Positions 1 through 64,000 of a stretch of DNA of 64,000 nt are shown here, piece after piece (position 1 is the first letter of the stretch; every line of letters starts with the position of its first letter). Origin of the DNA: Candidatus Meridianibacter frigidus (GTDB taxonomy: Bacteria; Vulcanimicrobiota; Vulcanimicrobiia; Vulcanimicrobiales; Vulcanimicrobiaceae); contig QHBJ01000030.1 in NCBI GenBank assembly GCA_003243975.1, positions 1 to 64,000 of the forward strand, written 5' to 3'. A program made the position numbers and the translations under genes. The notes beneath the pieces were generated by a model. The model was not told where the DNA came from. It made no database searches and saw only the letters and a list, made by a program, of their open reading frames with translations.

Positions 1-54
1 TTTCTTGCGTCCGCCGGCTTTCTTACGCCCGCCGGCTTTCTTACGTCCGCCGGC
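1..54. repeat. 18-bp tandem repeat encoding AGGRKK
   Basis: Three head-to-tail 18-bp units, nearly identical at DNA level with a few third-position differences. Each encodes Ala-Gly-Gly-Arg-Lys-Lys on the minus strand. The array continues past the left edge, so the copy number is unknown. Confidence 0.8.
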
Positions 55-165
55 CTTGCGAGTTGATTTGCGTTTGCGTCCGCCGATAGCTTTGCGCACC
101 GTGCGTTTCACTGCGCCCATCGTTTTTGCAACGGCGCTTTTTTTTCTCCTACGTTTGACTGCCAT
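1..165 (-). CDS. Lys/Arg-rich repeat protein (histone H1-like), C-terminus beyond window
   Basis: The minus-strand reading frame opens with ATG at 165-163 and is still open at base 1, giving 55 codons. The N-terminus is very basic and alanine-rich. From residue 38 on it is three perfect AGGRKK hexapeptides that run off the edge. Such low-complexity basic tails occur in histone H1-like, nucleoid-associated or RNA-binding proteins; DNA or RNA binding is inferred from composition only. A purine-rich AAAGGA lies about 14 bases upstream of the ATG. The full length and any folded domain are outside the window. Confidence 0.65.
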   Translation of the reverse strand, partial: MAVKRRRKKSAVAKTMGAVKRTVRKAIGGRKRKSTRKAGGRKKAGGRKKAGGRKK

Positions 166-258
166 TTATGTGGAGTCATCCTTTCTCCAGCCGAAATTCG
201 GCTGGGGTTGTTAACACCTTTATACCGCAAAGAACGATTGCGCGCAAGTTTTCACGAT

Positions 259-1056
259 ATGCGGCGGGAAGATTCGGATGTGCGAATTGCTGTCGACGAC
301 GCTCAGCTCAATATTGTTACCGCCGGATCCGGCGATGCGATCGTGTTGCTGCACGGCTTTCCGTTTACGCATAAATTGTGGGAGAATCAAATCGGCGCAC
401 TCGCACGGCGACATTTCGTCATCGCTCCCGACCTGCGCGGCGCCGGAGATTCGAGCGTTACGCCTGGACCGTATCTGATGGAAATGCTGGCCGGAGATGT
501 TGCTGCCGTTCTGGATGAGCTCGGCGTGGCGAACGCGTGCATCGTCGGCCATTCCCTCGGCGGTTACATAGCGCTGGCGTTCTTTCGCATGTTTGCCGAA
601 CGCGTATCGAAACTGGCATTGGTATGCACCACGTTCGAATCCGATTCAACTCCACGCGCGCAGGAGCGCTATGAATTGGCCGAAAGCGCGGAAAACCAGG
701 GCATGACAGCGGTCATCGATGCGTACCTCCCCAAGCTACTCGCCGCGGAATGCGATGCAGGGGTCCGTGAGAAAGCAATGAGCATCATGATGCACAATGA
801 TCCGAAGGGCGCAGCCGAGATGCTGCGCGGCATGGCGCAACGCGTCGCTTCCGACGACCTAATCGAAGAGCTAAAGATTCCTGTACTTCTGGTTGCGGGA
901 GGCCGGGATCTTCTCGCGCCCGTCGCCCAGGCGCGGGCCGTCGCCCATCAGTTGCCGTCGGGCGCCCTCGCGGTCTGCGAGCGCAGCGCGCATCTCCCGA
1001 TGCTGGAAGAGGCTGAAGTGCTCGCAGCGATCCTGCGCGAGTTTACCGCACCCTAA
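259..1056 (+). CDS. alpha/beta-hydrolase fold protein
   Basis: A 265-residue alpha/beta hydrolase. Visible landmarks in order are an HGFPF oxyanion-hole motif, the PDLRGAGDS turn, the nucleophile elbow GHSLGG (Ser about residue 99), an acid in GGRDLL, and the catalytic His in SAHLPMLE. Length and motifs fit the family that includes 3-oxoadipate enol-lactonases, esterases and haloperoxidase-like enzymes; the substrate cannot be read from sequence. The ATG at 259 was preferred to an in-frame TTG at 208 because family members start just before the first beta strand, although neither has a clear ribosome-binding site. The 3' end overlaps the convergent small membrane gene by 14 bases. Confidence 0.85.
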   Translation: MRREDSDVRIAVDDAQLNIVTAGSGDAIVLLHGFPFTHKLWENQIGALARRHFVIAPDLRGAGDSSVTPGPYLMEMLAGDVAAVLDELGVANACIVGHSLGGYIALAFFRMFAERVSKLALVCTTFESDSTPRAQERYELAESAENQGMTAVIDAYLPKLLAAECDAGVREKAMSIMMHNDPKGAAEMLRGMAQRVASDDLIEELKIPVLLVAGGRDLLAPVAQARAVAHQLPSGALAVCERSAHLPMLEEAEVLAAILREFTAP

Positions 1057-1228
1057 TCGCGGCCTTGCTGCCCGCGCGGCGCAAAAGATTGTAAAGAAAG
1101 AGCCCTCCGAGAGCCACTGCCGCAACAACGGCCGCCACGACGACGATCTTTAGAACAAACCCCAGGATCACGAAGAGCACGATGGCTGCCGCCAACAGCA
1201 AGGTCAGGCGAATAAACAGGTTCAGCAT
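1043..1228 (-). CDS. small two-helix membrane protein
   Basis: A 61-residue protein made almost entirely of hydrophobic residues. A first helix spans about residues 4-27 and a second about 29-46, followed by a basic tail (LLRRAGSK...RVR) that suggests a cytoplasmic C-terminus. An AAAAGGAC Shine-Dalgarno lies about 8 bases before the ATG at 1228, which supports a real gene despite its size. It is divergent from lhr with a 103-base gap. No family or function is recognised. Confidence 0.65.
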   Translation of the reverse strand: MLNLFIRLTLLLAAAIVLFVILGFVLKIVVVAAVVAAVALGGLFLYNLLRRAGSKAAIRVR

Positions 1229-1331
1229 CGGTCGTCCTTTTGGAAGCGTACTTGTTGCTCTAGTCTACTTGCAGCGGCGGACGGAGGTTTCGAGGCCCGC
1301 CGTCTTCGATGTCGAACGTGCGTTCGCTCCG

Positions 1332-3938
1332 ATGTCCGTCTTCGACAGCTTGCATCCCGACATCGCGGCTTGGTGCCGCGAGCGCTTGGAAACGGCGACG
1401 CTCCCGCAAGCCGGTGCCATTCCGGCGGGCTTGGCAAGAAAGAATTTCTTAATCTGCTCCCCGACTGGCACGGGCAAGACCCTGGCGGCCTTTCTTCCTT
1501 TAATGAGCCGGCTCGCCGACCGCCGCGACCGGGACGAACTCTACCCCCGAACCTTTGCGCTCTATATCTCGCCGCTGCGAGCGCTGGGCTACGATGTCGA
1601 ACACAATTTGCGTGGCCCGATGCGGGCCATGGGTCTGCTTGAGCGGCCGAACTCCGAACGTGCTGCCGTTCGGCGTGGGCGAATCCGAGAGCGCTTCGGG
1701 CGAACCGGCGTTCGCACCGGCGACACACCCCGTGAGGAGCGCCGGCTGATGCTTAGCCGGCCTCCGCACATTCTACTCACGACACCCGAGTCGCTGGCCA
1801 TCATGCTGGCGATGGATTCCTATCGGCGGACGCTGCGCCATTTGGAAACGGTTGTGATCGACGAAGTTCACGCGCTTGCGGGAAACAAGCGCGGCGCGCA
1901 GCTCTCGTTACTGCTGGAATGGCTCGCGGAGGTGGTGGAGCGGCCGTTGAATCGCGTGGGCCTATCCGCGACCGTAAGCCCGCTCGAACGAGTTGCCGAA
2001 TTCTTGGTCGGAACGCAGCGGGAATGTGAGATCGTCGATGCGCGGGGGTTGCGCTCGATCCGCCTTGAAGTTGAAGCGCCTTTCGGTGGCGCGGTTGCGC
2101 CCTTGGCCAAAGTCGCGCAGACGGCGTACGAACGTAGCCGCGATGTGCGCACCTCGCTGGTCTTTACCAACGTTCGCAGTCAAGCCGAACGGATCGCGCA
2201 CGAAATGTCGCTGCTTGAAGAGCGGCCGCACGACGTTGAAGTGGCGGAAGAGTTGCAGGGCGAGCGTTCCTACGATTCACGCATTGGCATCCATCACAGC
2301 GCGTTGGAGCGCAGCGTGCGCCACCGCGTCGAGGCTGCACTGCGCGCCGGGAAGCTGCGCACGGTGGTGTGCAGCTCGAGTTTGGAGCTCGGGGTGGACA
2401 TCGGCTTCATCGAGCGCGTTCTGATCATCGGGGGAGCGCGCGGCATGACGCCGACCTTGCAACGCGTGGGGCGCGCCGGTCATCGGCCCGGAGCGGTTGC
2501 GCGCGGCATCATCATAGCCCAGGACCGCGACGACATCATTGAAGCGGCGGCCACCAAGCGCTGCATCGCTGACGGCATCTTGGAACCGGTGAGCATCCCT
2601 CAGGCGCCCCTCGACGTGCTCGCGCAGTGGATGCTTGGACTGGTGTGTTACGACAAGCGGGTGGAGCTTGCGCAGATCGTGCGTTTGGCGCAAGGCGCGT
2701 CGGCATTCAAAGGGCTGGCGATTGAAGACGTTCGCCGGTGCGCTGAGTATCTGAGCGGTGCGGGCGTTGGGCCGGATGAGGCGCACGTGCGCCGGCTCGG
2801 GTATGATGGCGATGCCGTTTACGGGCTCGGGCGTGAAGTCTGCGCCGCGTATTTCGAAAATGTTGGAACTATTCCGGACGAAGAACATGTGACCGTGCGA
2901 GCCAACTCTCAGCCCATCGGCCGCATCGAGCAGGGCTTCGTCAACGAACTAAGGACCGGCGACGTTTTCCTCTTAAACGGACGCGCGTACGGCGTCAAAG
3001 AGATTGGGCACGGAGCGGTTACGGTCGAACCGGTTCACGCACGCCCCACCGTGCCGCAGTGGAGCTCGCACATGAAAGGCGTGCCGGCCGCTCTCGCACG
3101 CGAAATCAACCTCTTGCGCACCGGGGTCGCTACTCGTCTGCTGGACAGAACTGCAACGGCGCTGCGCTGGTTGCGCGAGCGCTATGGATTGGAAGATGTC
3201 GAAGCCCGGCACGTCGCGCGTTACATCGCGCAGCAGCAAGCGATTTCGGCAGTGCCGGACCTCGCGCGACCAGTCATCGAGATCTATCGGATGGATAAAC
3301 GGCAGACAGCCGTGTTTCACACCTGCGCGGGCCGCCGGGTCAACGAAACGCTCGCACGGGTCGTCGCCGCACGTGTCTTTGACATTGCACGAGCGAACAC
3401 GCAACTCACGAGCGACGATAACGGCTTTCTCATCACGATGCCGCATCGCAAAACTTTGCCGGACGCGCTATGGGCCGGCATGCTGACCCCGCAGAATTTC
3501 GAGCGCGATCTGATGGAAGGGTTACGCACCTCGCATCTTCTGCGCAACCATTTTCGTTATGTGGCCAATACCGGATTGCTGGTGCTTCGGCGCGCCGGCG
3601 GAAGACGCTTGCGGCGCGCAGCGGTGTCTTGGAACAGCGGCAAGATCTTCGAGCGAATTAGCGCCGCGGATCCCCAATTTCCGCTTCTACGCGAAACAGT
3701 GCGCACGGTTACGCGAGATCTGCTCGATGCGCCGGGCGCACTCGAGTACCTTGAATCGCTCCAATCTCAGCCGCGCGTCCTGCATCCGGCGGCAGCGTCG
3801 CCCTTTACGTTCGGTATCGTCACCTCCAGCTTCGGTGACTCCGTGGTTCTTGACGACCGAACCAGTATGGTGGAGGCGCTGCACGAGCGAGTGTTGGACG
3901 TGCTCGTAGAGCCGCTGCTGAAAACAAGCGCGCAATGA
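1332..3938 (+). CDS. lhr: Lhr-Core type ATP-dependent helicase (ligase-associated DEXH helicase)
   Basis: A superfamily 2 helicase of 868 residues matching the Lhr-Core architecture: two RecA domains, a winged helix and a C-terminal Lhr domain. Walker A is CSPTGTGKT (42-50), the Walker B/DEXH box is DEVH (177-180), motif III is LSAT, motif V lies around SLELGVDIG, and motif VI is QRVGRAGHRPG (377-387). Lhr-Core enzymes are 3'-to-5' ssDNA translocases and helicases acting in DNA repair. The ATG at 1332 was chosen because it precedes the conserved LHPDIAAW start; the frame is open further upstream without homology. It overlaps pdeM by ATGA, so the two are translationally coupled. Its usual partners, ligase and exonuclease, are at 17.8-20.8 kb. 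Confidence 0.93.
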   Translation: MSVFDSLHPDIAAWCRERLETATLPQAGAIPAGLARKNFLICSPTGTGKTLAAFLPLMSRLADRRDRDELYPRTFALYISPLRALGYDVEHNLRGPMRAMGLLERPNSERAAVRRGRIRERFGRTGVRTGDTPREERRLMLSRPPHILLTTPESLAIMLAMDSYRRTLRHLETVVIDEVHALAGNKRGAQLSLLLEWLAEVVERPLNRVGLSATVSPLERVAEFLVGTQRECEIVDARGLRSIRLEVEAPFGGAVAPLAKVAQTAYERSRDVRTSLVFTNVRSQAERIAHEMSLLEERPHDVEVAEELQGERSYDSRIGIHHSALERSVRHRVEAALRAGKLRTVVCSSSLELGVDIGFIERVLIIGGARGMTPTLQRVGRAGHRPGAVARGIIIAQDRDDIIEAAATKRCIADGILEPVSIPQAPLDVLAQWMLGLVCYDKRVELAQIVRLAQGASAFKGLAIEDVRRCAEYLSGAGVGPDEAHVRRLGYDGDAVYGLGREVCAAYFENVGTIPDEEHVTVRANSQPIGRIEQGFVNELRTGDVFLLNGRAYGVKEIGHGAVTVEPVHARPTVPQWSSHMKGVPAALAREINLLRTGVATRLLDRTATALRWLRERYGLEDVEARHVARYIAQQQAISAVPDLARPVIEIYRMDKRQTAVFHTCAGRRVNETLARVVAARVFDIARANTQLTSDDNGFLITMPHRKTLPDALWAGMLTPQNFERDLMEGLRTSHLLRNHFRYVANTGLLVLRRAGGRRLRRAAVSWNSGKIFERISAADPQFPLLRETVRTVTRDLLDAPGALEYLESLQSQPRVLHPAAASPFTFGIVTSSFGDSVVLDDRTSMVEALHERVLDVLVEPLLKTSAQ

Positions 3939-4702
3939 GGGCGCCACAGCGTTCTGCTACTTCTTACGAAGTGTCCAACGGCGTGGTCGCGTTGCCGCCG
4001 GGCATCTTATTTCTGGCGGGCTCCCGCACGCTGATCGCTGCGGACGTTCATTTCGCTTACGAAGACGTCATCGGGGGTGCCCTCCCGCTTTGGAGCACGG
4101 CCCAGATCGTAGGAAGTCTATTGAGTGCCGCGCGCGAGATGCAGGCGCGCGAGCTCGTGCTCTTAGGCGACGTTATCCACGGGCCGCTCATGAGCGAAGG
4201 TGCGGCGGCGAAGGTTGGCGCGGCATTGCTGGCTCTGCGCGAAGTTTTGGTCGTCCACATTATAGCGGGCAATCACGAAGGGCCAACGCGGGGCGCCGCC
4301 GTGCTGGGCGCGACGACCGAGAGCGAAGAGCGCGCCGGTTGGGAGCTCGAGCATGGAGACCGCGCGCCGCGCGCCGGCGTACGCTGCATTATCGGGCACC
4401 TTCATCCCAGTTTGCATCTAGGTGCGGGCGCGAGCATCCCAGCGTTCGTCGTAGCCGCGCAAGTTATCGTGGTGCCCGCGCTTACGCCGTACTCGCGCGG
4501 GCTGAATGTATGCTCCGATGAGTTCCTGCAGGCGCTCCAACCATGGGACGTGCGCACCACGGATGCCCACGTCGTGGCGGCAGACCGCGCACGCGTCTAT
4601 CCGTTTGGGTCGTTGCGCGAACTCCGTAGAATGTTGCGGGCCCCGCGCCGTCGCACGGCCGCAGCGTTTCACCGCAAATTTCTGCGCCCGGATAGATCCT
4701 GA
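3935..4702 (+). CDS. pdeM: PdeM-type metallophosphoesterase, Lhr/ligase-associated
   Basis: A 255-residue calcineurin-like phosphoesterase with all metal-site blocks visible: DVH (D37, H39), GDVIH (D79, H82), GNHE (N113, H114) and GHLHP (H155, H157). Coupling to Lhr-Core by an ATGA overlap identifies it as the manganese-dependent MPE/PdeM nuclease of the bacterial Lhr-Core/ligase/exonuclease repair group. In characterised examples it is a DNA endonuclease. The 3' end overlaps the convergent Nudix gene by 34 bases. Confidence 0.88.
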   Translation: MRAPQRSATSYEVSNGVVALPPGILFLAGSRTLIAADVHFAYEDVIGGALPLWSTAQIVGSLLSAAREMQARELVLLGDVIHGPLMSEGAAAKVGAALLALREVLVVHIIAGNHEGPTRGAAVLGATTESEERAGWELEHGDRAPRAGVRCIIGHLHPSLHLGAGASIPAFVVAAQVIVVPALTPYSRGLNVCSDEFLQALQPWDVRTTDAHVVAADRARVYPFGSLRELRRMLRAPRRRTAAAFHRKFLRPDRS

Positions 4703-5271
4703 TCGTCGCCAGACGCGGCATGCTTGAGATATCCGATTCGGTTGAGCATCTCGTAGACGGCGCAGACGTGCGCAATCTGATCGATCTCCCCGCGCGCCAC
4801 CAAATCGTAGAGCTCGTTTGCGCTGACCAGCACGACTTCGATCGCTTCACCTCTATCCAGTCGCTGTGCCGCACGCACGGTCGCGTCTTGGGCAAAAAAG
4901 AGATGCATGATGGCCGATGAGTTGGTTGCGCCCACGGAGTAATCGCGGACGGGCTGCAGCGAGCGCGCGCTGTAACCGGTTTCCTCTTCGAGTTCCCGCG
5001 CGGCGGCCGCCGCTGCAGCTTCGCCATCGTCCAGCATGCCGGCTGGAAGTTCCAGGATCACGCGATCGGCTCCATACTTGTATTGGCGAACCAGGATGAT
5101 GCGTTCGTTCGCAGTCAACGCGAAAATAACGGCAAAGCTCGGCCCTTCACGCACGTAGTAGTCGTCGAGAATTTCTCCGCCGGGAATTTCCACGCGGTCT
5201 TTACGCAATCTATAGTATGCTGAATCGACGACGATCTCGGAATCCAAGCGTTTCCATGGGCGGTGTTGCAT
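4669..5271 (-). CDS. Nudix hydrolase, ADP-ribose pyrophosphatase-like
   Basis: A 200-residue Nudix protein. The Nudix box appears as G-MLDDG-E-(7 residues)-RELEEETG, with the metal-binding glutamates of REXXEE intact. The preceding RQYKYGADRVILELPAG block is typical of the ADP-ribose/NADH pyrophosphatase branch (YjhB/NudF-like), so hydrolysis of ADP-sugars is a family inference. The ATG at 5271 was chosen because the longer open frame upstream is Arg-rich and lies opposite the next gene. It is divergent from the 3-hydroxyacyl-CoA dehydrogenase with a 53-base gap. Confidence 0.87.
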   Translation of the reverse strand: MQHRPWKRLDSEIVVDSAYYRLRKDRVEIPGGEILDDYYVREGPSFAVIFALTANERIILVRQYKYGADRVILELPAGMLDDGEAAAAAAARELEEETGYSARSLQPVRDYSVGATNSSAIMHLFFAQDATVRAAQRLDRGEAIEVVLVSANELYDLVARGEIDQIAHVCAVYEMLNRIGYLKHAASGDDQDLSGRRNLR

Positions 5272-5324
5272 TCGCGCGACTACGACAAAGCAATTGCCGT
5301 CCCCCGGGCGAATGACCAGCCGCG

Positions 5325-6965
5325 ATGAATAGGGTTGCCGTTGTCGGCGGCGGCACGATGGGCTGCGGGATCGCACTGGCAGTTGCCGCTGCAGGCTTCG
5401 AAGTGACCGTCGTGGAGCCCGATGGCGCCGCCGCAGCGCGCGCGTCCGAACGAATTGCAAAAGATGCGTTGCGCATGAATGCAGCCGCCGCGCCGGAGCG
5501 GATTTCTGTTGCGCGTACCATCTCCGAGCTGAGTGGATTCGATCTGGCAATCGAGGCCGTGCCGGAAGACCTACAGCTCAAGGAGCAGATCTTTCTAGCG
5601 CTGGAGAAGACCCTGGGTGCGCAAGCAGTCCTCGCCACGAACACCTCGTCATTGAGCGTTTCGGCCATCGCGGATGCGATGGAACATCCCCGACGCCTGA
5701 TCGGATTGCACTTTTTTAACCCGGCGAACGTCATGCGCTTGGTGGAGGTCGTTCGCGGCGAGCGCAGCGATGATGCCGCAGTCGCAATCGGCAAAGCATT
5801 TGTGGAGAGTCTTGGCAAGACGGCCGTGGTCGCCGCCGACACGCCGGGGTTTATCGTCAACCGCGTCGCACGTCCCTACTATCTGCAGTCATTGTACGCG
5901 TTGGAAGAAGAAGTTGGAGAACCGGCAGATCTCGACGCATTCGCACGGGGCGCCGGTTTTCGTATGGGGCCATTCGAGCTGATGGATCTTATCGGACTGG
6001 ATGTAAATTATGCAGTCTCACAGTCCGTCTTTTCGCAGATGGAGGAGGTGCGCTTGGCGCCCGTGGCTCTGCAGGCCGAAATGGTGGAGCGCGGCGAGCT
6101 CGGCCGCAAATCCGGGCACGGCTTCTACCAGTACGACCCATCCGGAAAACGCATCGATGATGCCACGCCGCCTGCCGCACCGCTGGGACCGATGGCAGCA
6201 CCCGAGACAATCGCCCTGCTCGGTTACGGCCCGCTGGCGGGCGACCTGGCCATTCGCTTAGAGAATGCGTCCGCGAAGTTCCAGCAGATCGCACTGGACG
6301 ATCAGATAGCTGATCTTGATTTGCAGGCGACGACGATCGTGCTCGACGCCGGAGACGGCGCCTCCGATCGTACCGAGTTCTTGATTGCATTGGAAAGAAC
6401 GCTGCCGCAAGACGTGATTCTTTTAGTGGACGCGTACGCCACGCTCATTTCACGGTTGATCGAGAAGTGTAAGCACCCAGAACGGGTTGTGGGCTTCGGA
6501 ATTCTCGGTTCGCTCGACCACCAGGACGTCGTTGAGATCGTCGATCTCGACGCAACGAGCGACGAAGCGTTGGAGCTTGCCGAAGAGTTTTTCGGTGCTC
6601 TCGGAAAACGGGTGCAATTGGTTGGCGATGGCCCCGGCCTGTTCTTGGGTCGAGTGATCGGCTCGGTCATCAATGAGGCCATCTACGCGGTGCAGGAGCA
6701 TGTCGCTAGTGCAGACGATGTCGATGCGGCCATGCGTTTGGGGATGAACTATCCGCTGGGACCCATCGAATGGGGACGCGAGATCGGCGCGCCTCGCGTG
6801 GCACGCATTCTTACGCAGTTGGCCCACGAGCGTGGAATGGAGTTCGGCCCCGCACGCGCCCTTTGGGTGCTAAACGTTGACAATTCTCAACCACCCGACA
6901 TCGTCGCCCAGATGGGAGAAGCTAGTCCTCTTGTCACTTCGAGCGAAGGCGAGAAGCAGCGATAG
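5325..6965 (+). CDS. paaH: 3-hydroxyacyl-CoA dehydrogenase, PaaH-like
   Basis: A 546-residue enzyme that oxidises 3-hydroxyacyl-CoA with NAD+. It begins with the dinucleotide fold GGGTMGCGIA. The catalytic region LIGLHFFNPANVM contains the conserved His, and a first C-terminal dehydrogenase domain holds PGFIVNRV. A second half repeats the pattern in degenerate form, with GFGILGS and GPGLFLGRVIGSVINEA, as in the long PaaH type (E. coli PaaH is about 475 residues). It overlaps the thiolase GTG by one base. The last codons lie in a TCACTTCGAGC repeat shared with 21849-21865. Oxidation of 3-hydroxyadipyl-CoA is inferred from context. Confidence 0.88.
   Translation: MNRVAVVGGGTMGCGIALAVAAAGFEVTVVEPDGAAAARASERIAKDALRMNAAAAPERISVARTISELSGFDLAIEAVPEDLQLKEQIFLALEKTLGAQAVLATNTSSLSVSAIADAMEHPRRLIGLHFFNPANVMRLVEVVRGERSDDAAVAIGKAFVESLGKTAVVAADTPGFIVNRVARPYYLQSLYALEEEVGEPADLDAFARGAGFRMGPFELMDLIGLDVNYAVSQSVFSQMEEVRLAPVALQAEMVERGELGRKSGHGFYQYDPSGKRIDDATPPAAPLGPMAAPETIALLGYGPLAGDLAIRLENASAKFQQIALDDQIADLDLQATTIVLDAGDGASDRTEFLIALERTLPQDVILLVDAYATLISRLIEKCKHPERVVGFGILGSLDHQDVVEIVDLDATSDEALELAEEFFGALGKRVQLVGDGPGLFLGRVIGSVINEAIYAVQEHVASADDVDAAMRLGMNYPLGPIEWGREIGAPRVARILTQLAHERGMEFGPARALWVLNVDNSQPPDIVAQMGEASPLVTSSEGEKQR
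6932..6948. repeat. dispersed repeat B, copy 1 (coding)
   Basis: TGTCACTTCGAGCGAAG occurs here and again, identical over 17 bases, at 21849-21865. Its centre CTTCG-AG-CGAAG is a small inverted repeat. This copy lies inside the 3' end of the dehydrogenase gene and supplies part of its last residues. Confidence 0.6.
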
Positions 6966-8137
6966 TGCGGGAGCGAGAAGTCGTTATCGTCGATGCCGTG
7001 CGCACGCCGATTGGGCGCTACGGGGGTGCGCTCGCCCACGTGCGTCCCGACGATTTGGCTGCAATCGTTGTCCGTGCTCTGGTCGAGCGCACCGGAGTGG
7101 AACCGTCCCGCATTGAAGATGTGTACCTTGGTGCCGCCAACCAAAGCGGCGAAGATAATCGCAATGTTGCGCGGATGGCAGTCTTGCTCGCGGGGCTACC
7201 GGTGGAAGTCCCCGGCGCGACCATCAATCGGCTGTGCGGCAGCAGTTTGCAAGCCGTGAACTCCGCCGCGCATGCGCTGGCATGGGGTGACGGCGAGATT
7301 GCGGTTGCCGGGGGTGTTGAGTCGATGACGCGTGCGCCCTTCGTGCAGCTCAAATCGGAGAAGCCATTTGAACGCGTGGCGCATTTTTTCGACACAACCC
7401 TCGGATGGCGGATGGTCAATCCGAAGATGCCGCACGAGCACACCGTGTCGCTCGGGCAAACAGCCGAAAACGTCGCCAAGCAATACTCAATTACCCGTGA
7501 CGAGCAAGACCGATTTGCGTTCGAATCCCAGCGCAAAGCCAGGGAGGCAATCCGGGCGGGAAGATTCGAGCGCGAGATTGTGGCTGCGGGAGACCTGCGC
7601 GTCGACGAACATCCGCGCCCGCAGACGACGCTGGCCGATCTGGCCAAACTACGACCCGCCTTCTCGAAAGATGGAACGGTCACGGCCGGTAATTCGTCGG
7701 GAGTCAACGACGGCGCTGCCGCTGTGTTGCTGGCTGAGAGCGAGGCGGCCGAGCGCTTGGGAATGCGGCCGATGGCGCGCATCCTATCGACGGCGGTCGC
7801 CGGTGTCGACCCAAGCCTGATGGGCTTGGGGCCAATTCCAGCCACACGCAAAGCTTTGCAGCGCGCGGGCTTGCGAATCGCCGACGTCGACGTCGTGGAG
7901 ATCAACGAGGCTTTCGCCTCCCAGACCATTGCAGTGCTGCACGACCTGGAAATCGACCCGGCCAAAGCGAATCCCAACGGAGGCGCAATTGCGCTGGGAC
8001 ATCCGCTGGGCGCCAGTGGCGCCAGAATCCTAACGACCCTGCTGCACGAAATGCGGCGCACAGGTGCCCGTTATGGTGTGGCGACCATGTGCATCGGCGT
8101 AGGGCAAGGAATCACAACAGTGGTAGAAAGATTGTAA
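6965..8137 (+). CDS. paaJ: acetyl-CoA acyltransferase, 3-oxoadipyl-CoA thiolase type
   Basis: A 390-residue thiolase with a GTG start coupled to paaH. The acylated cysteine is C91 in NRLCGSSL, the general-base histidine is H346 in GHPLGASG, and the second cysteine is C376 in CIGVGQG. The ANQSGEDNRNVARMA and ESMTRAPF blocks are characteristic of PcaF/PaaJ, the beta-ketoadipyl-CoA thiolases that release acetyl-CoA and succinyl-CoA. This makes an aromatic-acid pathway more likely than ordinary fatty-acid oxidation. The TAA stop overlaps the ATG of the aldehyde dehydrogenase. Confidence 0.9.
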   Translation: MREREVVIVDAVRTPIGRYGGALAHVRPDDLAAIVVRALVERTGVEPSRIEDVYLGAANQSGEDNRNVARMAVLLAGLPVEVPGATINRLCGSSLQAVNSAAHALAWGDGEIAVAGGVESMTRAPFVQLKSEKPFERVAHFFDTTLGWRMVNPKMPHEHTVSLGQTAENVAKQYSITRDEQDRFAFESQRKAREAIRAGRFEREIVAAGDLRVDEHPRPQTTLADLAKLRPAFSKDGTVTAGNSSGVNDGAAAVLLAESEAAERLGMRPMARILSTAVAGVDPSLMGLGPIPATRKALQRAGLRIADVDVVEINEAFASQTIAVLHDLEIDPAKANPNGGAIALGHPLGASGARILTTLLHEMRRTGARYGVATMCIGVGQGITTVVERL

Positions 8138-9630
8138 TGGCAACCATAGCTGCGACGGCCAAAACTCACCTACTGATCGGCGGAGCCTGGGTCGATGCTT
8201 CCGACGGCGCGTCGTACCAAAATCGAAATCCTGCCACCGGCGCCACGCTTGCGCACGTCGCATCCGCATCCGCGCAGGATGTGGAAGCCGCGGCGCGCGC
8301 CGCTCGCAAGGCGTTCGATACCGGCAAATGGTCAACCATGGCCGCTTCTCGCCGCGCTAAGATAATTTACAAGATCGCGCAGCTGCTGGCGGAGCGCGCG
8401 CCCGCGCTGGCGTTGTTGGAAGTGCGCGACAACGGCAAGCCCATCGCAACCGCAAAGGGCGAGCTATCTGCTATCGTGGATACGTTCGAGTTTTACGCAG
8501 GCGCAGCGACCAAGAACTACGGCGACACGTTGCCGAGCCCGATGCCGGGCTATTTTGCCTACACGGTACACGAGCCGGTGGGTGTGGTGGGGGCGATCGT
8601 TCCGTGGAATTTTCCGCTCTTACTCGCGAGTTGGAAAGTTGCGCCTGCGCTGGCAGCGGGCTGCACCATCGTGCTCAAACCCGCGCCCTCCACGCCGCTC
8701 ACCGCGCTGGAACTAGGAAAGATTGCAATTGAGGCCGGACTGCCGGAAGGGGTACTCAACATCATCACCGGTTCGGGACGTGAACTCGGGCAGGCCGTAG
8801 TCGAGCATCCCGAGATCGACAAGATTGCGTTTACCGGGAGTACGGCTACTGGAAAGATGGTCGCTGCAACTGCAGCGCAGACTCTCAAGCGCGTCACGTT
8901 GGAGCTGGGCGGAAAATCGCCGTCAATCGTTTTCGACGACGCCGATATCGATGCGGCGGTGGCGGGCGCGTTGTATGGAATCTATTACAACGCCGGGCAA
9001 ACGTGCGAGGCGCGGTCGCGTTTGCTCGTGCACGAAGGCATCTACGATGAGTTCGTGCAGAAATTCACCGAGCGCGCGGGCAAACTGCGCATCGGGGACC
9101 CCGAGGATGCGCAGACGCAGATCGGGGCCATCACGATGTCCGAGCAGTTTGAGAAGATTGCGGCCTACTGCAAGTCGGGCGAAGAGGAGGGAGCAAACCG
9201 GCTTTTCGGCGGCACGCGTGCGCAGGTCGGTAACGGCCACTCCGGCGGCATGTTCTGGGACGCCACGGCCTTCGAAGCGCGGCCGCACCACCGCATTGCG
9301 CGCGAAGAAATATTCGGGCCCGTGGCTACGTTCCTAAAGTTTACCGATGAGGCACAGGCCATCGCGCTCGCCAACGACAGCGAGTACGGTCTGTCCGCGA
9401 GCATTTGGTCGCAGAACTTGGGCCGCGTCAACCGCGTTGCCAAGGCATTGCGAACCGGCACGGTGGCAGTGAACACGCCTTACGCCGTGTTCCCTGGTAT
9501 CCCGTTCGGTGGATACAAACAGTCCGGCTACGGCCGCGAGCTCGGATTTGACACCGTGCGCCTCTATTCCGAGGTCAAGAGCGTTATAACGTACATGGGC
9601 GAGAAACCCATCAACCCATTTGGAGTATAG
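8137..9630 (+). CDS. NAD(P)-dependent aldehyde dehydrogenase
   Basis: A 497-residue aldehyde dehydrogenase. The cofactor and oxyanion region is VPWNFPLLL, the general-base glutamate is in ELGGKSPS, the nucleophilic cysteine is in NAGQTCEARSRL, and EIFGPV and the SGYGREL C-terminal block are present. It resembles betaine- and phenylacetaldehyde-type dehydrogenases. Position inside an aryl-CoA module suggests a semialdehyde after ring opening, as for BoxD or the PaaZ dehydrogenase domain, or entry of an aromatic aldehyde; neither is proven. The stop is TAG, and the frame stays open for 108 more codons. Confidence 0.9.
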   Translation: MATIAATAKTHLLIGGAWVDASDGASYQNRNPATGATLAHVASASAQDVEAAARAARKAFDTGKWSTMAASRRAKIIYKIAQLLAERAPALALLEVRDNGKPIATAKGELSAIVDTFEFYAGAATKNYGDTLPSPMPGYFAYTVHEPVGVVGAIVPWNFPLLLASWKVAPALAAGCTIVLKPAPSTPLTALELGKIAIEAGLPEGVLNIITGSGRELGQAVVEHPEIDKIAFTGSTATGKMVAATAAQTLKRVTLELGGKSPSIVFDDADIDAAVAGALYGIYYNAGQTCEARSRLLVHEGIYDEFVQKFTERAGKLRIGDPEDAQTQIGAITMSEQFEKIAAYCKSGEEEGANRLFGGTRAQVGNGHSGGMFWDATAFEARPHHRIAREEIFGPVATFLKFTDEAQAIALANDSEYGLSASIWSQNLGRVNRVAKALRTGTVAVNTPYAVFPGIPFGGYKQSGYGRELGFDTVRLYSEVKSVITYMGEKPINPFGV

Positions 9631-9726
9631 AGAACCATCGAACAGCTACGCATCGGTACCACCTACGATACGACCTACGGCACGCTCTGGAAGGATGGTA
9701 CATTCTTTCCAAGCGGCACGAAAGTT

Positions 9727-9957
9727 TTGTTGGTCGGCCTGCACCTCGATCAAGGATTCTGCGTACGGTTTCCGGCCGAGGTGGACGGCGAACCACTGGA
9801 AACTTGGGAAGATTGGACGGAAACCGATTTCTTGTCGGAAGAAGGCACGGTCGAACCGGCGACGTCCGTTTCAAAATCGGTGTTAGCTGAAGCGCGCGAA
9901 GTGCTCAGCGATGCGGAAGACGGTTGCCACCTGCACCTTCACGACGGCGACGACTAA
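9727..9957 (+). CDS. small acidic protein of unknown function, start uncertain
   Basis: Directly after the dehydrogenase TAG (9628-9630) the same frame stays open to 9957, with coding-like composition throughout. There is a glycine/aromatic beta-like segment (YDTTYGTLWKDGTFFPSG), then an acidic tail ending HLHLHDGDD. The only standard start is TTG at 9727, which would discard the apparently coding 9637-9726 segment. A GGAG at 9622-9625 sits 11 bases before an ATC at 9637. The product could therefore be a small protein from a rare start, or a tail made by stop read-through. No family is recognised. Confidence 0.4.
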   Translation: MLVGLHLDQGFCVRFPAEVDGEPLETWEDWTETDFLSEEGTVEPATSVSKSVLAEAREVLSDAEDGCHLHLHDGDD

Positions 9958-10012
9958 AAGCTCGACGGCGGTGTTCTCGCGCGTGTCGCTTCACCAGTTT
10001 TTGGTGGGCAGA

Positions 10013-10834
10013 TCAACCAGGAGCTATTTCGGCTACAGAGCGGAAGAAGTTGGTTGCTTTTTTGCTAAGGAGTGCGTAGTACTCGCGGAAGAGCGCCGAT
10101 GCGATGCTGCCGGGCCAGTGCGCGGGCAGAAGTGCGCTGGGCAATCCCGGATCCACGTAAAGAAAACGTCGAAAGTCTTGCACCAGCCATAGCCGTTCCA
10201 CAAAGGCGCGTGCGGCGCTGAGAGATTGATGAGTGCGTTCGGCGCGCATTCGGGGCGCGTATTGATCAATGAATTTGCGATAATCCGCGGCGATCGATTC
10301 CACATTCCAAGCGCGCGCCATCAACTCACTGTCGCTGAGCGGCCCCGCGTACTCGCCGAGGAAGTAATGCGTTACATCGCGGTGCTTCTTTGCGGCGATG
10401 AGCGCTTGCACGTCTGCGGGCGCCGCATGGGGCGAAATCCAAATCGAGGGACCCAGCGGAGCAAAGCCGAGCACCGTCAGGTCTTTTCGCAAGCGGTCTC
10501 GCTGGGCGCGTTTGGATTCCGCGATTGCATAGATGAGAAGGCGCCAGCGCCCATCCCACTCTGCGGCTGGCTCGTAAATGCGCGGCGAGAGGGCCTCGAC
10601 GCGTGCGAGGCCCCGCGTGGTTAGCGAATACACGGCCCGGTTCGCGCGCTTCCGAGATGCCAGCCAACTCTGGGCCGACATGCGGGAGACGGCTTGGCGC
10701 ACCGCGGCCTCGGAAAGCCTAAACTCGGCCATCAACCGAATCAGGGCTCCAATCCAAAGTTCGCCCCGCGCAACGAAATCGCCGTAGAGCGTGAAGATAA
10801 GAGAGGCCGGGCGGGTCCGCCGGGACGTTTCCAG
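10013..10834 (-). CDS. paaX: PaaX family transcriptional repressor
   Basis: PaaX proteins are GntR-like winged-helix repressors that release DNA on binding phenylacetyl-CoA or a related aryl-CoA. The start was set at CTG (10834-10832), giving 273 residues. This restores the conserved N-terminal block SLIFTLYGDF...LIRLMAEF that ends in the recognition helix (SEAAVRQAVSRM). A GGGAGGT Shine-Dalgarno sits about 6 bases before the CTG. The first later start, TTG at 10735, would remove most of the DNA-binding domain. The C-terminal PaaX domain is complete. It is divergent from the BoxB-like oxygenase, the normal place for an autoregulated local repressor. Confidence 0.88.
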   Translation of the reverse strand: METSRRTRPASLIFTLYGDFVARGELWIGALIRLMAEFRLSEAAVRQAVSRMSAQSWLASRKRANRAVYSLTTRGLARVEALSPRIYEPAAEWDGRWRLLIYAIAESKRAQRDRLRKDLTVLGFAPLGPSIWISPHAAPADVQALIAAKKHRDVTHYFLGEYAGPLSDSELMARAWNVESIAADYRKFIDQYAPRMRAERTHQSLSAARAFVERLWLVQDFRRFLYVDPGLPSALLPAHWPGSIASALFREYYALLSKKATNFFRSVAEIAPG

Positions 10835-10863
10835 TTGACACCTCCCTTTGCCAGGGCTAGTAT
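10835..10863 (+). promoter_or_regulatory. sigma70-like promoter for the oxygenase operon
   Basis: TTGACA at 10835-10840 is followed by exactly 17 bases and TAGTAT at 10858-10863. Transcription would start near 10870, about 120 bases before the oxygenase ATG. The -35 box abuts the CTG start of paaX. Confidence 0.6.
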
Positions 10864-10887
10864 AACGCTATTCTCACGTTTGCACAA
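10859..10887 (-). promoter_or_regulatory. sigma70-like promoter for paaX
   Basis: On the minus strand TTGTGC (10887-10882) is separated by 17 bases from TATACT (10864-10859). Its -10 box overlaps the -10 box of the plus-strand promoter, so the two promoters face each other and should compete. Confidence 0.5.
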
Positions 10888-10898
10888 AATTTCGTTAT
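10862..10898. promoter_or_regulatory. candidate PaaX operator (inverted repeat)
   Basis: ATAACG at 10862-10867 and CGTTAT at 10893-10898 form a perfect 6-bp inverted repeat with a 25-base spacer. It covers the shared -10 region and the start of both transcripts. Position fits a repressor site. The sequence does not match the E. coli PaaX consensus that I recall, so assignment to PaaX is inference. Confidence 0.35.
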
Positions 10899-10905
10899 GA
10901 AGCCC

Positions 10906-10941
10906 GTCGACAAGCTCATGCTTCGACAAGCTCAGCATGAC
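10906..10941. repeat. dispersed repeat A, two half copies
   Basis: TCGACAAGCTCA occurs at 10907-10918 and again at 10923-10934. The exact reverse complement, TGAGCTTGTCGA, is at 40305-40316, and a shorter relative (GACAAGCTC) is at 21905-21913. It lies in the 5' leader of the oxygenase gene. Confidence 0.6.
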
Positions 10942-10990
10942 GCTGATGCACGGTGCGCATTTTTGTCGCAATAAAAGATTGGGGTCTGCA

Positions 10991-12118
10991 ATGGCGCGAA
11001 TTTCTAATTTTGACGACTGGATCGATCTGCTCAAGCAGTGGCAGCACGACATCGGCCTCGATCGGGAGCTGATCGACCGGTACATGCCCGGCTATCAGTT
11101 CGAAGCAAAGTATGGCGAGTTGCCGACGAACGAAATTACGTTTGGCGAATTTCGCGGCGAGCGCAGGTGGGGGAAGGTCATGGAGATGCCGGACCAGCGC
11201 ATGCGTGATGCCGCGTTGAACATGATCGTCTTTCAGGGTGACACGGAGTTCGCGTCCAACGAGCAGCAGCGTTTCCTGGTGAACAATGCCCCCTCAGAGT
11301 ATGACCTCGCATCTTTGGTGCGCATTATGGTGGAAGAAACCCGGCATGGGTATCAGATGTGCCACCTGCTCGTGCATCACTTCGGCAGCGACGGCAAGAT
11401 CGAGGCTCAGAAGATGCTGGAGCGCAGGGCGTTTGGCAAGAAAAATCGGCTGCTTAATGCTTTCAACGATGACGTCACGCACTGGCTGGATTTCTTTGCC
11501 TATACGAACTTCATGGACCGCGATGGCAAGTTTCAGTTAACGATGCTCTCGCATTCGGGTTTTGCGCCGCTGGCGCAATCGATGGGCCCGATGCTGCACG
11601 AAGAGTCGTATCACATGGGCACCGGCATATCGGGCCTCAAGCGTATCGCTCAGGCGGGCGTCATCCCGGTGGAGATGCAGCAGAAGTACTACAACAAATG
11701 GATCTCAGGCTCGCTCGATCTCTTCGGCACCGATCATTCCGGCTCGGCGCAATGGGCCTACGCCTACGGCATCAAGGGCCGCGTGGATGAAGACAAGACC
11801 GATGAACCAGCCGATCGCGAACATCTGAACGAGCGTGCGCGCGGCCAGTTTTACGAAGAAGTCGGCAAGACCGTCGAGATGGTCAATAAAGTAAACCCCA
11901 GCCAAACCAAGCTGTACGTTCCGGACATTCGCTTCAACCGCGAGATCGGTGCGCATAAGGATGAACGGTGGAGCACTGACGGCCGCCGATTGACCGCAGA
12001 AGAGTGGGAGGCGTATGCTTCGACCGTGCTGCCCACCCCGCAGGACGACGAGATTCTCAGCGAATTTTTCAAGAATCCCGGCTGGATTGCAGCCAAAGGA
12101 AAGGCCCAACAAGAATGA
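10991..12118 (+). CDS. BoxB-like di-iron aryl-CoA epoxidase component
   Basis: A 375-residue carboxylate-bridged di-iron protein. Candidate iron ligands appear in BoxB order: E86, E116 and H119 (EETRH), D176 or D178 in the FMDRDGKFQL block, and E205 and H208 (EESYH). Family knowledge: benzoyl-CoA 2,3-epoxidase BoxB has the same blocks and is about 470 residues; PaaA, the catalytic subunit of phenylacetyl-CoA epoxidase, is about 310 and more distant. No PaaBCDE or BoxA reductase is nearby, so electrons would come from elsewhere. The ATG at 10991 follows a GGGGT. It overlaps the crotonase gene by ATGA. The substrate is most likely an aryl-CoA; which one is unresolved. Confidence 0.75.
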   Translation: MARISNFDDWIDLLKQWQHDIGLDRELIDRYMPGYQFEAKYGELPTNEITFGEFRGERRWGKVMEMPDQRMRDAALNMIVFQGDTEFASNEQQRFLVNNAPSEYDLASLVRIMVEETRHGYQMCHLLVHHFGSDGKIEAQKMLERRAFGKKNRLLNAFNDDVTHWLDFFAYTNFMDRDGKFQLTMLSHSGFAPLAQSMGPMLHEESYHMGTGISGLKRIAQAGVIPVEMQQKYYNKWISGSLDLFGTDHSGSAQWAYAYGIKGRVDEDKTDEPADREHLNERARGQFYEEVGKTVEMVNKVNPSQTKLYVPDIRFNREIGAHKDERWSTDGRRLTAEEWEAYASTVLPTPQDDEILSEFFKNPGWIAAKGKAQQE

Positions 12119-12978
12119 CCACGAGCAACATCACCAACGGCACCGCCACCGTCACGCCGTTTGGGCGCGAAGAGCGGAAGTTCGACGGAAAGCGCGTCAT
12201 CAATTACACCAAAGACGCACATATCGGGCTCGTAGAGATGAACGACCCGCCGGCCAACACCTATACGCACGAGATGATGCGTCAGCTCGATGAGGCAATT
12301 CTGGATGCGCGCTTTGACAGCGACGTCGAGGTGATCGTCGTCACCGGAGCGGGCGAAAAGTTCTTCTCCGCGGGTGCCAATATCGGCATGCTGAACTCCG
12401 TCACGCCGGAGTTTAAGTACATGTTCTGCTTGCACGCCAACGAAACGCTCTCCCGTTTTGAACAGACGCCCAAATTAGTGATCGCGGCCATCAACGGCCA
12501 CTGCGTGGGCGGCGGCTTGGAGATCGCAATGGCAGCGGACATCCGCCTTGCACGCCAAGATGCAGGCAAAATTGGACTGCCTGAAGTTGCGCTGGGCGTT
12601 CTGCCCGGTACCGGTGGCACACAGCGCCTCGCGCGACTTGTCGGGAAATCGCGCGCGATCGAAATGATGGCCACGGGACGCACCTTTAGTTTCGAAACCG
12701 CCGTCGATTTGGGAATCGTTAATGAGATCCTGGAAGGCGATGCCGACTCGTTCCGCACCCAAGTACTCATGTATGCCAAGCAGTTCTGCTCGCCGAACAA
12801 GGCGCCCATGGCTGTCGGCCACATCAAGCGCAGCGTGCAAACCGGTATGGAGATGCCCCTGAACGATGCACTGGCGCTGGAGCGTGAGCTGCAATCGCTG
12901 CTGTTCAAGAGCGAAGATGCCAAAGAAGGCATTGCGGCCTACAACGAAAAGCGGATGGCCAAGTTCAAGAATAGGTAA
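12115..12978 (+). CDS. enoyl-CoA hydratase/isomerase (crotonase)
   Basis: A 287-residue crotonase coupled to the oxygenase by ATGA. The acyl-CoA site shows FSAGANIGML, the oxyanion glycines are in NGHCVGGGLE, and LPEVALG contains the second glutamate. Both acid/base glutamates of true hydratases are therefore present (GGGLE and LPE). It has an unusual N-terminal extension of about 30 residues before the first crotonase strand. It could act as PaaF/PaaG or as the ring-opening partner; BoxC itself is about 550 residues, so this is not a full BoxC. Confidence 0.85.
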   Translation: MTTSNITNGTATVTPFGREERKFDGKRVINYTKDAHIGLVEMNDPPANTYTHEMMRQLDEAILDARFDSDVEVIVVTGAGEKFFSAGANIGMLNSVTPEFKYMFCLHANETLSRFEQTPKLVIAAINGHCVGGGLEIAMAADIRLARQDAGKIGLPEVALGVLPGTGGTQRLARLVGKSRAIEMMATGRTFSFETAVDLGIVNEILEGDADSFRTQVLMYAKQFCSPNKAPMAVGHIKRSVQTGMEMPLNDALALERELQSLLFKSEDAKEGIAAYNEKRMAKFKNR

Positions 12979-12997
12979 TCCCGAAGAAGGAGCTTTT

Positions 12998-14722
12998 GTG
13001 AAAGGAATCCGCATTGCAGCGACGGCGCTCGTTGTCGGCCTGCTTGGCGCGACCGCGCCCACGCCATCTCCCGGACCGGACGCCCAGTACTTCGCGATCG
13101 CGCGGGCGTATTTCGATGAAGGGTTTCGGACGCAGCCGGTGGGCGCCACCTTTGCGGGTCTGCATACCTACGACGCCATACTCGGTGATTTTTCGGCCGC
13201 AGCAATCTTGCGGCAACTGGCCGCGGATCGCCGCTACCTCGACGAGCTGAATGCCCTTGATGCCGGGGCGCTTAGTCCCGAAGTTTCCATCGACCGCCAA
13301 ATCCTCATCGATACCATTCAAGATGACCTCTTGCTCACCGGGCAGCTCGCACAGTGGCGTCACAATCCCGACATGTACGGTCAAGCGGCGGTTGGATCGG
13401 TATTCGGAATTATCTCGCGCAACTACGCCCCGCTCTCGACGCGCATGCGGTATGTCATCGCCCGCGAACGGCAGATTCCATCCATGCTGCGCGTAGCCCG
13501 TGGCAACATCACGACTGTGGATGGAACCACAAAGAAGATCGCATCCCAAGACATCGCGGGCGCCGCGATGTTCTTCAAGGATACCGTTCTGCCGGCGTTT
13601 GCGGCGGTCAAAGACAAGACGCTGCAGGCCGAGCTGCGCTCGGCCAATCTGGGTGCGATGGCGGCCATGCAATCCTATGCAAACTGGGTTGCAGCCATCC
13701 ATCCGAGCGGCACCTATGCCATCGGTGCGAACGCTTATCAAAAACGGCTGCGGTACGAAGACGGGCTCACGATTCCGCTGTCCGATTACCTTGCCGTTGG
13801 GGAGCGCGAGCTAGCGCGTTTGCGAACCGAGTTCATTGCCACCGCCAAAGTGATCGACCCCAAAAAGACGCCGCTACAGGTTTATAATTCGCTGGCACTC
13901 GTGCACCCGGCCCCCAATAAGTTGCTGCAGGCGGCGCGCGAGGACCTGATCCGCTTGCGTGCCTTTATCATTGCCCATCACGTCATTACGCTACCGCAGG
14001 ATGCGGACATCAAAGTGGTCGAAACGCCGCCGTTTGAGCGCGCGACCAGCACCGCCTCGATGGATTCGCCGGGACCGCTGGAGAGAGTGGCAACCCAGGC
14101 GTACTACAATGTGACACCCGTAGATCCCAAGTGGAAGCCCGCGCAGACGCAAGAGTACCTGGCCCAGTTCAATGATTTCGAGCGGCCGATCATTTCAGCG
14201 CATGAAGTCTATCCCGGCCACTACGTGAATTTCATCTTCAACAAGCATGCGAATCTGAGCCTCACACGTCAATTGATTTGGAACCCGGCATTCGGCGAGG
14301 GCTGGGCTCACTACGACGAGCAGATGATGGTGGACGAGGGCTGGGGCAATGGTGACCCGCGCGTGCGCCTCGGACAGTTGGAAGAGGCACTTCTGCGCGC
14401 CGCGCGCTTCGTTGTCGGCGTTAAAATGCACACGCAAGGAATGACCGTGCCTCAAGCGGTGAACTTCTTCGTCACGCAAGGGTTACAGCCGCGACAAGTT
14501 GGATACGAAGAAGCCTTGCGCGGCTCGCAGGATCCGATGTACGGCTACTACACGCTGGGCAAGCTTGAGATCTTGAAATTGCGCGCGGACTACAAGAAGA
14601 AGCTGGGACCCAACTTCACCCTCGAGAAATTCCACGATGCGCTGCTGTCGCATGGTGATCCACCGATGCCGTTGCTGCGGCCCCTTCTCTTGGGGAGCGA
14701 CGACGACGGAAAGGTGCTTTAG
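12998..14722 (+). CDS. exported DUF885 metallopeptidase-like protein, copy 1
   Basis: A 574-residue protein starting at GTG, 5 bases after an AAGGAG ribosome-binding site. The first 22 or so residues are a signal peptide (KGIRIAATALVVGLLGATA). The DUF885 zinc-peptidase signature is HEVYPGH (402-408), followed by EGWAHYDEQMMVDEGWG, whose Glu/His residues probably complete the metal site. DUF885 members are predicted to be secreted peptidases or esterases of unknown substrate. The gene starts 20 bases after the crotonase, so it may be in the same transcript. The next gene is its paralogue. Confidence 0.83.
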   Translation: MKGIRIAATALVVGLLGATAPTPSPGPDAQYFAIARAYFDEGFRTQPVGATFAGLHTYDAILGDFSAAAILRQLAADRRYLDELNALDAGALSPEVSIDRQILIDTIQDDLLLTGQLAQWRHNPDMYGQAAVGSVFGIISRNYAPLSTRMRYVIARERQIPSMLRVARGNITTVDGTTKKIASQDIAGAAMFFKDTVLPAFAAVKDKTLQAELRSANLGAMAAMQSYANWVAAIHPSGTYAIGANAYQKRLRYEDGLTIPLSDYLAVGERELARLRTEFIATAKVIDPKKTPLQVYNSLALVHPAPNKLLQAAREDLIRLRAFIIAHHVITLPQDADIKVVETPPFERATSTASMDSPGPLERVATQAYYNVTPVDPKWKPAQTQEYLAQFNDFERPIISAHEVYPGHYVNFIFNKHANLSLTRQLIWNPAFGEGWAHYDEQMMVDEGWGNGDPRVRLGQLEEALLRAARFVVGVKMHTQGMTVPQAVNFFVTQGLQPRQVGYEEALRGSQDPMYGYYTLGKLEILKLRADYKKKLGPNFTLEKFHDALLSHGDPPMPLLRPLLLGSDDDGKVL

Positions 14723-14725
14723 GAC

Positions 14726-16480
14726 ATGAGGACGATATTGCGGCAGTTTGTAGTCGGCGCACTGCTCCTTGCGCTTTTCGCGACGAACTGGAGTGCCGTA
14801 CGTGCGGCGCCAGCACAGCCGAATGCCGATGCGGAACTTTACGCGCTCGCGCGCGCGTACTTTGATCGTACATGGCGCGACAACCCGGTGGCGGCCACGA
14901 ACGTCGGGCTCCATATGTACGACGACCGGCTCGGCTCGTATACGGCGGCCGCCTTTCGCGCGCGCATCGATTCGGCCCAAACGTATCTCAACGCGCTCAG
15001 GGCGATTCGACAAGACGATCTTTCCCCGGAAGCGGGGTACGATTTCCTGATTTTTCGCAGCCGCCTGGAAGCTACGCTTCTTAGCTTGCAAACCGAACAG
15101 GACTGGCGCCACTCACCGAGCTTTTACACCGGGGCGGCCAGCAACGCCGTCTTCTCGTTGATCAAGCGCGACTTCGCACCCTTGGATGCGCGCATGCGTG
15201 ATGCTATTGTACGCGAGCATGCCATTCCGGAATTGCTACGCCAAGGCGCACAAAACATTACAACCGTGGACGCGACGACTGCGCAGATCGAGTCCGCCGA
15301 TGTCAAGGGCGCTGCGGTGTTCTTTTCGACCACAGTGCCGCAGGCGTTTGCGAGCGTGAGCGACTCCTCGCTCCACGCGCACCTCCAAGCCGCGAACGAC
15401 GCCGTGCTGGCGGCCATCGGTGCTTACAGCGCGAGGATGGAGGCCGGACCATTTGCACACCCGCGCGGGACCTTCGCCATTGGGCCGCGCATCTTCGCGC
15501 GGCGCCTGCAACTGCAGGAACTTTTCCCGATTTCACTGGCGCAATACGAAGCCGTAGGCGTGAGGGCGCTGGCCGACACAAAGAGTCAATTCGTAGCGGT
15601 CGCCAAGCAAATCGATCCCGCCAAGAGTCCACAAGAAGTGGCTACCGAGATTGGGGCAGACCATCCGGCAGCCGAGCAGCTATTGGGGACGGCCCAAGAG
15701 GACCTCAGTAAGCTGCGTGCATTCGTACAGGAGCGGCACATCGTCACCTTGCCGCCCGAATTCGATATCAAGGTTGTGCCGACACCCGTCTTTGCCCGCC
15801 AGACGACGTTCGCGTCCATGGACTCGCCCGGTCCGCTTGAAACCGTCGCGACCCAAGCGTACTATAACGTAACTCCCGTTGAGGACAGCTGGGCGCCGGC
15901 ACGCAAAGAGTCACATCTGTCGTTCTTCAACAATTACTACCGGCCCATCGTTAGCGCGCATGAAGTGATGCCCGGACACTACGTCAATTTTGCGCTGAAC
16001 AAGCACGAGAAACTCTCGATCATTCGCAAACTCATGAGCAGCCCGTCGTACGCCGAAGGCTGGGCCCACTATGACGAGCAGATGATGGTGGATGAGGGCT
16101 GGGGCGACGGAAACCCCAAAGTGCGTCTAGCCCAGTTGCAGGGAGCGCTCTTACGCGAAGCGCGCTACCTGGTCGGCTTGCGCGAACATACGCAAGGCAT
16201 GACCGTAGATGAGGCGACCAAATTCTTCGAAGAAAACGCTTTTGTCGGGCCGGAACCGGCGCATCGCGAAGCCCTGCGCGGGACGCAGGACCCACTGTAC
16301 GGGTACTATACGCTCGGCAAGCTTGAGCTCTTGAAACTGCGCGAGGACTATCACCGGAAAGTGGGCTCCGCCTTTACGCTCCAGAAATTTCACGACGCGT
16401 TCCTGGCGCATGGCGACCCGCCTATCGCCATAACACGCAAAGAGTTGCTGGGTAAAGCCGACGACGGGAAGCTTCTTTAG
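14726..16480 (+). CDS. exported DUF885 metallopeptidase-like protein, copy 2
   Basis: A 584-residue paralogue of the preceding gene, separated by 3 bases. It has a signal peptide (RTILRQFVVGALLLALFA...VRA) and the same landmarks: HEVMPGH (412-418), EGWAHYDEQMM and the C-terminal YGYYTLGKLE block. The two copies align along their whole length but have clearly diverged, so the tandem duplication is old. Function is unknown beyond the predicted periplasmic peptidase fold. Confidence 0.83.
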   Translation: MRTILRQFVVGALLLALFATNWSAVRAAPAQPNADAELYALARAYFDRTWRDNPVAATNVGLHMYDDRLGSYTAAAFRARIDSAQTYLNALRAIRQDDLSPEAGYDFLIFRSRLEATLLSLQTEQDWRHSPSFYTGAASNAVFSLIKRDFAPLDARMRDAIVREHAIPELLRQGAQNITTVDATTAQIESADVKGAAVFFSTTVPQAFASVSDSSLHAHLQAANDAVLAAIGAYSARMEAGPFAHPRGTFAIGPRIFARRLQLQELFPISLAQYEAVGVRALADTKSQFVAVAKQIDPAKSPQEVATEIGADHPAAEQLLGTAQEDLSKLRAFVQERHIVTLPPEFDIKVVPTPVFARQTTFASMDSPGPLETVATQAYYNVTPVEDSWAPARKESHLSFFNNYYRPIVSAHEVMPGHYVNFALNKHEKLSIIRKLMSSPSYAEGWAHYDEQMMVDEGWGDGNPKVRLAQLQGALLREARYLVGLREHTQGMTVDEATKFFEENAFVGPEPAHREALRGTQDPLYGYYTLGKLELLKLREDYHRKVGSAFTLQKFHDAFLAHGDPPIAITRKELLGKADDGKLL

Positions 16481-16525
16481 GCACCGTTTGCGGCAAGCTC
16501 TATGGTCCAATTCCTGAATCAGCCG

Positions 16526-16545
16526 GTGGCCAATGCGACTTGGCC
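16526..16545. terminator. candidate bidirectional terminator hairpin
   Basis: TGGCCAA and TTGGCCA form a perfect 7-bp stem with a 6-base loop between the convergent DUF885 and membrane-protein genes. There is no T tract on either side, so intrinsic termination is uncertain. Confidence 0.35.
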
Positions 16546-16564
16546 ATCGAGAATCTTGACCCGC

Positions 16565-17131
16565 TCATGCCGTGCCTCTCATTTCAGTTTCAGCCGCCAT
16601 CCACGCACGGATCCCCTCATAAAACAAGGCCATGGTTATGCCATACACCGCGTGCGCAAAAGCCGCACGGGCATGTGTCTGCCACGGGAATGCTGCGGGC
16701 CATGGGCACAGCCCGCCGGCAGGGAATCCAAACTCGTCCGCCGCCAACATTCCCGCCGCAATTGGCAATCCGAGCATTTGTCGCTCGATCCGTACGCTTT
16801 CCGCGATCGCACCGTGCAGTGCGCCGCATCCCAGGCCAATACCCCAATGCAATATCGTGCTAATCTGCTCGCCGGTGGCTTCGACAGATTGAAAACCAAG
16901 CTGTTGCGCGATGCGCTCGCCAAGAACGTTGAGCGGGAAACGAGGCTCTACCTCGCGTTCGCGCTTCTGGACCGATGGACTCATCGCGCGCTCCCAGAAC
17001 AGCGTACCTGCCGCATCCATTAAAACGGTCGCGACGAATCCGGCGACCGCACCGGAAGCAATCCGAAGAAGAAGCGGCGAGCGACCGTTCCGGCAATTGG
17101 ACGGCTCGGATTGCGAGTTACGTTCTTGCAT
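16565..17131 (-). CDS. conserved membrane protein, DUF1440/YagU-like
   Basis: A 188-residue protein with hydrophobic helices at about residues 20-45 (LLRIASGAVAGFVATVLMD), 90-110, 115-135 and 155-175. The first-helix pattern AGxVAGFVATxxMD is reminiscent of YagU/DUF1440 inner-membrane proteins; this is resemblance only. The middle holds a charged loop with PRFPLNVLGERIAQQLG. It lies 35 bases downstream of the DUF2231 gene on the same strand and could share its transcript. Confidence 0.6.
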   Translation of the reverse strand: MQERNSQSEPSNCRNGRSPLLLRIASGAVAGFVATVLMDAAGTLFWERAMSPSVQKREREVEPRFPLNVLGERIAQQLGFQSVEATGEQISTILHWGIGLGCGALHGAIAESVRIERQMLGLPIAAGMLAADEFGFPAGGLCPWPAAFPWQTHARAAFAHAVYGITMALFYEGIRAWMAAETEMRGTA

Positions 17132-17166
17132 CGACGCTCCGATTTTCGCGCGGATCTAGCACGTAG

Positions 17167-17607
17167 CTAGCTGCCGACGGAGTCCTTGACGCCAACGCCT
17201 CCTTCGTACACCAATTGTCCGCCAAGGTACCCCGAAACTCCCAGGATGAGGACCCCCAAGACGGTGAGCACGTAGCCGACGCCCGACGTCGCGTTCCCAA
17301 GCCGCAAGTAAAAGGCGATCGCGAAGATTACGACGACGGTGAGATTCAGCGCCATGTGTGTCGTCGCGGTCTTTTTGGCGCCATCTGAGAGTGGCGCGGT
17401 GGCGTAATCGATAAACCCAAAGAGCGCGGATAGGAGTGCCCCGATGATTCCTAGCCCAATTAGCACCACGCTCATGCGCGGCCAGAAAACCGAATCTCCC
17501 CAGTGCGAAATGATGTCGGAAACCAGCGCGCCGACAAAGAATGCAATCGGAAAGGGCACGAGCATCGGATGAATCGGATGGCCTGCGATGGTAGCTTTGC
17601 CTTGCAT
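17167..17607 (-). CDS. DUF2231 family membrane protein
   Basis: A 146-residue protein with the DUF2231 opening IAGHPIHPMLVPFPIAFF, followed by four predicted transmembrane helices ending LGGQLVYEGGVGV. Conserved histidines in the first segment (GHPIHP) suggest metal or heme binding. Members are often found beside respiratory or stress genes, but no reaction is established. Confidence 0.8.
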   Translation of the reverse strand: MQGKATIAGHPIHPMLVPFPIAFFVGALVSDIISHWGDSVFWPRMSVVLIGLGIIGALLSALFGFIDYATAPLSDGAKKTATTHMALNLTVVVIFAIAFYLRLGNATSGVGYVLTVLGVLILGVSGYLGGQLVYEGGVGVKDSVGS

Positions 17608-17757
17608 TTAGACCTCACGTTCAAAAGCGTTCTGGTGACTACGAGTTCTTGAAATCCCCTGGGAACTGTTGCACGATGCCACTGCTAAGTGCGTCACGGT
17701 CGCGCCGGCGCCCCCCTTCAGTTAATGCTCGGCTAACCTGGCGAATCGGTTGCTCGC

Positions 17758-19443
17758 TTAAGCTCCGCCCTCCCGGTCGACCATTCGTCGGTAGATGTCA
17801 CGCACGCGCTCGATCGTATCGACCTCTGAAGGCGGCTTGTCGTCGCGAATACGCACGATACGGGGGAATCGAAGCGCAAAACCGCTTTCATGCAGATCGC
17901 TCTGCTGGATGATGTCAAACGCGACTTCGAGCACGACATTCGGCTCGACCGGAATTTCGTGCCTGCGTGCCTTTTGGCGTTGGGTGTGCTCCGGTAGACG
18001 ATGTTCGAGGAACCACGGGGTCAGGCGGGCGATCTCCGCGTCGGTGAGTCCGGAGTACGCTTTTCCAATCGTTTGCAACTTACCATGACGATCGCGCACG
18101 GCAAACGTATAGTCAGACAGCACCTTGGCGCGCTTGCCATGTCCCCATTCAACGGCTACAACCACCACGTCCAAAGTGGACAGCTCGCGCTTGAGCTTCA
18201 ACCAGCACTTTCCGCGCTTGCCCGGAAGGTATGGCGAATCGGTGCGCTTGAGCATGAGCCCTTCTTGGCCGCGCGCGCGGGCTGCTTCGAACGCTGCGTG
18301 CAACTCTTCCGCAGAGCCATCAGGTTCCAACGCCGACCAGGGCGCAAGCTGTAGCTGAGATGAAGAAGGCAGAATTTCAGCCAGGCGTGCGCGTCGCTCC
18401 AGCAACGGTTCGTCCAAGAGAAACTCATCACCATACGCTAGGATATCGAAACACGCGAACGCAACGGGCACCTCGGCAAGCAGATCTTCCGAAACGTCTT
18501 TGCGTTGCAGCCGCGCTTGCAGGTAGCGAAATGGTAGAACGCGCCCTTCGCGCTGCGCTACAAGCTCTCCGTCGAGAATGCACGAACCCTCGAGCGTCCC
18601 AACCGCCCGTACGACTTCGGGGTAAGAGTATGCCACGTCGTTGAGCGTGCGCGAGAATATCCGGACTCGCTCGCCGTCTTTGTGAACTTGCGCACGGATG
18701 CCATCGTACTTGTCTTCCACCATCCAGCGGCCCTCGCGTAGCTCTTTGTACTCCGATCCGAAGAGAATCGGCGAAGCCAGCATGAATCCGATCGGCGCTC
18801 CGTAGGCCACGCGGATCGCGCTCAGCGTGCCGTGTTTGGCTGCAACGGCCACGGTCCCCAAATCGCCGGCAGCCATGTTCGCGCGCCGCACGTCGCCGGG
18901 TGCTGCGTCGAATGCGGAAGCTATACCGTCAATAACCAGCCCTTCCCGCAGGCCAATGCGCAGGTCGCCGGTCATGATTTTAACCACGTACTTAGCTTCA
19001 TCCGCGCTCCTGCAAGCGCCGAGAATGCTCTCGCAAAGCAGTTGGCGTTTCTTGCCCGCGGACTTTCCAGCCGCGGCCGCGATCTCGTCGAGCCGACACT
19101 TCAAGGTAGCAGGAGTGAGCGGTTCGACAAAGAGTCCTAAGGTCTGCGGCGGACGGACGAATGGCGCGAGCGCGCTTCCCAAATCACCATGCTCGCGGTA
19201 AGTTGCACTCAAGTCCGCATCGGTAAACCCCCACATGTGTTGGGCGGCGGCGACAATCGTCCGACCGCCCAGTGCCAGCGCGCGTTGATCGCGCGCGGCA
19301 AACGGGTTTCCGGTGAAGAAACGCGCGGCACACGCAAGATCATCTTCCGGCAGCGTGCGCAGGTACGCGCCGAGAATACCGGTCTTATCCAGTTTTGACG
19401 GCGTTTCTGCGATCGCTTGCGCCGCTTGGGCAAAGCGCTTCAT
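17758..19443 (-). CDS. lig: ATP-dependent DNA ligase, Lhr-cluster type
   Basis: A 561-residue ligase with the three expected parts. The N-terminal DNA-binding domain is at about 1-220, the adenylation domain begins near 225 with the nucleotidyl lysine K245 in EDKYDGIR, and the OB-fold begins around 430. ELDG-like (ILDGELVA), EGLMLKR and WLKLKRE motifs follow in order. Size and N-domain match the ligases encoded with Lhr-Core, PdeM and Exo (annotated elsewhere as cisplatin-damage-response ligase). A downstream exo gene in the same orientation supports this, though a small plus-strand gene lies between them. Confidence 0.92.
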   Translation of the reverse strand: MKRFAQAAQAIAETPSKLDKTGILGAYLRTLPEDDLACAARFFTGNPFAARDQRALALGGRTIVAAAQHMWGFTDADLSATYREHGDLGSALAPFVRPPQTLGLFVEPLTPATLKCRLDEIAAAAGKSAGKKRQLLCESILGACRSADEAKYVVKIMTGDLRIGLREGLVIDGIASAFDAAPGDVRRANMAAGDLGTVAVAAKHGTLSAIRVAYGAPIGFMLASPILFGSEYKELREGRWMVEDKYDGIRAQVHKDGERVRIFSRTLNDVAYSYPEVVRAVGTLEGSCILDGELVAQREGRVLPFRYLQARLQRKDVSEDLLAEVPVAFACFDILAYGDEFLLDEPLLERRARLAEILPSSSQLQLAPWSALEPDGSAEELHAAFEAARARGQEGLMLKRTDSPYLPGKRGKCWLKLKRELSTLDVVVVAVEWGHGKRAKVLSDYTFAVRDRHGKLQTIGKAYSGLTDAEIARLTPWFLEHRLPEHTQRQKARRHEIPVEPNVVLEVAFDIIQQSDLHESGFALRFPRIVRIRDDKPPSEVDTIERVRDIYRRMVDREGGA

Positions 19444-19502
19444 TGTTCGCGTCTGGTTTGCGTGCCGAGGGGTGCGATGCCTCGCAGGGCGAAGTCGCCG
19501 CC

Positions 19503-19781
19503 ATGGTCACTGCGTTTATCTTGATGAAGGTTGAGCGTCCGCGGCTCAAATCGCTCGCGGAGGAGTTGCTGGCCATCGACGGTGTTGCCGAGGTCTATAG
19601 CGTTGCCGGCCCGTACGATCTGGTCGCTATCGTGCGGTTGAGGGAACACGAGATGCTCAACGATCTGGTGACCGAAGGTGTCGCCGCCCTTGAGGGCATC
19701 GATGACACCGAAACCCTGATCGCTTTTCGATCGTTCTCCAAAAAGGATCTGGGTCTAATGTGGGACATCGGGGTGGATTAA
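19503..19781 (+). CDS. stand-alone Lrp/AsnC ligand-binding (RAM) domain protein
   Basis: A 92-residue protein that is only the alpha/beta sandwich effector domain of Lrp/AsnC regulators, with no helix-turn-helix. The pattern VTAFILMKVE...AVAEVYSVAGPYDLVAIVRL...IDDTETLIAF is typical. Stand-alone RAM proteins bind amino acids or modulate full-length Lrp proteins. The ATG at 19503 was chosen at the domain start; the open frame upstream reaches into the ligase gene. Its 3' end overlaps the convergent exonuclease gene by 4 bases. Confidence 0.8.
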   Translation: MVTAFILMKVERPRLKSLAEELLAIDGVAEVYSVAGPYDLVAIVRLREHEMLNDLVTEGVAALEGIDDTETLIAFRSFSKKDLGLMWDIGVD

Positions 19782-20800
19782 AAGAGCGCGAGCTGCGTGT
19801 TTTCGGCCAGATATTCTGCATCGACGCCCAGCGAGCGCAACCGGTAGACGAAGTCAGGCCAGCCGTGATTAAGCAGCACCTTCTTGGGCTGCGCCAGTTC
19901 GATGTAGCGTAGAAGTGACGGATAATCCGCGTGGTCCGACAGCGGAAAGCCGCGGTCGGCGCGATAGCGGAACTGCATGCCCGGATCGACCGACCAACCC
20001 GTCAGTATGGCCGTGCGCACGGGCTTGTCCTTGAGCGCTTTCGGCAGAACCTTTCCCGACGGCGGCCACACCAGCGCGCCGTCAGCCGCAAAGGTTGCGG
20101 CATCGTATCGCGAGTATGCGGGCATCGGCACGCCCGCTTCTTTGTATACCGCAGTCATATTGTGGATCGCGCCGTGAACGGTGACGTGGAGCCCGCCGTT
20201 TCCCAGAATCGCAATGGCTTCTTGCGCTTTGCCCAGCGAGTACGCAAAGAATACCGGTACGGCGCCCTCTTCGAGCGTGCGCCGAGCGAACTCCACCATC
20301 TCTCCCGCGATCTCCGCGCGTGGCGGGAAAACGTACCGCGGCCGGCCGTACGTGCACTCCATGAGTAGAACGTCGCAGCGTTTGACCTCCGGAGGCTCGG
20401 CCGTGTATGAGTGCTCGAGTTTGAAGTCGCCGGTATAAACGAAGGAGCCCAATTCCCCTTCGATCATCAGTTGTGCGCTGCCCAATACGTGTCCGGCGGA
20501 GAAGAGCGTGAGACGGTGGTTCTCGAACGCCCACGGCTCGTTGTACTCGTGCTCCTCAAATACGGTGGGTACGCGCGGCGGGATGCTCTCCAAAAGCGTG
20601 GCTTGGCGCTGGCGTGCTTGGCGGCTTGCGAAACGCAGCCGGCAGACGCGCGCATTGTTGACCGATGTGATGATGGTGTCGTGTTCGCGCGCGTGATCGG
20701 AGTGGCCATGCGAAACGTAACACCGCTCGCGCGGCCGCATCGAATCGATCCAGAGGTCCAGCGAACGCACGTAGAGCGAGCGTTCCTCAAGCGAAAACAT
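19778..20800 (-). CDS. MBL-fold DNA exonuclease (ligase-associated Exo)
   Basis: A 340-residue metallo-beta-lactamase/beta-CASP-like nuclease. Metal ligands are visible in HGHSDH (31-36), HVLGSA, YTGDFK and the C-terminal SDHADYP, with H in LLNHG. This is the pattern of the ligase-associated exonuclease of the Lhr-Core repair cluster, where characterised members are manganese-dependent 5'-to-3' exonucleases. It is divergent from cysK with an 81-base gap. Confidence 0.88.
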
Positions 20801-20881
20801 GGGACGAACAAATGTTCGCCGTCACGTGCGTCGCGTTCCTCGGAGCGCATCTCTTCGGTACGCAGGCGTTTTAAGGCATGC

Positions 20882-21844
20882 ATGGCACGGATCTATGAGA
20901 CTATCGCCGACACGTTCGGCAATACCCCGTTGGTAAAACTTCCGCGGCTGGCTCGTGGCTTGCACGCAACCGTCTTAGTGAAAATGGAATCGTTCAATCC
21001 CGCAGGGTCCGTTAAGGACCGCATCGGCATTTTCATGGTCGAAGCCGCCGAGCGCGAGGGGCGGCTGCGCCCCGACAGCACAATCATCGAGCCCACCAGC
21101 GGCAACACCGGCATCGCGCTGGCATTCGTAGCCGCGGCAAAGGGTTATCCGCTGATTCTCACTATGCCCGATACCATGACCATCGAGCGCCGCAATCTCT
21201 TGAAGGCCTACGGCGCGCAGGTCGTCCTCACGCCGGGGGCCGAGGGGATGCCGGGCGCTATACGGCGCGCGCAGCAAATACAACAAAGCGATCCGGCCAA
21301 GTATTTCATGCCGGCCCAGTTCGAAAATCCAGCCAATCCCGAGATTCATCGGCGTACGACCGCCGAAGAGATTTGGCGTGACACCGACGGAAAGGTCGAC
21401 ATTTTGATTTCCGCGGTGGGAACGGGCGGAACGATTACCGGGGTTTCGGACGTGCTCAAGGAGCGTCGTCCGGGATTCCGCGCGATCGCCGTGGAGCCGG
21501 ATGCATCGCCGGTTCTATCCGGCGGCAAGCCGGGACCCCACAAGATTCAAGGGACCGGAGCCGGATTCGTTCCCGCTATTTTGAACACGTCATCGTATGA
21601 GGAAGTCATTCGCGTGACCAACGAAGACGCGATCGAAACCGCGCGGCGCGCGGCGCGCGATGAAGGCATGCTGGTCGGGATTTCGTCCGGTGCAAATATC
21701 TGGGCGGCATTGCAAGTTGCCGCGCGTCAGGAGTCCAAAGGGAAGACCATCGTGACGATTGCATGCGACACGGGCGAACGCTATCTCTCAAATCCGGTTT
21801 TCGCCGAGCAAGAAGCCAATATCGTCGAACCATCCCTTATTTAA
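20882..21844 (+). CDS. cysK: cysteine synthase (O-acetylserine sulfhydrylase)
   Basis: A 320-residue PLP enzyme making cysteine from O-acetylserine and sulfide. The Schiff-base lysine is K45 in NPAGSVKDR, the substrate loop is [10 protein letters not shown], and the phosphate-binding loop is GTGGTITG. The ATG at 20882 gives the standard N-terminus ([17 protein letters not shown]); the open frame upstream is antisense to the exonuclease and was discarded. Confidence 0.93.
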
Positions 21845-21848
21845 AGCG

Positions 21849-21921
21849 TGTCACTTCGAGCGAAGCAAAGCGAAGTCGAGAAGCCGCGATGACGGCTGGT
21901 CCTGGACAAGCTCGGTCTGAC
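21849..21921. repeat. dispersed repeats B and A, copy between cysK and asparaginase
   Basis: Bases 21849-21865 are the second copy of TGTCACTTCGAGCGAAG (first at 6932-6948). They continue into further CGAAG/CGAGAAG half-palindromes. Bases 21905-21921 carry the GACAAGCTC core of repeat A. Together they fill the gap after cysK and contain a misleading in-frame ATG at 21889. Confidence 0.55.
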
Positions 21922-21942
21922 AACGGCGACGGGAGCGCCATT

Positions 21943-22959
21943 TTGACAGGTCAGCCACTAGTGCATGTCATTCGTGGCGACCGGGTTGAGTCCGTGCATC
22001 ACATCGCAGCCTGCGCGGTCGATGGCGCAGGCCGCGTGATCTATGCAGTCGGCAGCATCGACGTACCGGTCTATTGGCGCTCGAGTGCGAAACCATTTAT
22101 CGCAGCCGCGGTCGTGCGCTCGGGCGCCATTGAACGCTTCGGTTTGGACCAGCACGAAGTAGCCGTGATGGCGGCCTCGCACGCCGGGGAGCCGTTTCAC
22201 ATCGAAGCCGTGCGCTCGATCCTGAACAAGATTGGTCTGTCAGAAGAAGCGCTGCAGTGCGGTTCGCATGCTCCGTACAACGCTACCGCCGCTCGCGCGC
22301 TCGAGGAAAATGGGGAACGCTTCACCACCGTTCATAACAACTGCTCGGGCAAGCATGCGGGCATCCTGGCATTGTGCCTGATGCTCGGCTGCAATATCGC
22401 AACATATACCGAATTGAACAATCCGGCGCAGCAAGTCATCCTGGCGCTGTGCGGGCGCTTGACGGGACAAGATCCTAAGACATTCCCCGTTGCGGTCGAC
22501 GGATGCGGCATTCCGGCCTTTGCCGCCTCGTTGGAGAGCGCGGCTCTGGCATTCATGCGCTTTGCCACGTTGGACGGCATCGACGCCCGTGACGCGCAGG
22601 CGCTGAAGATCGTGCGCGACGCGATGATCGCCCATCCGCGCTACGTAGCCGGAACGGGCGAGTTTGACAGCGCGCTGATGGAAGCCGGAAACGGCGCGAT
22701 CGCGTGCAAGGCCGGTGCGGAAGGCGTGCACGGCGATGCCCTCATCGACGAGCGCTACGGATATGTCCAGAAGGTGCTCGACGGCGCGAAGCGTGCGGTT
22801 GCGCCTGCGGTCATGGCCGCGCTGTACGGCCTTGGGGGCGCGCCGGCCGCCGCCGAGTTGGAGTCTTTTGCCCAACCGGCAATTGCGAACCGCGCCGGCG
22901 CGATTGTGGGTGAGATTCGCGCGAAAGCGGTCGCACGGGCCGCCGTCCAGAACAGATAG
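21943..22959 (+). CDS. ansA: L-asparaginase, Rhizobium etli type (class 3)
   Basis: A 338-residue asparaginase of the R. etli AnsII/ReAV family, hydrolysing asparagine to aspartate and ammonia. With the TTG start at 21943 the key residues are S47 and K50 (SSAK), S79 (AASHAG), C134 and K137 (NNCSGKH) and C188 (DGCG). All are shifted by one from the catalytic and zinc residues I recall for ReAV (S48, K51, S80, C135, K138, C189), with identical spacing. GGGAG at 21931-21935, 7 bases upstream, supports TTG over the in-frame ATG at 21889, which lies inside a dispersed repeat. Confidence 0.87.
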   Translation: MTGQPLVHVIRGDRVESVHHIAACAVDGAGRVIYAVGSIDVPVYWRSSAKPFIAAAVVRSGAIERFGLDQHEVAVMAASHAGEPFHIEAVRSILNKIGLSEEALQCGSHAPYNATAARALEENGERFTTVHNNCSGKHAGILALCLMLGCNIATYTELNNPAQQVILALCGRLTGQDPKTFPVAVDGCGIPAFAASLESAALAFMRFATLDGIDARDAQALKIVRDAMIAHPRYVAGTGEFDSALMEAGNGAIACKAGAEGVHGDALIDERYGYVQKVLDGAKRAVAPAVMAALYGLGGAPAAAELESFAQPAIANRAGAIVGEIRAKAVARAAVQNR

Positions 22960-22963
22960 CATC

Positions 22964-25900
22964 GTGTCCAGCTATCTGCAGGAACTGCAAGAACGCGTTC
23001 TTCTTTTCGACGGGGCCATGGGAACGCAACTCATGGCCCTCGAGCTAACCGCGGACGCCTTCGGCGGTCCGCAATTCTCGGGTTGCAACGAAGCGGTCGT
23101 TTTGCACCGTCCCGAACTCATCGAGCAGATTCACGAGAGCTACTTTGAAGCGGGGGCCGACGTCGTGGAAACCGACAGCTTTACCGCATCGCGTTTGAAA
23201 CTCGACGAGTACGGTCTGGGCGAGCGCACGGCCGATGTGAACCGGATCTCAGCGGAGCTGGCGCGTCGCGCGGCCGACAAGTACAGCACGCCCCAATGGC
23301 CGCGTTTCGTGGCGGGTTCGCTTGGGCCTACGGGCATGCTGATCACCTCATCGGATCCGGCCCTCTCGAAGATCACCTACGATGAGCTGGTCGAGATCTA
23401 CGGCGAGCAGGCGCACCACTTGATCGAAGGCGGCGTCGATTTGCTCGTGATCGAAACTAGCCAGGATCTCTTGGAGATCAAAGCCGCGGTTGCGGGCATC
23501 GTGCGCGAGTTCCAGCGCGGTGCGCGGCGCGTTCCCATTCAGGCGCAAGCCACGCTGGACGTTACTGGAAGGATGCTGCTGGGAACGGACATCAGCGCGG
23601 TGTGTGCGACGCTGGAAGCGTTGCCCATTGACGCGATCGGGCTCAATTGTTCCACCGGCCCGACGCATATGCGTGAACCGGTGCGCTATCTTTCCGAAAA
23701 CTCCAGCAAGTACATCAGCGTTATTCCGAACGCCGGTCTGCCACTCATGGGGCCGAAAGGCGAAACGATCTATCCGGAATCGCCGCAAGAGATGGCCTCC
23801 GAGCTGGGCGCATTTGTGAAAGACTTCGGGGTGAACGTCATCGGTGGTTGTTGCGGAACGACGCCGGCTCACATTACGGCAATGCGCGATGCGATCAAGT
23901 ATGCGAAGCCGAGGATGCCGCAGCCGAAGAGGCATCAATTCGTTTCGTCGGCCATGACCGCTATCGCGCTCGAACAGGAGCCGCGCCCGCTGCTGGTGGG
24001 AGAACGCATCAACGCGCAGGGTTCTCGCAAGATCAAGCGGCTGCTGCTGGCCGACGACTACGACGAAATCATGCTGGTTGCCCGCGAACAAGTGAGCGGC
24101 GGAGCGCACGTGCTCGACATTTGCTGCGCGCTGACCGAACGCACCGACGAAGACGAGCAGATGCGCACGCTCGTCAAACGCTTGGCGCAATCGACCGAGG
24201 CGCCGCTCATGATCGACTCGACCGAACCAAAAGTGCTCGAAGCCGCGCTAAAGATGTACGCGGGGCGGCCCATTGTAAATTCCGTCCACCTCGAGAATGG
24301 GCGCACGAAGGTGGATTCGGTGATGCCGCTAGTGATGGAAAGCGGCGCCGCGGTGGTGGCACTTACCATTGACGAATCCGGCATGGCTAAAACCGCCGAG
24401 CGCAAGACCGAAGTGGCCAAGCGTATCTACGAAATTTGCGTACAGGAATATGGCCTGCCCCCCGGTGCGCTGATCTTCGATGACCTGACCTTTACGCTGG
24501 CAACCGGCGATGCGGAGTACATCGACTCAGCCATCGAAACGATCGAAGGCATTCGCCGCATTAAGGCCGAGTTGCCGGGAGTCCTGACTTCGTTGGGCGT
24601 CTCCAACGTGTCGTTCGGCCTCAAACCGCACGCGCGCGCGGCGTTAAACTCGGTGTTCCTGCATCATTGCGTGGAAGCCGGCTTGGATCTGGCGCTGGTG
24701 CATGCAAAAGAGATTACGCCGTATACCGAACTCGATGCCACCGAACGCGAACTCTGCGATGATTTGGTACTCAACCGCCGCGCCGATGCGCTGCAACGTG
24801 TCATCGAGCACTGGGAGAGCAAAACGGTCACTCCTGGGAGCGCCGCGGCAGTTGACGATGATGCGGAGCAGCCCGTCGAGGTCCGCATTCACAATGCGAT
24901 TCTGCGGCGACGCAAGGACGGCATCGAGGCCAAAATCGACGAAGCGCTACGCGCGCGCGACCCGGTGGACGTGCTCAATAACGTTCTCCTGCCCGCCATG
25001 AAAGACGTGGGCGACCGATTTGGCGCGGGCGAACTAATTCTGCCTTTCGTTCTGCAGTCGGCCGAAGTAATGAAGAAGGCCGTCGCACATCTCGAACAGT
25101 TCTTAGAGAAGAAGGAAGGCACGAGCAAAGGCAAGATCGTGCTGGCAACGGTCTTCGGCGACGTTCACGATATCGGGAAGAATCTCGTGAACACGATTCT
25201 GAGCAACAACGGATACACGGTATTCGACCTCGGAAAGCAAGTGCCGATGAATACGATTCTTGAAAAGGCCATTGAAGTGCAGGCCGACGCCATTGGGCTC
25301 TCGGCCCTGTTGGTTTCTACGAGCAAACAGATGCCCATATGCGTTCAAGAGCAGGACGCGCGCGGCTTGACGTTTCCGGTGGTCGTGGGAGGGGCTGCCA
25401 TCAACCGCGATTTCGGGCGCCGGATCGCGCTTCTCGATGACGGCGCGCGAATTTTTGAGCCCGGACTCTTCTATGCCAAGGACGCCTTCGAAGGGCTGGA
25501 CATCGTCGACCGACTTACGAGCGATGCTCCGGCGCGCGCGGCCTTCGTAGAACGGATGAGGGCCGAAGTGGTGGCCGCCCGCGACAAGGTCAAGCCGCAT
25601 TCCGGTGCCGTCGCTGCAAACGGGAAAGTCTCGGCCGTAAAGGACGAACCGGCGGCCGTTCCGCCGCCGCCGTTTTTTGGACCCCGCACGGTGACTTCAG
25701 TGGACGTAAGCGAGCTTTGGCCGTGCTTCGACCTCCGCAGTCTGTACCGGCTTTCCTGGGGCGGCGCAAATACAAAGGGCGAGCAATGGGAGCAACTTTT
25801 GCGCGAGGAGTTCGAACCACGACTGCACCGCTACCAGGCATTGGCGCAGCGCGGCGAGCTGCTGCAGCCGAAGATCGTTTACGGATACTTTCGCGCTGCC

Positions 25901-26437
25901 GGCGAAGGCGACGACGTGATCCTTTTCGACGAGTCCGGCAACCAGGAACTCACGCGTTTTGCCTTTGCGCGTCAGGCCGGCGGCGAGCATCTGTGTCTGG
26001 CAGACTACTTGCGGCCCTTGCAGGACGGTCAACCCGTGGACGTAGTTGCCATGCAGGTCGTTACCGTCGGAACGGAATCGTCCCAGCGCACGCAGGCGCT
26101 GCAACACTCGGGCGATTATAGCGAATCGTACTTTCTGCATGGCTTCTCGGTGCAGTCTGCCGAAGCGCTGGCGGAGTTTTCGCACCGGCGCATTCGCGCG
26201 GAACTGGGATTACCGGCGGACCGAGGTAAACGGTACTCTTGGGGTTACGGAGCGTGCCCCGATCTCTCACAACACGCCGAAGCGTTCCGAATTCTGGACG
26301 CGCAGCATGCCATCGGAACCTCGTTGACGGAGGCGTACCAAATCGTGCCCGAGCAGTCGACGGCCGCAATCATCATGCATCATCCCAAGGCCTCATACTT
26401 CAACGCAGCCGCCACGCGCGAACTATCCGCGGTTTAA
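22964..26437 (+). CDS. metH: cobalamin-dependent methionine synthase
   Basis: An 1157-residue MetH with a GTG start, slightly shorter than the usual 1200-1250. Order of modules: the homocysteine domain has zinc cysteines C229 and C296/C297 (GGCCGT). It is followed by a methyltetrahydrofolate pterin domain (about 340-610), the four-helix cap (about 640-730) and the B12 domain with DVHDIG (D733, cobalt-ligating H735). The C-terminal activation domain contains RIRAELG and the YSWGYGACPD S-adenosylmethionine site. It follows the asparaginase by 4 bases. The requirement for B12 matches the btu genes at 40-45 kb. Confidence 0.95.
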   Translation: MSSYLQELQERVLLFDGAMGTQLMALELTADAFGGPQFSGCNEAVVLHRPELIEQIHESYFEAGADVVETDSFTASRLKLDEYGLGERTADVNRISAELARRAADKYSTPQWPRFVAGSLGPTGMLITSSDPALSKITYDELVEIYGEQAHHLIEGGVDLLVIETSQDLLEIKAAVAGIVREFQRGARRVPIQAQATLDVTGRMLLGTDISAVCATLEALPIDAIGLNCSTGPTHMREPVRYLSENSSKYISVIPNAGLPLMGPKGETIYPESPQEMASELGAFVKDFGVNVIGGCCGTTPAHITAMRDAIKYAKPRMPQPKRHQFVSSAMTAIALEQEPRPLLVGERINAQGSRKIKRLLLADDYDEIMLVAREQVSGGAHVLDICCALTERTDEDEQMRTLVKRLAQSTEAPLMIDSTEPKVLEAALKMYAGRPIVNSVHLENGRTKVDSVMPLVMESGAAVVALTIDESGMAKTAERKTEVAKRIYEICVQEYGLPPGALIFDDLTFTLATGDAEYIDSAIETIEGIRRIKAELPGVLTSLGVSNVSFGLKPHARAALNSVFLHHCVEAGLDLALVHAKEITPYTELDATERELCDDLVLNRRADALQRVIEHWESKTVTPGSAAAVDDDAEQPVEVRIHNAILRRRKDGIEAKIDEALRARDPVDVLNNVLLPAMKDVGDRFGAGELILPFVLQSAEVMKKAVAHLEQFLEKKEGTSKGKIVLATVFGDVHDIGKNLVNTILSNNGYTVFDLGKQVPMNTILEKAIEVQADAIGLSALLVSTSKQMPICVQEQDARGLTFPVVVGGAAINRDFGRRIALLDDGARIFEPGLFYAKDAFEGLDIVDRLTSDAPARAAFVERMRAEVVAARDKVKPHSGAVAANGKVSAVKDEPAAVPPPPFFGPRTVTSVDVSELWPCFDLRSLYRLSWGGANTKGEQWEQLLREEFEPRLHRYQALAQRGELLQPKIVYGYFRAAGEGDDVILFDESGNQELTRFAFARQAGGEHLCLADYLRPLQDGQPVDVVAMQVVTVGTESSQRTQALQHSGDYSESYFLHGFSVQSAEALAEFSHRRIRAELGLPADRGKRYSWGYGACPDLSQHAEAFRILDAQHAIGTSLTEAYQIVPEQSTAAIIMHHPKASYFNAAATRELSAV

Positions 26438-26493
26438 CGGATGAGCGCGCGGAACTCGCAGGGACGACCCTGACCGCGGCGTAACCGGGACCC

Positions 26494-27738
26494 ATGAAAT
26501 CTTCAGCATTGCCCATCCGGTTGCTTGCCGTTCTGTGTCTCTCCGCGCTTCTGAGCGCGTGCGGCGGCAACGGTTCGTCGAACGGATCGAACTCCGCTCC
26601 CTCCGGAGACACCATCAAGATCGGAATCGATCTTCCTGTGAGCGGCGCCGATGCGTCGATCGGCATCCCGACGCAGAACGGTACCGTTCTGGCGATCGAA
26701 CAGGCTGAGGGCAAGGGTCTCCCGGGCGGCTTCCATTTAAAGGCGGACGCGCTCGATGACGCCGTGCAGGGCGTGCACAGTCCGCAACAAGGCGCGAGCA
26801 ATACGAAGACCTTCATATCCGACGCCAACGTCCTGGCCATGGTTGGCCCCTTCAACTCCAACGTAGCGCGCGCCGAGATTCCGCTCACCAACGAAGCGGG
26901 ACTCGTGCAGATTAGCCCTTCGAACACGGCGGATAATCTCACGAAAGGTCCCGATGCTGCGAGCTTGCGGCGTTCGAACCCCGACACGAACACGTACTTC
27001 CGCGTGTGTGCGATCGATTCGCGGCAAGGTCTGGCAGCCGCGCAATCGGCGCGCAAACTCGGTTTTCAAAAAACCTACATCTTGGACGACAACGAAACCT
27101 ATGGCCTGGGTTTGGCCAATGTTTTCGAAACCGATTTCAAGCAGTTGGGCGGCACGGTGTTAGGCCACGATCACATCACCAAGAACCAGCAAGATTTTAA
27201 GGCGCTGCTTACCAAGATTGCGGCCAACCATCCCGACGTTGTCTTCTTCGGCGGCACTTCCAGTAACGGCGGCGGTGAAATTCGCAAGCAGATGTTCGAT
27301 GCCGGCTTGAGCAAGGTCGCGTATCTGGGTGGCGACGGTATCTCGGATCAGCAGTTTATCAAGGATGCCGGCGTGACCGCAGACGGATCGTACTATACGC
27401 TCGCCGCTCCCAACACCCAGAAACTGCCCTCCGCGCAGCAATTCGTCAAGGATTACCAAAAGCGGTGGAACTCGCAAGTAGGCCCGTACAGCGCCAGCGC
27501 GTATGCCGGCACGCAGATCATCATCGCGGCGATCGTAAAGGCCATCAAAGACAACCACAACAAAATGCCGACCCGCGCACAGGTGCTCAAGAACGTGGCC
27601 GCCACTAAGAACTTCGACTCGCCCCTGGGTCCGATCGGATTCGACAAAGACGGCGATTCCACGAGCCCGGTTATCAGCTTCTGGACGGTAAAGAACGGCC
27701 AGCAGGCCTTCGTCGATCAGGTGAAATTGAAACTCTAA
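26494..27738 (+). CDS. livK: branched-chain amino acid-type ABC substrate-binding lipoprotein
   Basis: A 414-residue periplasmic-binding protein of the Leu/Ile/Val family. The signal peptide ends in a lipobox (LLSAC), then a Gly/Ser/Asn linker, then DTIKIGIDLPVSG at the start of the type I binding fold. Ligand range in this family includes branched-chain amino acids, amides, urea and aromatic acids, so substrate is undetermined. First gene of a five-gene operon with 3-base or smaller gaps. Confidence 0.88.
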   Translation: MKSSALPIRLLAVLCLSALLSACGGNGSSNGSNSAPSGDTIKIGIDLPVSGADASIGIPTQNGTVLAIEQAEGKGLPGGFHLKADALDDAVQGVHSPQQGASNTKTFISDANVLAMVGPFNSNVARAEIPLTNEAGLVQISPSNTADNLTKGPDAASLRRSNPDTNTYFRVCAIDSRQGLAAAQSARKLGFQKTYILDDNETYGLGLANVFETDFKQLGGTVLGHDHITKNQQDFKALLTKIAANHPDVVFFGGTSSNGGGEIRKQMFDAGLSKVAYLGGDGISDQQFIKDAGVTADGSYYTLAAPNTQKLPSAQQFVKDYQKRWNSQVGPYSASAYAGTQIIIAAIVKAIKDNHNKMPTRAQVLKNVAATKNFDSPLGPIGFDKDGDSTSPVISFWTVKNGQQAFVDQVKLKL

Positions 27739-27741
27739 ACC

Positions 27742-28656
27742 TTGCACAACGTTCTTCAGCAGCTGGTAAACGGGCTTTCGCTCGGCGGAATCTACGCGCT
27801 TATCGCGCTGGGGTACACGATGGTGTACGGTATCATCGAGCTGATCAACTTCGCGCACGGCGACGTCTATACGCTGGGCACGTTCTTCTCGCTGGCGATT
27901 CTGGGGCTGCTCGGCGTTTCCAATCAACTTCACGGGACGCCGCTCGTGATCGATGTTGCGATCACCGTAATCGGCGCCATGATCCTGTGCGGTCTGGTCG
28001 GAGTCGTGATCGAGCGCTTCGCTTACCGTCCCCTGCGCAACGCACCGCGGCTGGCCCCGCTCATTACCGCCATCGGCGTGTCGTTTATCTTAGAAAATGT
28101 CATGCAGCTGTGGCGCGGACCGTCGCCGGTTCCCTTTCCGCAGGTATTTCCCAATCCTGCCTGGGTTGTCGGCGGAATCGAGATCCAGGCCAAGCAGATG
28201 ATGGTAATTCTCTTCGCAATTGTGATGATGGTCGCGCTACAACTGTTCATCTACAATACCAAGCTGGGCAAGGCGATGCGCGCCACCGCACAGGATCGCG
28301 ACGCCGCTCAACTGATGGGCATCAACGTCAATGCCACCATCGCGCTCACGTTCCTGATCGGCAGTGCGCTGGCGGGAGCCGCCGGATTCGTGTCGGGAGT
28401 GTACTACCAATCGACGTGGTTCTTTAACGGGTTCAATGCCGGGCTAAAAGCCTTTACCGCCGCCGTACTCGGCGGCATCGGCAATTTGGCCGGAGCCATG
28501 CTCGGTGGCTTTCTCATCGGCCTAATCGAAGCGCTAGCAAATCTGTTCCCCAACGGCAACCAGTGGAGCAACGTGGTGGTGTTCTCCGTGCTGGTGCTGG
28601 TGCTGATCTTTCGTCCGTCCGGATTGTTGGGCGAGTCGCTGCCGGAGAAGGTCTAA
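27742..28656 (+). CDS. livH: LivH-type ABC permease
   Basis: A 304-residue inner-membrane permease of about eight helices, starting at TTG three bases after livK. It opens with LQQLVNGLSLGGIYALIALGYTMVYGII and contains the cytoplasmic coupling segment KAMRATAQDRDAAQLMGI (EAA-like), both typical of LivH. Partner of LivM. Confidence 0.9.
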   Translation: MHNVLQQLVNGLSLGGIYALIALGYTMVYGIIELINFAHGDVYTLGTFFSLAILGLLGVSNQLHGTPLVIDVAITVIGAMILCGLVGVVIERFAYRPLRNAPRLAPLITAIGVSFILENVMQLWRGPSPVPFPQVFPNPAWVVGGIEIQAKQMMVILFAIVMMVALQLFIYNTKLGKAMRATAQDRDAAQLMGINVNATIALTFLIGSALAGAAGFVSGVYYQSTWFFNGFNAGLKAFTAAVLGGIGNLAGAMLGGFLIGLIEALANLFPNGNQWSNVVVFSVLVLVLIFRPSGLLGESLPEKV

Positions 28657-28659
28657 GTC

Positions 28660-29697
28660 GTGCTGCAACGCCTGGCCAGCTTGCCGCGCAGCCGCCAGAT
28701 TATCGTTTGGATCGGGCTTGCGCTCGTACTGGTTGCCTTGCCGTTCATCGATCACAACGATTCGCATTTCAACCTGCTGGCCGACGCGGGCGTTTACGTC
28801 TTGCTGGCGCTTGGTCTCAATATCGTGGTGGGGTTTGCGGGACTGCTCGATCTTGGGTACGCGGCATTCTTTGCAATCGGGTCCTACTCGTATGCGATGC
28901 TGGCCAGCCCCCAGTTCAACATTCACGTGCCGTTTTGGGTCATGCTGTTTTTGGCATCGGGAATCGCTGCGGTGTTCGGCTTGCTGCTGGGCGCGCCCAC
29001 CTTGCGGCTGCGCGGTGACTACCTTGCCATCGTCACGCTTGGCTTCGGTGAAATCGTGCCGCAGACGTTCTTGAATCTGAACAAGTACACGGGCGGACCG
29101 AACGGCATCAGTTCGCTGGACACACCCAGTTTCTTCGGTCATCCCTTCGGGTTTGCATCGGTGCCGTACTACTATGTGATTCTGGCGCTGATCGGCGTCG
29201 GATTATTTGCCGCGTACAACCTGCGCGACAGCCGGCTGGGCCGAGCTTGGATGGCCATTCGCGAAGACGAACTCGCCGCCAAGCACATGGGCATCAACAC
29301 GACAACCGCCAAGCTGGCGGCCTTTGCATTCGGCGCATCGTTTAGCGGCATGGCGGGCTGCATTTTCGCCTCGAAGCTCAACTTGGTTTCGCCGGATTCC
29401 TTTCAGTTCAGCGTCAGCGTGCTAGTGCTAGCGATGCTGGTGCTGGGGGGCATGGGCAACATTCCGGGTGTCATCGTCGGCAGTCTGGTGCTTTTCACGG
29501 TGAACTTTATCTTCTTGCCGCAAGCCAATAACATCGCGGCTTCGATTAATCTCCATGTTGATTTCACGAACTACCGCTTCTTCGTGTACGGCTTCATCCT
29601 GGTGGCCATCATGCTCTTCAAACCCGAAGGGCTTATTCCCAGCCAACAGCGGCGCGCCGAACTGCGCGCGGGTCACGCGAAGACGGAGCCCGGCTGA
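28660..29697 (+). CDS. livM: LivM-type ABC permease
   Basis: A 345-residue second permease with a GTG start. It has the LivM landmarks YVLLALGLNIVVGFAGLLDLGYAAFF and the coupling helix WMAIREDELAAKHMGI. The stop overlaps the ATG of livG by one base. Confidence 0.9.
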   Translation: MLQRLASLPRSRQIIVWIGLALVLVALPFIDHNDSHFNLLADAGVYVLLALGLNIVVGFAGLLDLGYAAFFAIGSYSYAMLASPQFNIHVPFWVMLFLASGIAAVFGLLLGAPTLRLRGDYLAIVTLGFGEIVPQTFLNLNKYTGGPNGISSLDTPSFFGHPFGFASVPYYYVILALIGVGLFAAYNLRDSRLGRAWMAIREDELAAKHMGINTTTAKLAAFAFGASFSGMAGCIFASKLNLVSPDSFQFSVSVLVLAMLVLGGMGNIPGVIVGSLVLFTVNFIFLPQANNIAASINLHVDFTNYRFFVYGFILVAIMLFKPEGLIPSQQRRAELRAGHAKTEPG

Positions 29698-30458
29698 TGC
29701 CGTTGCTCGAAATGGACAACGTGACCAAAATGTTCGGCGGTTTGACTGCCGTTCACAATGTTTCGTTTACGGTGGAACAGGGTGCCATCGTGGCGATGAT
29801 CGGGCCGAACGGCGCCGGTAAGTCGACTATTTTCAACCTCATTACTGGAATCTACGAGCCCACCAAAGGAACCATCGAGTTCGCCGACCATCACATCGAG
29901 GGGTTACCGACTTATCAGATCACCGCCAGCGGCATCGCGCGGACCTTTCAGAATATTCGGCTTTTCGCTTTTATGTCGGCGCTGGATAATGTGATGACTG
30001 GCGAGCACGCACGTATGAAGGCAAAGCTGTGGGACTCGCTGCTGCACACGCCGGGACAGCGCAAGGAGGAGGCCCAAGTGCAAGCGCGGGCACGTGAATT
30101 GCTTGCGTTTGTCGGGCTGGAGGGTGACGCCGAAAAATACGCACGCAACCTGCCCTACGGTTCGCAGCGGCGTTTGGAGATAGGGCGCGCGCTTGCGAGC
30201 GAGCCCCGGCTGCTCCTACTCGACGAACCCGCGGCCGGCATGAATCCGCGCGAAAAAGAAGACTTGATGGACTTAATCCGGCGCATTCGTGAGCGGGGCG
30301 TGACGGTATTTCTCATCGAGCACGATATGGGACTGGTCATGAACATCAGCGAGCGTGTGACGGTCCTGGATCACGGCGACAAGATCGCCGAAGGCACGCC
30401 CGCCGAAATCCGCTCCAACCAGCGTGTCATCGAGGCGTACTTGGGAAAGCCCGCCTAG
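29697..30458 (+). CDS. livG: LivG-type ABC ATPase
   Basis: A 253-residue nucleotide-binding subunit. Walker A is GPNGAGKS, the LivG-specific ARTFQNIRLF Q-loop region follows, the signature is LPYGSQRRLEIGRAL, Walker B is LLLLDEPAAGMNP, and the switch His is in LIEHDMG. Shares one base with livF. Confidence 0.92.
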   Translation: MPLLEMDNVTKMFGGLTAVHNVSFTVEQGAIVAMIGPNGAGKSTIFNLITGIYEPTKGTIEFADHHIEGLPTYQITASGIARTFQNIRLFAFMSALDNVMTGEHARMKAKLWDSLLHTPGQRKEEAQVQARARELLAFVGLEGDAEKYARNLPYGSQRRLEIGRALASEPRLLLLDEPAAGMNPREKEDLMDLIRRIRERGVTVFLIEHDMGLVMNISERVTVLDHGDKIAEGTPAEIRSNQRVIEAYLGKPA

Positions 30459-31174
30459 TGAGTTTACTAGAAGTGCATGGTCTCGACGCGCACTACGGCC
30501 GCATTCAAGCGCTTTCGGGAATCTCGATTCGCGTGGAAGAAAGCGAGATCGTCACGTTAATCGGCGCGAACGGCGCCGGCAAAACCACCACGCTGCGCGC
30601 CATAAGCGGGCTGGTGCGTCCCTCGCGCGGCGAGATTACTTTCGGTGGCCGCAGTATTCTTCGCAACTCGCCGGATCATACCGTCCGGGCCGGGATTGGA
30701 CATTCACCCGAAGGCCGGCGCGTGTTCGCGCGCATGTCGGTGCGGGAGAACTTGGAGCTGGGAGCATTTACGCGGGATGCCAAGGGTGAAATCGCCGGCG
30801 ACCTGGCGTACGTTCTAAAGACCTTTCCGCGTTTGCAAGAGCGTTTGGAGCAGAAGGCCGGCACGCTTTCCGGGGGCGAGCAGCAGATGTTAGCGATGGG
30901 ACGCGCACTTATGTCGCGACCGAAACTGCTGATGCTGGACGAACCGTCACTCGGACTTTCGCCGCTCTTGGTAGCGACAATCTTTGCGGTGATTAAAGAA
31001 ATCAATGCGCGCGGCACGACCATCTTGCTGGTCGAGCAAAACGCGCGGCAAGCCTTGCAAATCGCGGTCCGCGGTTACGTGTTGGAAGTCGGCAAGATTA
31101 CGCACGAAGACAGCGGCGCAAACTTGATGGCCAGTCCCGCGGTTCAGGCGGCATATCTGGGAGGTGCCGCATAA
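30458..31174 (+). CDS. livF: LivF-type ABC ATPase
   Basis: A 238-residue second ATPase with a GTG start. Walker A is GANGAGKT, LivF-type GHSPEGRRVFARMSV follows, the signature is LSGGEQQMLAMGRAL, Walker B is LLMLDEPSLGLSP, and LLVEQNARQAL closes the set. Last gene of the liv operon, followed by a hairpin shared with nagA. Confidence 0.92.
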   Translation: MSLLEVHGLDAHYGRIQALSGISIRVEESEIVTLIGANGAGKTTTLRAISGLVRPSRGEITFGGRSILRNSPDHTVRAGIGHSPEGRRVFARMSVRENLELGAFTRDAKGEIAGDLAYVLKTFPRLQERLEQKAGTLSGGEQQMLAMGRALMSRPKLLMLDEPSLGLSPLLVATIFAVIKEINARGTTILLVEQNARQALQIAVRGYVLEVGKITHEDSGANLMASPAVQAAYLGGAA

Positions 31175-31194
31175 GGGTTACGTTCCTGGAAGCA

Positions 31195-31219
31195 CTACCG
31201 GAATATCTTTGATCGGTAG
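31195..31219. terminator. candidate bidirectional terminator between livF and nagA
   Basis: CTACCG at 31195-31200 pairs with CGGTAG at 31214-31219. AAGGG (31173-31177) and CCCTT (31221-31225) can add an outer stem that reaches the stop codons of both convergent genes. No long T tract is present. Confidence 0.4.
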
Positions 31220-31223
31220 CCCC

Positions 31224-32411
31224 TTACGATGCCTGTGCGGGGGCGGGCTTTAAGATCTCGCCGTGGACGACGGCGCCGCCCACGATCGTTCCGATTACCT
31301 GGTAATCCTGATTCCAAATGGAAAGGTCGGCGCGCATGCCGCGCGCGATGGTTCCCATGTCGCGCTGCAAGCCAAGCAATTGCGCCGGCGCGCGCGTAGC
31401 CGCTATCACCGCGCGCTCAAATGGCAATTCGGTGTACTGCATGTAGTTGCGAACGGCCTGATCGATGCGCAGCGCACTCCCCGCGATCGTTCCGTCTTGC
31501 GCCCGCACCAGGCCGTCTACAATTCTATACCCCTTCCCAAAGGGCGGCATATTGTCGGTTGCCAGAACCACCCGGTCGCCCAGAGTGCGGTACAGAATAT
31601 CGATCATGACGGGTGAGACATGGTGCCCATCGCAGATGACCTGGACCATCGTGCGCCGGTCCTGAATGAACGCCGCCAGTATCGAGGGATCGCGGTGATC
31701 CAGCGGCGGCATCGCGTTGAACGCATGGGTGAGCGATCGGAACCCCATACCGATCGCCAGCATGCCTTCGCTATAGTGCGCGGCCGTGTGCCCAGCAGAG
31801 CATACGATTCCACGATCGGTGAAGAAGCGCGCGGCCTCTGCGGCTCCTTCGATTTCCGGCGCGAGCGTAACCATCAGCAACGTGCCGGCGCTGGCATCGT
31901 ACAGAGCCTGCGCTGCGCCATGACCCGCTGGCAGAATCCACTCGGGGCGGTGAACGCGGCGAAATTTCGGGTTAAGAAATGGTCCTTCGAAGTGAATGCC
32001 CAGACATCGTGCGCCGATGGCCGGGTTCTCCTCCAGTGAATGAGCGGCTTCTGCGATCTCGCCGGCCGCATGCAGCATGGATTCGAATGGCGCGGTCATG
32101 ACGCCCGCCAGGAATCCGGACGCACCCTGCCGCGCGTATTCAACGGCTGCAACCGGTACTGCGTTGCCTTGATCGCGATTAAAGAGAAACTCGCCCGCGC
32201 CGTTGGTGTGAACGTCGATCAACCCGGGAGCGACCGTGGTATCGGGAGGTAGCCGGTACTCGCAATGCCCGTCGCCGGAAAGGACTTCGCGAATGCGTCC
32301 GTCTTGCACAACCAAGCGGCCGAACGCCGTGCCTCCATCGCCAAAAGCGATTCGAGCAGGCCCTAGAGAGTAACGATCAGGCGTGGGAGATTGCCTCCTG
32401 TGAATAGGCAC
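31224..32411 (-). CDS. nagA: N-acetylglucosamine-6-phosphate deacetylase
   Basis: A 395-residue amidohydrolase-fold enzyme converting GlcNAc-6-P to GlcN-6-P and acetate. Blocks correspond to NagA: PGLIDVHTNGAGE, metal-ligand Glu in GIHFEGPFLNP, His in SAGHTAAHY and LTHAFNAM, and catalytic Asp in LATDNMPP. The GTG at 32411 is preceded by AAGGTGG at a proper distance. An AGGAGG just inside the frame at about 32390-32395 has no standard start after it and was judged incidental. It follows the dynamin-like gene by 21 bases on the same strand. Confidence 0.88.
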   Translation of the reverse strand: MPIHRRQSPTPDRYSLGPARIAFGDGGTAFGRLVVQDGRIREVLSGDGHCEYRLPPDTTVAPGLIDVHTNGAGEFLFNRDQGNAVPVAAVEYARQGASGFLAGVMTAPFESMLHAAGEIAEAAHSLEENPAIGARCLGIHFEGPFLNPKFRRVHRPEWILPAGHGAAQALYDASAGTLLMVTLAPEIEGAAEAARFFTDRGIVCSAGHTAAHYSEGMLAIGMGFRSLTHAFNAMPPLDHRDPSILAAFIQDRRTMVQVICDGHHVSPVMIDILYRTLGDRVVLATDNMPPFGKGYRIVDGLVRAQDGTIAGSALRIDQAVRNYMQYTELPFERAVIAATRAPAQLLGLQRDMGTIARGMRADLSIWNQDYQVIGTIVGGAVVHGEILKPAPAQAS

Positions 32412-32432
32412 TCACCACCTTCGCGATAGCGC

Positions 32433-35153
32433 TCACGGTTTACTTTTGCGCCCGAGTAGGCGCGAAATGAAGTTGTTGGGCTGCGTAATCGTGACCGCGT
32501 GCACGGAGTTGGCGGTACTGGCGGCGGCAGCGCGTTCCAGCCGTTCCAACCGCTGCATGTGCGCCTCACTATCTGCGCTGAGGGTAGCAACGAGTGCATC
32601 TAATTCGTTCCAGCCAGCCGGTGCGCGTCCGTCGCGCTTCGCTTGCGCGTACTCCAGTATTGAAACTGTAAAGACACGTTTGGGGCTGATCTTGCGCTGG
32701 GCCAGATACTCTTTTGCCAGCTCGACCACCCCGCGACGCTCGGCCGGGGTTTCATTGTCGGCGATCGTGTGGACAAATTGCATGGGCCGTTCTTGAGCCG
32801 CCACGCGTTCGAAAAGGTCCAGTTCGCGGTCCGAGAGCTGGCGCGAAAAAAGGCAGAGCATTTCGCTCGCATTCGAAGCTGCAACCAGCGCGATCTCTTC
32901 CGCGTGTTGCGCGCCCGAATCGAACGCCGGAACGTGCACCAACACCAGTTCACGCGGCAACTTCCAAGGCGTTTCGATAAGTACCGGATTTCGCGTGGCT
33001 TCCTCCAATGCAGATTCGATCTCCACCTCGTTCCATACGCCGGAGGGAGCGAGCGCATACGCTCGTTCGGCGGGACCGTAACGCACGTGCACCGGAAAGG
33101 CGATGGCGCCGGCAACTTCATCCGCGAGAACGCGTGAGCCGGCGATCGCGTTGATCAAACTCGACTTGCCGCGCCGCAGCGCTCCCAGCACGGCGACGCG
33201 CCATCGCGTCGGCCGCAGGCCTTTCCCGTACGCTTGCCGGTCGAAACTTGCCTGATCGTGTGCGCGCCGAACGATGTGAGGCCCGGCGTCGGCAGCAGCG
33301 ATCTCGGGTTCTCGCTCGAAAAAACTCTTGGCCGTTCGCCGCATCTGCTCGCGCTTTTCGCCGAGCGTTTGAACGGTTTTCGCAAGTTCTTCCCGCAACT
33401 GGGCAACGTCCCCGCGCTGGTGAGCTGCTCGCGAGCGCTCGATCGACCCGAGCTGGATGTCGCGCATTTGTCTGGTAACTTCTTGGAGGGCGGAGCAAAA
33501 AGAAGAAGCAATGGTTTCCAACTGTACGGCCACATCGGTTGTGAAAGCCATCAAATCGGCGCGCATATGTGGCAGGATTTCGGAGCGCAGGTCTGCGGTG
33601 AGCTCGCGTTTCATGTATGCGCCGGACGGTTTGCCGGCGAACCGTGCTCCGATATCGGAAACGAGATTCGTGCCGGGGCCGGCGATGGCTTCCAGAACGA
33701 TGCTCGCCGCAACCGCCGCATCCACGTCGCTGCTCCACAACCCGCTTGCGCCCTGAGCCCCGAAGGCTACGGCGGCGGCGTCGTTGAGCGAGAAGCGCAA
33801 AGCGGCTTCCTGTCGCGCGGCATGCTGCGCTTGACGAATGTCGTTAAGCGCCTCCGCGGAGAGCCGCGTTGCGAACTCGCCGACGACCTCCAGGAAGAGG
33901 CGGTCGATGAGGATGTTCAGGCGCGCGCGATCGCGCACTCGAGCGATGTCCGCCGTGTCAAGCGCCTGCGTAAGTTCGGCCTGCATCTCCCTGCAGAGAA
34001 CATCCGCCTGCTCGGCGGCGTGTTGACGGCGCGCGGCCGCACGCCCGGCCACACCGTTAGATTGAATACGCAGATTTTGTTCGAGCGCTTCGATTTGCGG
34101 ACGCGCGCTGGCCTCGGCCTGCTCGAGTTCCGCGGTATCTCGAGAGAGCATCTCAACGTCTGCCTGCAGTCGCGCTACGACATGGTCGAGGATCACCGCG
34201 CTCTGATCGTACGCGCGCCGCAGACGCGCACGTCCGGTCGTGGCAATCAACGAGGCATCCAGCGCATTGACGAAGAGGTCGAAACGGCTTTGGGCGACCA
34301 GAGCCGGCGATTCTTCGAGTATCCCGCGAACGAATGAGAGAGCGGAGAGTGCGTAGACGTACGTGCCGGGCGCATGTACCGCTGCCAGCGCAGCGATGCG
34401 ATCGCGGGCGTGCTCCCAGTCGGCACGCCCGTCGTCTTGCACCGACTCCCATAAATCGATCTTGGTTTGGACGATGAAGATCGAGTCCAGATGCCCGCGT
34501 ATGATTCCAAGGAACGAGGCGTCGCCTTCGGTGAACGGCTGCTGCGTATCGATCAAATAGAGCACTGCGTCGGCGCTGGGCAAGAATTGAAGGGTTGCGC
34601 GGCGGTGAGCCGGATTCACCGAGGCCAAACCGGGCGTATCGGCTATTGTAAATCCGCGTTGAAGAAAGGGCGAATCGACGCGGACCATTACACGTTCGGG
34701 CACATCCCGCTGCTCTTGCGTCGCATCATGCAGCTTCCCGGTCTCACCGCGTCCCACGGAAATGAAACGCGAAAGGCGGTCGAGCGCAACACGCTCCGTC
34801 CGTCCGCCTGAGTAGTGCGCGTAGGCTTCGTCCTGCTCACCGAAATCTAGTTCGGTGATCGCCGCCGTCGATGGGTTGATATCGGTTGCCAGCAACCCGG
34901 CGATTCGTTTTGCGTTCCCGGCTTGCTCGTACCAAAACTTGCCCAAGAGCGCGTTTAGCAGGAACGACTTGCCGCTGGAGAATTCGCCCACTACGGCTAA
35001 GACAAACTTGCCGCGCTCCAGCCGGGTGCGTGCCGCGACGATCGCTTCTTTTGAACCGGCGTCCGCGAGCAGTTCGACTTCGCGCATCGTCCCCGCCAGC
35101 GCGTCGCGCGCGGCTTCGTAACGGCGCATTGCATCTTGGTCGACCGTAGTCAC
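32433..35153 (-). CDS. bacterial dynamin-like protein with two GTPase-type P-loops
   Basis: A 906-residue dynamin-superfamily protein, probably acting at membranes. The N-terminal GTPase is canonical: P-loop GEFSSGKS (56-63), switch Thr in NPSTAAIT, DTPG (172-175) and TKID (230-233). A long helical stalk-like region (about 290-640) follows, with a short hydrophobic Ala/Gly-rich stretch that could be a paddle. A second G-domain starts near 652 with P-loop GALRRGKSS (657-665). Its G3 (VPAFDSG) and G4 (HTIADNE) positions are degenerate and no second stalk follows. B. subtilis DynA (about 1190 residues) is a true tandem; this is a shorter variant. GTG start at 35153; ATG at residue 9 is an alternative. 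Confidence 0.8.
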   Translation of the reverse strand: MTTVDQDAMRRYEAARDALAGTMREVELLADAGSKEAIVAARTRLERGKFVLAVVGEFSSGKSFLLNALLGKFWYEQAGNAKRIAGLLATDINPSTAAITELDFGEQDEAYAHYSGGRTERVALDRLSRFISVGRGETGKLHDATQEQRDVPERVMVRVDSPFLQRGFTIADTPGLASVNPAHRRATLQFLPSADAVLYLIDTQQPFTEGDASFLGIIRGHLDSIFIVQTKIDLWESVQDDGRADWEHARDRIAALAAVHAPGTYVYALSALSFVRGILEESPALVAQSRFDLFVNALDASLIATTGRARLRRAYDQSAVILDHVVARLQADVEMLSRDTAELEQAEASARPQIEALEQNLRIQSNGVAGRAAARRQHAAEQADVLCREMQAELTQALDTADIARVRDRARLNILIDRLFLEVVGEFATRLSAEALNDIRQAQHAARQEAALRFSLNDAAAVAFGAQGASGLWSSDVDAAVAASIVLEAIAGPGTNLVSDIGARFAGKPSGAYMKRELTADLRSEILPHMRADLMAFTTDVAVQLETIASSFCSALQEVTRQMRDIQLGSIERSRAAHQRGDVAQLREELAKTVQTLGEKREQMRRTAKSFFEREPEIAAADAGPHIVRRAHDQASFDRQAYGKGLRPTRWRVAVLGALRRGKSSLINAIAGSRVLADEVAGAIAFPVHVRYGPAERAYALAPSGVWNEVEIESALEEATRNPVLIETPWKLPRELVLVHVPAFDSGAQHAEEIALVAASNASEMLCLFSRQLSDRELDLFERVAAQERPMQFVHTIADNETPAERRGVVELAKEYLAQRKISPKRVFTVSILEYAQAKRDGRAPAGWNELDALVATLSADSEAHMQRLERLERAAAASTANSVHAVTITQPNNFISRLLGRKSKP

Positions 35154-35168
35154 AGTATGAGCCGGGCT

Positions 35169-36518
35169 TTAGGCCCGAATGAGCGCGAGCGCCTCGTCGC
35201 GATGTTTCTCCATCAACTCTTTTTTGTCGCCTTCCACATTGAGGCGCAGCAAGGGCTCAGTGTTCGATGGCCGGATATTCATCCACCACTGCGGGTAGGA
35301 AACCGTCAGCCCGTCGAGGTGATCGATCTGTGCGTCTTGATAGTGCGTCTGTATCTCTGCCAGTTTGCCGGGAATATCTTTCACGGTGCTGTTGATCTCA
35401 CCGGAACGAAAGCGGGTGTCGATCGGCGCAATAACTTCGCTGGGCTTCTTTCCGGCCTCACTGAAGAGTTCCAGGCATTCCATCAGCGCGATCATGCCCG
35501 AGTCCGCAAACCAATTGTCCTTGAAGTAAAAGTGGCCGGAGTGTTCACCGCCAAAAATCACGTCGTTGTCGCGCATTACTTTCTTGATAATCGAATGCCC
35601 GACTTGGGAACGAAGCGGCTTTCCGCCCGCCCTTTCGATGACCTCCGGAACGCTACGGCTGCAGATCAAGTTGTACAAGATCGTCGCCCCGGGATGGCGC
35701 TTCAACGTGTTCAGTCCGACGATGGCTGTCACCATGTCGCCGCCGATGAGGTCGGCCTTTTCATCCACGATGAACATACGGTCGGCATCGCCGTCGAAGG
35801 CCACGCCCAGGTCGCAGCTATATTTCAGTACGGCGGCTTGGAGGTCGCGCATGTTCTCCGGCTCGATGGGGCTGGCCGGGTGATTTGGGAAACTGCCGTC
35901 CAGCTCGAAATAGAGCGGTATTACCTTGCACGGAAGATGCTTGAACACGTGCGGTACGGTTTCGCCTGCCATACCGTTCCCGGCGTCGATGGCGATCGTA
36001 AATGGTTTCACGGCGGCCGCATCGATGAACGAGAGGCAATGCGCGGCAAAGTCTTCTAAGACATCGCGCTTGGTTACCTTCCCGGGCGTGGCGGCGGCTG
36101 CGGGCGCGCTTCCCGAACTGATGGCGTCGCGAATCGCGCTTAGGCCCGTGTCGAGAGAGAGCGCCATGGCCTGCTCGCGCGTGAACTTCATGCCGTTGTA
36201 CTGGGCTGGGTTGTGAGAGGCCGTAATCATCACGCCGCCGTCGTAGCCGTATTTACCGACCGCAAAATAAAGGGCGTCGGTGGAGACCATGCCGATGTCA
36301 ACGACATCGGCGCCGGCCTGCGTGGCTCCCCGCGCGAATGCTTCGAAGAGATTCTGACCGGATGGGCGCATGTCGCGACCCACCGCGACCGTCTTGGCAC
36401 GCAAGAACGCTACAAACGCACGCCCGATTTCAAACGCCACATCGTCATTAAGTTCTGACGGATAAATTCCGCGAACGTCGTAGCTCTTGAAAATCGAGGA
36501 ATCAAACTGCGTTTGCAT
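35169..36518 (-). CDS. manB: phosphomannomutase/phosphoglucomutase
   Basis: A 449-residue alpha-D-phosphohexomutase interconverting hexose 6- and 1-phosphates for envelope polysaccharide. Order of motifs: FKSYDVRGIYP, the phosphoserine loop TASHNPAQYNG, the metal loop DGDADR, the sugar loop GGEHSGH, and the phosphate-binding RPSNTEPLLRL near the C-terminus. It starts 21 bases from the divergent phosphatase gene and lies 15 bases upstream of the dynamin-like gene on the same strand. Confidence 0.92.
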   Translation of the reverse strand: MQTQFDSSIFKSYDVRGIYPSELNDDVAFEIGRAFVAFLRAKTVAVGRDMRPSGQNLFEAFARGATQAGADVVDIGMVSTDALYFAVGKYGYDGGVMITASHNPAQYNGMKFTREQAMALSLDTGLSAIRDAISSGSAPAAAATPGKVTKRDVLEDFAAHCLSFIDAAAVKPFTIAIDAGNGMAGETVPHVFKHLPCKVIPLYFELDGSFPNHPASPIEPENMRDLQAAVLKYSCDLGVAFDGDADRMFIVDEKADLIGGDMVTAIVGLNTLKRHPGATILYNLICSRSVPEVIERAGGKPLRSQVGHSIIKKVMRDNDVIFGGEHSGHFYFKDNWFADSGMIALMECLELFSEAGKKPSEVIAPIDTRFRSGEINSTVKDIPGKLAEIQTHYQDAQIDHLDGLTVSYPQWWMNIRPSNTEPLLRLNVEGDKKELMEKHRDEALALIRA

Positions 36519-36539
36519 GGCCGGGGAAGCTTCGTACCG

Positions 36540-37919
36540 ATGAAAGGCTTTCCCCTTCGGTCGATTTTCAGAAGTGCCGGCACGTTAACTGCGACGGCTA
36601 TCTTGATTTTTGCCCTAATCGTAGCGGTAAGTGGCACTTTCAGCACCCGCGCCGAACTGCACCGCGCTTTCGAACGCGAGATGCGCATCCAGACTGGGCA
36701 ACTCTCCCTCGAATCCCTGCTTAAACTGCAGCTCGACGAGGAGACATCCGTACGCGGATATACCATTACGCACGACGACGCATTCTTGCAGCCGTATTTC
36801 GCCGCAGCCGCAAAATTCAGTCCGCTTGACGCGGGCTTGGGGCCTTTGCTACGCGCGGAGAATCTTTCGCAGGCGAGTGCGGCGCTGGAAGATTTCCGCA
36901 GCGCGCACGCGGCTTGGCACCGCGACGTGGCAGACCCGATCGTGCACTCTCGCGGCGGCCCGCAACTGGATCTCGAAAAGCGCGGGAAACTTCTGATCGA
37001 CCAGGAGCGCACGGATGCCACGGTACTGGAGGCCGCGCTGGCGCAGCGAGCCGATCAGGTTGGTCAGCAGACGCAGGATGCGATCAATTATTCCCTATAC
37101 GTGCGCGCATTTTGGTTGGTGGTTTTCGGGTTGCTCGCGATTCTGTTCAACATGTATCGCTCGCGTTTGAATCGCGAGTTAGAAGAAGAGCGTACCGTGA
37201 CGCAAACGCTGCAGCGAGCTTTTGAAAGCGAGTTTGAACCGATCGAGGGCAGCGATGTTGGCAGCATGTATATCTCCGCCGACGTTCACGCCGCGGTCGG
37301 CGGAGACATGTTTGATTTGTATAAGCTCGGCGACCACCGGGCGCTGGCGCTGATCGCGGATGTGAGCGGCAAAGGCGTCGACGCGGCGGTGCTAACCGCC
37401 TTTATTAAGTTTACCATTCGCGGCATCGCGTTGCGGCGCGGCGACCCGGCGGACATTCTCAGCGAATTCAACACGGCTTTCCCGCGCACCGTGCGCAATC
37501 CGTATTTGTTCGTCTCAATGTTCGTTGCGATTATCGACTTTCAAAAGGGATCGTTGGCTTACGCCAGCGGCGGCCACGATTCGGTCTATCTGCGGCGGTC
37601 GGATGCGAGCGTAGAGCAACTCATGCCGACCGGACCGATTTTAGGCGTGATGGAAGAGGCATTTGAAAGCCGTACCCTCGAGATTGAGGCGGGGGACACC
37701 CTGTTGCTTGCGACCGATGGGCTGACCGAAGCGCGCAACGCGGCGGGCCGATTCTATGCGGACGATGTCGCCTCCATCGTCTCGCAAACGAACGGTACCG
37801 CACAGCACACCGTGGAGGTCCTGACGCAGCGCGTTTTGGAATACACCGGAAACCACATGACCGACGATCTTGCAATGCTCGCGGTTCGTTTCGAAGGGCT
37901 CCCCGCCAAGAATGCGTAG
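36540..37919 (+). CDS. CHASE3-SpoIIE membrane PP2C-type phosphatase
   Basis: A 459-residue membrane regulator. The first helix is at about 15-35, a periplasmic CHASE3-like four-helix sensor spans about 36-185 (with EETSVRGYTIT), the second helix is at about 192-212, then a short coiled-coil and a SpoIIE-type serine phosphatase domain. Metal aspartates are in GGDMFDLY, ADVSGKG, TDGLTEARN and DDLAML. Such proteins dephosphorylate anti-anti-sigma factors in partner-switching systems; no such partner is encoded nearby. The ATG at 36540 follows GGGGAAG. Confidence 0.85.
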   Translation: MKGFPLRSIFRSAGTLTATAILIFALIVAVSGTFSTRAELHRAFEREMRIQTGQLSLESLLKLQLDEETSVRGYTITHDDAFLQPYFAAAAKFSPLDAGLGPLLRAENLSQASAALEDFRSAHAAWHRDVADPIVHSRGGPQLDLEKRGKLLIDQERTDATVLEAALAQRADQVGQQTQDAINYSLYVRAFWLVVFGLLAILFNMYRSRLNRELEEERTVTQTLQRAFESEFEPIEGSDVGSMYISADVHAAVGGDMFDLYKLGDHRALALIADVSGKGVDAAVLTAFIKFTIRGIALRRGDPADILSEFNTAFPRTVRNPYLFVSMFVAIIDFQKGSLAYASGGHDSVYLRRSDASVEQLMPTGPILGVMEEAFESRTLEIEAGDTLLLATDGLTEARNAAGRFYADDVASIVSQTNGTAQHTVEVLTQRVLEYTGNHMTDDLAMLAVRFEGLPAKNA

Positions 37920-38322
37920 CGCCGCGCTGCTGGCCCTGCTCTTCGCGCTGTTTGGTAGCGCGGCGCATGCCGATTGCTCGTCCCTGCAGGGCAGGCAAGT
38001 CATCCTTACTTCCAATAGCTACGATCCGGATGTGTTCGTCTGGGATACGAAGCAGCGCCTCATCGATTACTCCGCCGGCAACTATCAGATGGGGCGCCAG
38101 CTTTTGCCACACGCGCTCTTGGCGCGCGCCGGCACTCGTGGCATCGTCACGTCGTGCGGCGTGAACATCGTGCACCTGCGTACGCGCTTCGCGCCATCCG
38201 ACGCCGTTAGCATCAAGCTTGCTAGCGGGCCGTATCGCGGCCGCTACGGCTGGGTACTTGCAGACGACGTGCGTTCGGCCGGTGGCTTTCGCTTCTTGCG
38301 GCCTGTCACGAAGCACCGCTAG
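37912..38322 (+). CDS. small exported protein of unknown function
   Basis: A 136-residue protein with a clear signal peptide ending AHA-D. The mature part has two cysteines (DC near the N-terminus, TSCGVN) that could form a disulfide. A beta-rich C-terminus (GPYRGRYGWVLADDV) resembles small SH3-like folds, but that is only a visual impression. It overlaps the phosphatase stop by 8 bases, so the two are co-translated. Confidence 0.65.
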   Translation: MRSAALLALLFALFGSAAHADCSSLQGRQVILTSNSYDPDVFVWDTKQRLIDYSAGNYQMGRQLLPHALLARAGTRGIVTSCGVNIVHLRTRFAPSDAVSIKLASGPYRGRYGWVLADDVRSAGGFRFLRPVTKHR

Positions 38323-38369
38323 GGCCGGCCTTCGAGGGCTGCGGCACCCACGGCGGGTATAGGGTCAGC

Positions 38370-39230
38370 ATGCCGACGTTGACGGAAGACCGCTTGAAGT
38401 TTCTGCAAGAGCGCGCCAATCTTACGCGGCAGGGCATCATTCGCTCGCTCCTCTCCGCAGGTTCGGGCCATTCTGCGGGATCGCTCGACATGGCCGATGT
38501 TTTTGTGGCTCTCTATCATCACGTTCTGCGCCACGACCCGCGTAATCCCACCTGGGAAGACCGGGACCGGTTGCTGCTCTCATGCGGCCATATCGCGCCG
38601 GTGCGCTACAGCGCCATGGCGTATGCGGATTACTTTCCGGTTGAGGAGCTGCTGACGCTTCGTAAGTTTGGTACGCGCCTGCAAGGACACCCGGAGCGCG
38701 TGCGGATGGAAGCGTTGGAAACCACCTCGGGTCCACTGGGCGAGGGCCTGGCACAGGGCACCGGAATGGCGCTCGCTGCGAAGATGGACAAGAAAGGATG
38801 GCGCGTATACGTTGTGACCTCCGACGCTGAACACCAATGCGGCCTGCATATGGAAGCGATGATGACGGCGCCGAAGTTTGGGCTCGACAACTTGATGTGC
38901 ATCGTTGACCGCAACTTCATTCAAATCGACGGCAGCACGGAAGAGATTATGCCGCTCGAGCCGCTGGCCGACAAGTATCGGGCCTTCAATTGGGAGGTCT
39001 TCGAGTGCGACGGCAACGACATGGCGGCGCTCATCGAAACGATCGAGCGCGCCAAAGAAACCACAGGCAAGCCCCAGGTAATTATCGCGAATACGGTGCC
39101 CGGCAAGGGCGTCTCGTTCATGGAAGGCGACTACACCTGGCACGGGAAGCCGCCCAATAAGGAGCAGGCGGATACAGCGCTGCGCGAGCTGGAGGCGCAA
39201 CGCGAAAGGATTCTCTCCTTCCATGGCTAG
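38370..39230 (+). CDS. transketolase, N-terminal (thiamine diphosphate-binding) subunit
   Basis: A 286-residue first half of a split transketolase. Active-site histidines are in GSGHSAGSLD, CGHIAP and the C-terminal TWHGKPP. The diphosphate/Mg motif normally reads GDGE...N; here it is S151-D152-A153-E154 with N182 in VDRN, so the metal Asp and Asn are kept but both glycines are replaced. Split transketolases occur in archaea and several bacterial phyla and act in the pentose phosphate pathway. The stop overlaps the start of the second subunit by 8 bases. Confidence 0.85.
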   Translation: MPTLTEDRLKFLQERANLTRQGIIRSLLSAGSGHSAGSLDMADVFVALYHHVLRHDPRNPTWEDRDRLLLSCGHIAPVRYSAMAYADYFPVEELLTLRKFGTRLQGHPERVRMEALETTSGPLGEGLAQGTGMALAAKMDKKGWRVYVVTSDAEHQCGLHMEAMMTAPKFGLDNLMCIVDRNFIQIDGSTEEIMPLEPLADKYRAFNWEVFECDGNDMAALIETIERAKETTGKPQVIIANTVPGKGVSFMEGDYTWHGKPPNKEQADTALRELEAQRERILSFHG

Positions 39231-40263
39231 CAGCGCGCGCAACGGCGCGATTGGCATGCACTTGGTCGACATCTCCGACGTTAACGCGTTGAAATCGGTA
39301 CCGACTCGCAACGGCTTCGGCGAAGGGCTCATCGAGGCAGGCAAATCCAACCGCAATGTCATCGGCATCTGTGCCGACCTAGCGGAGTCAACGCGTATGG
39401 AGGGTTTCAAGAAGGCGTGCCCCGACCAATACATCGCGATCGGCGTAGCGGAACAATTGCTGGTCGCGATGGCGGCGGGGCTGGCCAGCGCCGGGAAGAT
39501 TCCGTTCATCGCCAGCTACGCGATGTTCAATCCAGGGCGGTCGTGGGAGCAAGTGCGCACGACGATGGCGCTCAATGAAACCAACGTCAAGATTGCCGGC
39601 GCGCACGCAGGTGTTTCGGTGGGACCGGACGGCGCAACTCACCAAGCGATCGAAGATATCGCAATCATGCGCGTGCTGCCGCATATGATTGTGGTGGTAC
39701 CGTGCGATTCGGCGCAAACGAAGAAAGCCACGCTGGCGGTAGCCCAAAAGTGGGGTCCGACCTACTTGCGCTTCGCGCGCGAGAAATCACCGGTCATAAC
39801 CACTGAGGAGACGCCCTTCGAGATCGGCAAGGCGCAGACGTTCCGCACCGGTAGCGATGTGGCGATTATTGCGTGCGGCATTCTGGTTTACAACGCGCTC
39901 GTGGCTGCGCAAGAGCTGGCCGGCGACGGCATCGAGTGCACCGTGATCAACAATCACACCGTCAAACCGATGGACGAGCACGCGGTGATCGAAGCGGCCA
40001 AACTTTGCGGTACTGTCGTCACGGTAGAGGAACACCAGCAGCACGGCGGCATGGGCTCGCGTGTGGCCGAGATTTTGGCTCAGCACCATCCCGTTCCGAT
40101 CGAATTCGTCGGCGTGCGCGACCAATTCGGGCAGTCCGGTGATCCAGGCGAACTGATCGAGCACTACGGGATGGGCACGAGTGCAATAAAGACCGCGGTG
40201 CGCCGTGCGCTTCGCCGCAAACCCGGAAGCCACGCGCTCGCCGAACCCAACACGGCCGAGTAG
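39223..40263 (+). CDS. transketolase, C-terminal (pyrimidine-binding) subunit
   Basis: A 346-residue second half. It has a PYR domain with the catalytic Glu in IAIGVAEQLLVAMAAGLA, GAHAGVSVGPDGATHQ, and a C-terminal domain with NNHTVKPMDEHAV and EEHQQHGGMGS. It opens with about 25 residues before the conserved PTRNGFGEGL block. It pairs with the preceding gene to form the complete enzyme. Confidence 0.88.
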   Translation: MASSARNGAIGMHLVDISDVNALKSVPTRNGFGEGLIEAGKSNRNVIGICADLAESTRMEGFKKACPDQYIAIGVAEQLLVAMAAGLASAGKIPFIASYAMFNPGRSWEQVRTTMALNETNVKIAGAHAGVSVGPDGATHQAIEDIAIMRVLPHMIVVVPCDSAQTKKATLAVAQKWGPTYLRFAREKSPVITTEETPFEIGKAQTFRTGSDVAIIACGILVYNALVAAQELAGDGIECTVINNHTVKPMDEHAVIEAAKLCGTVVTVEEHQQHGGMGSRVAEILAQHHPVPIEFVGVRDQFGQSGDPGELIEHYGMGTSAIKTAVRRALRRKPGSHALAEPNTAE

Positions 40264-40295
40264 CTACTTTCGTTCGGGCTGGCACAATCACGACA

Positions 40296-40319
40296 GTGTC
40301 ACCCTGAGCTTGTCGAAGG
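40296..40319. repeat. dispersed repeat A, reverse-oriented copy
   Basis: GTGTCACCCTGAGCTTGTCGAAGG lies between the transketolase and btuD. Its TGAGCTTGTCGA core (40305-40316) is the exact reverse complement of the two copies near 10907 and 10923. Similar sequences are widespread intergenic repeats in unrelated bacteria, from general knowledge. Confidence 0.6.
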
Positions 40320-40347
40320 GCCCGAGCAACGTCGAGCGGTCGAAGGA

Positions 40348-41124
40348 TCAAGTGGCGACGCGCAAGGGGAAAACCCGCAATTTGCCGCTGGGGGAGAGCA
40401 CCGCTTCCATTGAGAGGCCGTAAGCGCGCTCAAACCAGCCGGCGTTCAGCACTTGGTCCGGCGTGCGGCACAGCGTGAACTCGTTCCAGCCAAGGAGCAA
40501 GAAGCGATCGGCGTACTCGAAGGCCTCGTTGGCGTCGTGCAGGACGCAGGCAACGCACTTGCCCGAGTGCGCCTGATCGCGCAGTAATCGCAAGATCTCT
40601 TGCGCCGCGCGTAAGTCCAAATGGCTGGTCGGTTCATCCAGCAAGAGCGCGGGGGCGCCTTGCGCGAGCGCCATTGCAATCCATGCGCGCTGACGCTCGC
40701 CGCTGGAGAGCGTGTCGAACGAGCGCTCCGCATAATCGTACAAACCGACGGCGCGCAGCGCGTCGTTTACGCAGGCGCGATCGGCGTCCTCTTCGCGCCA
40801 GTCCCACCACGAATGGTAGGCATAGCGTCCGGTTCCCACGATCTCCCGCACGCTGAGCATCTCCGAACCAATCTCCTCGCTGGCGATGAAGGCCATGCGG
40901 CGCGCGCGCTCCGCCGGGTTGAGTTCGCTTATCGCGATGCGGTTGTGGGTGACGGTCCCCGCGGAAGGTCTGTGCAGGCCAGCAATGGTGCGCAGCAGCG
41001 TTGTTTTTCCGCACCCATTGGGTCCGAGAATGGCAAGCAGTTCGCCGGATGCGATCGCAAAATCCAACTCGTCAAACAATCGCCTGGTGCCCACACTCAA
41101 TGCCAAGCGTTCGACGGTGATCAC
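40348..41124 (-). CDS. btuD: cobalamin/heme-type ABC transporter ATPase
   Basis: A 258-residue ATPase: Walker A GPNGCGKTT, signature LSSGERQRAWIAMAL, Walker B LLLDEPTSHLD and switch LHDANEAF. The start is GTG at 41124, overlapping the permease stop by GTGA; the open frame further upstream is antisense-like and lacks homology. Grouping with a FecCD permease, TonB receptor and B12 riboswitch points to cobalamin. Confidence 0.88.
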   Translation of the reverse strand: MITVERLALSVGTRRLFDELDFAIASGELLAILGPNGCGKTTLLRTIAGLHRPSAGTVTHNRIAISELNPAERARRMAFIASEEIGSEMLSVREIVGTGRYAYHSWWDWREEDADRACVNDALRAVGLYDYAERSFDTLSSGERQRAWIAMALAQGAPALLLDEPTSHLDLRAAQEILRLLRDQAHSGKCVACVLHDANEAFEYADRFLLLGWNEFTLCRTPDQVLNAGWFERAYGLSMEAVLSPSGKLRVFPLRVAT

Positions 41125-42098
41125 GCGAACCGGCGGCCTTCGTGCAAATAGAGATACAGAAACGTCGGCACGCCGATGAAAGCCAGCAGCACGCCGATCG
41201 GGATCTCGACCGGTGCAAAGAGCGTGCGGCTTACCGCATCGGCAACGGCCATGAATGCCGCCCCAAAGAGCGCCGCCAGGGGAGCCAAGCTGCGAGCGTC
41301 TGTACCGATGATGCGCCGCGCCATATGCGGAACGATCAGTCCGACGAAGCCGACGATGCCGCACAATGCAACGGCACTGGCAGTAAGTAAAGCGGCGGAA
41401 GCCAGAATGACCCACTGCGCACGAGACACATCAACCCCCACCGCGCGTGCGCGCGTATCTCCCAGCCGCAGAGCATTCAGCGCAGGAATGCTCAGAATCG
41501 CGAGGAGCAGGCCGATGACCAAGTAAGGAGCGGTCCACGTCAAGTCATGCCATCCACGGCCGGCGAGCGATCCCGCCAGCCACGCGATGATCGTTTGCGC
41601 GTAGCCGCCTTGCTGCAAGCGCGTGAGAACGAGTGCGACGAAGGCCGAGAAGAGCGCGGAGAGCGACACGCCCGCCAAGATCAAGCGGTTCGCGTCGATG
41701 CCGGTTCCACGGCGAGCAATTGCCGCGACCAGGATCGCGGTAGCCAAGCCCGCGAGAAATCCAAGTGCGGGAACAAATGGCGCTGCGACACCTGCAGCCA
41801 CCGCAACCGAGATTGCCGCCGCCGCACCCGCGCTGACGCCCGTGAGATACGGATCCACAAGCGGATTGCGCAGCATACCCTGCAGCAACACGCCCGCCAG
41901 CGCCAGCGCCGCACCCACGACGGCGGCGATGCACGCGCGTGGAATTCGCAAGGTCCATACGATGGTGTTCGCGTCTGAGTTCGCCTGCGGGTGCAGCAGC
42001 GCATTCAGCACGTCACTGGGGGAAAGAAAAGCGGCGCCCACGCCGACGCTCAACATCAGCGCAAGCGCCACAAATGCGGCCGCGCAGAGCAGTTTCAT
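41121..42098 (-). CDS. btuC: FecCD/BtuC family ABC permease
   Basis: A 325-residue permease of about ten helices. FecCD signatures are RIPRACIAAVVGAALALAG near the N-terminus, GMLRNPLVDPYLTGVSAGA, and the cytoplasmic GIVGFVGLIVPHMAR. The ATG at 42098 matches the family start. It lies 13 bases downstream of the receptor gene and is coupled to btuD. Confidence 0.9.
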   Translation of the reverse strand: MKLLCAAAFVALALMLSVGVGAAFLSPSDVLNALLHPQANSDANTIVWTLRIPRACIAAVVGAALALAGVLLQGMLRNPLVDPYLTGVSAGAAAAISVAVAAGVAAPFVPALGFLAGLATAILVAAIARRGTGIDANRLILAGVSLSALFSAFVALVLTRLQQGGYAQTIIAWLAGSLAGRGWHDLTWTAPYLVIGLLLAILSIPALNALRLGDTRARAVGVDVSRAQWVILASAALLTASAVALCGIVGFVGLIVPHMARRIIGTDARSLAPLAALFGAAFMAVADAVSRTLFAPVEIPIGVLLAFIGVPTFLYLYLHEGRRFA

Positions 42099-42111
42099 CT
42101 CGGGCCGGAGG

Positions 42112-44037
42112 TTACCGGTTCGATAACTCCAGAACGAGGGCGCGGCCGGGTTGCGGGAATTCGGGCACGTCTTGGATGGCTTCGTTGCCCAAATTGTAGG
42201 TGCGCAGCGAGAGCACCGCATCTTTGGAAAGCCGCATCCGCACGAAGGCATCCACGCGCGTATATGCCTCTGCGTCTCCAAAGCCGAAGTGCCGTAGACC
42301 CTGGTTGCGAGCGATGATTCCGGCGCTCTCCACGAACCTATCCGGCTCGCCGCGGAAGCCGAGTTCGGCGGTGACCGACAGAACCGGGCCGGCACCGGAA
42401 AGCCGCGTGTCAGCGTTGGTCGCCGCATCGCTGCCTGGGCAGACGAAAGTCTTTGGGTCCTGGTGCAAGCAGAGGGCGCGATAAAGATCGGTGGCGCTCG
42501 CGCGCGCGTAGACGCCGTGAACCGGAATTGTTTGCAGCTGCGCGACGAAGCCAGCAATCGAAGCGCGCTGAATATTCTGCGGGGTGAACGTTTGGTCCAG
42601 CGCGATCAAATTATGACTGCTGCTGGAGAACCAGCCTAATGACGCGCCGCCGAGAACATTTGGAGCGAGCAGGGTGATGTCGCCAACGCGGGTTCGTTCG
42701 GGCTTCAGCGTGGGATTCGAGAAGCCGGGAAAGTAAAGTTCGGCCGCGTTGGGTGCGCGGAACGCTGTTGCATAATTGGCTTTGAGCGTCATCGCCGGCG
42801 ATAGCCGCGCGACTCCCCCCAGCGAAGGCGAGAACTCCCTCCCTTGGCCGCCGTCGCGCTCCGCGCGTAGGCCGGCATAACCGCGCACGACTGAGCTGAA
42901 GATCCAGTTCTCCTGAAAGTAGGCGCCGGTTTGCGCGAAGCCATGGGTTGAAATGCTGGTGGGTGTTCCATTACCGTCGTCAACGCGCGCGACGCCGCGC
43001 GCGAGATCGAAGCCGTAGATGAACCGGCTGCGCGCTTGCGTGACCACGTTGCGAAAACTCACCTGCGCCCGGCCTTCGCTCCCGTAGGACGCAAACGGCG
43101 GGGGCGGCGTAGCGCCGGGGGCGGGAGCGTTGAAACAAGTTGGGTCAACCGGCGTGTTGCAGCGAAACTCCAGCTGCTGCAACGTCCCGCCAAACTGCAG
43201 GGTGGTGACGGCATGGTCGCGTTCGTGGGTGAGCGAGAGTTCGATGTCTTTATCCAGCGTGTTCTGGCGTGACGTCGCGGAGACAAATCCGAGCGGGCCG
43301 GGGGCTCCCAGGTGATGGTCGGAGATACCGCCGGAGAGTTCGGCATTCAGCCCACCGAGCGGTCGTTCAAAGACGAATCGCGCATCGGTCGTGCGCGAGT
43401 CCGCGTTCATTTCGCTGCCCCCCGGAAAGGCGAAAGTATTTCCGCCGACCGCGCGCTCGAAGGAAAAATTTCTTGACTCCACGCGTACGAGTTGGTCGCC
43501 GAATGTTCCCGAACGCAAGTCCACGGTTGGTTGCCCCTGCAGAGGATGCGTGATGATATTGACCACCCCGCCGATGGAGCGGCTGCCGTAAAGTGTCGAG
43601 CCGCCGCCTTCGACCACCTCGATTCGCTCCACGCCGCTGGTCGAAATTGCATCCAGATCGAGCGAGCCCGTTTGGGCGCCCCCAGCCGGTAAACCGTTGA
43701 TAAGTACGAGCACTTGATTGGTGGTCGAGCCCCGAATACCGATGCCACCGAGCGCTCCAATGCCCCCGTAGCGGAAGATGTTGACGCCCGGAATATCCTC
43801 CAACGCATCGGTGATCGTGCGAAAGCCGCGCCGGATGATGTCGGCCTTGGTCACGACGTACGTGGTGCGCGCTGCGTTGTGCAGCGTTTCGTCGGCGCGG
43901 TCACTCGTGACGACGTGCCCGATCTCGGGCGGCGTTGGTGTGGGCTGCGGGGCGATATCGGCGCGCGCCGTCAGGCTACCCCAAAGTGTGAAGAATGTTG
44001 CTGCGCAGAACGCGCGCAGCGCGATGCTTGAAGTCAT
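42112..44037 (-). CDS. btuB: TonB-dependent outer-membrane cobalamin receptor
   Basis: A 641-residue receptor: signal peptide (about 1-26, ending ARA-D), a Pro-rich linker, a TonB-box-like HVVTS (about 41-45), the plug domain (about 55-160, with IPGVNIFRYGG and GSTLYGSRSIGGVVNIIT), then a 22-strand-type barrel with the LKANYATAFRAPN and FNPTLKPE-like (FSNPTLKPERT) blocks. AAGGAAGG precedes the ATG. Substrate assignment rests on the cobalamin riboswitch immediately upstream and the btuCD genes downstream. The gene is direct evidence of an outer membrane. Confidence 0.9.
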   Translation of the reverse strand: MTSSIALRAFCAATFFTLWGSLTARADIAPQPTPTPPEIGHVVTSDRADETLHNAARTTYVVTKADIIRRGFRTITDALEDIPGVNIFRYGGIGALGGIGIRGSTTNQVLVLINGLPAGGAQTGSLDLDAISTSGVERIEVVEGGGSTLYGSRSIGGVVNIITHPLQGQPTVDLRSGTFGDQLVRVESRNFSFERAVGGNTFAFPGGSEMNADSRTTDARFVFERPLGGLNAELSGGISDHHLGAPGPLGFVSATSRQNTLDKDIELSLTHERDHAVTTLQFGGTLQQLEFRCNTPVDPTCFNAPAPGATPPPPFASYGSEGRAQVSFRNVVTQARSRFIYGFDLARGVARVDDGNGTPTSISTHGFAQTGAYFQENWIFSSVVRGYAGLRAERDGGQGREFSPSLGGVARLSPAMTLKANYATAFRAPNAAELYFPGFSNPTLKPERTRVGDITLLAPNVLGGASLGWFSSSSHNLIALDQTFTPQNIQRASIAGFVAQLQTIPVHGVYARASATDLYRALCLHQDPKTFVCPGSDAATNADTRLSGAGPVLSVTAELGFRGEPDRFVESAGIIARNQGLRHFGFGDAEAYTRVDAFVRMRLSKDAVLSLRTYNLGNEAIQDVPEFPQPGRALVLELSNR

Positions 44038-44073
44038 GCTTGCCTTCCTTTACGCGAGGTGGTGCAAAGAGCG

Positions 44074-44217
44074 GCAAATGCATCGGTATCCTGACTTGCG
44101 GATTATCGCCCTCTGCCCCAGGCCTTCCCATCCTTGCGGATTGTGACGTTGGAGCGGCTCCCCGCATACAGTGGCGCGACCGTGCCGGCATTTCACCGGC
44201 TTCCCGTGCGCATTTGC
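44074..44217 (-). ncRNA. cobalamin (AdoCbl) riboswitch upstream of btuB
   Basis: Read on the minus strand, a closing stem GCAAATGC (44217-44210)/GCATTTGC (44081-44074) bounds a 144-base domain. Inside are, in order, GGGAAGCCGGTGAAATGCCGG, CGCGCCACTGTA (matching the conserved GCCACTG box), GGATGGGAAGGCC and AAGTCAGGATACC, all classic cobalamin riboswitch elements. The btuB ribosome-binding site (AAGGAAGG, about 44043-44050) lies about 25 bases after the closing stem, so translational control or early termination would both be possible. High cobalamin should turn btuBCD off. Confidence 0.92.
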
Positions 44218-44278
44218 GAACTGCTTCTGTTGGCGCCGCAGGCGGCGCTTTCCCCCGGACGGAACGCTCGCAGCGCTC

Positions 44279-45118
44279 ATGAAATGGTTGCTGCTGGCCG
44301 CGCTCGGGGTAGGGGTGCTGAATGCTTGTGTCGGCCCCACGCAGCAGCCGAAGGCCTCCGGGAGCGTGCGGCGCGTCGTTTCCCTCGTGCCCTCGCTAAC
44401 CGAAGATCTTTTTGCAATCGGAGCTGGCGCCCAAGTAGTCGGGCGTTCACTGGCCGACGAGTACCCGCCGCAAGTTAAACGCCTACCCGCGGTTTCGACT
44501 TTCTCAAGCGTCGACACCGAACGTATCGTGCAACTGCATCCCAATCTCGTGGTCGGCATCCCCGCGCAGCAGAAGGCGACGGCCCCCCTGCGCACCGCCG
44601 GTGTGGCAACCGTCTTGATGGCCGATGATTCATTTGCCGACCTGTTCGCGGACATCGCAAAATTGGCAGCGCTCACGGGTCACTCGAATGAAGCCCAACG
44701 ATTGCAAGAGAGACTTCGTCTGCGCACCAGAGCGTTGCAATCGGCCGCACACTTCAGGAGGCCGCCGAGTGTTTTGGTTGTGATCAACGTGCAGCCGATT
44801 ATCGTGGCCGGCGCCGCATCCTACATTTCGCATCTAGTCAAGCTCGCCGGTGCGCGCAACGCGGCCCAAGGCATCTTGCAGTCCTATCCAACGCTCAGTG
44901 CCGAGGCGATTCTGAAGATGCAGCCCGACGCAATCGTAAGCGACAAGCAGACCAATCTGCGCAGCGTGTTACAGGCCTCGCCCTGGCGAGATCTGCGCGC
45001 CGTGGCACAGAATCACATTTTTATCATCGATCCGGCCGACACGCTCGAGCGTCCGGGGCCGCGCTACAACGAGGGATTATCCTGGCTCATTGCGCGCCTA
45101 AAAACAATGGCCTCGTAG
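44279..45118 (+). CDS. btuF: cobalamin-binding ABC substrate-binding lipoprotein
   Basis: A 279-residue helical-backbone binding protein. The signal peptide ends in a lipobox (VLNAC), followed by RRVVSLVPSLTEDLFAIGAG, the usual BtuF/FhuD start of the first lobe, and YPTLSAEAILKMQPDAIV in the second lobe. It is divergent from btuB. Its start lies only 61 bases from the 5' end of the btuB riboswitch, so its own promoter must lie in or beyond the riboswitch DNA on the other strand. Confidence 0.85.
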   Translation: MKWLLLAALGVGVLNACVGPTQQPKASGSVRRVVSLVPSLTEDLFAIGAGAQVVGRSLADEYPPQVKRLPAVSTFSSVDTERIVQLHPNLVVGIPAQQKATAPLRTAGVATVLMADDSFADLFADIAKLAALTGHSNEAQRLQERLRLRTRALQSAAHFRRPPSVLVVINVQPIIVAGAASYISHLVKLAGARNAAQGILQSYPTLSAEAILKMQPDAIVSDKQTNLRSVLQASPWRDLRAVAQNHIFIIDPADTLERPGPRYNEGLSWLIARLKTMAS

Positions 45119-45147
45119 ATCGTCGTCCGGGTGCCATCGTATTCGCG

Positions 45148-46170
45148 GTGGATACGCGTGAGCGCGCCCATCCCATAGAGCCCGAGCTCGAAGAGTTCGA
45201 GGCGCTCATCGCAGCGGCCGGGGCGCGAGTCGTACAGCGGGTGGTCCAGAAGCGCGATCGCGTCGATCCGGCAACGTTAGCCGGCAGCGGAAAAGCGCGC
45301 GAGCTGGCGGCGCTTATCACAGAACAGAATGCGCACCTGCTATTCGTCCTCAACGCGCTGCGCCCGCGCCAGCGGCGCAATCTCGAGAAGATCATCACCG
45401 CGCCTATCGTCGACCGCACTATGCTGATCTTGGACGTGTTCGCGAGCCACGCGCGCACGCGCGAGGGGAAACTGCAGGTGGAGCTGGCACAGCTGCGTTA
45501 TCGTCAGTCGAACCTAATCGGAATCGGCGCGGATCTCTCGCGCTTGGGGGGCGGAATCGGAACGCGCGGGCCCGGCGAAACCAAACTGGAAACCGATCGC
45601 CGGCGGATTGCAGCCCGCATAAAGGTGCTGTCGGCGGCCGTCGAGGACGTGCGCCGCTCGCGCGCGACACGGCGTGCACGCGATGCGCGCGAGCCGTTGG
45701 TTGCTCTGGCCGGGTACACAAACGTGGGCAAATCTTCGCTGCTTAACCGGCTGGCGCGCAGCGACGCGTTGGTGGCCGATCAACCCTTTGCGACTTTGGA
45801 CCCGACGATGCGACGCGTATACCTCGGGCCGGGTACATACGTGCGCATGGTCGACACCGTTGGATTCATCAGCGAACTGCCGCAGGATCTGATTGCCGCT
45901 TTTCGGGCTACCTTAGAAGAACTGGAAGAAGCGGATCTGCTGCTGCACGTCGTGGATGCATCCAGCCCAAATCGTGAGCGGCAGCAAGCCAGCGTGAACG
46001 GCATTCTGCACGAATTGAAGCTAGAGGCGACGCCTCAGGCCTTGGTGCTCAACAAGTGCGACCTCGCGACCGGCGATCCGCCTCACCGCGGCGATGAATT
46101 GTGCGTCAGTGCGAAAACCGGGTCGGGCATCGGTGACTTGCGTGCCCAACTCCGCGAGCGCTTTTCCTGA
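45148..46170 (+). CDS. hflX: ribosome-associated GTPase HflX
   Basis: A 340-residue GTPase that splits stalled 70S ribosomes. The HflX N-domain shows DPATLAGSGKARELA and the signature GRGIGTRGPGETKLE-like block (GGGIGTRGPGETKLETDRR). The G domain has GYTNVGKS, the switch TLDPT, DTVGFI and NKCD. The GTG start is 29 bases after btuF. It is somewhat short at the N-terminus compared with E. coli HflX (about 425 residues). Confidence 0.92.
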   Translation: MDTRERAHPIEPELEEFEALIAAAGARVVQRVVQKRDRVDPATLAGSGKARELAALITEQNAHLLFVLNALRPRQRRNLEKIITAPIVDRTMLILDVFASHARTREGKLQVELAQLRYRQSNLIGIGADLSRLGGGIGTRGPGETKLETDRRRIAARIKVLSAAVEDVRRSRATRRARDAREPLVALAGYTNVGKSSLLNRLARSDALVADQPFATLDPTMRRVYLGPGTYVRMVDTVGFISELPQDLIAAFRATLEELEEADLLLHVVDASSPNRERQQASVNGILHELKLEATPQALVLNKCDLATGDPPHRGDELCVSAKTGSGIGDLRAQLRERFS

Positions 46171-46178
46171 AAACGCGC

Positions 46179-46838
46179 ATGCTCTGCGCCATTTTACTCT
46201 TGACCGCGGGGTGCGGATCGGGCAACGCCGGCGACCCCTTCGTAGATGCGGTGCGAAAGATGCGCCCCTCCGTCGTGCTGATCACGATGCAAGTTCCCGG
46301 CGCGCGCAAAGGTCAATGGGACGACGGATACGCTACCGGCGTTGTGGTATCGAGTGGATCCTGGGGAACCGATATCTTAACGGTGGCCCATGCGGTAGAG
46401 GGGGAGCGCCATCTGCAGGTCATTATTGAGAATGCGCGCCGCGTTCCGGGGCGCGTCACCGCCAAGAATGGGTCGCTAGATTTAGCGATGGTGCGAGCCT
46501 CCGGCGCACGGCTTTTGCCAGCGCAAGTTGGCGACTCTGCGGCGCTACAAGCCGGCCAGACGGTGGGAATCATCGGATATCCGATTCCGGATGCCTTTGA
46601 AGAAGAAGGGTTGGGGCTAGCGGCATCCATCAACAGCGGGCGCGTTTCCAGTTTTCGAAAGCACGCCCTGGAATTGAATCTGCCGATTGTTCCGGGTGAG
46701 AGCGGTGCCCCTGTCTTCACCGACGACGGTGCCTTGGTCGGAATTGCCGAGTCGCGTTTTGATGAAGAGCGCTCGATTGGATTCGCGCTGCCGATTAACG
46801 AGGCAAAAGACTTTCTTCGATCCCACGCACACCCTTAG
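46179..46838 (+). CDS. trypsin-like serine protease lipoprotein
   Basis: A 219-residue protein whose short signal sequence ends in a lipobox (LLTAGC). The chymotrypsin-fold triad is complete: His in TVAHAV, Asp in GSLDLAMV and Ser in PGESGAP. It has no PDZ domain, unlike DegP/HtrA. It is likely anchored in a membrane facing the periplasm. It begins 8 bases after hflX and overlaps the convergent channel gene by 4 bases. Confidence 0.8.
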   Translation: MLCAILLLTAGCGSGNAGDPFVDAVRKMRPSVVLITMQVPGARKGQWDDGYATGVVVSSGSWGTDILTVAHAVEGERHLQVIIENARRVPGRVTAKNGSLDLAMVRASGARLLPAQVGDSAALQAGQTVGIIGYPIPDAFEEEGLGLAASINSGRVSSFRKHALELNLPIVPGESGAPVFTDDGALVGIAESRFDEERSIGFALPINEAKDFLRSHAHP

Positions 46839-47926
46839 CGCACTGCTGCCGCCTGCAGATGTTGCTCAACGATTGAAGAGCGGTCGCCGATCCATTGCAA
46901 GGGGGGGATGTTCCAAAACGAGGCCATCGCCGCGAGCGCCGGTGCATAGGTGCCACGGACGGCGGCGAACTTGCGCCATGCCGTGTCCTCGTCACGAATG
47001 GGAAATCCAACCTGCTCCAGCCGTGCCAGCGCGCCGGAGAACTCGAAGCGTTCGATGCCGGGTCCGTCGCGCAGCCGCAATCGGAAGTAACGTGCGAAAT
47101 CGTGCGTGAGATGGCGCCCAAGCTCGTACATGACTTGCGCTTGGCCGCGCGCAGCATTCCCTTCGGTCGCACTCAAGATTAAGGCGGAAGCATCCAAAAG
47201 CGTGCCGAGCGCGCCCACCCACGATTCATAATCGTGACTTGAGCGGAAAAAGGCCAACACCGGATAAGCCAGATGGCTCTCCATCACCTCAGCTGCCCAC
47301 TGCTGGCCTGCAGCAAATAGCGAGCTTAGCTCTTCTATCATCTGGCCTTCGCCGTAGGTGGTTAGCAGGCCGATGCCGCTGGGCGGAGCACCGGAGTGCG
47401 CGCTGACATTTACGACGAAAACCTCGCGCCGCTGAAACGCGGCGAAGACCGAGAACAGAAACGCCGTGACGACTGCTACGACGGCTAGGCCGGATGCGCC
47501 CGCGGCAATAGAAACCAGGCGAGCGATTCCGGTGGAACCGACCACGTCGCCGAATCCAATCGTCAAGAACGAGGTGCCGGCAAAATAGAGTGCTTTCCAA
47601 AATGTGGCCGGCGGATTCAACTGGTCGCGCAGCGCGACGAAGATGAGGCCGTATCCGAAGATGAGCGTAAAGGCCCAGCTTGCAAACAAGATGACGAGCA
47701 ACGACGGGGCAAAAGCGCCCAGGAAATCTTCGCGCCGGTCGTCATCCTGAATACTGCCGGCGCGCCGCCGCCAAACCCGCCAAAGCTGCCCGCTCAAGAA
47801 TGCGCTGATTCGCAAGCGGCGATCGACTGCGCGCGGTACGATGACCGATTGAAACACGTCGCGCAGGCACAGCCAGATGAGGAAAAGACCAACGCCGGCA
47901 CTGAGCCAATCCAGTGCCGTTAACAT
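46835..47926 (-). CDS. two-helix potassium channel-like membrane protein
   Basis: A 363-residue protein with an N-terminal helix (about 5-30), two further helices flanking a pore loop (about 72-100 and 133-160), and a selectivity filter TIGFGD (122-127) of the K+ channel type. The cytoplasmic C-terminal 200 residues have no recognisable RCK or cyclic-nucleotide domain and look all-helical. Cargo K+ is a family inference. Similar 'potassium channel family' proteins are found in many bacteria without known gating. Confidence 0.8.
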   Translation of the reverse strand: MLTALDWLSAGVGLFLIWLCLRDVFQSVIVPRAVDRRLRISAFLSGQLWRVWRRRAGSIQDDDRREDFLGAFAPSLLVILFASWAFTLIFGYGLIFVALRDQLNPPATFWKALYFAGTSFLTIGFGDVVGSTGIARLVSIAAGASGLAVVAVVTAFLFSVFAAFQRREVFVVNVSAHSGAPPSGIGLLTTYGEGQMIEELSSLFAAGQQWAAEVMESHLAYPVLAFFRSSHDYESWVGALGTLLDASALILSATEGNAARGQAQVMYELGRHLTHDFARYFRLRLRDGPGIERFEFSGALARLEQVGFPIRDEDTAWRKFAAVRGTYAPALAAMASFWNIPPLQWIGDRSSIVEQHLQAAAVR

Positions 47927-47944
47927 TGCAGCTATCGTTTTTCC

Positions 47945-48289
47945 CTAGCTGGAGGGTGTAAGTTTGATGTAATCCATCTGCGTCGTTTGGCCTTTGCTAA
48001 CCTTGGCCTCGACGGTTTGCGTCACATAACCGGCGGCGCTCACGGTTACCGGTTGGTCACCGGCGGGCACGTTACCCAAAGTAAAGGCGCCCAGCGTATC
48101 CGTTGTTGCGGTGACAGTCGTCCCCACGCTGACGGTAGCGGTGTTGATCGGGCGATTCGTCTTGGCGTCGATGACGCGGCCTGTAACCGAGCCGTAATCT
48201 TGCACTCCGATATGCGTTGGGTCGCTGCACCCGCCGTTGGCGCCGAGGGAACCCAGGAGAAGAAGAATTGCTAGCCCCCATAATTTCAT
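47945..48289 (-). CDS. small lipoprotein with carboxypeptidase-regulatory-like domain
   Basis: A 114-residue protein. The signal peptide ends GANGGC, a plausible lipobox, followed by a beta-sandwich GSVTGRVIDAKTNRPINTATV...FTLGNVPAGDQPVTVSAAGY that is characteristic of CarboxypepD_reg domains. Such domains usually bind sugars or mediate protein contacts at the surface. Start chosen at 48289 (KLWGLAIL), because the open frame upstream is Arg-rich and overlaps nuoA on the other strand. Confidence 0.75.
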   Translation of the reverse strand: MKLWGLAILLLLGSLGANGGCSDPTHIGVQDYGSVTGRVIDAKTNRPINTATVSVGTTVTATTDTLGAFTLGNVPAGDQPVTVSAAGYVTQTVEAKVSKGQTTQMDYIKLTPSS

Positions 48290-48378
48290 GGCTTTACGGT
48301 TCTGGCCGGGAAGTTTACGTTCCGCCTGCAATCCGCGGCGGGAGGCGCATTGACTCGCTGTGAAAAACGTCCGCAGCG

Positions 48379-48732
48379 ATGAATCCTTACGGTCCCGTGG
48401 CAATTTATCTGGGCGTGGCGATGGCGGCTGCCTTGCTATTTTCGCTGGTTCCCGGGCTCCTCGCCCGTAGCAAGCCCAACCCGGAGAAGGCCGAGGCCTA
48501 CGAGTGCGGCGTTGAACCGACGTCCAGCGTTTCGGGCCGTTTTCCGGTGCGCTTCTACCTTATAGCAATGCTCTTTGTAATCTTCGATGTCGAGGCGGCT
48601 TCGTTTTATCCCTGGGCGGTGCAAATGCACGCGCTGCGTGTCTTCGGGTTGGTTGAAATGGTCGTCTTCGTCATCGTCTTGGCCATCGGTTACGCTTATG
48701 TATGGAAGAAGGGCGGCTTCGCTTGGAAGTAA
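48379..48732 (+). CDS. nuoA: NADH-quinone oxidoreductase subunit A
   Basis: A 117-residue membrane subunit of three helices. The conserved Q-site loop [20 protein letters not shown] and [12 protein letters not shown] are complete. First of fourteen nuo genes in standard order. Divergent from the small lipoprotein with a 89-base gap. Confidence 0.95.
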
Positions 48733-49202
48733 GCCCGGGTCAATTTTTCTTGGCCAAGCTCGATGACGTGGCTCGCTGGGCGCAGAGCTCTTCGGTCTGG
48801 CCTCTGACCATGGGCCTGGCATGCTGCGCGATCGAAATGATGACTGCAACTGCGCCGGAATACGATATTGCTCGCTTTGGTTCCGAAGTGTTTCGCGCGT
48901 CCCCGCGGCAAGCAGACTTGATGATCGTCTCGGGACGGGTCGCGCAAAAAATGGCGCCCATCGTCAAGCGTCTATACGATCAGATGGCCGATCCAAAGTG
49001 GGTGATCTCCATGGGCGCATGTGCGAGCTCGGGCGGCGTCTTTGATAATTACGCAATCGTGCAGGGCGTCGATACGATCATTCCCGTCGACGTGTACGTC
49101 CCCGGCTGCCCGCCGACCCCCGACGGCTTGCTGTATGCTGTAAACCTGATCCAACAACAGATCAGGGAAGGCGGCCGCGGCGGCATTCTCGCTCGCGTTT
49201 GA
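48702..49202 (+). CDS. nuoB: NADH-quinone oxidoreductase subunit B
   Basis: A 166-residue peripheral-arm subunit carrying cluster N2. The cysteines are in [10 protein letters not shown] (two adjacent), MGACASSGG and VPGCPPTP. The ATG at 48702 makes a 31-base overlap with nuoA. A TTG at 48723 would shorten both overlap and protein and cannot be excluded. Confidence 0.95.
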
Positions 49203-49206
49203 TCTG

Positions 49207-49818
49207 ATGCCCAGTCCGCAAATGCCCCCGTTGGCAACCTCAGCCATCGATCCGACCGCGGTGCGACCGCCCATTGACGATGCGATTATCGAACGCACCG
49301 CGCCGGCGCGGGTGCGCGCACGTTTGGAAGCCCTGAAAGAAGAAGGGTTTGCCTTGCTTCTGGACGTGGGAGCTGCGGACTATCCGAACCGCAAGCCGCG
49401 TTTCGATGTCGTCTACCACCTGCTGAAGTTATCGCCTGCGGCCGCAAGTGTGGCGCAGATCGGAAGCCCACAACGTTACCGGCTTCTCTGCGGCGTTCCC
49501 GAAGACGATGCGACGGTGCCGACGGTTAGCGACCTTTGGAAATCCGCCGACTGGGCCGAGCGTGAAATCTTCGATCTCTTCGGAATTCAGTTTAGCGGGC
49601 ACCCGGATTTGCGGCGCATCCAGATGCCGGTGCACTGGGAGGGTTACCCGCTGCGCAAAGATTATCCATTGCGCGGGCCCGCGCGCGAGAAAGCGCCGCG
49701 CCCGGATTTTGCGCTGAAGAGCAACATCGTATCCGGCACGCCCCCGACGGGAAAGACCGCGCAAGCGCTCGCCGAGCAAGTTATGCAGGCGCGCAAAGAA
49801 CATGGTGACGGCGCATGA
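49207..49818 (+). CDS. nuoC: NADH-quinone oxidoreductase subunit C
   Basis: A 203-residue 30-kDa-type subunit, separate from NuoD. The family block SDLWKSADWAEREIFDLFGI and the C-terminal GYPLRKDYPLRG are intact. The stop overlaps nuoD by ATGA. Confidence 0.94.
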   Translation: MPSPQMPPLATSAIDPTAVRPPIDDAIIERTAPARVRARLEALKEEGFALLLDVGAADYPNRKPRFDVVYHLLKLSPAAASVAQIGSPQRYRLLCGVPEDDATVPTVSDLWKSADWAEREIFDLFGIQFSGHPDLRRIQMPVHWEGYPLRKDYPLRGPAREKAPRPDFALKSNIVSGTPPTGKTAQALAEQVMQARKEHGDGA

Positions 49819-51038
49819 TCGGCGGAATCAGCGCGATGCCGCTGGAACCCGAGGTTATCTCGCGGGATGGCAATGCAATGGTGCTCTCGATGGGGCCGCA
49901 GCATCCTTCAACCCACGGCGTGCTGCAGATCATGTTGGAGATCGAAGGCGAAACGGTGACCAAGGCCGAGCCCGAGATCGGCTATCTGCACACCGGCATC
50001 GAGAAGTCAGCGGAGAATCTTTTCTGGACGCAGGCGCAGACGGTTATCGAGCGCATGGATTACTTGGCGCCCGAATCGAATTCGCTGTGTTACTGCCTTG
50101 CGGTCGAGAAACTGCTGGGGCTAACCGATGCCATCCCGCGACGCGCGCAGCAGATTCGGGTCCTTGTCGCCGAGCTCACGCGCATCGCATCGCATTGCGT
50201 GTGGCTCGGGACGCACGGTATCGATTTGGGAGCGCTCTCCATCTTCTTTTACTGCTTCGATCTGCGCGAGAACATTCTCGACTTGCAAGAAGCGGCCGGC
50301 GGTGCGCGCATGCATCCCAACTACGTGCGCATCGGCGGACTGAACGGCGACCTGCCCGACGGATTTTTGCCGAAGCTCGATGCATTGATCGAAAAACTGC
50401 CGGGGCGGATGCGCGAGCTGCGTGCGCTTTTGCAGAAGAACCCCATCTTCCAGGACCGCACCATCGACGTCGGGATTGTCACACCGCAGGAAGCCATCGA
50501 TTGGTCGCTCACGGGGCCGAACTTGCGCGCGAGCGGCATCGCCTACGACGTGCGCAAGGCCTTCCCGTATACCGGTTACGAGCAGTACCAGTTCGAGGTC
50601 CCCACTCGCGCAGAAGGAGACGCGTATGCGCGCTTTCTGGTGCGGTTGGACGAGATAGATCAATCATTGCGCATCGTCGAACAAGTGCGCGCCGCGCTGG
50701 TGGCGGGTCCCGTCATGCTTGACGATGCCAAGGTAGCGCCTCCGCCCAAAGAAACGATCGCCATCTCCATGGAAGCCCTGATTCACCATTTTAAAATTGT
50801 GAGCGAGGGCTTCCGTGTGCCCCCCGGCGATGTGTACCAGCCGGTTGAATCGCCCCGCGGGGAGCTCGCCTACTACGTGGTTTCCGATGGGAACAACAAG
50901 CCATATCGCGTGCGCACGCGGCCGCCTTCGCTGTACAACCTGCAAGCGCTCAAAGGGATGGCTCCCGGCAACTTGATCGCCGACTTAGTGGTGATGATCG
51001 GTTCGCTGGATCCGGTCTTTGGCGAAGTAGATAGATAG
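49815..51038 (+). CDS. nuoD: NADH-quinone oxidoreductase subunit D
   Basis: A 407-residue 49-kDa-type subunit that forms the quinone pocket with NuoB. Landmarks are SMGPQHPSTHGVLQ (Q-binding His), IGYLHTGIEK and the C-terminal IGSLDPVFGEVDR. The family is related to [NiFe]-hydrogenase large subunits but lacks the nickel cysteines. Confidence 0.95.
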   Translation: MIGGISAMPLEPEVISRDGNAMVLSMGPQHPSTHGVLQIMLEIEGETVTKAEPEIGYLHTGIEKSAENLFWTQAQTVIERMDYLAPESNSLCYCLAVEKLLGLTDAIPRRAQQIRVLVAELTRIASHCVWLGTHGIDLGALSIFFYCFDLRENILDLQEAAGGARMHPNYVRIGGLNGDLPDGFLPKLDALIEKLPGRMRELRALLQKNPIFQDRTIDVGIVTPQEAIDWSLTGPNLRASGIAYDVRKAFPYTGYEQYQFEVPTRAEGDAYARFLVRLDEIDQSLRIVEQVRAALVAGPVMLDDAKVAPPPKETIAISMEALIHHFKIVSEGFRVPPGDVYQPVESPRGELAYYVVSDGNNKPYRVRTRPPSLYNLQALKGMAPGNLIADLVVMIGSLDPVFGEVDR

Positions 51039-51271
51039 GTGACGCCATTGGTGCCGACGGCCATCCCTGCGGAACCGCTGCCGATTTTGCGTCCATGCCA
51101 AATCGGCGCTGCACCGCTTTTTCGACGGAACAAAGTTTTGAAATTGCATCGTGCAAAGTCGAAAAAGTCGGAGTTTCCGCAAGAAAGGCCGCCGTCCCAA
51201 ATGGCGTCATGGAGAGTTGCTGCAGCTTGGAGTCCGCCCAGGAAACGCCCCGCTTCCGCCTCGACAACGCT
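51039..51271 (+). other. 233-base nuoD-nuoE spacer with a hairpin
   Basis: Unlike the other early nuo junctions, which overlap, this gap is 233 bases. GCCGATTT (51080-51087) and AAATCGGC (51100-51107) form a perfect 8-bp stem with a 12-base loop, followed at 51118-51122 by five Ts. The nuoE frame is open back to an ATG at 51095, but that stretch has no NuoE-like content. It may hold an internal promoter or attenuator. Confidence 0.4.
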
Positions 51272-52033
51272 ATGTGTTTTGGCGCCGTGAACCAAGATTT
51301 CTCCGACATCTACGCCCGCGTGCGGCCCGATTGCGAGGCGCTGATGGCGCAGTACCCTGACCGCCGCTCGGCGCTGTTGCCGATGATCCACCGCTTTGCG
51401 GCTGAAGAGGGGTACACCAGCGCCGATGCGATGCGGGCGTGTTCGGAGATGCTGAACCTGACACCGGCTACCGTTGAGTCGACGGTTTCCTTTTATACGC
51501 TCTTCTTCCGTAAGCCCGTAGGCAAATACATGCTGCAAGTCTGCCGCAACCTTTCATGCCAGCTGGCCGGCGCCGAAGATGTCATGGCATACTTTCGCGA
51601 GCAGTTGGGCATCGGGCATTTGGAAACAACCGAAGACGGTCTGTTTTCTTATGAAGAGGTCGAGTGCTTGGCGGCCTGCGACCGAGCGCCGTGCATGCAA
51701 GTAAATCTTGAGTTCGTGTACGATCTTACGCCCAAAATGATCGACGATATGCTGGTAGCCATGCGCGGCGGTGCATACGCCGTTGCCCCATTGCCGCAAA
51801 CCGCGCGCCCGGAGCGCACCTGGATGATCGATCAAGACGACCAAATCTCGCGGGGTGGAAAGTCGCCCGGCGGCCAAGGCGTCAGCGACCCCAACAACGC
51901 CGGGGGGATTGGCGACTCCAGCGGCATCATCATGCTCGACCGAATCCTCGCGCAGCCGCAGCGATTTGCCGGACGAACCCGCGAGCGTTTGCTTTCCGAA
52001 TCATCCGCGTTTACCGATGGAGGCCCACGATGA
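51272..52033 (+). CDS. nuoE: NADH-quinone oxidoreductase subunit E with C-terminal extension
   Basis: The first 165 residues are a normal NuoE thioredoxin-like [2Fe-2S] subunit with C91, C96, C132 and C136 as ligands (cluster N1a). The protein then continues for about 85 residues (168-253) with a Pro/Arg then Gly/Ser/Asp-rich tail (for example KSPGGQGVSDPNNAGGIGDSSG), not present in ordinary NuoE. The ATG at 51272 and GTG at 51287 are both possible starts. Overlaps nuoF by ATGA. Confidence 0.9.
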   Translation: MCFGAVNQDFSDIYARVRPDCEALMAQYPDRRSALLPMIHRFAAEEGYTSADAMRACSEMLNLTPATVESTVSFYTLFFRKPVGKYMLQVCRNLSCQLAGAEDVMAYFREQLGIGHLETTEDGLFSYEEVECLAACDRAPCMQVNLEFVYDLTPKMIDDMLVAMRGGAYAVAPLPQTARPERTWMIDQDDQISRGGKSPGGQGVSDPNNAGGIGDSSGIIMLDRILAQPQRFAGRTRERLLSESSAFTDGGPR

Positions 52034-53304
52034 CGGCCGTTGCGACACCGGTTTTGATGCAGGGCATCGGCGAAGCCGATCTGCGCAATATTGATGTGTA
52101 TCGGGAGCGCGGTGGATACAAACAGTTGGCGCGGGCCTTTTGCGAGATGACCCCGGCGTCGGTACTCGATCTCGCGAAGGCCTCCGGTCTGCGCGGTCGC
52201 GGCGGCGCCGGGTTTCCAACCGGTTCCAAGTGGGGCTTCTTGCCTTCCAACGACCACCCACGCTATATGGTGTGCAACTGCGACGAAGCCGAACCCGGGA
52301 CGTTCAAAGACCGCATGCTGCTCGAAGAAGCTCCGCACCTGGTGTTGGAAGGTATTCTCATCGGCGCATACGGTATCGGCTGCAAGCACGCTTTCATTTA
52401 TATTCGCGGTGAATTCAAGCGCGGCTACGAAATCATGCGCCGTGTGGTGGAAGAAGCGCGCGCGGCGGGTTTCATCGGGAAGAACCTCTTCGGCACCGGC
52501 AACGATTTGGAGTTTACTATTCATCGCGGCGCCGGAGCGTATATCTGCGGTGAGGAAACGGCGCTCCTCAACTCACTTGAAGGAAAGCGTGGCGAACCGC
52601 GCCTTAAGCCGCCCTTTCCGGCGGTTGAAGGGCTTTATAAAATGCCCACCGTGGTCAACAACGTCGAAACCCTGGCGTACTTAGTTCCGATTTTGGAACG
52701 GGGCGCGCAATGGTTCTCCGCGGTGGGGACCGATAAGTCGAAAGGGTACAAGATCGTTTCGGTGAGCGGCCACGTCAAGAAGCCTGGGAACTACGAAGTG
52801 CCCATGGGCACGCCCGTGCGCGACCTTATCGAACTCGCCGGGGGTGTGCGCGAAGGCCGCAAGGTCGTGGCGGTGCAGCCTGGCGGCGGTTCATCGGCGT
52901 GCATCTTCGAAGAGCATCTCGACCTGGGTTACGACTACGAATCGATGCAGAAGGCGGGGTCGATGCTCGGCTCCGGGGCGATGGTCGTCTTCGACGACAC
53001 GACGGATTTTGTGCGCGCGGCCCATTCGCTGGTGCGGTTTTTCGCCCACGAATCGTGCGGCCAGTGTACCCCGTGCCGGGAAGGCGGCCACTGGTTGGAG
53101 CAGACGCTCGAGCGGTTGGTGCACGGGCGCGGGTTACCGTCCGATGTCGATATTCTCAAGAAGGCCTCCCGTCAGATGACGGGTCTGAATCTCTGCGCGC
53201 TTGGCGATTCGATCGAGCCGTTCTTGGCTTCGGTCATCAGTCGCTTTCCGGAGCAGTTCGAAGCGCGCGTCGCCTCGCCGCGAGAAGTAGCGGCAAGCGT
53301 TTGA
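52030..53304 (+). CDS. nuoF: NADH-quinone oxidoreductase subunit F
   Basis: A 424-residue NADH- and FMN-binding subunit. The glycine-rich GLRGRGGAGFPTGSKW binds NADH/FMN, YICGEETALLNSLEGKRGEPRLKPP is complete, and cluster N3 is bound by ESCGQCTPCREG plus a C-terminal cysteine (NLCALGDS). The TGA stop overlaps the nuoG ATG. Confidence 0.95.
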   Translation: MTAVATPVLMQGIGEADLRNIDVYRERGGYKQLARAFCEMTPASVLDLAKASGLRGRGGAGFPTGSKWGFLPSNDHPRYMVCNCDEAEPGTFKDRMLLEEAPHLVLEGILIGAYGIGCKHAFIYIRGEFKRGYEIMRRVVEEARAAGFIGKNLFGTGNDLEFTIHRGAGAYICGEETALLNSLEGKRGEPRLKPPFPAVEGLYKMPTVVNNVETLAYLVPILERGAQWFSAVGTDKSKGYKIVSVSGHVKKPGNYEVPMGTPVRDLIELAGGVREGRKVVAVQPGGGSSACIFEEHLDLGYDYESMQKAGSMLGSGAMVVFDDTTDFVRAAHSLVRFFAHESCGQCTPCREGGHWLEQTLERLVHGRGLPSDVDILKKASRQMTGLNLCALGDSIEPFLASVISRFPEQFEARVASPREVAASV

Positions 53305-55598
53305 TGGCTGAGCAGCCGCAGAGCGTTAGCGTAAACATCGATGGCGCGAAGATCAGCGTTCCCAAAGGGACCCTGCTCGTCGAGGCCGCGAAGCTTGTGC
53401 AGAAAGAGATCCCCGTCTACTGCTACCACCCGAAGCTCGGACCGGCCGGCCTGTGCCGTATCTGCCTGGTCGAGATTGAAGGTATGCCGAAGCTGCAGAT
53501 CGCTTGCAACACGCCGGTAACCGATGGAATGGTCGTGCACACGTACAACGACAAAGTCAACGCCGGGCGGCGTGCCGTTTTGGAGTTTTTTCTGCTGAAC
53601 CATCCGCTGGATTGCCCCATTTGCGATAAGGGCGGCGAATGCGATCTGCAAGACTTCTCAATGGCGTACGGGCAGGGCGCCTCACGCTTGGCCGAACCCA
53701 AGGTCAGCAAGCCCAAAGCGGTTGACTTGGGACCCACGATCGTTTTGGATGAAGAGCGTTGCATCGTCTGCCAGCGCTGCGTGCGTTTCGATGACATTAT
53801 CACCGGCGAGCGGAGCCTCATCGTCAAGGACCGCGGTTATAGAGACATCATTGCGACCGCGACCGACGATCCGTACCGCTCCAACTTTAGCGGAAATGTG
53901 ACCGAACTCTGCCCGGTGGGCGCCTTAACCTCAAAAACGTATCGTTTCAAATCGCGGCCGTGGGATCTGCACCGGACGACGACGACGTGTACGCAGTGTG
54001 CCGTCGGCTGCCAGATGCAGGTTGACGAGCGCGTAGGCGAGGTAGCGCGCACGATGTCGATCCCCGACGACGATGCGGTTTCCGATGGCTGGCTCTGCGA
54101 TCGCGGCCGCTACAATATCGGATTTTACCGCGACGAACGCCGTTTGCAAACACCGCTTTACAGAGTAGATGGGCAGTGGACGCAAGTGGGCTGGGACGAT
54201 GCATTCGCACTTTGGGCAAAGGCACTGCGGGAAGCGGTTGCCTCCGGCGGCGAGCAGAGCGTCGGCGTTCTTGGCGGTGGCCGCCTTCTGAACGAAGAAG
54301 CGTACCTGCTGCAGCATCTCTTCCGCTCGCTAGGCGTGCGAAATCTCGATTGGCGTGCGGGCACGCAGCGTCAAGCTACGCCGGGGAGCAACGCCGGGAG
54401 TCTGCAAGATCTCGAGAATGCGCAAGCGATCGTGCTGGTGGGCGAGTCGCCCGCCCAACTGGCGCCGGTCATGGACTTGCGGATTCGCAAAGCAGTCTCG
54501 CGCCACCGCGCTAAGCTAATCCGCGTCGGAGCGATCGATCCGCTCCCGGTCGTAGCGTGCACGACGCTTGAGAGCGCAGCAGAGGTTCCGAAGGCGCTGC
54601 CGGCTGGCGCCGAACGAGTCGCGCTGGTGTGGGACGGCGTCGATCCCAAGCTCGCCCGCGAGGTGGTCGCGGCGCTGAGCGATTTCAGCGGCCTGAAAAC
54701 ATTTATCGCAAGTGGGCAAAACAATGCGCGCGGCGCGGAAGTCATGGGGATGCATCCGGCGTTCGGTCCGGGTTTCGCCGAAGTGGATGGGGGCAAAGAT
54801 TTCAGCGGAATGGTAGCGGCGGCCCGCAGCCACAGTTTGCGCGCGCTTTCTATCTTCGGTGCAAATCCGGCGCTACACTATCCGGATGGTGTTGCGATCC
54901 GGGAAGCATTGCGAAACGTGCCGTTTCTCGCCGTGGCAGATCTCTTTCTTACCGAAACGGCGCAAGCAGCAAATCTCGTCTTGCCCGCATGCGGCGGCTT
55001 CGAGAAAACCGGTACGACCGTGAATGTAACCGCGGTGGCGTTGCCGGTAAACGCCGCCCTGGAACCGCCCGAAGGAGCGCTCACCGATTTGGAAATGCTC
55101 GGCTGCCTGGCGCGAGCCCTCGAGGTGCAGCTTCCCTCGGTTACGGAGCTTGAGAACAGCGTCATCAAGCATTTGGTCGCTACGGCCCCGTCGTTTGGGT
55201 TGGGCGATGCAAAGGTGTGTGGCACAACTCAGTTCGGCCAAGCATCGCGCACCGGCGGACCGAAGCTTATCGCGCGCACCGACATCTTCTCAGGCGGTGG
55301 TACGGTGGCCCACGATGGGCGCATCGAATCGTTGCGGCCGCTCCCCGAGGCCGCCGTTTCGCCCGCTTGCGCGCAGCAGCTCGGTTTGAGTACGGGCGAT
55401 TGCTGCGATTTGCGCAGCGGGGACCAAACGATGCACGACCTCTTGGTCGAGGTTCGTCCCGGGCTGGCGGATGACGTCGTAGTGGTGGTAGCCGGTCTGC
55501 CGGACGATCCGGCCAACGCGTTGGGCTTTGAGCCCGTGGCGGAGTTGATCAACGTGCGCCGAGCGCGCGAGCTCGCCCCAGTCGGCGTTTCCCCGTGA
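53304..55598 (+). CDS. nuoG: NADH-quinone oxidoreductase subunit G
   Basis: A 764-residue 75-kDa-type subunit. N1b cysteines are C40, C51, C54 and C68. The HxxxCxxCxxxxxC motif (N5) follows in HPLDCPICDKGGEC, then CIVCQRC...CPVGAL (N4). A CTQCAVGC...WLCDRG set matches the optional N7 cluster ligands. The molybdopterin-like C-terminal half carries no cofactor in this family. The start at 53304 removes an Arg-rich upstream frame antisense to nothing known and in a shadow frame of nuoF. Confidence 0.94.
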   Translation: MAEQPQSVSVNIDGAKISVPKGTLLVEAAKLVQKEIPVYCYHPKLGPAGLCRICLVEIEGMPKLQIACNTPVTDGMVVHTYNDKVNAGRRAVLEFFLLNHPLDCPICDKGGECDLQDFSMAYGQGASRLAEPKVSKPKAVDLGPTIVLDEERCIVCQRCVRFDDIITGERSLIVKDRGYRDIIATATDDPYRSNFSGNVTELCPVGALTSKTYRFKSRPWDLHRTTTTCTQCAVGCQMQVDERVGEVARTMSIPDDDAVSDGWLCDRGRYNIGFYRDERRLQTPLYRVDGQWTQVGWDDAFALWAKALREAVASGGEQSVGVLGGGRLLNEEAYLLQHLFRSLGVRNLDWRAGTQRQATPGSNAGSLQDLENAQAIVLVGESPAQLAPVMDLRIRKAVSRHRAKLIRVGAIDPLPVVACTTLESAAEVPKALPAGAERVALVWDGVDPKLAREVVAALSDFSGLKTFIASGQNNARGAEVMGMHPAFGPGFAEVDGGKDFSGMVAAARSHSLRALSIFGANPALHYPDGVAIREALRNVPFLAVADLFLTETAQAANLVLPACGGFEKTGTTVNVTAVALPVNAALEPPEGALTDLEMLGCLARALEVQLPSVTELENSVIKHLVATAPSFGLGDAKVCGTTQFGQASRTGGPKLIARTDIFSGGGTVAHDGRIESLRPLPEAAVSPACAQQLGLSTGDCCDLRSGDQTMHDLLVEVRPGLADDVVVVVAGLPDDPANALGFEPVAELINVRRARELAPVGVSP

Positions 55599-56605
55599 GC
55601 GACGTCGTGGCAGCGATCCACAGCGCGCCCTTATGGTTGGTCGTTTTGGTAAAGTCGGCGTTGCTGCTGTTGGTTGTGATTACAACCTTTGCGTACGCCA
55701 TGTTGGCCGAACGTAAGGTAATGGCTTGGATGCAACTTCGGCCCGGCCCCAATCGCGTCGGCCCCTGGGGTTTGCTCCAACCGGCGGCCGACGCTTTGAA
55801 GATGATGTTTAAGGAAGATCTGACGCCGAAAACCGCAGATCCCCTCATCTACAAGCTGGCGCCGTTCATCTCACTCATTTCCGCTTTTGGCGCTTACGCC
55901 ATCATTCCGTTCAGCGAGCCGTCGCCCGGCGACCTCTGGTCCATCGGCAACGTGAACGCTGGCATTCTCTTCATCTTCGCGCTCACGGCTTTGGGCGTGT
56001 ATGGGATATCCCTTGGTGGCTGGGCGTCGGGGTCGAAGTATCCGCTACTGGGCTCGGTCCGGTCGACCGCCCAAATGATCAGTTACGAACTTGCGATGTC
56101 GATGTCGGTGATCGGCGTACTGCTCTTGGCGGGGACGACGTCGCTGGCGGGCATCGTCCACGCGCAGCACCGCATCTGGTTCGTTATCCCGCAACTCATC
56201 GGCTTTGTCATCTACCTGATAACGGCGGTCGCCGAAACCAACCGTGCACCCTTCGATCTAGTTGAGGCCGATGCGGAACTGGTGGCCGGTTTTCACACCG
56301 AGTACTCCGGATTGCGTTTCGGGCTATTCTTCATTGCCGAATATGTGAACATGCTCACGGTCTCGTGCATCGCGACGCTGCTGTTTTTGGGTGGCTGGAA
56401 TCCGCTCTTCGGCCTGACTGTCGTCCCGGGCATCGTGTGGTTCCTGCTCAAGGTGTCGTTCTTTCTCTTCTTTTACATTTGGCTGCGCGCAACGCTGCCG
56501 CGCTTCCGGTACGACCGTCTGATGGCCTTCGGCTGGAAAGTTCTCTTGCCCGCAGCGACGGCGAACCTGGTGGTGACGGCTATTGTCGTCGCTTACATTG
56601 GATAG
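55595..56605 (+). CDS. nuoH: NADH-quinone oxidoreductase subunit H
   Basis: A 336-residue membrane subunit of eight helices joining the arms at the quinone site. GTG start overlaps nuoG by GTGA. Motifs are AYAMLAERKVMAWMQLRPGPNRVGP, AETNRAPFDLVEADAELVAGFHTEYSG and LPRFRYDRLM. Confidence 0.95.
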   Translation: MSDVVAAIHSAPLWLVVLVKSALLLLVVITTFAYAMLAERKVMAWMQLRPGPNRVGPWGLLQPAADALKMMFKEDLTPKTADPLIYKLAPFISLISAFGAYAIIPFSEPSPGDLWSIGNVNAGILFIFALTALGVYGISLGGWASGSKYPLLGSVRSTAQMISYELAMSMSVIGVLLLAGTTSLAGIVHAQHRIWFVIPQLIGFVIYLITAVAETNRAPFDLVEADAELVAGFHTEYSGLRFGLFFIAEYVNMLTVSCIATLLFLGGWNPLFGLTVVPGIVWFLLKVSFFLFFYIWLRATLPRFRYDRLMAFGWKVLLPAATANLVVTAIVVAYIG

Positions 56606-56617
56606 GGTGCCTACGTA

Positions 56618-57223
56618 ATGGCTCGCATGCATAAATCGCTTTACAATGTCGGTGCACTGCTCAAGGGGCTGGCGACCACCTTCGGCTTCATGTTCGTTCG
56701 CCGCCCGACCATCGAGTACCCGAGCGTGAAGAAGCAACATGCGCCACGTTTTCACGGCCTGCACGAGCTCCGGCGCTACGCCGATGCAAAAGAGCGCTGC
56801 ATCGGATGCGAGCTCTGCGCGGTCGCCTGCCCGGCTAATGCGATCACGGTCATTGGAGCGGAGAATACGCCGCAGGATCGCCGCTCGCCGGGCGAACGAT
56901 ACGCCGCGCGTTACGAGATCGACGAATTGCGCTGCATTTTCTGCGGGATGTGCGAAGAAGCGTGTCCGACCGATGCCATCGTCTTGACGCCGCGCTTTGA
57001 GATGGCGGGATTGCGGCGCGGGGCGTTCGTCTATGCTAAAGACCGCCTGCTGGTTCCGCCGACCGAGGGGGTTGGGACGGCACCCGACGAGCGTCCCAAC
57101 GGCATTCCGTCGGATCTAGGGCGCGTGGCCGAGATCAAATCGACCACGGACGTGCAGACCGGTTACGATGCAACCAACCGCGGAACCATTCTCAAGAAGC
57201 AACGCAAGGGCTTGGCCGGCTAG
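56618..57223 (+). CDS. nuoI: NADH-quinone oxidoreductase subunit I
   Basis: A 201-residue ferredoxin-like subunit holding clusters N6a and N6b in CIGCELCAVACP and CIFCGMCEEACP. An amphipathic N-terminus (about 1-30) lies on the membrane. The C-terminal 50 residues extend past the second cluster, as in several bacterial NuoI. Confidence 0.95.
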   Translation: MARMHKSLYNVGALLKGLATTFGFMFVRRPTIEYPSVKKQHAPRFHGLHELRRYADAKERCIGCELCAVACPANAITVIGAENTPQDRRSPGERYAARYEIDELRCIFCGMCEEACPTDAIVLTPRFEMAGLRRGAFVYAKDRLLVPPTEGVGTAPDERPNGIPSDLGRVAEIKSTTDVQTGYDATNRGTILKKQRKGLAG

Positions 57224-57225
57224 CG

Positions 57226-57837
57226 ATGCTCCTGTTCTGGCTTCTGGGCATTCTGCTGATCGCAAGCGCGGTCTTCGTGGTGATGCAGCGCAAGCCGGTC
57301 TACAGCGTGGTGGGTTTGCTCCTCCACTTTGCAATCTTGGCCGTTTTCTATCTCACGCTTAACGCCGAGTTTCTGGCCGTCATCCAGATCGTGATCTACA
57401 CGGGCGCAATTCTGATTCTCTTTGTTTTCGTCATCGCGCTGCTGAGCAGCGGCACCGAAGCGTTTGCGGCCGGTCCAAACCGGATGCCGAAAGCGGGCGT
57501 ACCCGCCGCGCTCCTCGCACTGGTCGCGCTCGGTTTGCTGATCTACGGGGTTTCGAGGGGCAATCTATTCGCAAGCGGCGCGCACGTTGCCGCGAGTACT
57601 TCGATCGCCGGACCGCCCGGGACGGCGAACGTTTTTGGCAGCGTGGCCGATTTCGGGAAGGCCCTCTTTACAACGCATCTGCTCCCGTTCGAAATAATGG
57701 CCCTGATCCTGATGGTCGCGGTGGTCGGCGTCGTCGCGCTGGCCGGCGACGAGAGCCCGTACGTCCCCACACGCAAGCGCGCGAGCGCCGTGGAGAGGGA
57801 GATGCGCGAAGCCATCGTGCGCGCGGGAGAGGGCTAA
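57226..57837 (+). CDS. nuoJ: NADH-quinone oxidoreductase subunit J
   Basis: A 203-residue five-helix subunit with the typical NuoJ segment LNAEFLAVIQIVIYTGAI and the pi-bulge helix region. The C-terminal tail is basic. The TAA stop shares a base with the nuoK ATG. Confidence 0.93.
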   Translation: MLLFWLLGILLIASAVFVVMQRKPVYSVVGLLLHFAILAVFYLTLNAEFLAVIQIVIYTGAILILFVFVIALLSSGTEAFAAGPNRMPKAGVPAALLALVALGLLIYGVSRGNLFASGAHVAASTSIAGPPGTANVFGSVADFGKALFTTHLLPFEIMALILMVAVVGVVALAGDESPYVPTRKRASAVEREMREAIVRAGEG

Positions 57838-58154
57838 TGCCTGGAACGCTTCCGGTCGCAATTGAGAACTACATTGCGCTCTCGGCGGTCATATTCTTTG
57901 TCGGCGTTGCCGGCGTCATGCTGCGGCGTAATCCGCTCATCATGTTGATGTCCATCGAGCTGATGTGGAACGCTGCCAACCTGCTCTTCTTGGCATTCTC
58001 CAAGATGTGGCTCAACAACGCCGGCCACGTCTTTGCATTCTTGGTCATCACCGTTGCCGCCGCCGAAGCCGCCATCGGGCTGGCCATCGTGGTGACCGTT
58101 TTTCGTTCCGCCAAGCATGTCGATGTCGACGAAGTGAACCTTCTAAAAGGATGA
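57837..58154 (+). CDS. nuoK: NADH-quinone oxidoreductase subunit K
   Basis: A 105-residue three-helix subunit. The proton-path glutamates are present in MLMSIELMWNAANLLF and AAAEAAIGLAIVV. It is followed by a 280-base non-coding spacer instead of the usual tight junction with nuoL. Confidence 0.95.
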   Translation: MPGTLPVAIENYIALSAVIFFVGVAGVMLRRNPLIMLMSIELMWNAANLLFLAFSKMWLNNAGHVFAFLVITVAAAEAAIGLAIVVTVFRSAKHVDVDEVNLLKG

Positions 58155-58434
58155 AAGTTTGTCGCGTCGAGCTTGTCGGGACGCAGCAATCATCTCCCGC
58201 CTTTGAGGAAGCCGGCCCGCCTAAAAGCGTGAAGGCAGAGGCATATCCCCCTCGGGCACGCTTCATTTTGGGGTCGTGCCAAAGTGTGCGCTGGACTCTA
58301 TCGCTCTTCGCTAATCCATCCAGGGCGAAGAGCGAGGTCGTAGCACCCGTAGGGAATGCCCCTGCCTTCATGCAGAAGGACGCTTGGGACGTGCGCGGAC
58401 CACGCGCACGCGCCTGGTGTGTGGGAACGCGGTG
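58155..58434 (+). other. 280-base structured spacer between nuoK and nuoL
   Basis: No gene is seen here. Four inverted repeats are visible. TCGCTCTTCGC (58301-58311) pairs perfectly with GCGAAGAGCGA (58325-58335). GGCACG (58255-58260) pairs with CGTGCC (58275-58280). CGTGCGCG (58390-58397) pairs with CGCGCACG (58403-58410) across 5 bases, 24 bases before the nuoL ATG. GAAGGCAG-AGGCATATCCC... (58231-58256) is an imperfect inverted copy of 58346-58370. A GAGCTTGTCG at 58169-58178 resembles repeat A. The element could be an inserted repeat or a structured regulatory RNA. Confidence 0.55.
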
Positions 58435-60342
58435 ATGCATCACCTCATGGGCATTGATGGGCATTATCCGCTGTTGCTGGCGATTTGGTTGCTGCCGCTC
58501 CTGGGTGCAGTCGCGTGCTGGACGTTCGGCCCGCAACTGGGGCGGCTTGCGGGGCCGCTGGGAAGCGCGTGTACCGGGGCGGCGTTCGTTGCAGCGCTCT
58601 CGAGCTGGGGCGACGCAATGCAAAAAACGAGCGCGGGTCTCGGCGCACATCAGCACTTGGGGTCGTGGTTTCCCGGGTTCGACTTCGGTTTGCTGTTGGA
58701 TCCGCTTGCGCTCATTTGGGCGCTCATCATTACAGGTGTCGGCTTTTTGATCCACGTGTACTCGATTGGTTACATGGCCGGCGACCGTGCATTCGCGCGG
58801 TTCTTCGCCTACATGAATTTCTTCGTGTTCGCGATGCTCACGCTGGTGCTGGCGGACGACTTCGTGCTCTTGCTGATTGGTTGGGGCCTGGTCGGATTGG
58901 CGTCGTACTTCCTGATTGGGTTCTGGTTCGAGCGGCCGACGGCAGTCGCGGCGGCGCGCAAGGCCTTCGTCATCAACGTTCTGGGTGACGTGGCGATCCT
59001 TTTTGCGATCTTCATCATGTTCGCGCGCGTCGGTAGCGTCGGATTCGCTGATGTCTTTGCGAACCCGCACGCGCTGGGCGGCTGGCTCTTCGCAACCTGC
59101 GCATGTTTGTTCATCGGGGCGGCTGCCAAATCCGCGCAGGTTCCCCTCCATACATGGCTGCCGGATGCCATGGAAGGCCCGACCCCCGTATCCGCACTGA
59201 TTCACGCCGCGACCATGGTAACTGCCGGCGTTTACTTGATCGCCCGCTGTTGGCCGCTGTGGAGCGCTTCGCCTGACGCGCAAGTGTTAGCGGGCACCGT
59301 CGGCGCGCTCACGGCTTTTCTGGGCGCAATCTTGGGGATGGCGCAGTGGGATATCAAGCGCATTCTAGCTTACTCGACCATGTCGCAGATCGGCTACATG
59401 ATTATGGGGGTGGGCGTGGGCGCCTACGAAGCTGGCGTCGCGCATTTCTTCACCCACGCGTTCTTCAAGGCGCAGTTGTTCTTGGGCTCGGGTCTTATCA
59501 TTCACGCGCTTGCAGGCGAGCAGGACGTGCGCAAGATGGGCGGGTTGCGCACGCGCATGCCCTTTGCGTTTTGGGCGATGCTCGTCGGCGTTCTGGCCAT
59601 AATCGGCTTTCCGGGTCTGTCCGGATTCTTCAGCAAAGATGCGGTCATCTACGGGGCGCTCGAGCACGGACATCCCTGGATGTATGCGGTCGGAATAGCT
59701 ACTGCCGGCATCACGGCGTACTACATGTTCCGCATGCTCTTTCTCACATTTTGGGGTCACTACCGCGGCGACGCGGTTGGCGGTCAAGAACACCAGCCCG
59801 GCCCGGTCATGACGGTTCCGGTCGCGCTGTTGATCGTACCGACAGCGCTCGCGGGCTGGCTGCTATTCGGCCCCGCATCCTGGTGGAAGCGCTTTCTTAA
59901 CGGTCAGTTTTCGGGCGAGACGCTGCCCGCGCCGGTCGTCAGCGAACTCAGTACAACGTTCATCGTGTTGGCCGTCGTGGCAGTTGGCGTGGCGATTGCC
60001 TACCTTCGTTACGCCGGGGATGCCGCCATGAAAGATTCGAAGGAACGTTTGGAGCGTGAGGGCGCGCGCATGCCGAGCGTGCTCGTTCAGGCGTTCTACG
60101 TCGACACGGCGCTCAACATTCTATTTGTTAAAACATCGCAAGCGTTCGGCACCGTTTTCGGCCGTTGGTTCGATCCGCAGTTCATCGACGGCGCCGTGCG
60201 TGAAACGGTCATCAGCAGCCGATGGCTAGGCCATCTGTTCCGCAGTTTTCAGACCGGGCTGGTGCGCGCGTACGCGCTCATCATGGTGCTCGGCGCGGCC
60301 TGCTTCATCGCATACTACGCATTCAGCGCAGGGGTCCGCTAG
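58435..60342 (+). CDS. nuoL: NADH-quinone oxidoreductase subunit L
   Basis: A 635-residue antiporter-like proton-pumping subunit with the long C-terminal lateral helix. The antiporter core has IGWGLVGLASYFLIGFW, SAQVPLHTWLPDAMEGPTPVSALIHAATMV (pump-site Lys/His) and THAFFKAQLFLGSG. The ATG at 58435 was preferred; the frame upstream enters the structured spacer. Confidence 0.95.
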   Translation: MHHLMGIDGHYPLLLAIWLLPLLGAVACWTFGPQLGRLAGPLGSACTGAAFVAALSSWGDAMQKTSAGLGAHQHLGSWFPGFDFGLLLDPLALIWALIITGVGFLIHVYSIGYMAGDRAFARFFAYMNFFVFAMLTLVLADDFVLLLIGWGLVGLASYFLIGFWFERPTAVAAARKAFVINVLGDVAILFAIFIMFARVGSVGFADVFANPHALGGWLFATCACLFIGAAAKSAQVPLHTWLPDAMEGPTPVSALIHAATMVTAGVYLIARCWPLWSASPDAQVLAGTVGALTAFLGAILGMAQWDIKRILAYSTMSQIGYMIMGVGVGAYEAGVAHFFTHAFFKAQLFLGSGLIIHALAGEQDVRKMGGLRTRMPFAFWAMLVGVLAIIGFPGLSGFFSKDAVIYGALEHGHPWMYAVGIATAGITAYYMFRMLFLTFWGHYRGDAVGGQEHQPGPVMTVPVALLIVPTALAGWLLFGPASWWKRFLNGQFSGETLPAPVVSELSTTFIVLAVVAVGVAIAYLRYAGDAAMKDSKERLEREGARMPSVLVQAFYVDTALNILFVKTSQAFGTVFGRWFDPQFIDGAVRETVISSRWLGHLFRSFQTGLVRAYALIMVLGAACFIAYYAFSAGVR

Positions 60343-61754
60343 TGGCTTTGGTCGCGGTTGTTATGCTCCCGGTGCTGGCGGGATTGGCACTCTATGCATT
60401 ACCGCGCGACGACCGGCGCATCTGCAAAATTGCTGCGTGCGGGGTGGCGCTTGCGACGCTCGTGCTCGTCGTGCTTACGCATGGCCAGTCGGCCACCTAT
60501 GGCTGGCTGTCGCGCCCATTTACCGCGGCCTTCCACTTTAGCAATGGCGGAATCTCGACCTGGATTGCGTTGCTGCTGTCGCTCTGCACGCTATGCGCGA
60601 TTCTGACTTGCAATGTACCGCGGCTGCGCAACTTTTTAACGTTGATGCTGCTGCTCGAAGGGTCCATGATGGGGCTCTTCTTGGCGCGCGACCTGTTACT
60701 ATTCGCACTGTTTTGGGATCTCATGCTCATCCCGGTTTTCTTAGGGCTGGTCGGCTGGGGCGAACATACGGCCACCGCGTGGCGATACCTCATCTACAAT
60801 TTCGCCGGCGGTCTAACGCTTCTGTTGGCAACGGCGGCCTTTGGGATTGCGTATGGATCCACCGATGTAATCGGTGTTGCCGGTTTGGCGCACCTGGGGA
60901 ATGTCTGGCAACCATGGATTTTTGCGGGATTCGCGTTCGCGTTTCTGGTGAAGACGCCGGTGTGGCCGCTGCACACGTGGATGCCGGCGACTTACGCCGA
61001 CACGCCCTCGCCGATGGTTGCCGTCGTTTCGGCAGTGCAATCCAAGGCCGGCCTTTACGGATTCATCGTTATTTCACGGGCTCTCTTGCCCGAGTCGTCG
61101 CATGCCGCTGCCAACCTGATGATCTGGCTGGGCATCGTTGGATTGCTCTACGGCGCCGTGGTTGCACTGGTGCAGACCGATGCGAAGCGCCTCGTCGCAT
61201 ACTCGTCGCTCTCGCATCTGGGGCTCATCCTGATTGCGTTGTTCAGCTTCAACGAGCTGGCGTTGCGGGGCGCCGTCATCTACATTATTGCGCACGGGCT
61301 ATTTAGCTCGGCGCTCTTTTTGGTGCTTGGCTACGTCGAGCAGCGCGAGGAGACGCGCTCGCTCTTGCGGCTCGGAGGTCTGGGCTGGCAGAATCCGCGT
61401 ATCGCCGGCGCTTTTTGCCTCGTTGCGCTGGCTGCGCTGGGGTTGCCGGGCCTGGCGGGTTTCAGCGGCGAGCTCCTGATCTTAGCCGGAGTTTTTCAGT
61501 CGGGCAATATCTCGGCGGCGCTCGTCGCGCTGGTCCCGATCGTCATCGCGTCGGCCTACATGCTTCGGCTTTTCCAAGGGTTGATGAACGGGCCGCAGAT
61601 CGCCGATCTTCCAATCCGCAAAGATTTGAGCTGGCTGGAGGGCTTAGCGCTCGCACCGTTAATCGCGGCGCTGGTTTTTCTGGGCGTCTATCCCCAACCG
61701 GTCGCCTCGTTTGATGCTTCATCCTACGCCGTCCATGCGGCGGTCAAAAAATGA
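60342..61754 (+). CDS. nuoM: NADH-quinone oxidoreductase subunit M
   Basis: A 470-residue antiporter-like subunit. The GTG start shares a base with the nuoL TAG. Motifs are LFALFWDLMLIPVFLGLVGWG (pump-site Glu), KTPVWPLHTWMPATYADTPSP and DAKRLVAYSSLSHLG. Confidence 0.94.
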   Translation: MALVAVVMLPVLAGLALYALPRDDRRICKIAACGVALATLVLVVLTHGQSATYGWLSRPFTAAFHFSNGGISTWIALLLSLCTLCAILTCNVPRLRNFLTLMLLLEGSMMGLFLARDLLLFALFWDLMLIPVFLGLVGWGEHTATAWRYLIYNFAGGLTLLLATAAFGIAYGSTDVIGVAGLAHLGNVWQPWIFAGFAFAFLVKTPVWPLHTWMPATYADTPSPMVAVVSAVQSKAGLYGFIVISRALLPESSHAAANLMIWLGIVGLLYGAVVALVQTDAKRLVAYSSLSHLGLILIALFSFNELALRGAVIYIIAHGLFSSALFLVLGYVEQREETRSLLRLGGLGWQNPRIAGAFCLVALAALGLPGLAGFSGELLILAGVFQSGNISAALVALVPIVIASAYMLRLFQGLMNGPQIADLPIRKDLSWLEGLALAPLIAALVFLGVYPQPVASFDASSYAVHAAVKK

Positions 61755-63184
61755 TCGCGAATCCTTACAATTCGCTCGACTGGAACGCGGTCATCCCCCT
61801 CTTGGTTGTTTCCGTCACTGCGTTGGCGGTGCTCTTCGCGGACCTGGTCGCCCGCGGGGGTGTCAAACGCGTCGTGTGCATCGCGATCGGCCTGGCGGGA
61901 CTGGCCGTGGCGGCGGTCCTGTGCGCGAAAAGTTATGGCCAGTCGTACAGTTCCTTTGGTGGCGGTTTTATCATGGGCGGATTCACCGTCGTCTTTGAGG
62001 AGCTCATTGTCTTAAGTGCAATCTTCTCCGTCGCACTCTATTCCGCGGTGGGCGAAGCGCGCCATTTGGCGGGATCGATAGCCTTGCTTTTATGGAGCGC
62101 GGCCGGAGCCATGCTTATGGCAGGCGCCGGCAACTTGATGACGATCTTCCTGGGACTCGAACTGCTCTCCCTCGCGCTCTACTGCCTGTGCGGCATGTCG
62201 CGGCGCACGACCGCCCGCGAATCGGCGCTCAAATACCTGATCCTCAGCTCGACGGCGTCCGGCTTCATGCTCTACGGGATGGCGCTCTTTTTCGGCGCCA
62301 CTGGAAGCGTGAGTTTGGCGGCGCTTGCGAATCCGGCAACCGCCGCATCGCCACTTTTCCTTGTTGGAACTGCGCTCTTCTTCATCGGGATTGCGTTCAA
62401 GCTAAGTTTAGTGCCCTTTCACGTGTGGACGCCCGACGTATACGAAGGCGCGCCCCTGCCGGTGACGGCATTCATGAGCGTCGCTACCAAGGCGGGAGCG
62501 CTCGCGGTACTCGTGCGTTTTGCGTATGCGACATTGCCGAGCATACACGTGCGCGAGATACTGTTGCCGCTGTACGTAGTTGCGGCGATATCGATGCTCG
62601 TTGGGAACTTGGCGGCGCTTGCGCAGACCGACATGAAGCGGCTCTTAGCGTACTCCGGCATCGCGCAAATTGGATACATCCTCGTCGCCTTAGCCGGAAC
62701 GACCGCGCTCGGATTGCGCTATGCCGTCTTCTATTTGGCGGCTTATCTCTTCATGAATCTCGGAGCGTTTGCCGTGGTGGCGCTGATGTCGACGGAGAAT
62801 GAAGAGGGCTCGCGCATCGCGGCTTTTCACGGTTTGGGGTGGCGGCGCCCGTGGCTTGCGGCCGCGATGGCGTTCTTCTTGCTGGGTCTGGCCGGTTTTC
62901 CACCGACGGCCGGTTTCATCGGGAAAGTTTTGATTCTGGCATCGGCGGTCGGCGCGGGATACGCGTGGCTGGCTGGATTCCTCATTCTGGGCACGGCGAT
63001 TTCGCTATACGTGTACTTCAAGATCCTTCGCCTCATGTACGAGCGTGACCAACAAAGAGCCGCGCCGGTCGTGGAGAACAGCTCTGCGTTAGCATGGGTG
63101 AGCGTGGGCGTGTGCGCGATCGTAACCGTTGCGCTGACATTTTACCCGTTGGTTCCGAGCAACATCATCCCGCTGGTCAAGTAG
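61751..63184 (+). CDS. nuoN: NADH-quinone oxidoreductase subunit N
   Basis: A 477-residue antiporter-like subunit coupled to nuoM by ATGA. Motifs are LGLELLSLALYCLCG, KLSLVPFHVWTPDVYEGAPLPVTAF and DMKRLLAYSGIAQIGY. It is the last nuo gene; its end overlaps the convergent osmC-family gene by 8 bases, so there is no room for a terminator before that gene. Confidence 0.95.
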   Translation: MIANPYNSLDWNAVIPLLVVSVTALAVLFADLVARGGVKRVVCIAIGLAGLAVAAVLCAKSYGQSYSSFGGGFIMGGFTVVFEELIVLSAIFSVALYSAVGEARHLAGSIALLLWSAAGAMLMAGAGNLMTIFLGLELLSLALYCLCGMSRRTTARESALKYLILSSTASGFMLYGMALFFGATGSVSLAALANPATAASPLFLVGTALFFIGIAFKLSLVPFHVWTPDVYEGAPLPVTAFMSVATKAGALAVLVRFAYATLPSIHVREILLPLYVVAAISMLVGNLAALAQTDMKRLLAYSGIAQIGYILVALAGTTALGLRYAVFYLAAYLFMNLGAFAVVALMSTENEEGSRIAAFHGLGWRRPWLAAAMAFFLLGLAGFPPTAGFIGKVLILASAVGAGYAWLAGFLILGTAISLYVYFKILRLMYERDQQRAAPVVENSSALAWVSVGVCAIVTVALTFYPLVPSNIIPLVK

Positions 63185-63647
63185 CGGCTATCACCTCCGG
63201 CTCGTTGCGAACGGGGAAGTTTAGGGAATTGGCAATGAAGCATTCCGCGTGCGCTCGATCGCGCAGTTGCCGCGCAAGCGTCAGATCGCCGCGTATCGTG
63301 CATCGGGGACGTAAAAGGACCGAGGTGAAGCGCATTTTTCCGTCGTCCGCCGCCATTGTGGCTTCCGCTGAATCCTCGTAGGCGACCACCTCAACTCCGC
63401 GCAACGCGCAGAGCGCGAGATAACTCAGAAGATGGCACGCGCAGAGCGCCGCCAAAAGCAGATCCTCCGGGTTGTACTTGCTCGCATCGCCTCGAAAGGC
63501 CACGTCGGACGAACCGAGCAGCACCGGCTTGCCGGGCGCTTGCAACTCGTAGCTGCGGTCGTAGCCCGCATAGGTGCTGGTTGGCCCGGCGGCCGCGCCG
63601 GTCCACCGTAAACTCGTTTGGAAGTGGTAGCTCTTAACTGCGGTCAT
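63177..63647 (-). CDS. OsmC/Ohr family protein
   Basis: A 156-residue OsmC-fold protein. The two redox cysteines of the family are probably those in ALCACHLLSYLALC and the one in AHAECFIANSL. An Arg and Glu near NPEDLLLAAL fit the peroxidase active site. Members reduce organic hydroperoxides with thiols; this sequence is nearer to the YhfA-like general OsmC branch than to classical Ohr. ATG at 63647. Confidence 0.83.
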   Translation of the reverse strand: MTAVKSYHFQTSLRWTGAAAGPTSTYAGYDRSYELQAPGKPVLLGSSDVAFRGDASKYNPEDLLLAALCACHLLSYLALCALRGVEVVAYEDSAEATMAADDGKMRFTSVLLRPRCTIRGDLTLARQLRDRAHAECFIANSLNFPVRNEPEVIAAT

Positions 63648-63655
63648 GTCACAAA

Positions 63656-63684
63656 TTGCTTCTATCGCCCGTCGAGATTATACT
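63656..63684 (+). promoter_or_regulatory. sigma70-like promoter for the exported TPR-like gene
   Basis: TTGCTT (63656-63661), 17 bases, TATACT (63679-63684). The minus strand reads TATAAT at 63682-63677, a possible -10 for the osmC-family gene, so the two divergent promoters would share their -10 region (palindrome ATACTAGTAT at 63680-63689). Confidence 0.45.
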
Positions 63685-63714
63685 AGTATCTCGCATCATT
63701 TGGAGCGCGCGAAC

Positions 63715-64000
63715 ATGCTCAAAATCCTTCGGATCCTCGGCACAACGGCCTTTTTGGCCCTGATGCCATTCGCTGCGAACGCAGCTGGAATCAACACCAA
63801 CCCCGACGTCTTTGCCTTGCCATTTGATTCCGCGCCCGACCAAGCCATGCAAATGGCTCGCGAACGGGTGGCGGCCGGTGACTTGGACGGCGCCGTGCGC
63901 GCCTTGGCCACCTACGTGCACGCCCATCCAAAGGAGGCGGCGCCGGCGCGCCTGCTGGGTGACTTGTACTATCGCCAGGGAAACTTCCCGGCCGCCGAAC
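63715..64000 (+). CDS. exported TPR-like protein, C-terminus beyond window
   Basis: Open frame of 95 codons from ATG at 63715 to the right edge with no stop. A signal peptide (KILRILGTTAFLALMPFAANA) is followed by about 30 residues and then a helical pair (QAMQMARERVAAGDLDGAVRALATYVHAHP and APARLLGDLYYRQGNFPAAE) with the A/G/Y pattern of tetratricopeptide repeats. Probably a periplasmic scaffold; the partner is unknown. A GGAG lies about 10 bases before the ATG. Confidence 0.7.
   Translation, partial: MLKILRILGTTAFLALMPFAANAAGINTNPDVFALPFDSAPDQAMQMARERVAAGDLDGAVRALATYVHAHPKEAAPARLLGDLYYRQGNFPAAE

Follow-up and report, generated by a model that had tools for sequence, protein, structure and literature searches.

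What is the function of a second GTPase head at the C-terminus of a bacterial dynamin, when that head has kept its P-loop and exchanged the other motifs on which hydrolysis depends? The question is raised by a gene of Candidatus Eremiobacterota found in a stretch of 64,000 nucleotides from Candidatus Meridianibacter frigidus (contig QHBJ01000030.1 of assembly GCA_003243975.1, positions 1-64,000), referred to here as the window. As currently understood, most bacterial dynamins operate by pairing two unlike heads, and the part that each plays has been difficult to tease apart, since neither can usually be spared. According to the available text of PMC6104087, Campylobacter Cj-DLP1 and Cj-DLP2 show GTPase activity only when combined as a heterotypic pair, and turnover stops when the P-loop lysine of either one is mutated; the accessible part of PMC8844932 states that B. 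subtilis DynA needs GTP loaded in both heads. A natural chain in which one head has been stripped of its catalytic residues yet kept makes the contribution of that head beyond hydrolysis directly testable, and it gives the dynamin superfamily a candidate pseudo-enzyme.

The gene occupies 32433..35153 on the reverse strand, opens with GTG and encodes 906 residues, arranged as an N-terminal working head (residues 45-290, 34284..35021), a helical neck and stalk (residues 291-635, 33249..34283), a second head (residues 645-865, 32559..33221) and a C-terminal linker with a short basic/hydrophobic tail (about residues 885-906, 32436..32501), all read from the same reverse strand. Its neighbours, likewise on the reverse strand, are two conserved partners: upstream, a phosphomannomutase/phosphoglucomutase (PMM, 35169..36518) across a 15-bp gap, and downstream, a NagA-like N-acetylglucosamine-6-phosphate deacetylase (31224..32411) across a gap of 21 bp. 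A frame error or mis-calling of the fused open reading frame was ruled out because the frame stays open in relatives at 46-60% identity. In two relatives (G094 and G015), the gene appeared to be split within the first head, but each break coincides with an assembly gap (NN), which discounts a Leo-like split. Three genomes of one genus, g8, in the same GTDB family (G120, G115 and G111) each have one in-frame stop codon within the dynamin match. Promoter and terminator scans across the gene string gave results at chance level.

By every feature tested, namely the G1-G4 motifs and a modelled helical neck and trunk, the first module is a bacterial dynamin-like protein (DLP). Its head contains GEFSSGKS, NPST, DTPG and TKID and matches Pfam Dynamin_N over residues 52-215 (E 4e-27), and across the protein family these motifs are canonical (GEFS[ST]GKS, P[ST]T and DTPG each in 40/40 members, TKID in 42/42). 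When the whole protein was compared with the PDB, Nostoc BDLP was matched with E 7e-18. In the full-length model (pLDDT 84.3, pTM 0.67), IniA is the top structural match of residues 16-608 (Z 22.0 over 515 residues), BDLP matches residues 5-616 (Z 20.4 over 562 residues), and further along the chain residues 648-868 match the GTPase domain of Fzo1 (Z 19.8). Residues 480-498, within the stalk, form the most hydrophobic 19-mer of the whole protein and are a candidate for the membrane-facing tip of a paddle.

The original prediction had placed a G-domain with degenerate motifs, and no second stalk, after this dynamin GTPase and its stalk, and structure prediction bears out that architecture. Taken alone, the C-terminal 267 residues match Dynamin_N with E 3e-8, above the curated Pfam cut-off, as do the 21 of 21 members scanned, and AlphaFold2 models the isolated region with a pLDDT of 90.4 and a pTM of 0.85 as a GTPase fold rather than a non-GTPase one. 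Its best VIA-align match is the G domain of IniA (residues 33-299; Z 23.8, 2.5 A, 241 residues), followed by Fzo1 and mitofusin-1 at Z about 20. Profile comparisons point the same way: almost the entire second-head profile aligns with mitofusin-1 GTPase domains (E 9e-6), 209 columns align with the first head of this protein family (hhalign probability 95, E 5e-8), and the profile also matches single-headed DLPs of the same phylum (E 8e-5 to 5e-9). The second head is thus, as modelled and by profile, a dynamin-type GTPase fold, too divergent for these matches to single-headed DLPs and mitofusin-1 to place its origin. Past it, the model has one helix (residues 851-884), a low-confidence linker and a helix of four residues, and no second stalk.

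Counting the window protein itself, there are 44 distinct family members; one of them (L025) is cut off by its contig end before the second head, and second-head motifs were counted in the other 43. As had been predicted, the P-loop is intact: it reads GALRRGKS at residues 657-664 (33162..33185), and GxxxxGK[ST] is retained in 43/43. The DxxG motif is lost, also as predicted; where the first head has DTPG, all 43 second heads have HxP[AP], spelled HAPAFDSG in 29 of them and HVPAFDSG in the window protein (residues 740-747, 32913..32936, the first four of which, HVPA, fill 740-743). The predicted loss of the fourth motif holds only in part. At the position of [NT]KxD, every one of the 43 has T[IMLF][AG]D (TIAD at residues 796-799 here, within HTIADNE at 795-801, 32751..32771), so that the lysine is gone throughout and the leading threonine and the aspartate, equivalent to T796 and D799, are retained in 43/43. 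We add that the switch-I threonine is gone as well, replaced by A, V, I, M or L in all 43 (Ile684 in the window protein). A loop spelled FSRQLS at residues 769-774 (32832..32849) has this spelling in 42/43. A full second set of motifs occurs in 0/43 members, and the exchanges have the character of a fixed substitute set, with no sign of drift or erosion across the 43 sequences compared. PMC5593906 defines a pseudoGTPase by a GTPase fold, the absence of at least one G motif, and nucleotide binding or hydrolysis that is missing or altered; the second head, as modelled, has the fold and lacks several of the motifs. Its retained P-loop would fit class ii of that scheme, which binds nucleotide without hydrolysis; loss of the DxxG aspartate may, on the other hand, block the binding of Mg-nucleotide altogether.

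Purifying selection holds the second head about as tightly as the working one. Alignments were made for 21 of 26 loci, L005 and the partial loci L023-L026 being left out, and these 21 members have a mean column identity of 69% in the first head and likewise 69% in the second. Nei-Gojobori dN/dS, estimated for nine pairs of sequences from the same genus, ranges over 0.080-0.149 in the second head, 0.042-0.153 in the first and 0.097-0.315 in the stalk, single values being rough with dS of up to 1.4; the second head lies below the stalk in every one of the nine pairs. Its invariant columns are concentrated in the nucleotide-facing loops (36/69, against 28/161 elsewhere; Fisher p 3e-7), as are those of the first head (45/69 against 40/197), with loop boundaries set by hand from the motifs. 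In the second head, the longest run of invariant columns lies in the loop FSRQLSDREL, of which FSRQLS is a part and which sits where the first head has TQQPFTEGDA. In dynamin, the loop at this place reaches across to the partner head. With its invariant residues clustered in these nucleotide-facing loops, that side of the second head is under selection despite its lost catalytic residues, as would be expected of a docking face. Conservation equal to that of the working head suggests that the second head serves the protein as an integral regulator or partner.

A short basic/hydrophobic stretch ends the chain in 43/43 members, by a loose pattern, and is a candidate membrane-targeting helix; that it contacts the membrane is our guess. 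Its helical moment averages 0.53, only modestly above the 0.41 of shuffled tails (sd 0.10; the truncated L025 is included). Both MinD copies of the source genome end in F-x-x-[RK]-L stretches similar to the dynamin tail, which we take to resemble the membrane tail of E. coli MinD. The two MinD genes are adjacent (locus L178, 642-2292, on contig C22 of the source genome G000) and both score above the TIGR01968 cut-off; their C-terminal tails differ.

The gene is largely a property of one lineage. Within the GTDB family of the source genome, which belongs to Candidatus Eremiobacterota, 53 carriers were counted by hand among 99 genomes, spread over 27 of 38 genera, a carrier being a genome with a hit of at least 99 bits; weaker hits were single-headed DLPs where inspected. 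Among 149 genomes of the phylum, there were no strong hits to the second head outside this GTDB family. The gene is dispensable over evolutionary time, since 46/99 genomes, some of them incomplete, have no such hit. The window protein, searched against its own genome, gave one match only. A scan of the genomes of 84,980 species with two short peptide patterns, which would miss distant proteins with other second-head motifs, yielded 139 confirmed matches, of which 80 were kept (72 loci); most carriers are labelled Candidatus Eremiobacterota, one candidate division WPS-2, two Rhodospirillales and several only 'bacterium'. The same 80 of 139 matches include 26 DLP loci outside Eremiobacterota, some with reading frames truncated at contig ends (as in L077), and in none is the stalk followed by a GTPase domain. 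No relatives were found in viral contigs or in PHROGs, and plasmid and phage records gave partial DLP matches at most, none covering 80% of the query.

The site of the gene is nearly fixed. PMM lies upstream in 40/46 named loci; five of the six loci lacking it start less than 200 bases from a contig end, and the sixth, L066, has no PMM within 6 kb. NagA lies downstream in 39/46, and all seven misses reach a contig end. In genomes without the dynamin gene, PMM adjoins NagA (27 regions, with a gap below 210 bp in 26 and of 857 bp in one). The DLP tree shares 22 of 30 splits with the tree of PMM and NagA, against 0.3 expected with shuffled names. On a 60-row tree of PMM and NagA, built from hand-picked regions with both genes on one contig (33/53 carriers and 27/46 non-carriers), the presence and absence of the dynamin requires 10 changes, and the gene occurs on either side of the midpoint root. 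With trees built by a quick method and no inferred root, gains are not formally distinguished from losses; one ancestral dynamin gene at the PMM-NagA site, vertical descent and many clean losses are the simplest account. Because the dynamin gene is linked to these sugar-phosphate genes, we infer a role alongside them in envelope upkeep. Divergent from the PMM gene, at 36513-37919, is a gene for a CHASE3 sensor with a SpoIIE-type phosphatase, which adjoins PMM in many relatives.

We propose that the second head is a built-in, non-hydrolysing partner that pairs with the working head to switch its GTPase, with a tail that may touch the membrane, and we consider this reading about evenly poised between right and wrong. 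If a partner loaded nucleotide, paired and activated without any turnover of its own, one would expect it to keep the P-loop and the docking face and to lose the residues that position Mg and water, which is the pattern of the second head. The first head would bind and hydrolyse GTP and move the stalk. Through its P-loop and fixed substitute loops, the second head would meet a working head, in its own chain or in an adjacent molecule, face to face and, once docked, would supply the trans half of the dimer, activating or gating hydrolysis without turnover of its own; the tail and the stalk tip would form two membrane contacts. Nucleotide binding without hydrolysis is thus presumed for the second head, as is head-head pairing, the relative placing of the heads in the full-length model resting on a pTM of 0.67, and a cis-acting regulatory role is plausible. 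A bolder picture, which we offer tentatively and think rather doubtful as a whole, casts the second head as a permanently attached activator or timer of the working head. One half of the GTPase pair would be locked while the other hydrolyses, and with a MinD-like membrane tail the single chain would do the work of the usual bacterial dynamin pair, in connection with the envelope sugar metabolism of Eremiobacterota.

The conserved loop face could instead bind another protein, and the second head might be a reused GTPase fold that only docks such a partner or, via its tail, tethers the membrane, with no pairing of heads at all. Catalytic residues lost in 43/43 members and the tail found, by the loose pattern, in as many, with F-x-x-[RK]-L similarly placed near both MinD ends, would suit this reading, which nevertheless has no need for a P-loop intact in all 43 or for invariant residues that cluster on nucleotide-facing loops; we consider it unlikely, if still worth reckoning with. 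It is improbable that the second head remains an active NTPase with unusual motifs, a histidine standing in for the DxxG aspartate and a fourth motif like that of the GBPs, with its lysine replaced and its aspartate kept. GTP hydrolysis by GBPs proceeds with T[LV]RD as the fourth motif, and the P-loop, T796 and D799 are retained in 43/43; against this, the switch-I threonine and the DxxG aspartate, which position Mg and water, are both gone in 43/43. That the protein is a decaying DynA-like tandem, its second stalk lost and its second head on the way out, we find scarcely credible. The two-headed order is like that of DynA and the gene has been cleanly lost in several lineages, but the heads are equally conserved (69% mean column identity in both), the second head has dN/dS of 0.08-0.15 and its substitute motifs are fixed, and the selection data, as estimated from these alignments, already contradict decay.

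A role in phage defence, which the original prediction had entertained, fared poorly, and a Leo-like or DynA-like anti-phage dynamin seems to us very improbable here. In its favour are PADLOC profile matches to LeoA (E 1e-19) and LeoBC (E 5e-17), both profiles without a stated cut-off, and the report, in the available text of PMC8844932, that B. subtilis DynA protects against phage at the population level. The matching profiles, however, are DLP profiles, which we take as generic, and the neighbours are sugar-metabolism and amino-acid transport genes; of ten compared with PADLOC, just two gave hits, both ABC-type ATPases, and none was recognised as a defence gene. A Leo-type partner DLP gene side by side with this one is absent, PMM and NagA being the neighbours and the search of its own genome giving the single match. 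The near-fixed metabolic site, the vertical inheritance indicated by the 22 of 30 shared splits, and plasmid and phage records without a match covering at least 80% of the query also speak against defence.

Returning to the proposed built-in partner, we compared the protein with known systems. DynA (NCBIfam NF052648) is alike in having two dynamin heads in one chain, with an N-terminal module that is a full DLP. DynA is, however, a fusion of two DLPs in which both heads bind GTP (available text of PMC8844932 and PMC6104087), that is, two GTPase-plus-stalk modules with the full motif set in each head, whereas the Eremiobacterota protein has one stalk, one long helix past its second head, and a second head without three of the four motifs; the window protein scores 78 bits with NF052648, whose cut-off is 1600. 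With one stalk and one complete motif set, the Eremiobacterota protein is by motif and model a DLP but not a DynA. IniA (6j72/6j73), whose partner is IniC, is the top structural match of both the N-terminal module and the isolated second head; it is single-headed and encoded in iniBAC (accessible part of PMC6715688), whereas the Eremiobacterota gene lies between PMM and NagA. Cj-DLP1 and Cj-DLP2 exemplify heterotypic activation by a partner head, the logic also proposed here, but they are two separate full DLPs, and both of their P-loops are needed for turnover (available text of PMC6104087). In the cyanobacterial 'HSR1 clade' of DLPs, as described in the accessible text of PMC5827413, the adjacent gene encodes a GTP-binding protein with no apparent GTPase function and a suggested regulatory role; the likeness is one of description, and the genes there are separate. 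The pseudoGTPase domains of p190RhoGAP belong to a different GTPase branch and, in the part of PMC5593906 available, have all five motifs degraded and bind no nucleotide, whereas the Eremiobacterota second head keeps its P-loop. In the open-access literature, we found no description of a two-headed Eremiobacterota dynamin, the papers covered including one on LeoABC (PMC4159319), and no paper joining 'pseudoGTPase' and 'dynamin superfamily'; 'pseudo-GTPase' with 'dynamin' and 'bacteria' returned only unrelated work.

Other architectures were seen among the dynamins inspected. A Ruminococcaceae dynamin of 1060 residues (locus L101, 4576-7755) has a degenerate head, at about residues 117-284, ahead of a normal head and stalk, in the opposite order to the window protein. 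A Sandaracinus dynamin (locus L077, 1663-4947) has an N-terminal extension of roughly 700 residues, probably helical, with a weak TPR match. In the same GTDB family as the window, four loci (L183, 1-9269; L184, L186 and L191) have single-headed dynamin-like genes beside one or two MutS domain V genes, recognised by PF00488 in L183 (E 1e-18 and 1e-19) and by P-loop pattern only in the other three, and a conserved MutS-like/dynamin gene cluster is possible.

Follow-up and report, generated by a model that had tools for sequence, protein, structure and literature searches.

The 61 bases that separate the btuB cobalamin riboswitch from the divergently oriented btuF gene of Candidatus Meridianibacter frigidus probably hold a complete promoter for each direction, both of one unusual type and interleaved with each other, from which a riboswitch-led btuB transcript and a leaderless, riboswitch-free btuF(-hflX) transcript would arise. 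This reading comes from comparing sequences of the locus, which lies in a 64,000-nucleotide stretch of contig QHBJ01000030.1 (referred to as the window), with those of related genomes. Along the plus strand, the predicted order is btuB -10-like, btuF -35-like, btuB -35-like, and btuF -10-like box. Because the promoters would be interleaved, RNA polymerase bound in one direction should exclude the other direction. The btuB transcript would carry the riboswitch at its 5′ end, starting just ahead of the P1 stem, and the riboswitch would gate btuBCD only, after initiation and probably at translation via a Shine-Dalgarno hairpin. The btuF(-hflX) transcript would start at or a few bases from the start codon, carry no sequence antisense to the riboswitch, and stay outside riboswitch feedback, with btuF expression presumably independent of B12. 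Competition for start-up, not pairing, is the probable relation between the two transcripts; interference between two RNA polymerases at initiation is possible, and pairing of the riboswitch with a btuF leader is not likely.

The riboswitch was identified with cmscan as a Cobalamin match (RF00174) at positions 44206-44084 of the minus strand, scoring 68.8 bits (E = 7e-15) against a gathering score of 31.5, and is a single copy by cmscan both in the window and in the 1.95-Mb genome. The P1 arms read from the sequence, GCAAATGC (44217-44210) and GCATTTGC (44081-44074), form the closing stem and widen this span to the aptamer listed in Table 1. The B12 box AAGTCAGGATACC is present, and btuB lies downstream of the match. 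The gap to the btuF start codon runs from 44218 to 44278, and the first-pass annotation, which had put the riboswitch 61 bases from the btuF ATG, is exact in its coordinates by both cmscan and P1. Neither a sigma70-consensus promoter (TTGACA-N16-18-TATAAT-like) nor an intrinsic terminator was found in 43700-44700.

Table 1. Features of the btuBCD-btuF-hflX region, in positions of the window
Feature	Position	Strand	Remarks
btuD-like ABC ATPase	40348..41151	-	5′ limit uncertain
btuC-like FecCD permease	41121..42104	-	5′ limit uncertain
btuB, TonB-dependent receptor	42112..44037	-	Riboswitch-led; plug and barrel domains; ATG 44037
CCTCGCGTAAAGG, small conserved hairpin with btuB Shine-Dalgarno	44047..44059	-	Putative expression platform
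Cobalamin riboswitch aptamer, including P1	44074..44217	-	
Predicted btuB transcription start	44219..44222	-	From distance to -10-like box
Putative btuB promoter, -10-like box GCCAAC	44229..44234	-	Two-block motif fit
Putative btuF promoter, -35-like box GCAGGC	44238..44243	+	Between the two btuB boxes
Putative btuB promoter, -35-like box GGGGAA	44250..44255	-	Family consensus CAGGAA; window copy a weaker match
Putative btuF promoter, -10-like box ACGGAA or GGAACG	44259..44264 or 44261..44266	+	12-14 bases before ATG; alternatively a weak Shine-Dalgarno
btuF, cobalamin-binding lipoprotein	44279..45118	+	PF01497 (Peripla_BP_2); lipobox LNAC; best start ATG 44279
hflX	45148..46170	+	Close 3′ of btuF, same strand

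Conservation in relatives had been proposed as a check on the first-pass reading, and the arrangement is indeed conserved. We surveyed 99 genomes of the same family, mostly Candidatus Eremiobacterota MAGs of uncultured soil bacteria, picking the btuF start codons of these relatives by geometry. A cobalamin riboswitch is present in 94 and a btuF homologue in 92, and in 65 of the btuF-bearing genomes, belonging to 23 genera, btuF stands close to the riboswitch in head-to-head orientation. All but one of these divergent loci (64/65) have a btuB homologue 3′ of the riboswitch. Four genomes of a sister family within the same order show the identical divergence. Judged by this recurrence across genera and families, the head-to-head placement is more than chance. 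Other family members have a cobB- or cobU-like B12 gene (judged from sequence) or some other gene between btuF and the riboswitch. In the neighboring order of the class, represented by 10 genomes, the genes are arranged riboswitch-btuC-btuD-btuB-btuF on one strand; other classes of the phylum often have btuF directly 3′ of a riboswitch. Because the riboswitch operon of this sister order ends with btuF, the facing position of btuF looks to be a derived state in the order of the window genome. We found no description of the divergent btuF/riboswitch-btuB arrangement in the open-access literature, which does not prove its absence. On the other side of btuF, hflX, encoding a ribosome-rescue GTPase, is the same-strand 3′ neighbor in 58 of the 63 relatives with enough sequence; btuF may therefore share a transcript with a housekeeping gene. 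At three loci of genus g35 (L085, L096, and L069), the stretch of the btuF frames from the riboswitch DNA to the signal peptide contains no ATG, GTG, or TTG, and no hflX was found behind btuF; the G080 copy has an in-frame TAG.

On the btuB strand, a two-block motif fit covering 75 bases 5′ of the GGGAA box in 73 loci of 25 genera returned CAGGAA-N14/15-NSNWAN, with box 1 near -50 and a score of 115 compared to 21 to 25 for shuffled sequences. This bipartite element, CAGGA-N17-CGWA-like and not TTGACA/TANNNT, is located at -45 to -60 of the GGGAA box; nearly every one of these riboswitches has it upstream, at a constant distance. It keeps to the riboswitch even where a cobB or cobU gene separates the riboswitch from btuF, and it also precedes cobalamin riboswitches of the sister order and many others with a co-directional upstream gene. 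By these positions, the element is part of the riboswitch transcription unit, and we infer that the btuB transcript starts a few bases ahead of P1, within the gap. The element ends about 12 to 17 bases before P1, in keeping with the earlier proposal that this transcript starts within about 60 bases, which was given alongside a start inside btuF.

The btuF strand carries a unit of the same type. An independent fit there gave GCAGGC-N16/17 followed by a GAA-type box (score of 106, compared to 24 to 27 shuffled), and a model trained solely on the btuB strand scored 137 on the btuF strand, compared to 46 (SD, 10; maximum, 75) for 100 shuffles, with its sites clustering at one position. Across relatives, the box ends 10.4 bases (SD, 2.7) before the btuF start codon, or 14 bases in the window, while its distance to the riboswitch has an SD of 11.4. 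As gap length changes, the btuF unit shifts with the start codon and not with the riboswitch, and the btuB and btuF units, which interleave in most genera, are mostly offset by 18 to 22 bases, with zero or negative offsets in some genomes of g5 and g37. An opposite-strand AGG occurs in the btuB spacer in 15 of 23 divergent genera but, among genera whose upstream gene is co-directional, in only 1 of 8 (P = 0.015), with 28% expected from shuffled spacers. The btuF Shine-Dalgarno is weak (-3.5 kcal/mol, compared to -7.1 kcal/mol for btuB), and several other genes of the window also have a weak match. Because the box is tied to the codon at about 10 nt and the Shine-Dalgarno is weak, btuF is most likely leaderless or nearly so, with transcription beginning at or a few bases from the codon and no antisense leader. 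GGAAAG before btuF is a possible weak ribosome-binding site. The main local weakness is that the window boxes (GGGGAA and GCCAAC; btuF-strand score of 3.3) are weaker than the family consensus, and in about one-fifth of the loci, chiefly part of g5 and g35, a clear btuF-strand unit close to the riboswitch, or a normal start codon there, is lacking. A second cobalamin riboswitch in one genome (G001; locus L151) faces a btuC-like gene and has the same opposite-strand GCCTGC motif.

The first-pass annotation had instead required btuF to be transcribed from riboswitch DNA and had suggested that an antisense btuF leader might pair with the riboswitch, which would put the btuF promoter inside the riboswitch DNA or btuB. 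The gap is just 61 bases, and the conservation of the riboswitch DNA itself would mask an embedded promoter, such that a second promoter there is possible. We nevertheless regard this explanation as quite improbable: a conserved, promoter-like unit on the btuF strand sits inside the gap and is tied to the btuF start codon, with which it shifts; the weak Shine-Dalgarno of btuF in the window is that of a gene needing no leader; and insertion of cobB or cobU puts btuF more than 500 bases from the riboswitch, so that no antisense overlap is kept there. No overlap is predicted between the two transcripts, and leader pairing is not supported. The same annotation had expected promoters that overlap genes, of which the overlap survives in another form: the predicted btuB and btuF promoters overlap each other, but they overlap no genes.

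The symmetry of the gap invites other explanations. One dyad operator with a CAGG-N8-CCTG core could serve both directions through one transcription factor, the boxes being its half-sites; the core is dyad-symmetric in many genera, and the restriction of the element class mostly to B12 loci would suit a dedicated operator. We consider this unlikely, since the btuF unit moves with its start codon and the offsets vary: the units slide relative to each other (offset of 22 to -10 bases), each keeping its internal spacing and the distance to its own transcript, and riboswitches with a co-directional upstream gene retain the btuB unit only. We give very little probability to a reading of the conserved palindrome as an RNA hairpin that begins the btuB leader and forms an extra riboswitch domain, with the btuB promoter inside btuF. 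Many spacers do show inverted repeats, such as that at 44233-44248 in the window, but their folding energies are no better than those of shuffles (mean z of -0.24 on the btuB strand and -0.07 on the btuF strand), which argues that they are not RNA structure; what is conserved is a pair of boxes with fixed spacing. Interleaved promoters thus remain our preferred reading.

Which factor would recognize such promoters can be approached through the distribution of the element. Ordinary promoters are in use in the family: TTGACA-N16-18-TANNNT exceeds the reversed control several-fold in most of its genomes, and the window genome has a TTGACA-N17-TACGCT promoter at its TPP riboswitch. CAGGAA-N14/15-GCGTA and AAGG-N17/18-CGTA-N9-11-ATG were not above the reversed-pattern controls genome-wide, and unit matches showed no enrichment before start codons in the loci compared; the element class is mostly confined to B12 loci. 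Because the B12 element differs from TTGACA/TANNNT and, in the exact patterns tried, is not enriched genome-wide, it may belong to an alternative sigma factor or to a regulator, and its boxes might be regulator sites instead of core promoter elements. A more speculative extension, which we put forward only tentatively, is that the CAGGA-N17-CGWA-like element is recognized, in this order of Eremiobacterota, by a dedicated regulator of B12 genes or an alternative sigma factor and would co-drive the riboswitch operon and btuF from both strands, restoring at initiation the coordination lost when btuF left the operon. A sigma54 site (GG-N10-GC) was not adopted, the recurring core being GG-N11-GC; an upstream peptide with its Shine-Dalgarno at the CAGGA box was set aside for want of a consistent start codon 3′ of the box, and a general promoter class was rejected because the exact patterns tried are not enriched genome-wide. 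At TPP riboswitch loci (L188 to L217), some genera have TTGACA promoters, and in others (g12, g19, g21, and g32) AGGA-type boxes occupy the same (-35) place, hinting at promoter-class switching and weakly suggesting that the element class is not confined to B12.

Compared to cobalamin riboswitch (RF00174)-btuB systems, the locus is alike in its aptamer core, P1, B12 box, and place ahead of btuB, and also in a downstream Shine-Dalgarno-bearing hairpin and no terminator; it differs in that btuF is outside the predicted riboswitch transcript and faces the riboswitch, and in its non-consensus putative promoter. Bacterial bidirectional promoters have a shared -10 element and divergent starts 10 to 23 bp apart (Warman et al.; PMC12825309). 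Here, too, one short DNA stretch would serve both directions and one binding event should block the other, but each direction has separate boxes and the predicted starts are about 50 bp apart, which sets the gap outside that class. In antisense-acting riboswitches, such as those of Clostridium acetobutylicum ubiG and Listeria pocR, the riboswitch lies at the 3′ end of an opposing gene and its transcript overlaps that gene (PMC9943018). Although the btuB riboswitch likewise adjoins an opposite-strand gene, the 5′ ends face away, btuB is read away from btuF, and no overlap is predicted, so the locus is not of that kind. Overlapping divergent promoters of neighboring operons in general have similarly interleaved elements with mutual exclusion expected, whereas here one arm is riboswitch bearing, the other is predicted to be leaderless, and the state is kept across the order. 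The layout is testable: a riboswitch operon and a detached partner gene would share a control region in which the riboswitch acts on one transcript and promoter competition couples both. Divergence across the order, set against a sister order with btuF inside the riboswitch operon, provides a natural before-and-after comparison, and the non-sigma70-like element that recurs at the B12 riboswitches of this uncultured phylum offers a starting point for finding an unknown sigma factor or regulator.

The riboswitch itself offers a candidate mode of control. The Shine-Dalgarno hairpin has its strict form in 37 of the 65 loci, with a CCTCGC..AAGG core found by eye in nearly all others, and the aptamer loop GGTCGCGCC is invariant in all 65. 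The hairpin loop CGCG could kiss this aptamer loop, and the conserved hairpin together with the invariant loop suggests translational control of btuB by loop-loop pairing. The free fold of the btuB leader (z of -0.20) is uninformative as a measure of ligand-dependent control. Twelve of the 65 btuB riboswitches are cut down, with 52 to 68 nt from GGGAA to the B12 box compared to 99 to 143 nt in the others (L115, L119, L123, L116, L122, L106, L100, L094, L092, L085, L096, and L069, of g5 and g35); L157 is also of this form. The long arm is swapped for a short hairpin, for example, GCGGGAGACCCGC, and the conserved loop and Shine-Dalgarno hairpin are retained. Because their lengths differ, the cut-down riboswitches suggest several independent deletions and are possibly a compact form of cobalamin riboswitch. 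A distant relative in the phylum (G112), with five cobalamin riboswitches in total, has two of them head to head and 27 nt apart on contig C32, at 34640-34834 on the minus strand and 34862-35061 on the plus strand.
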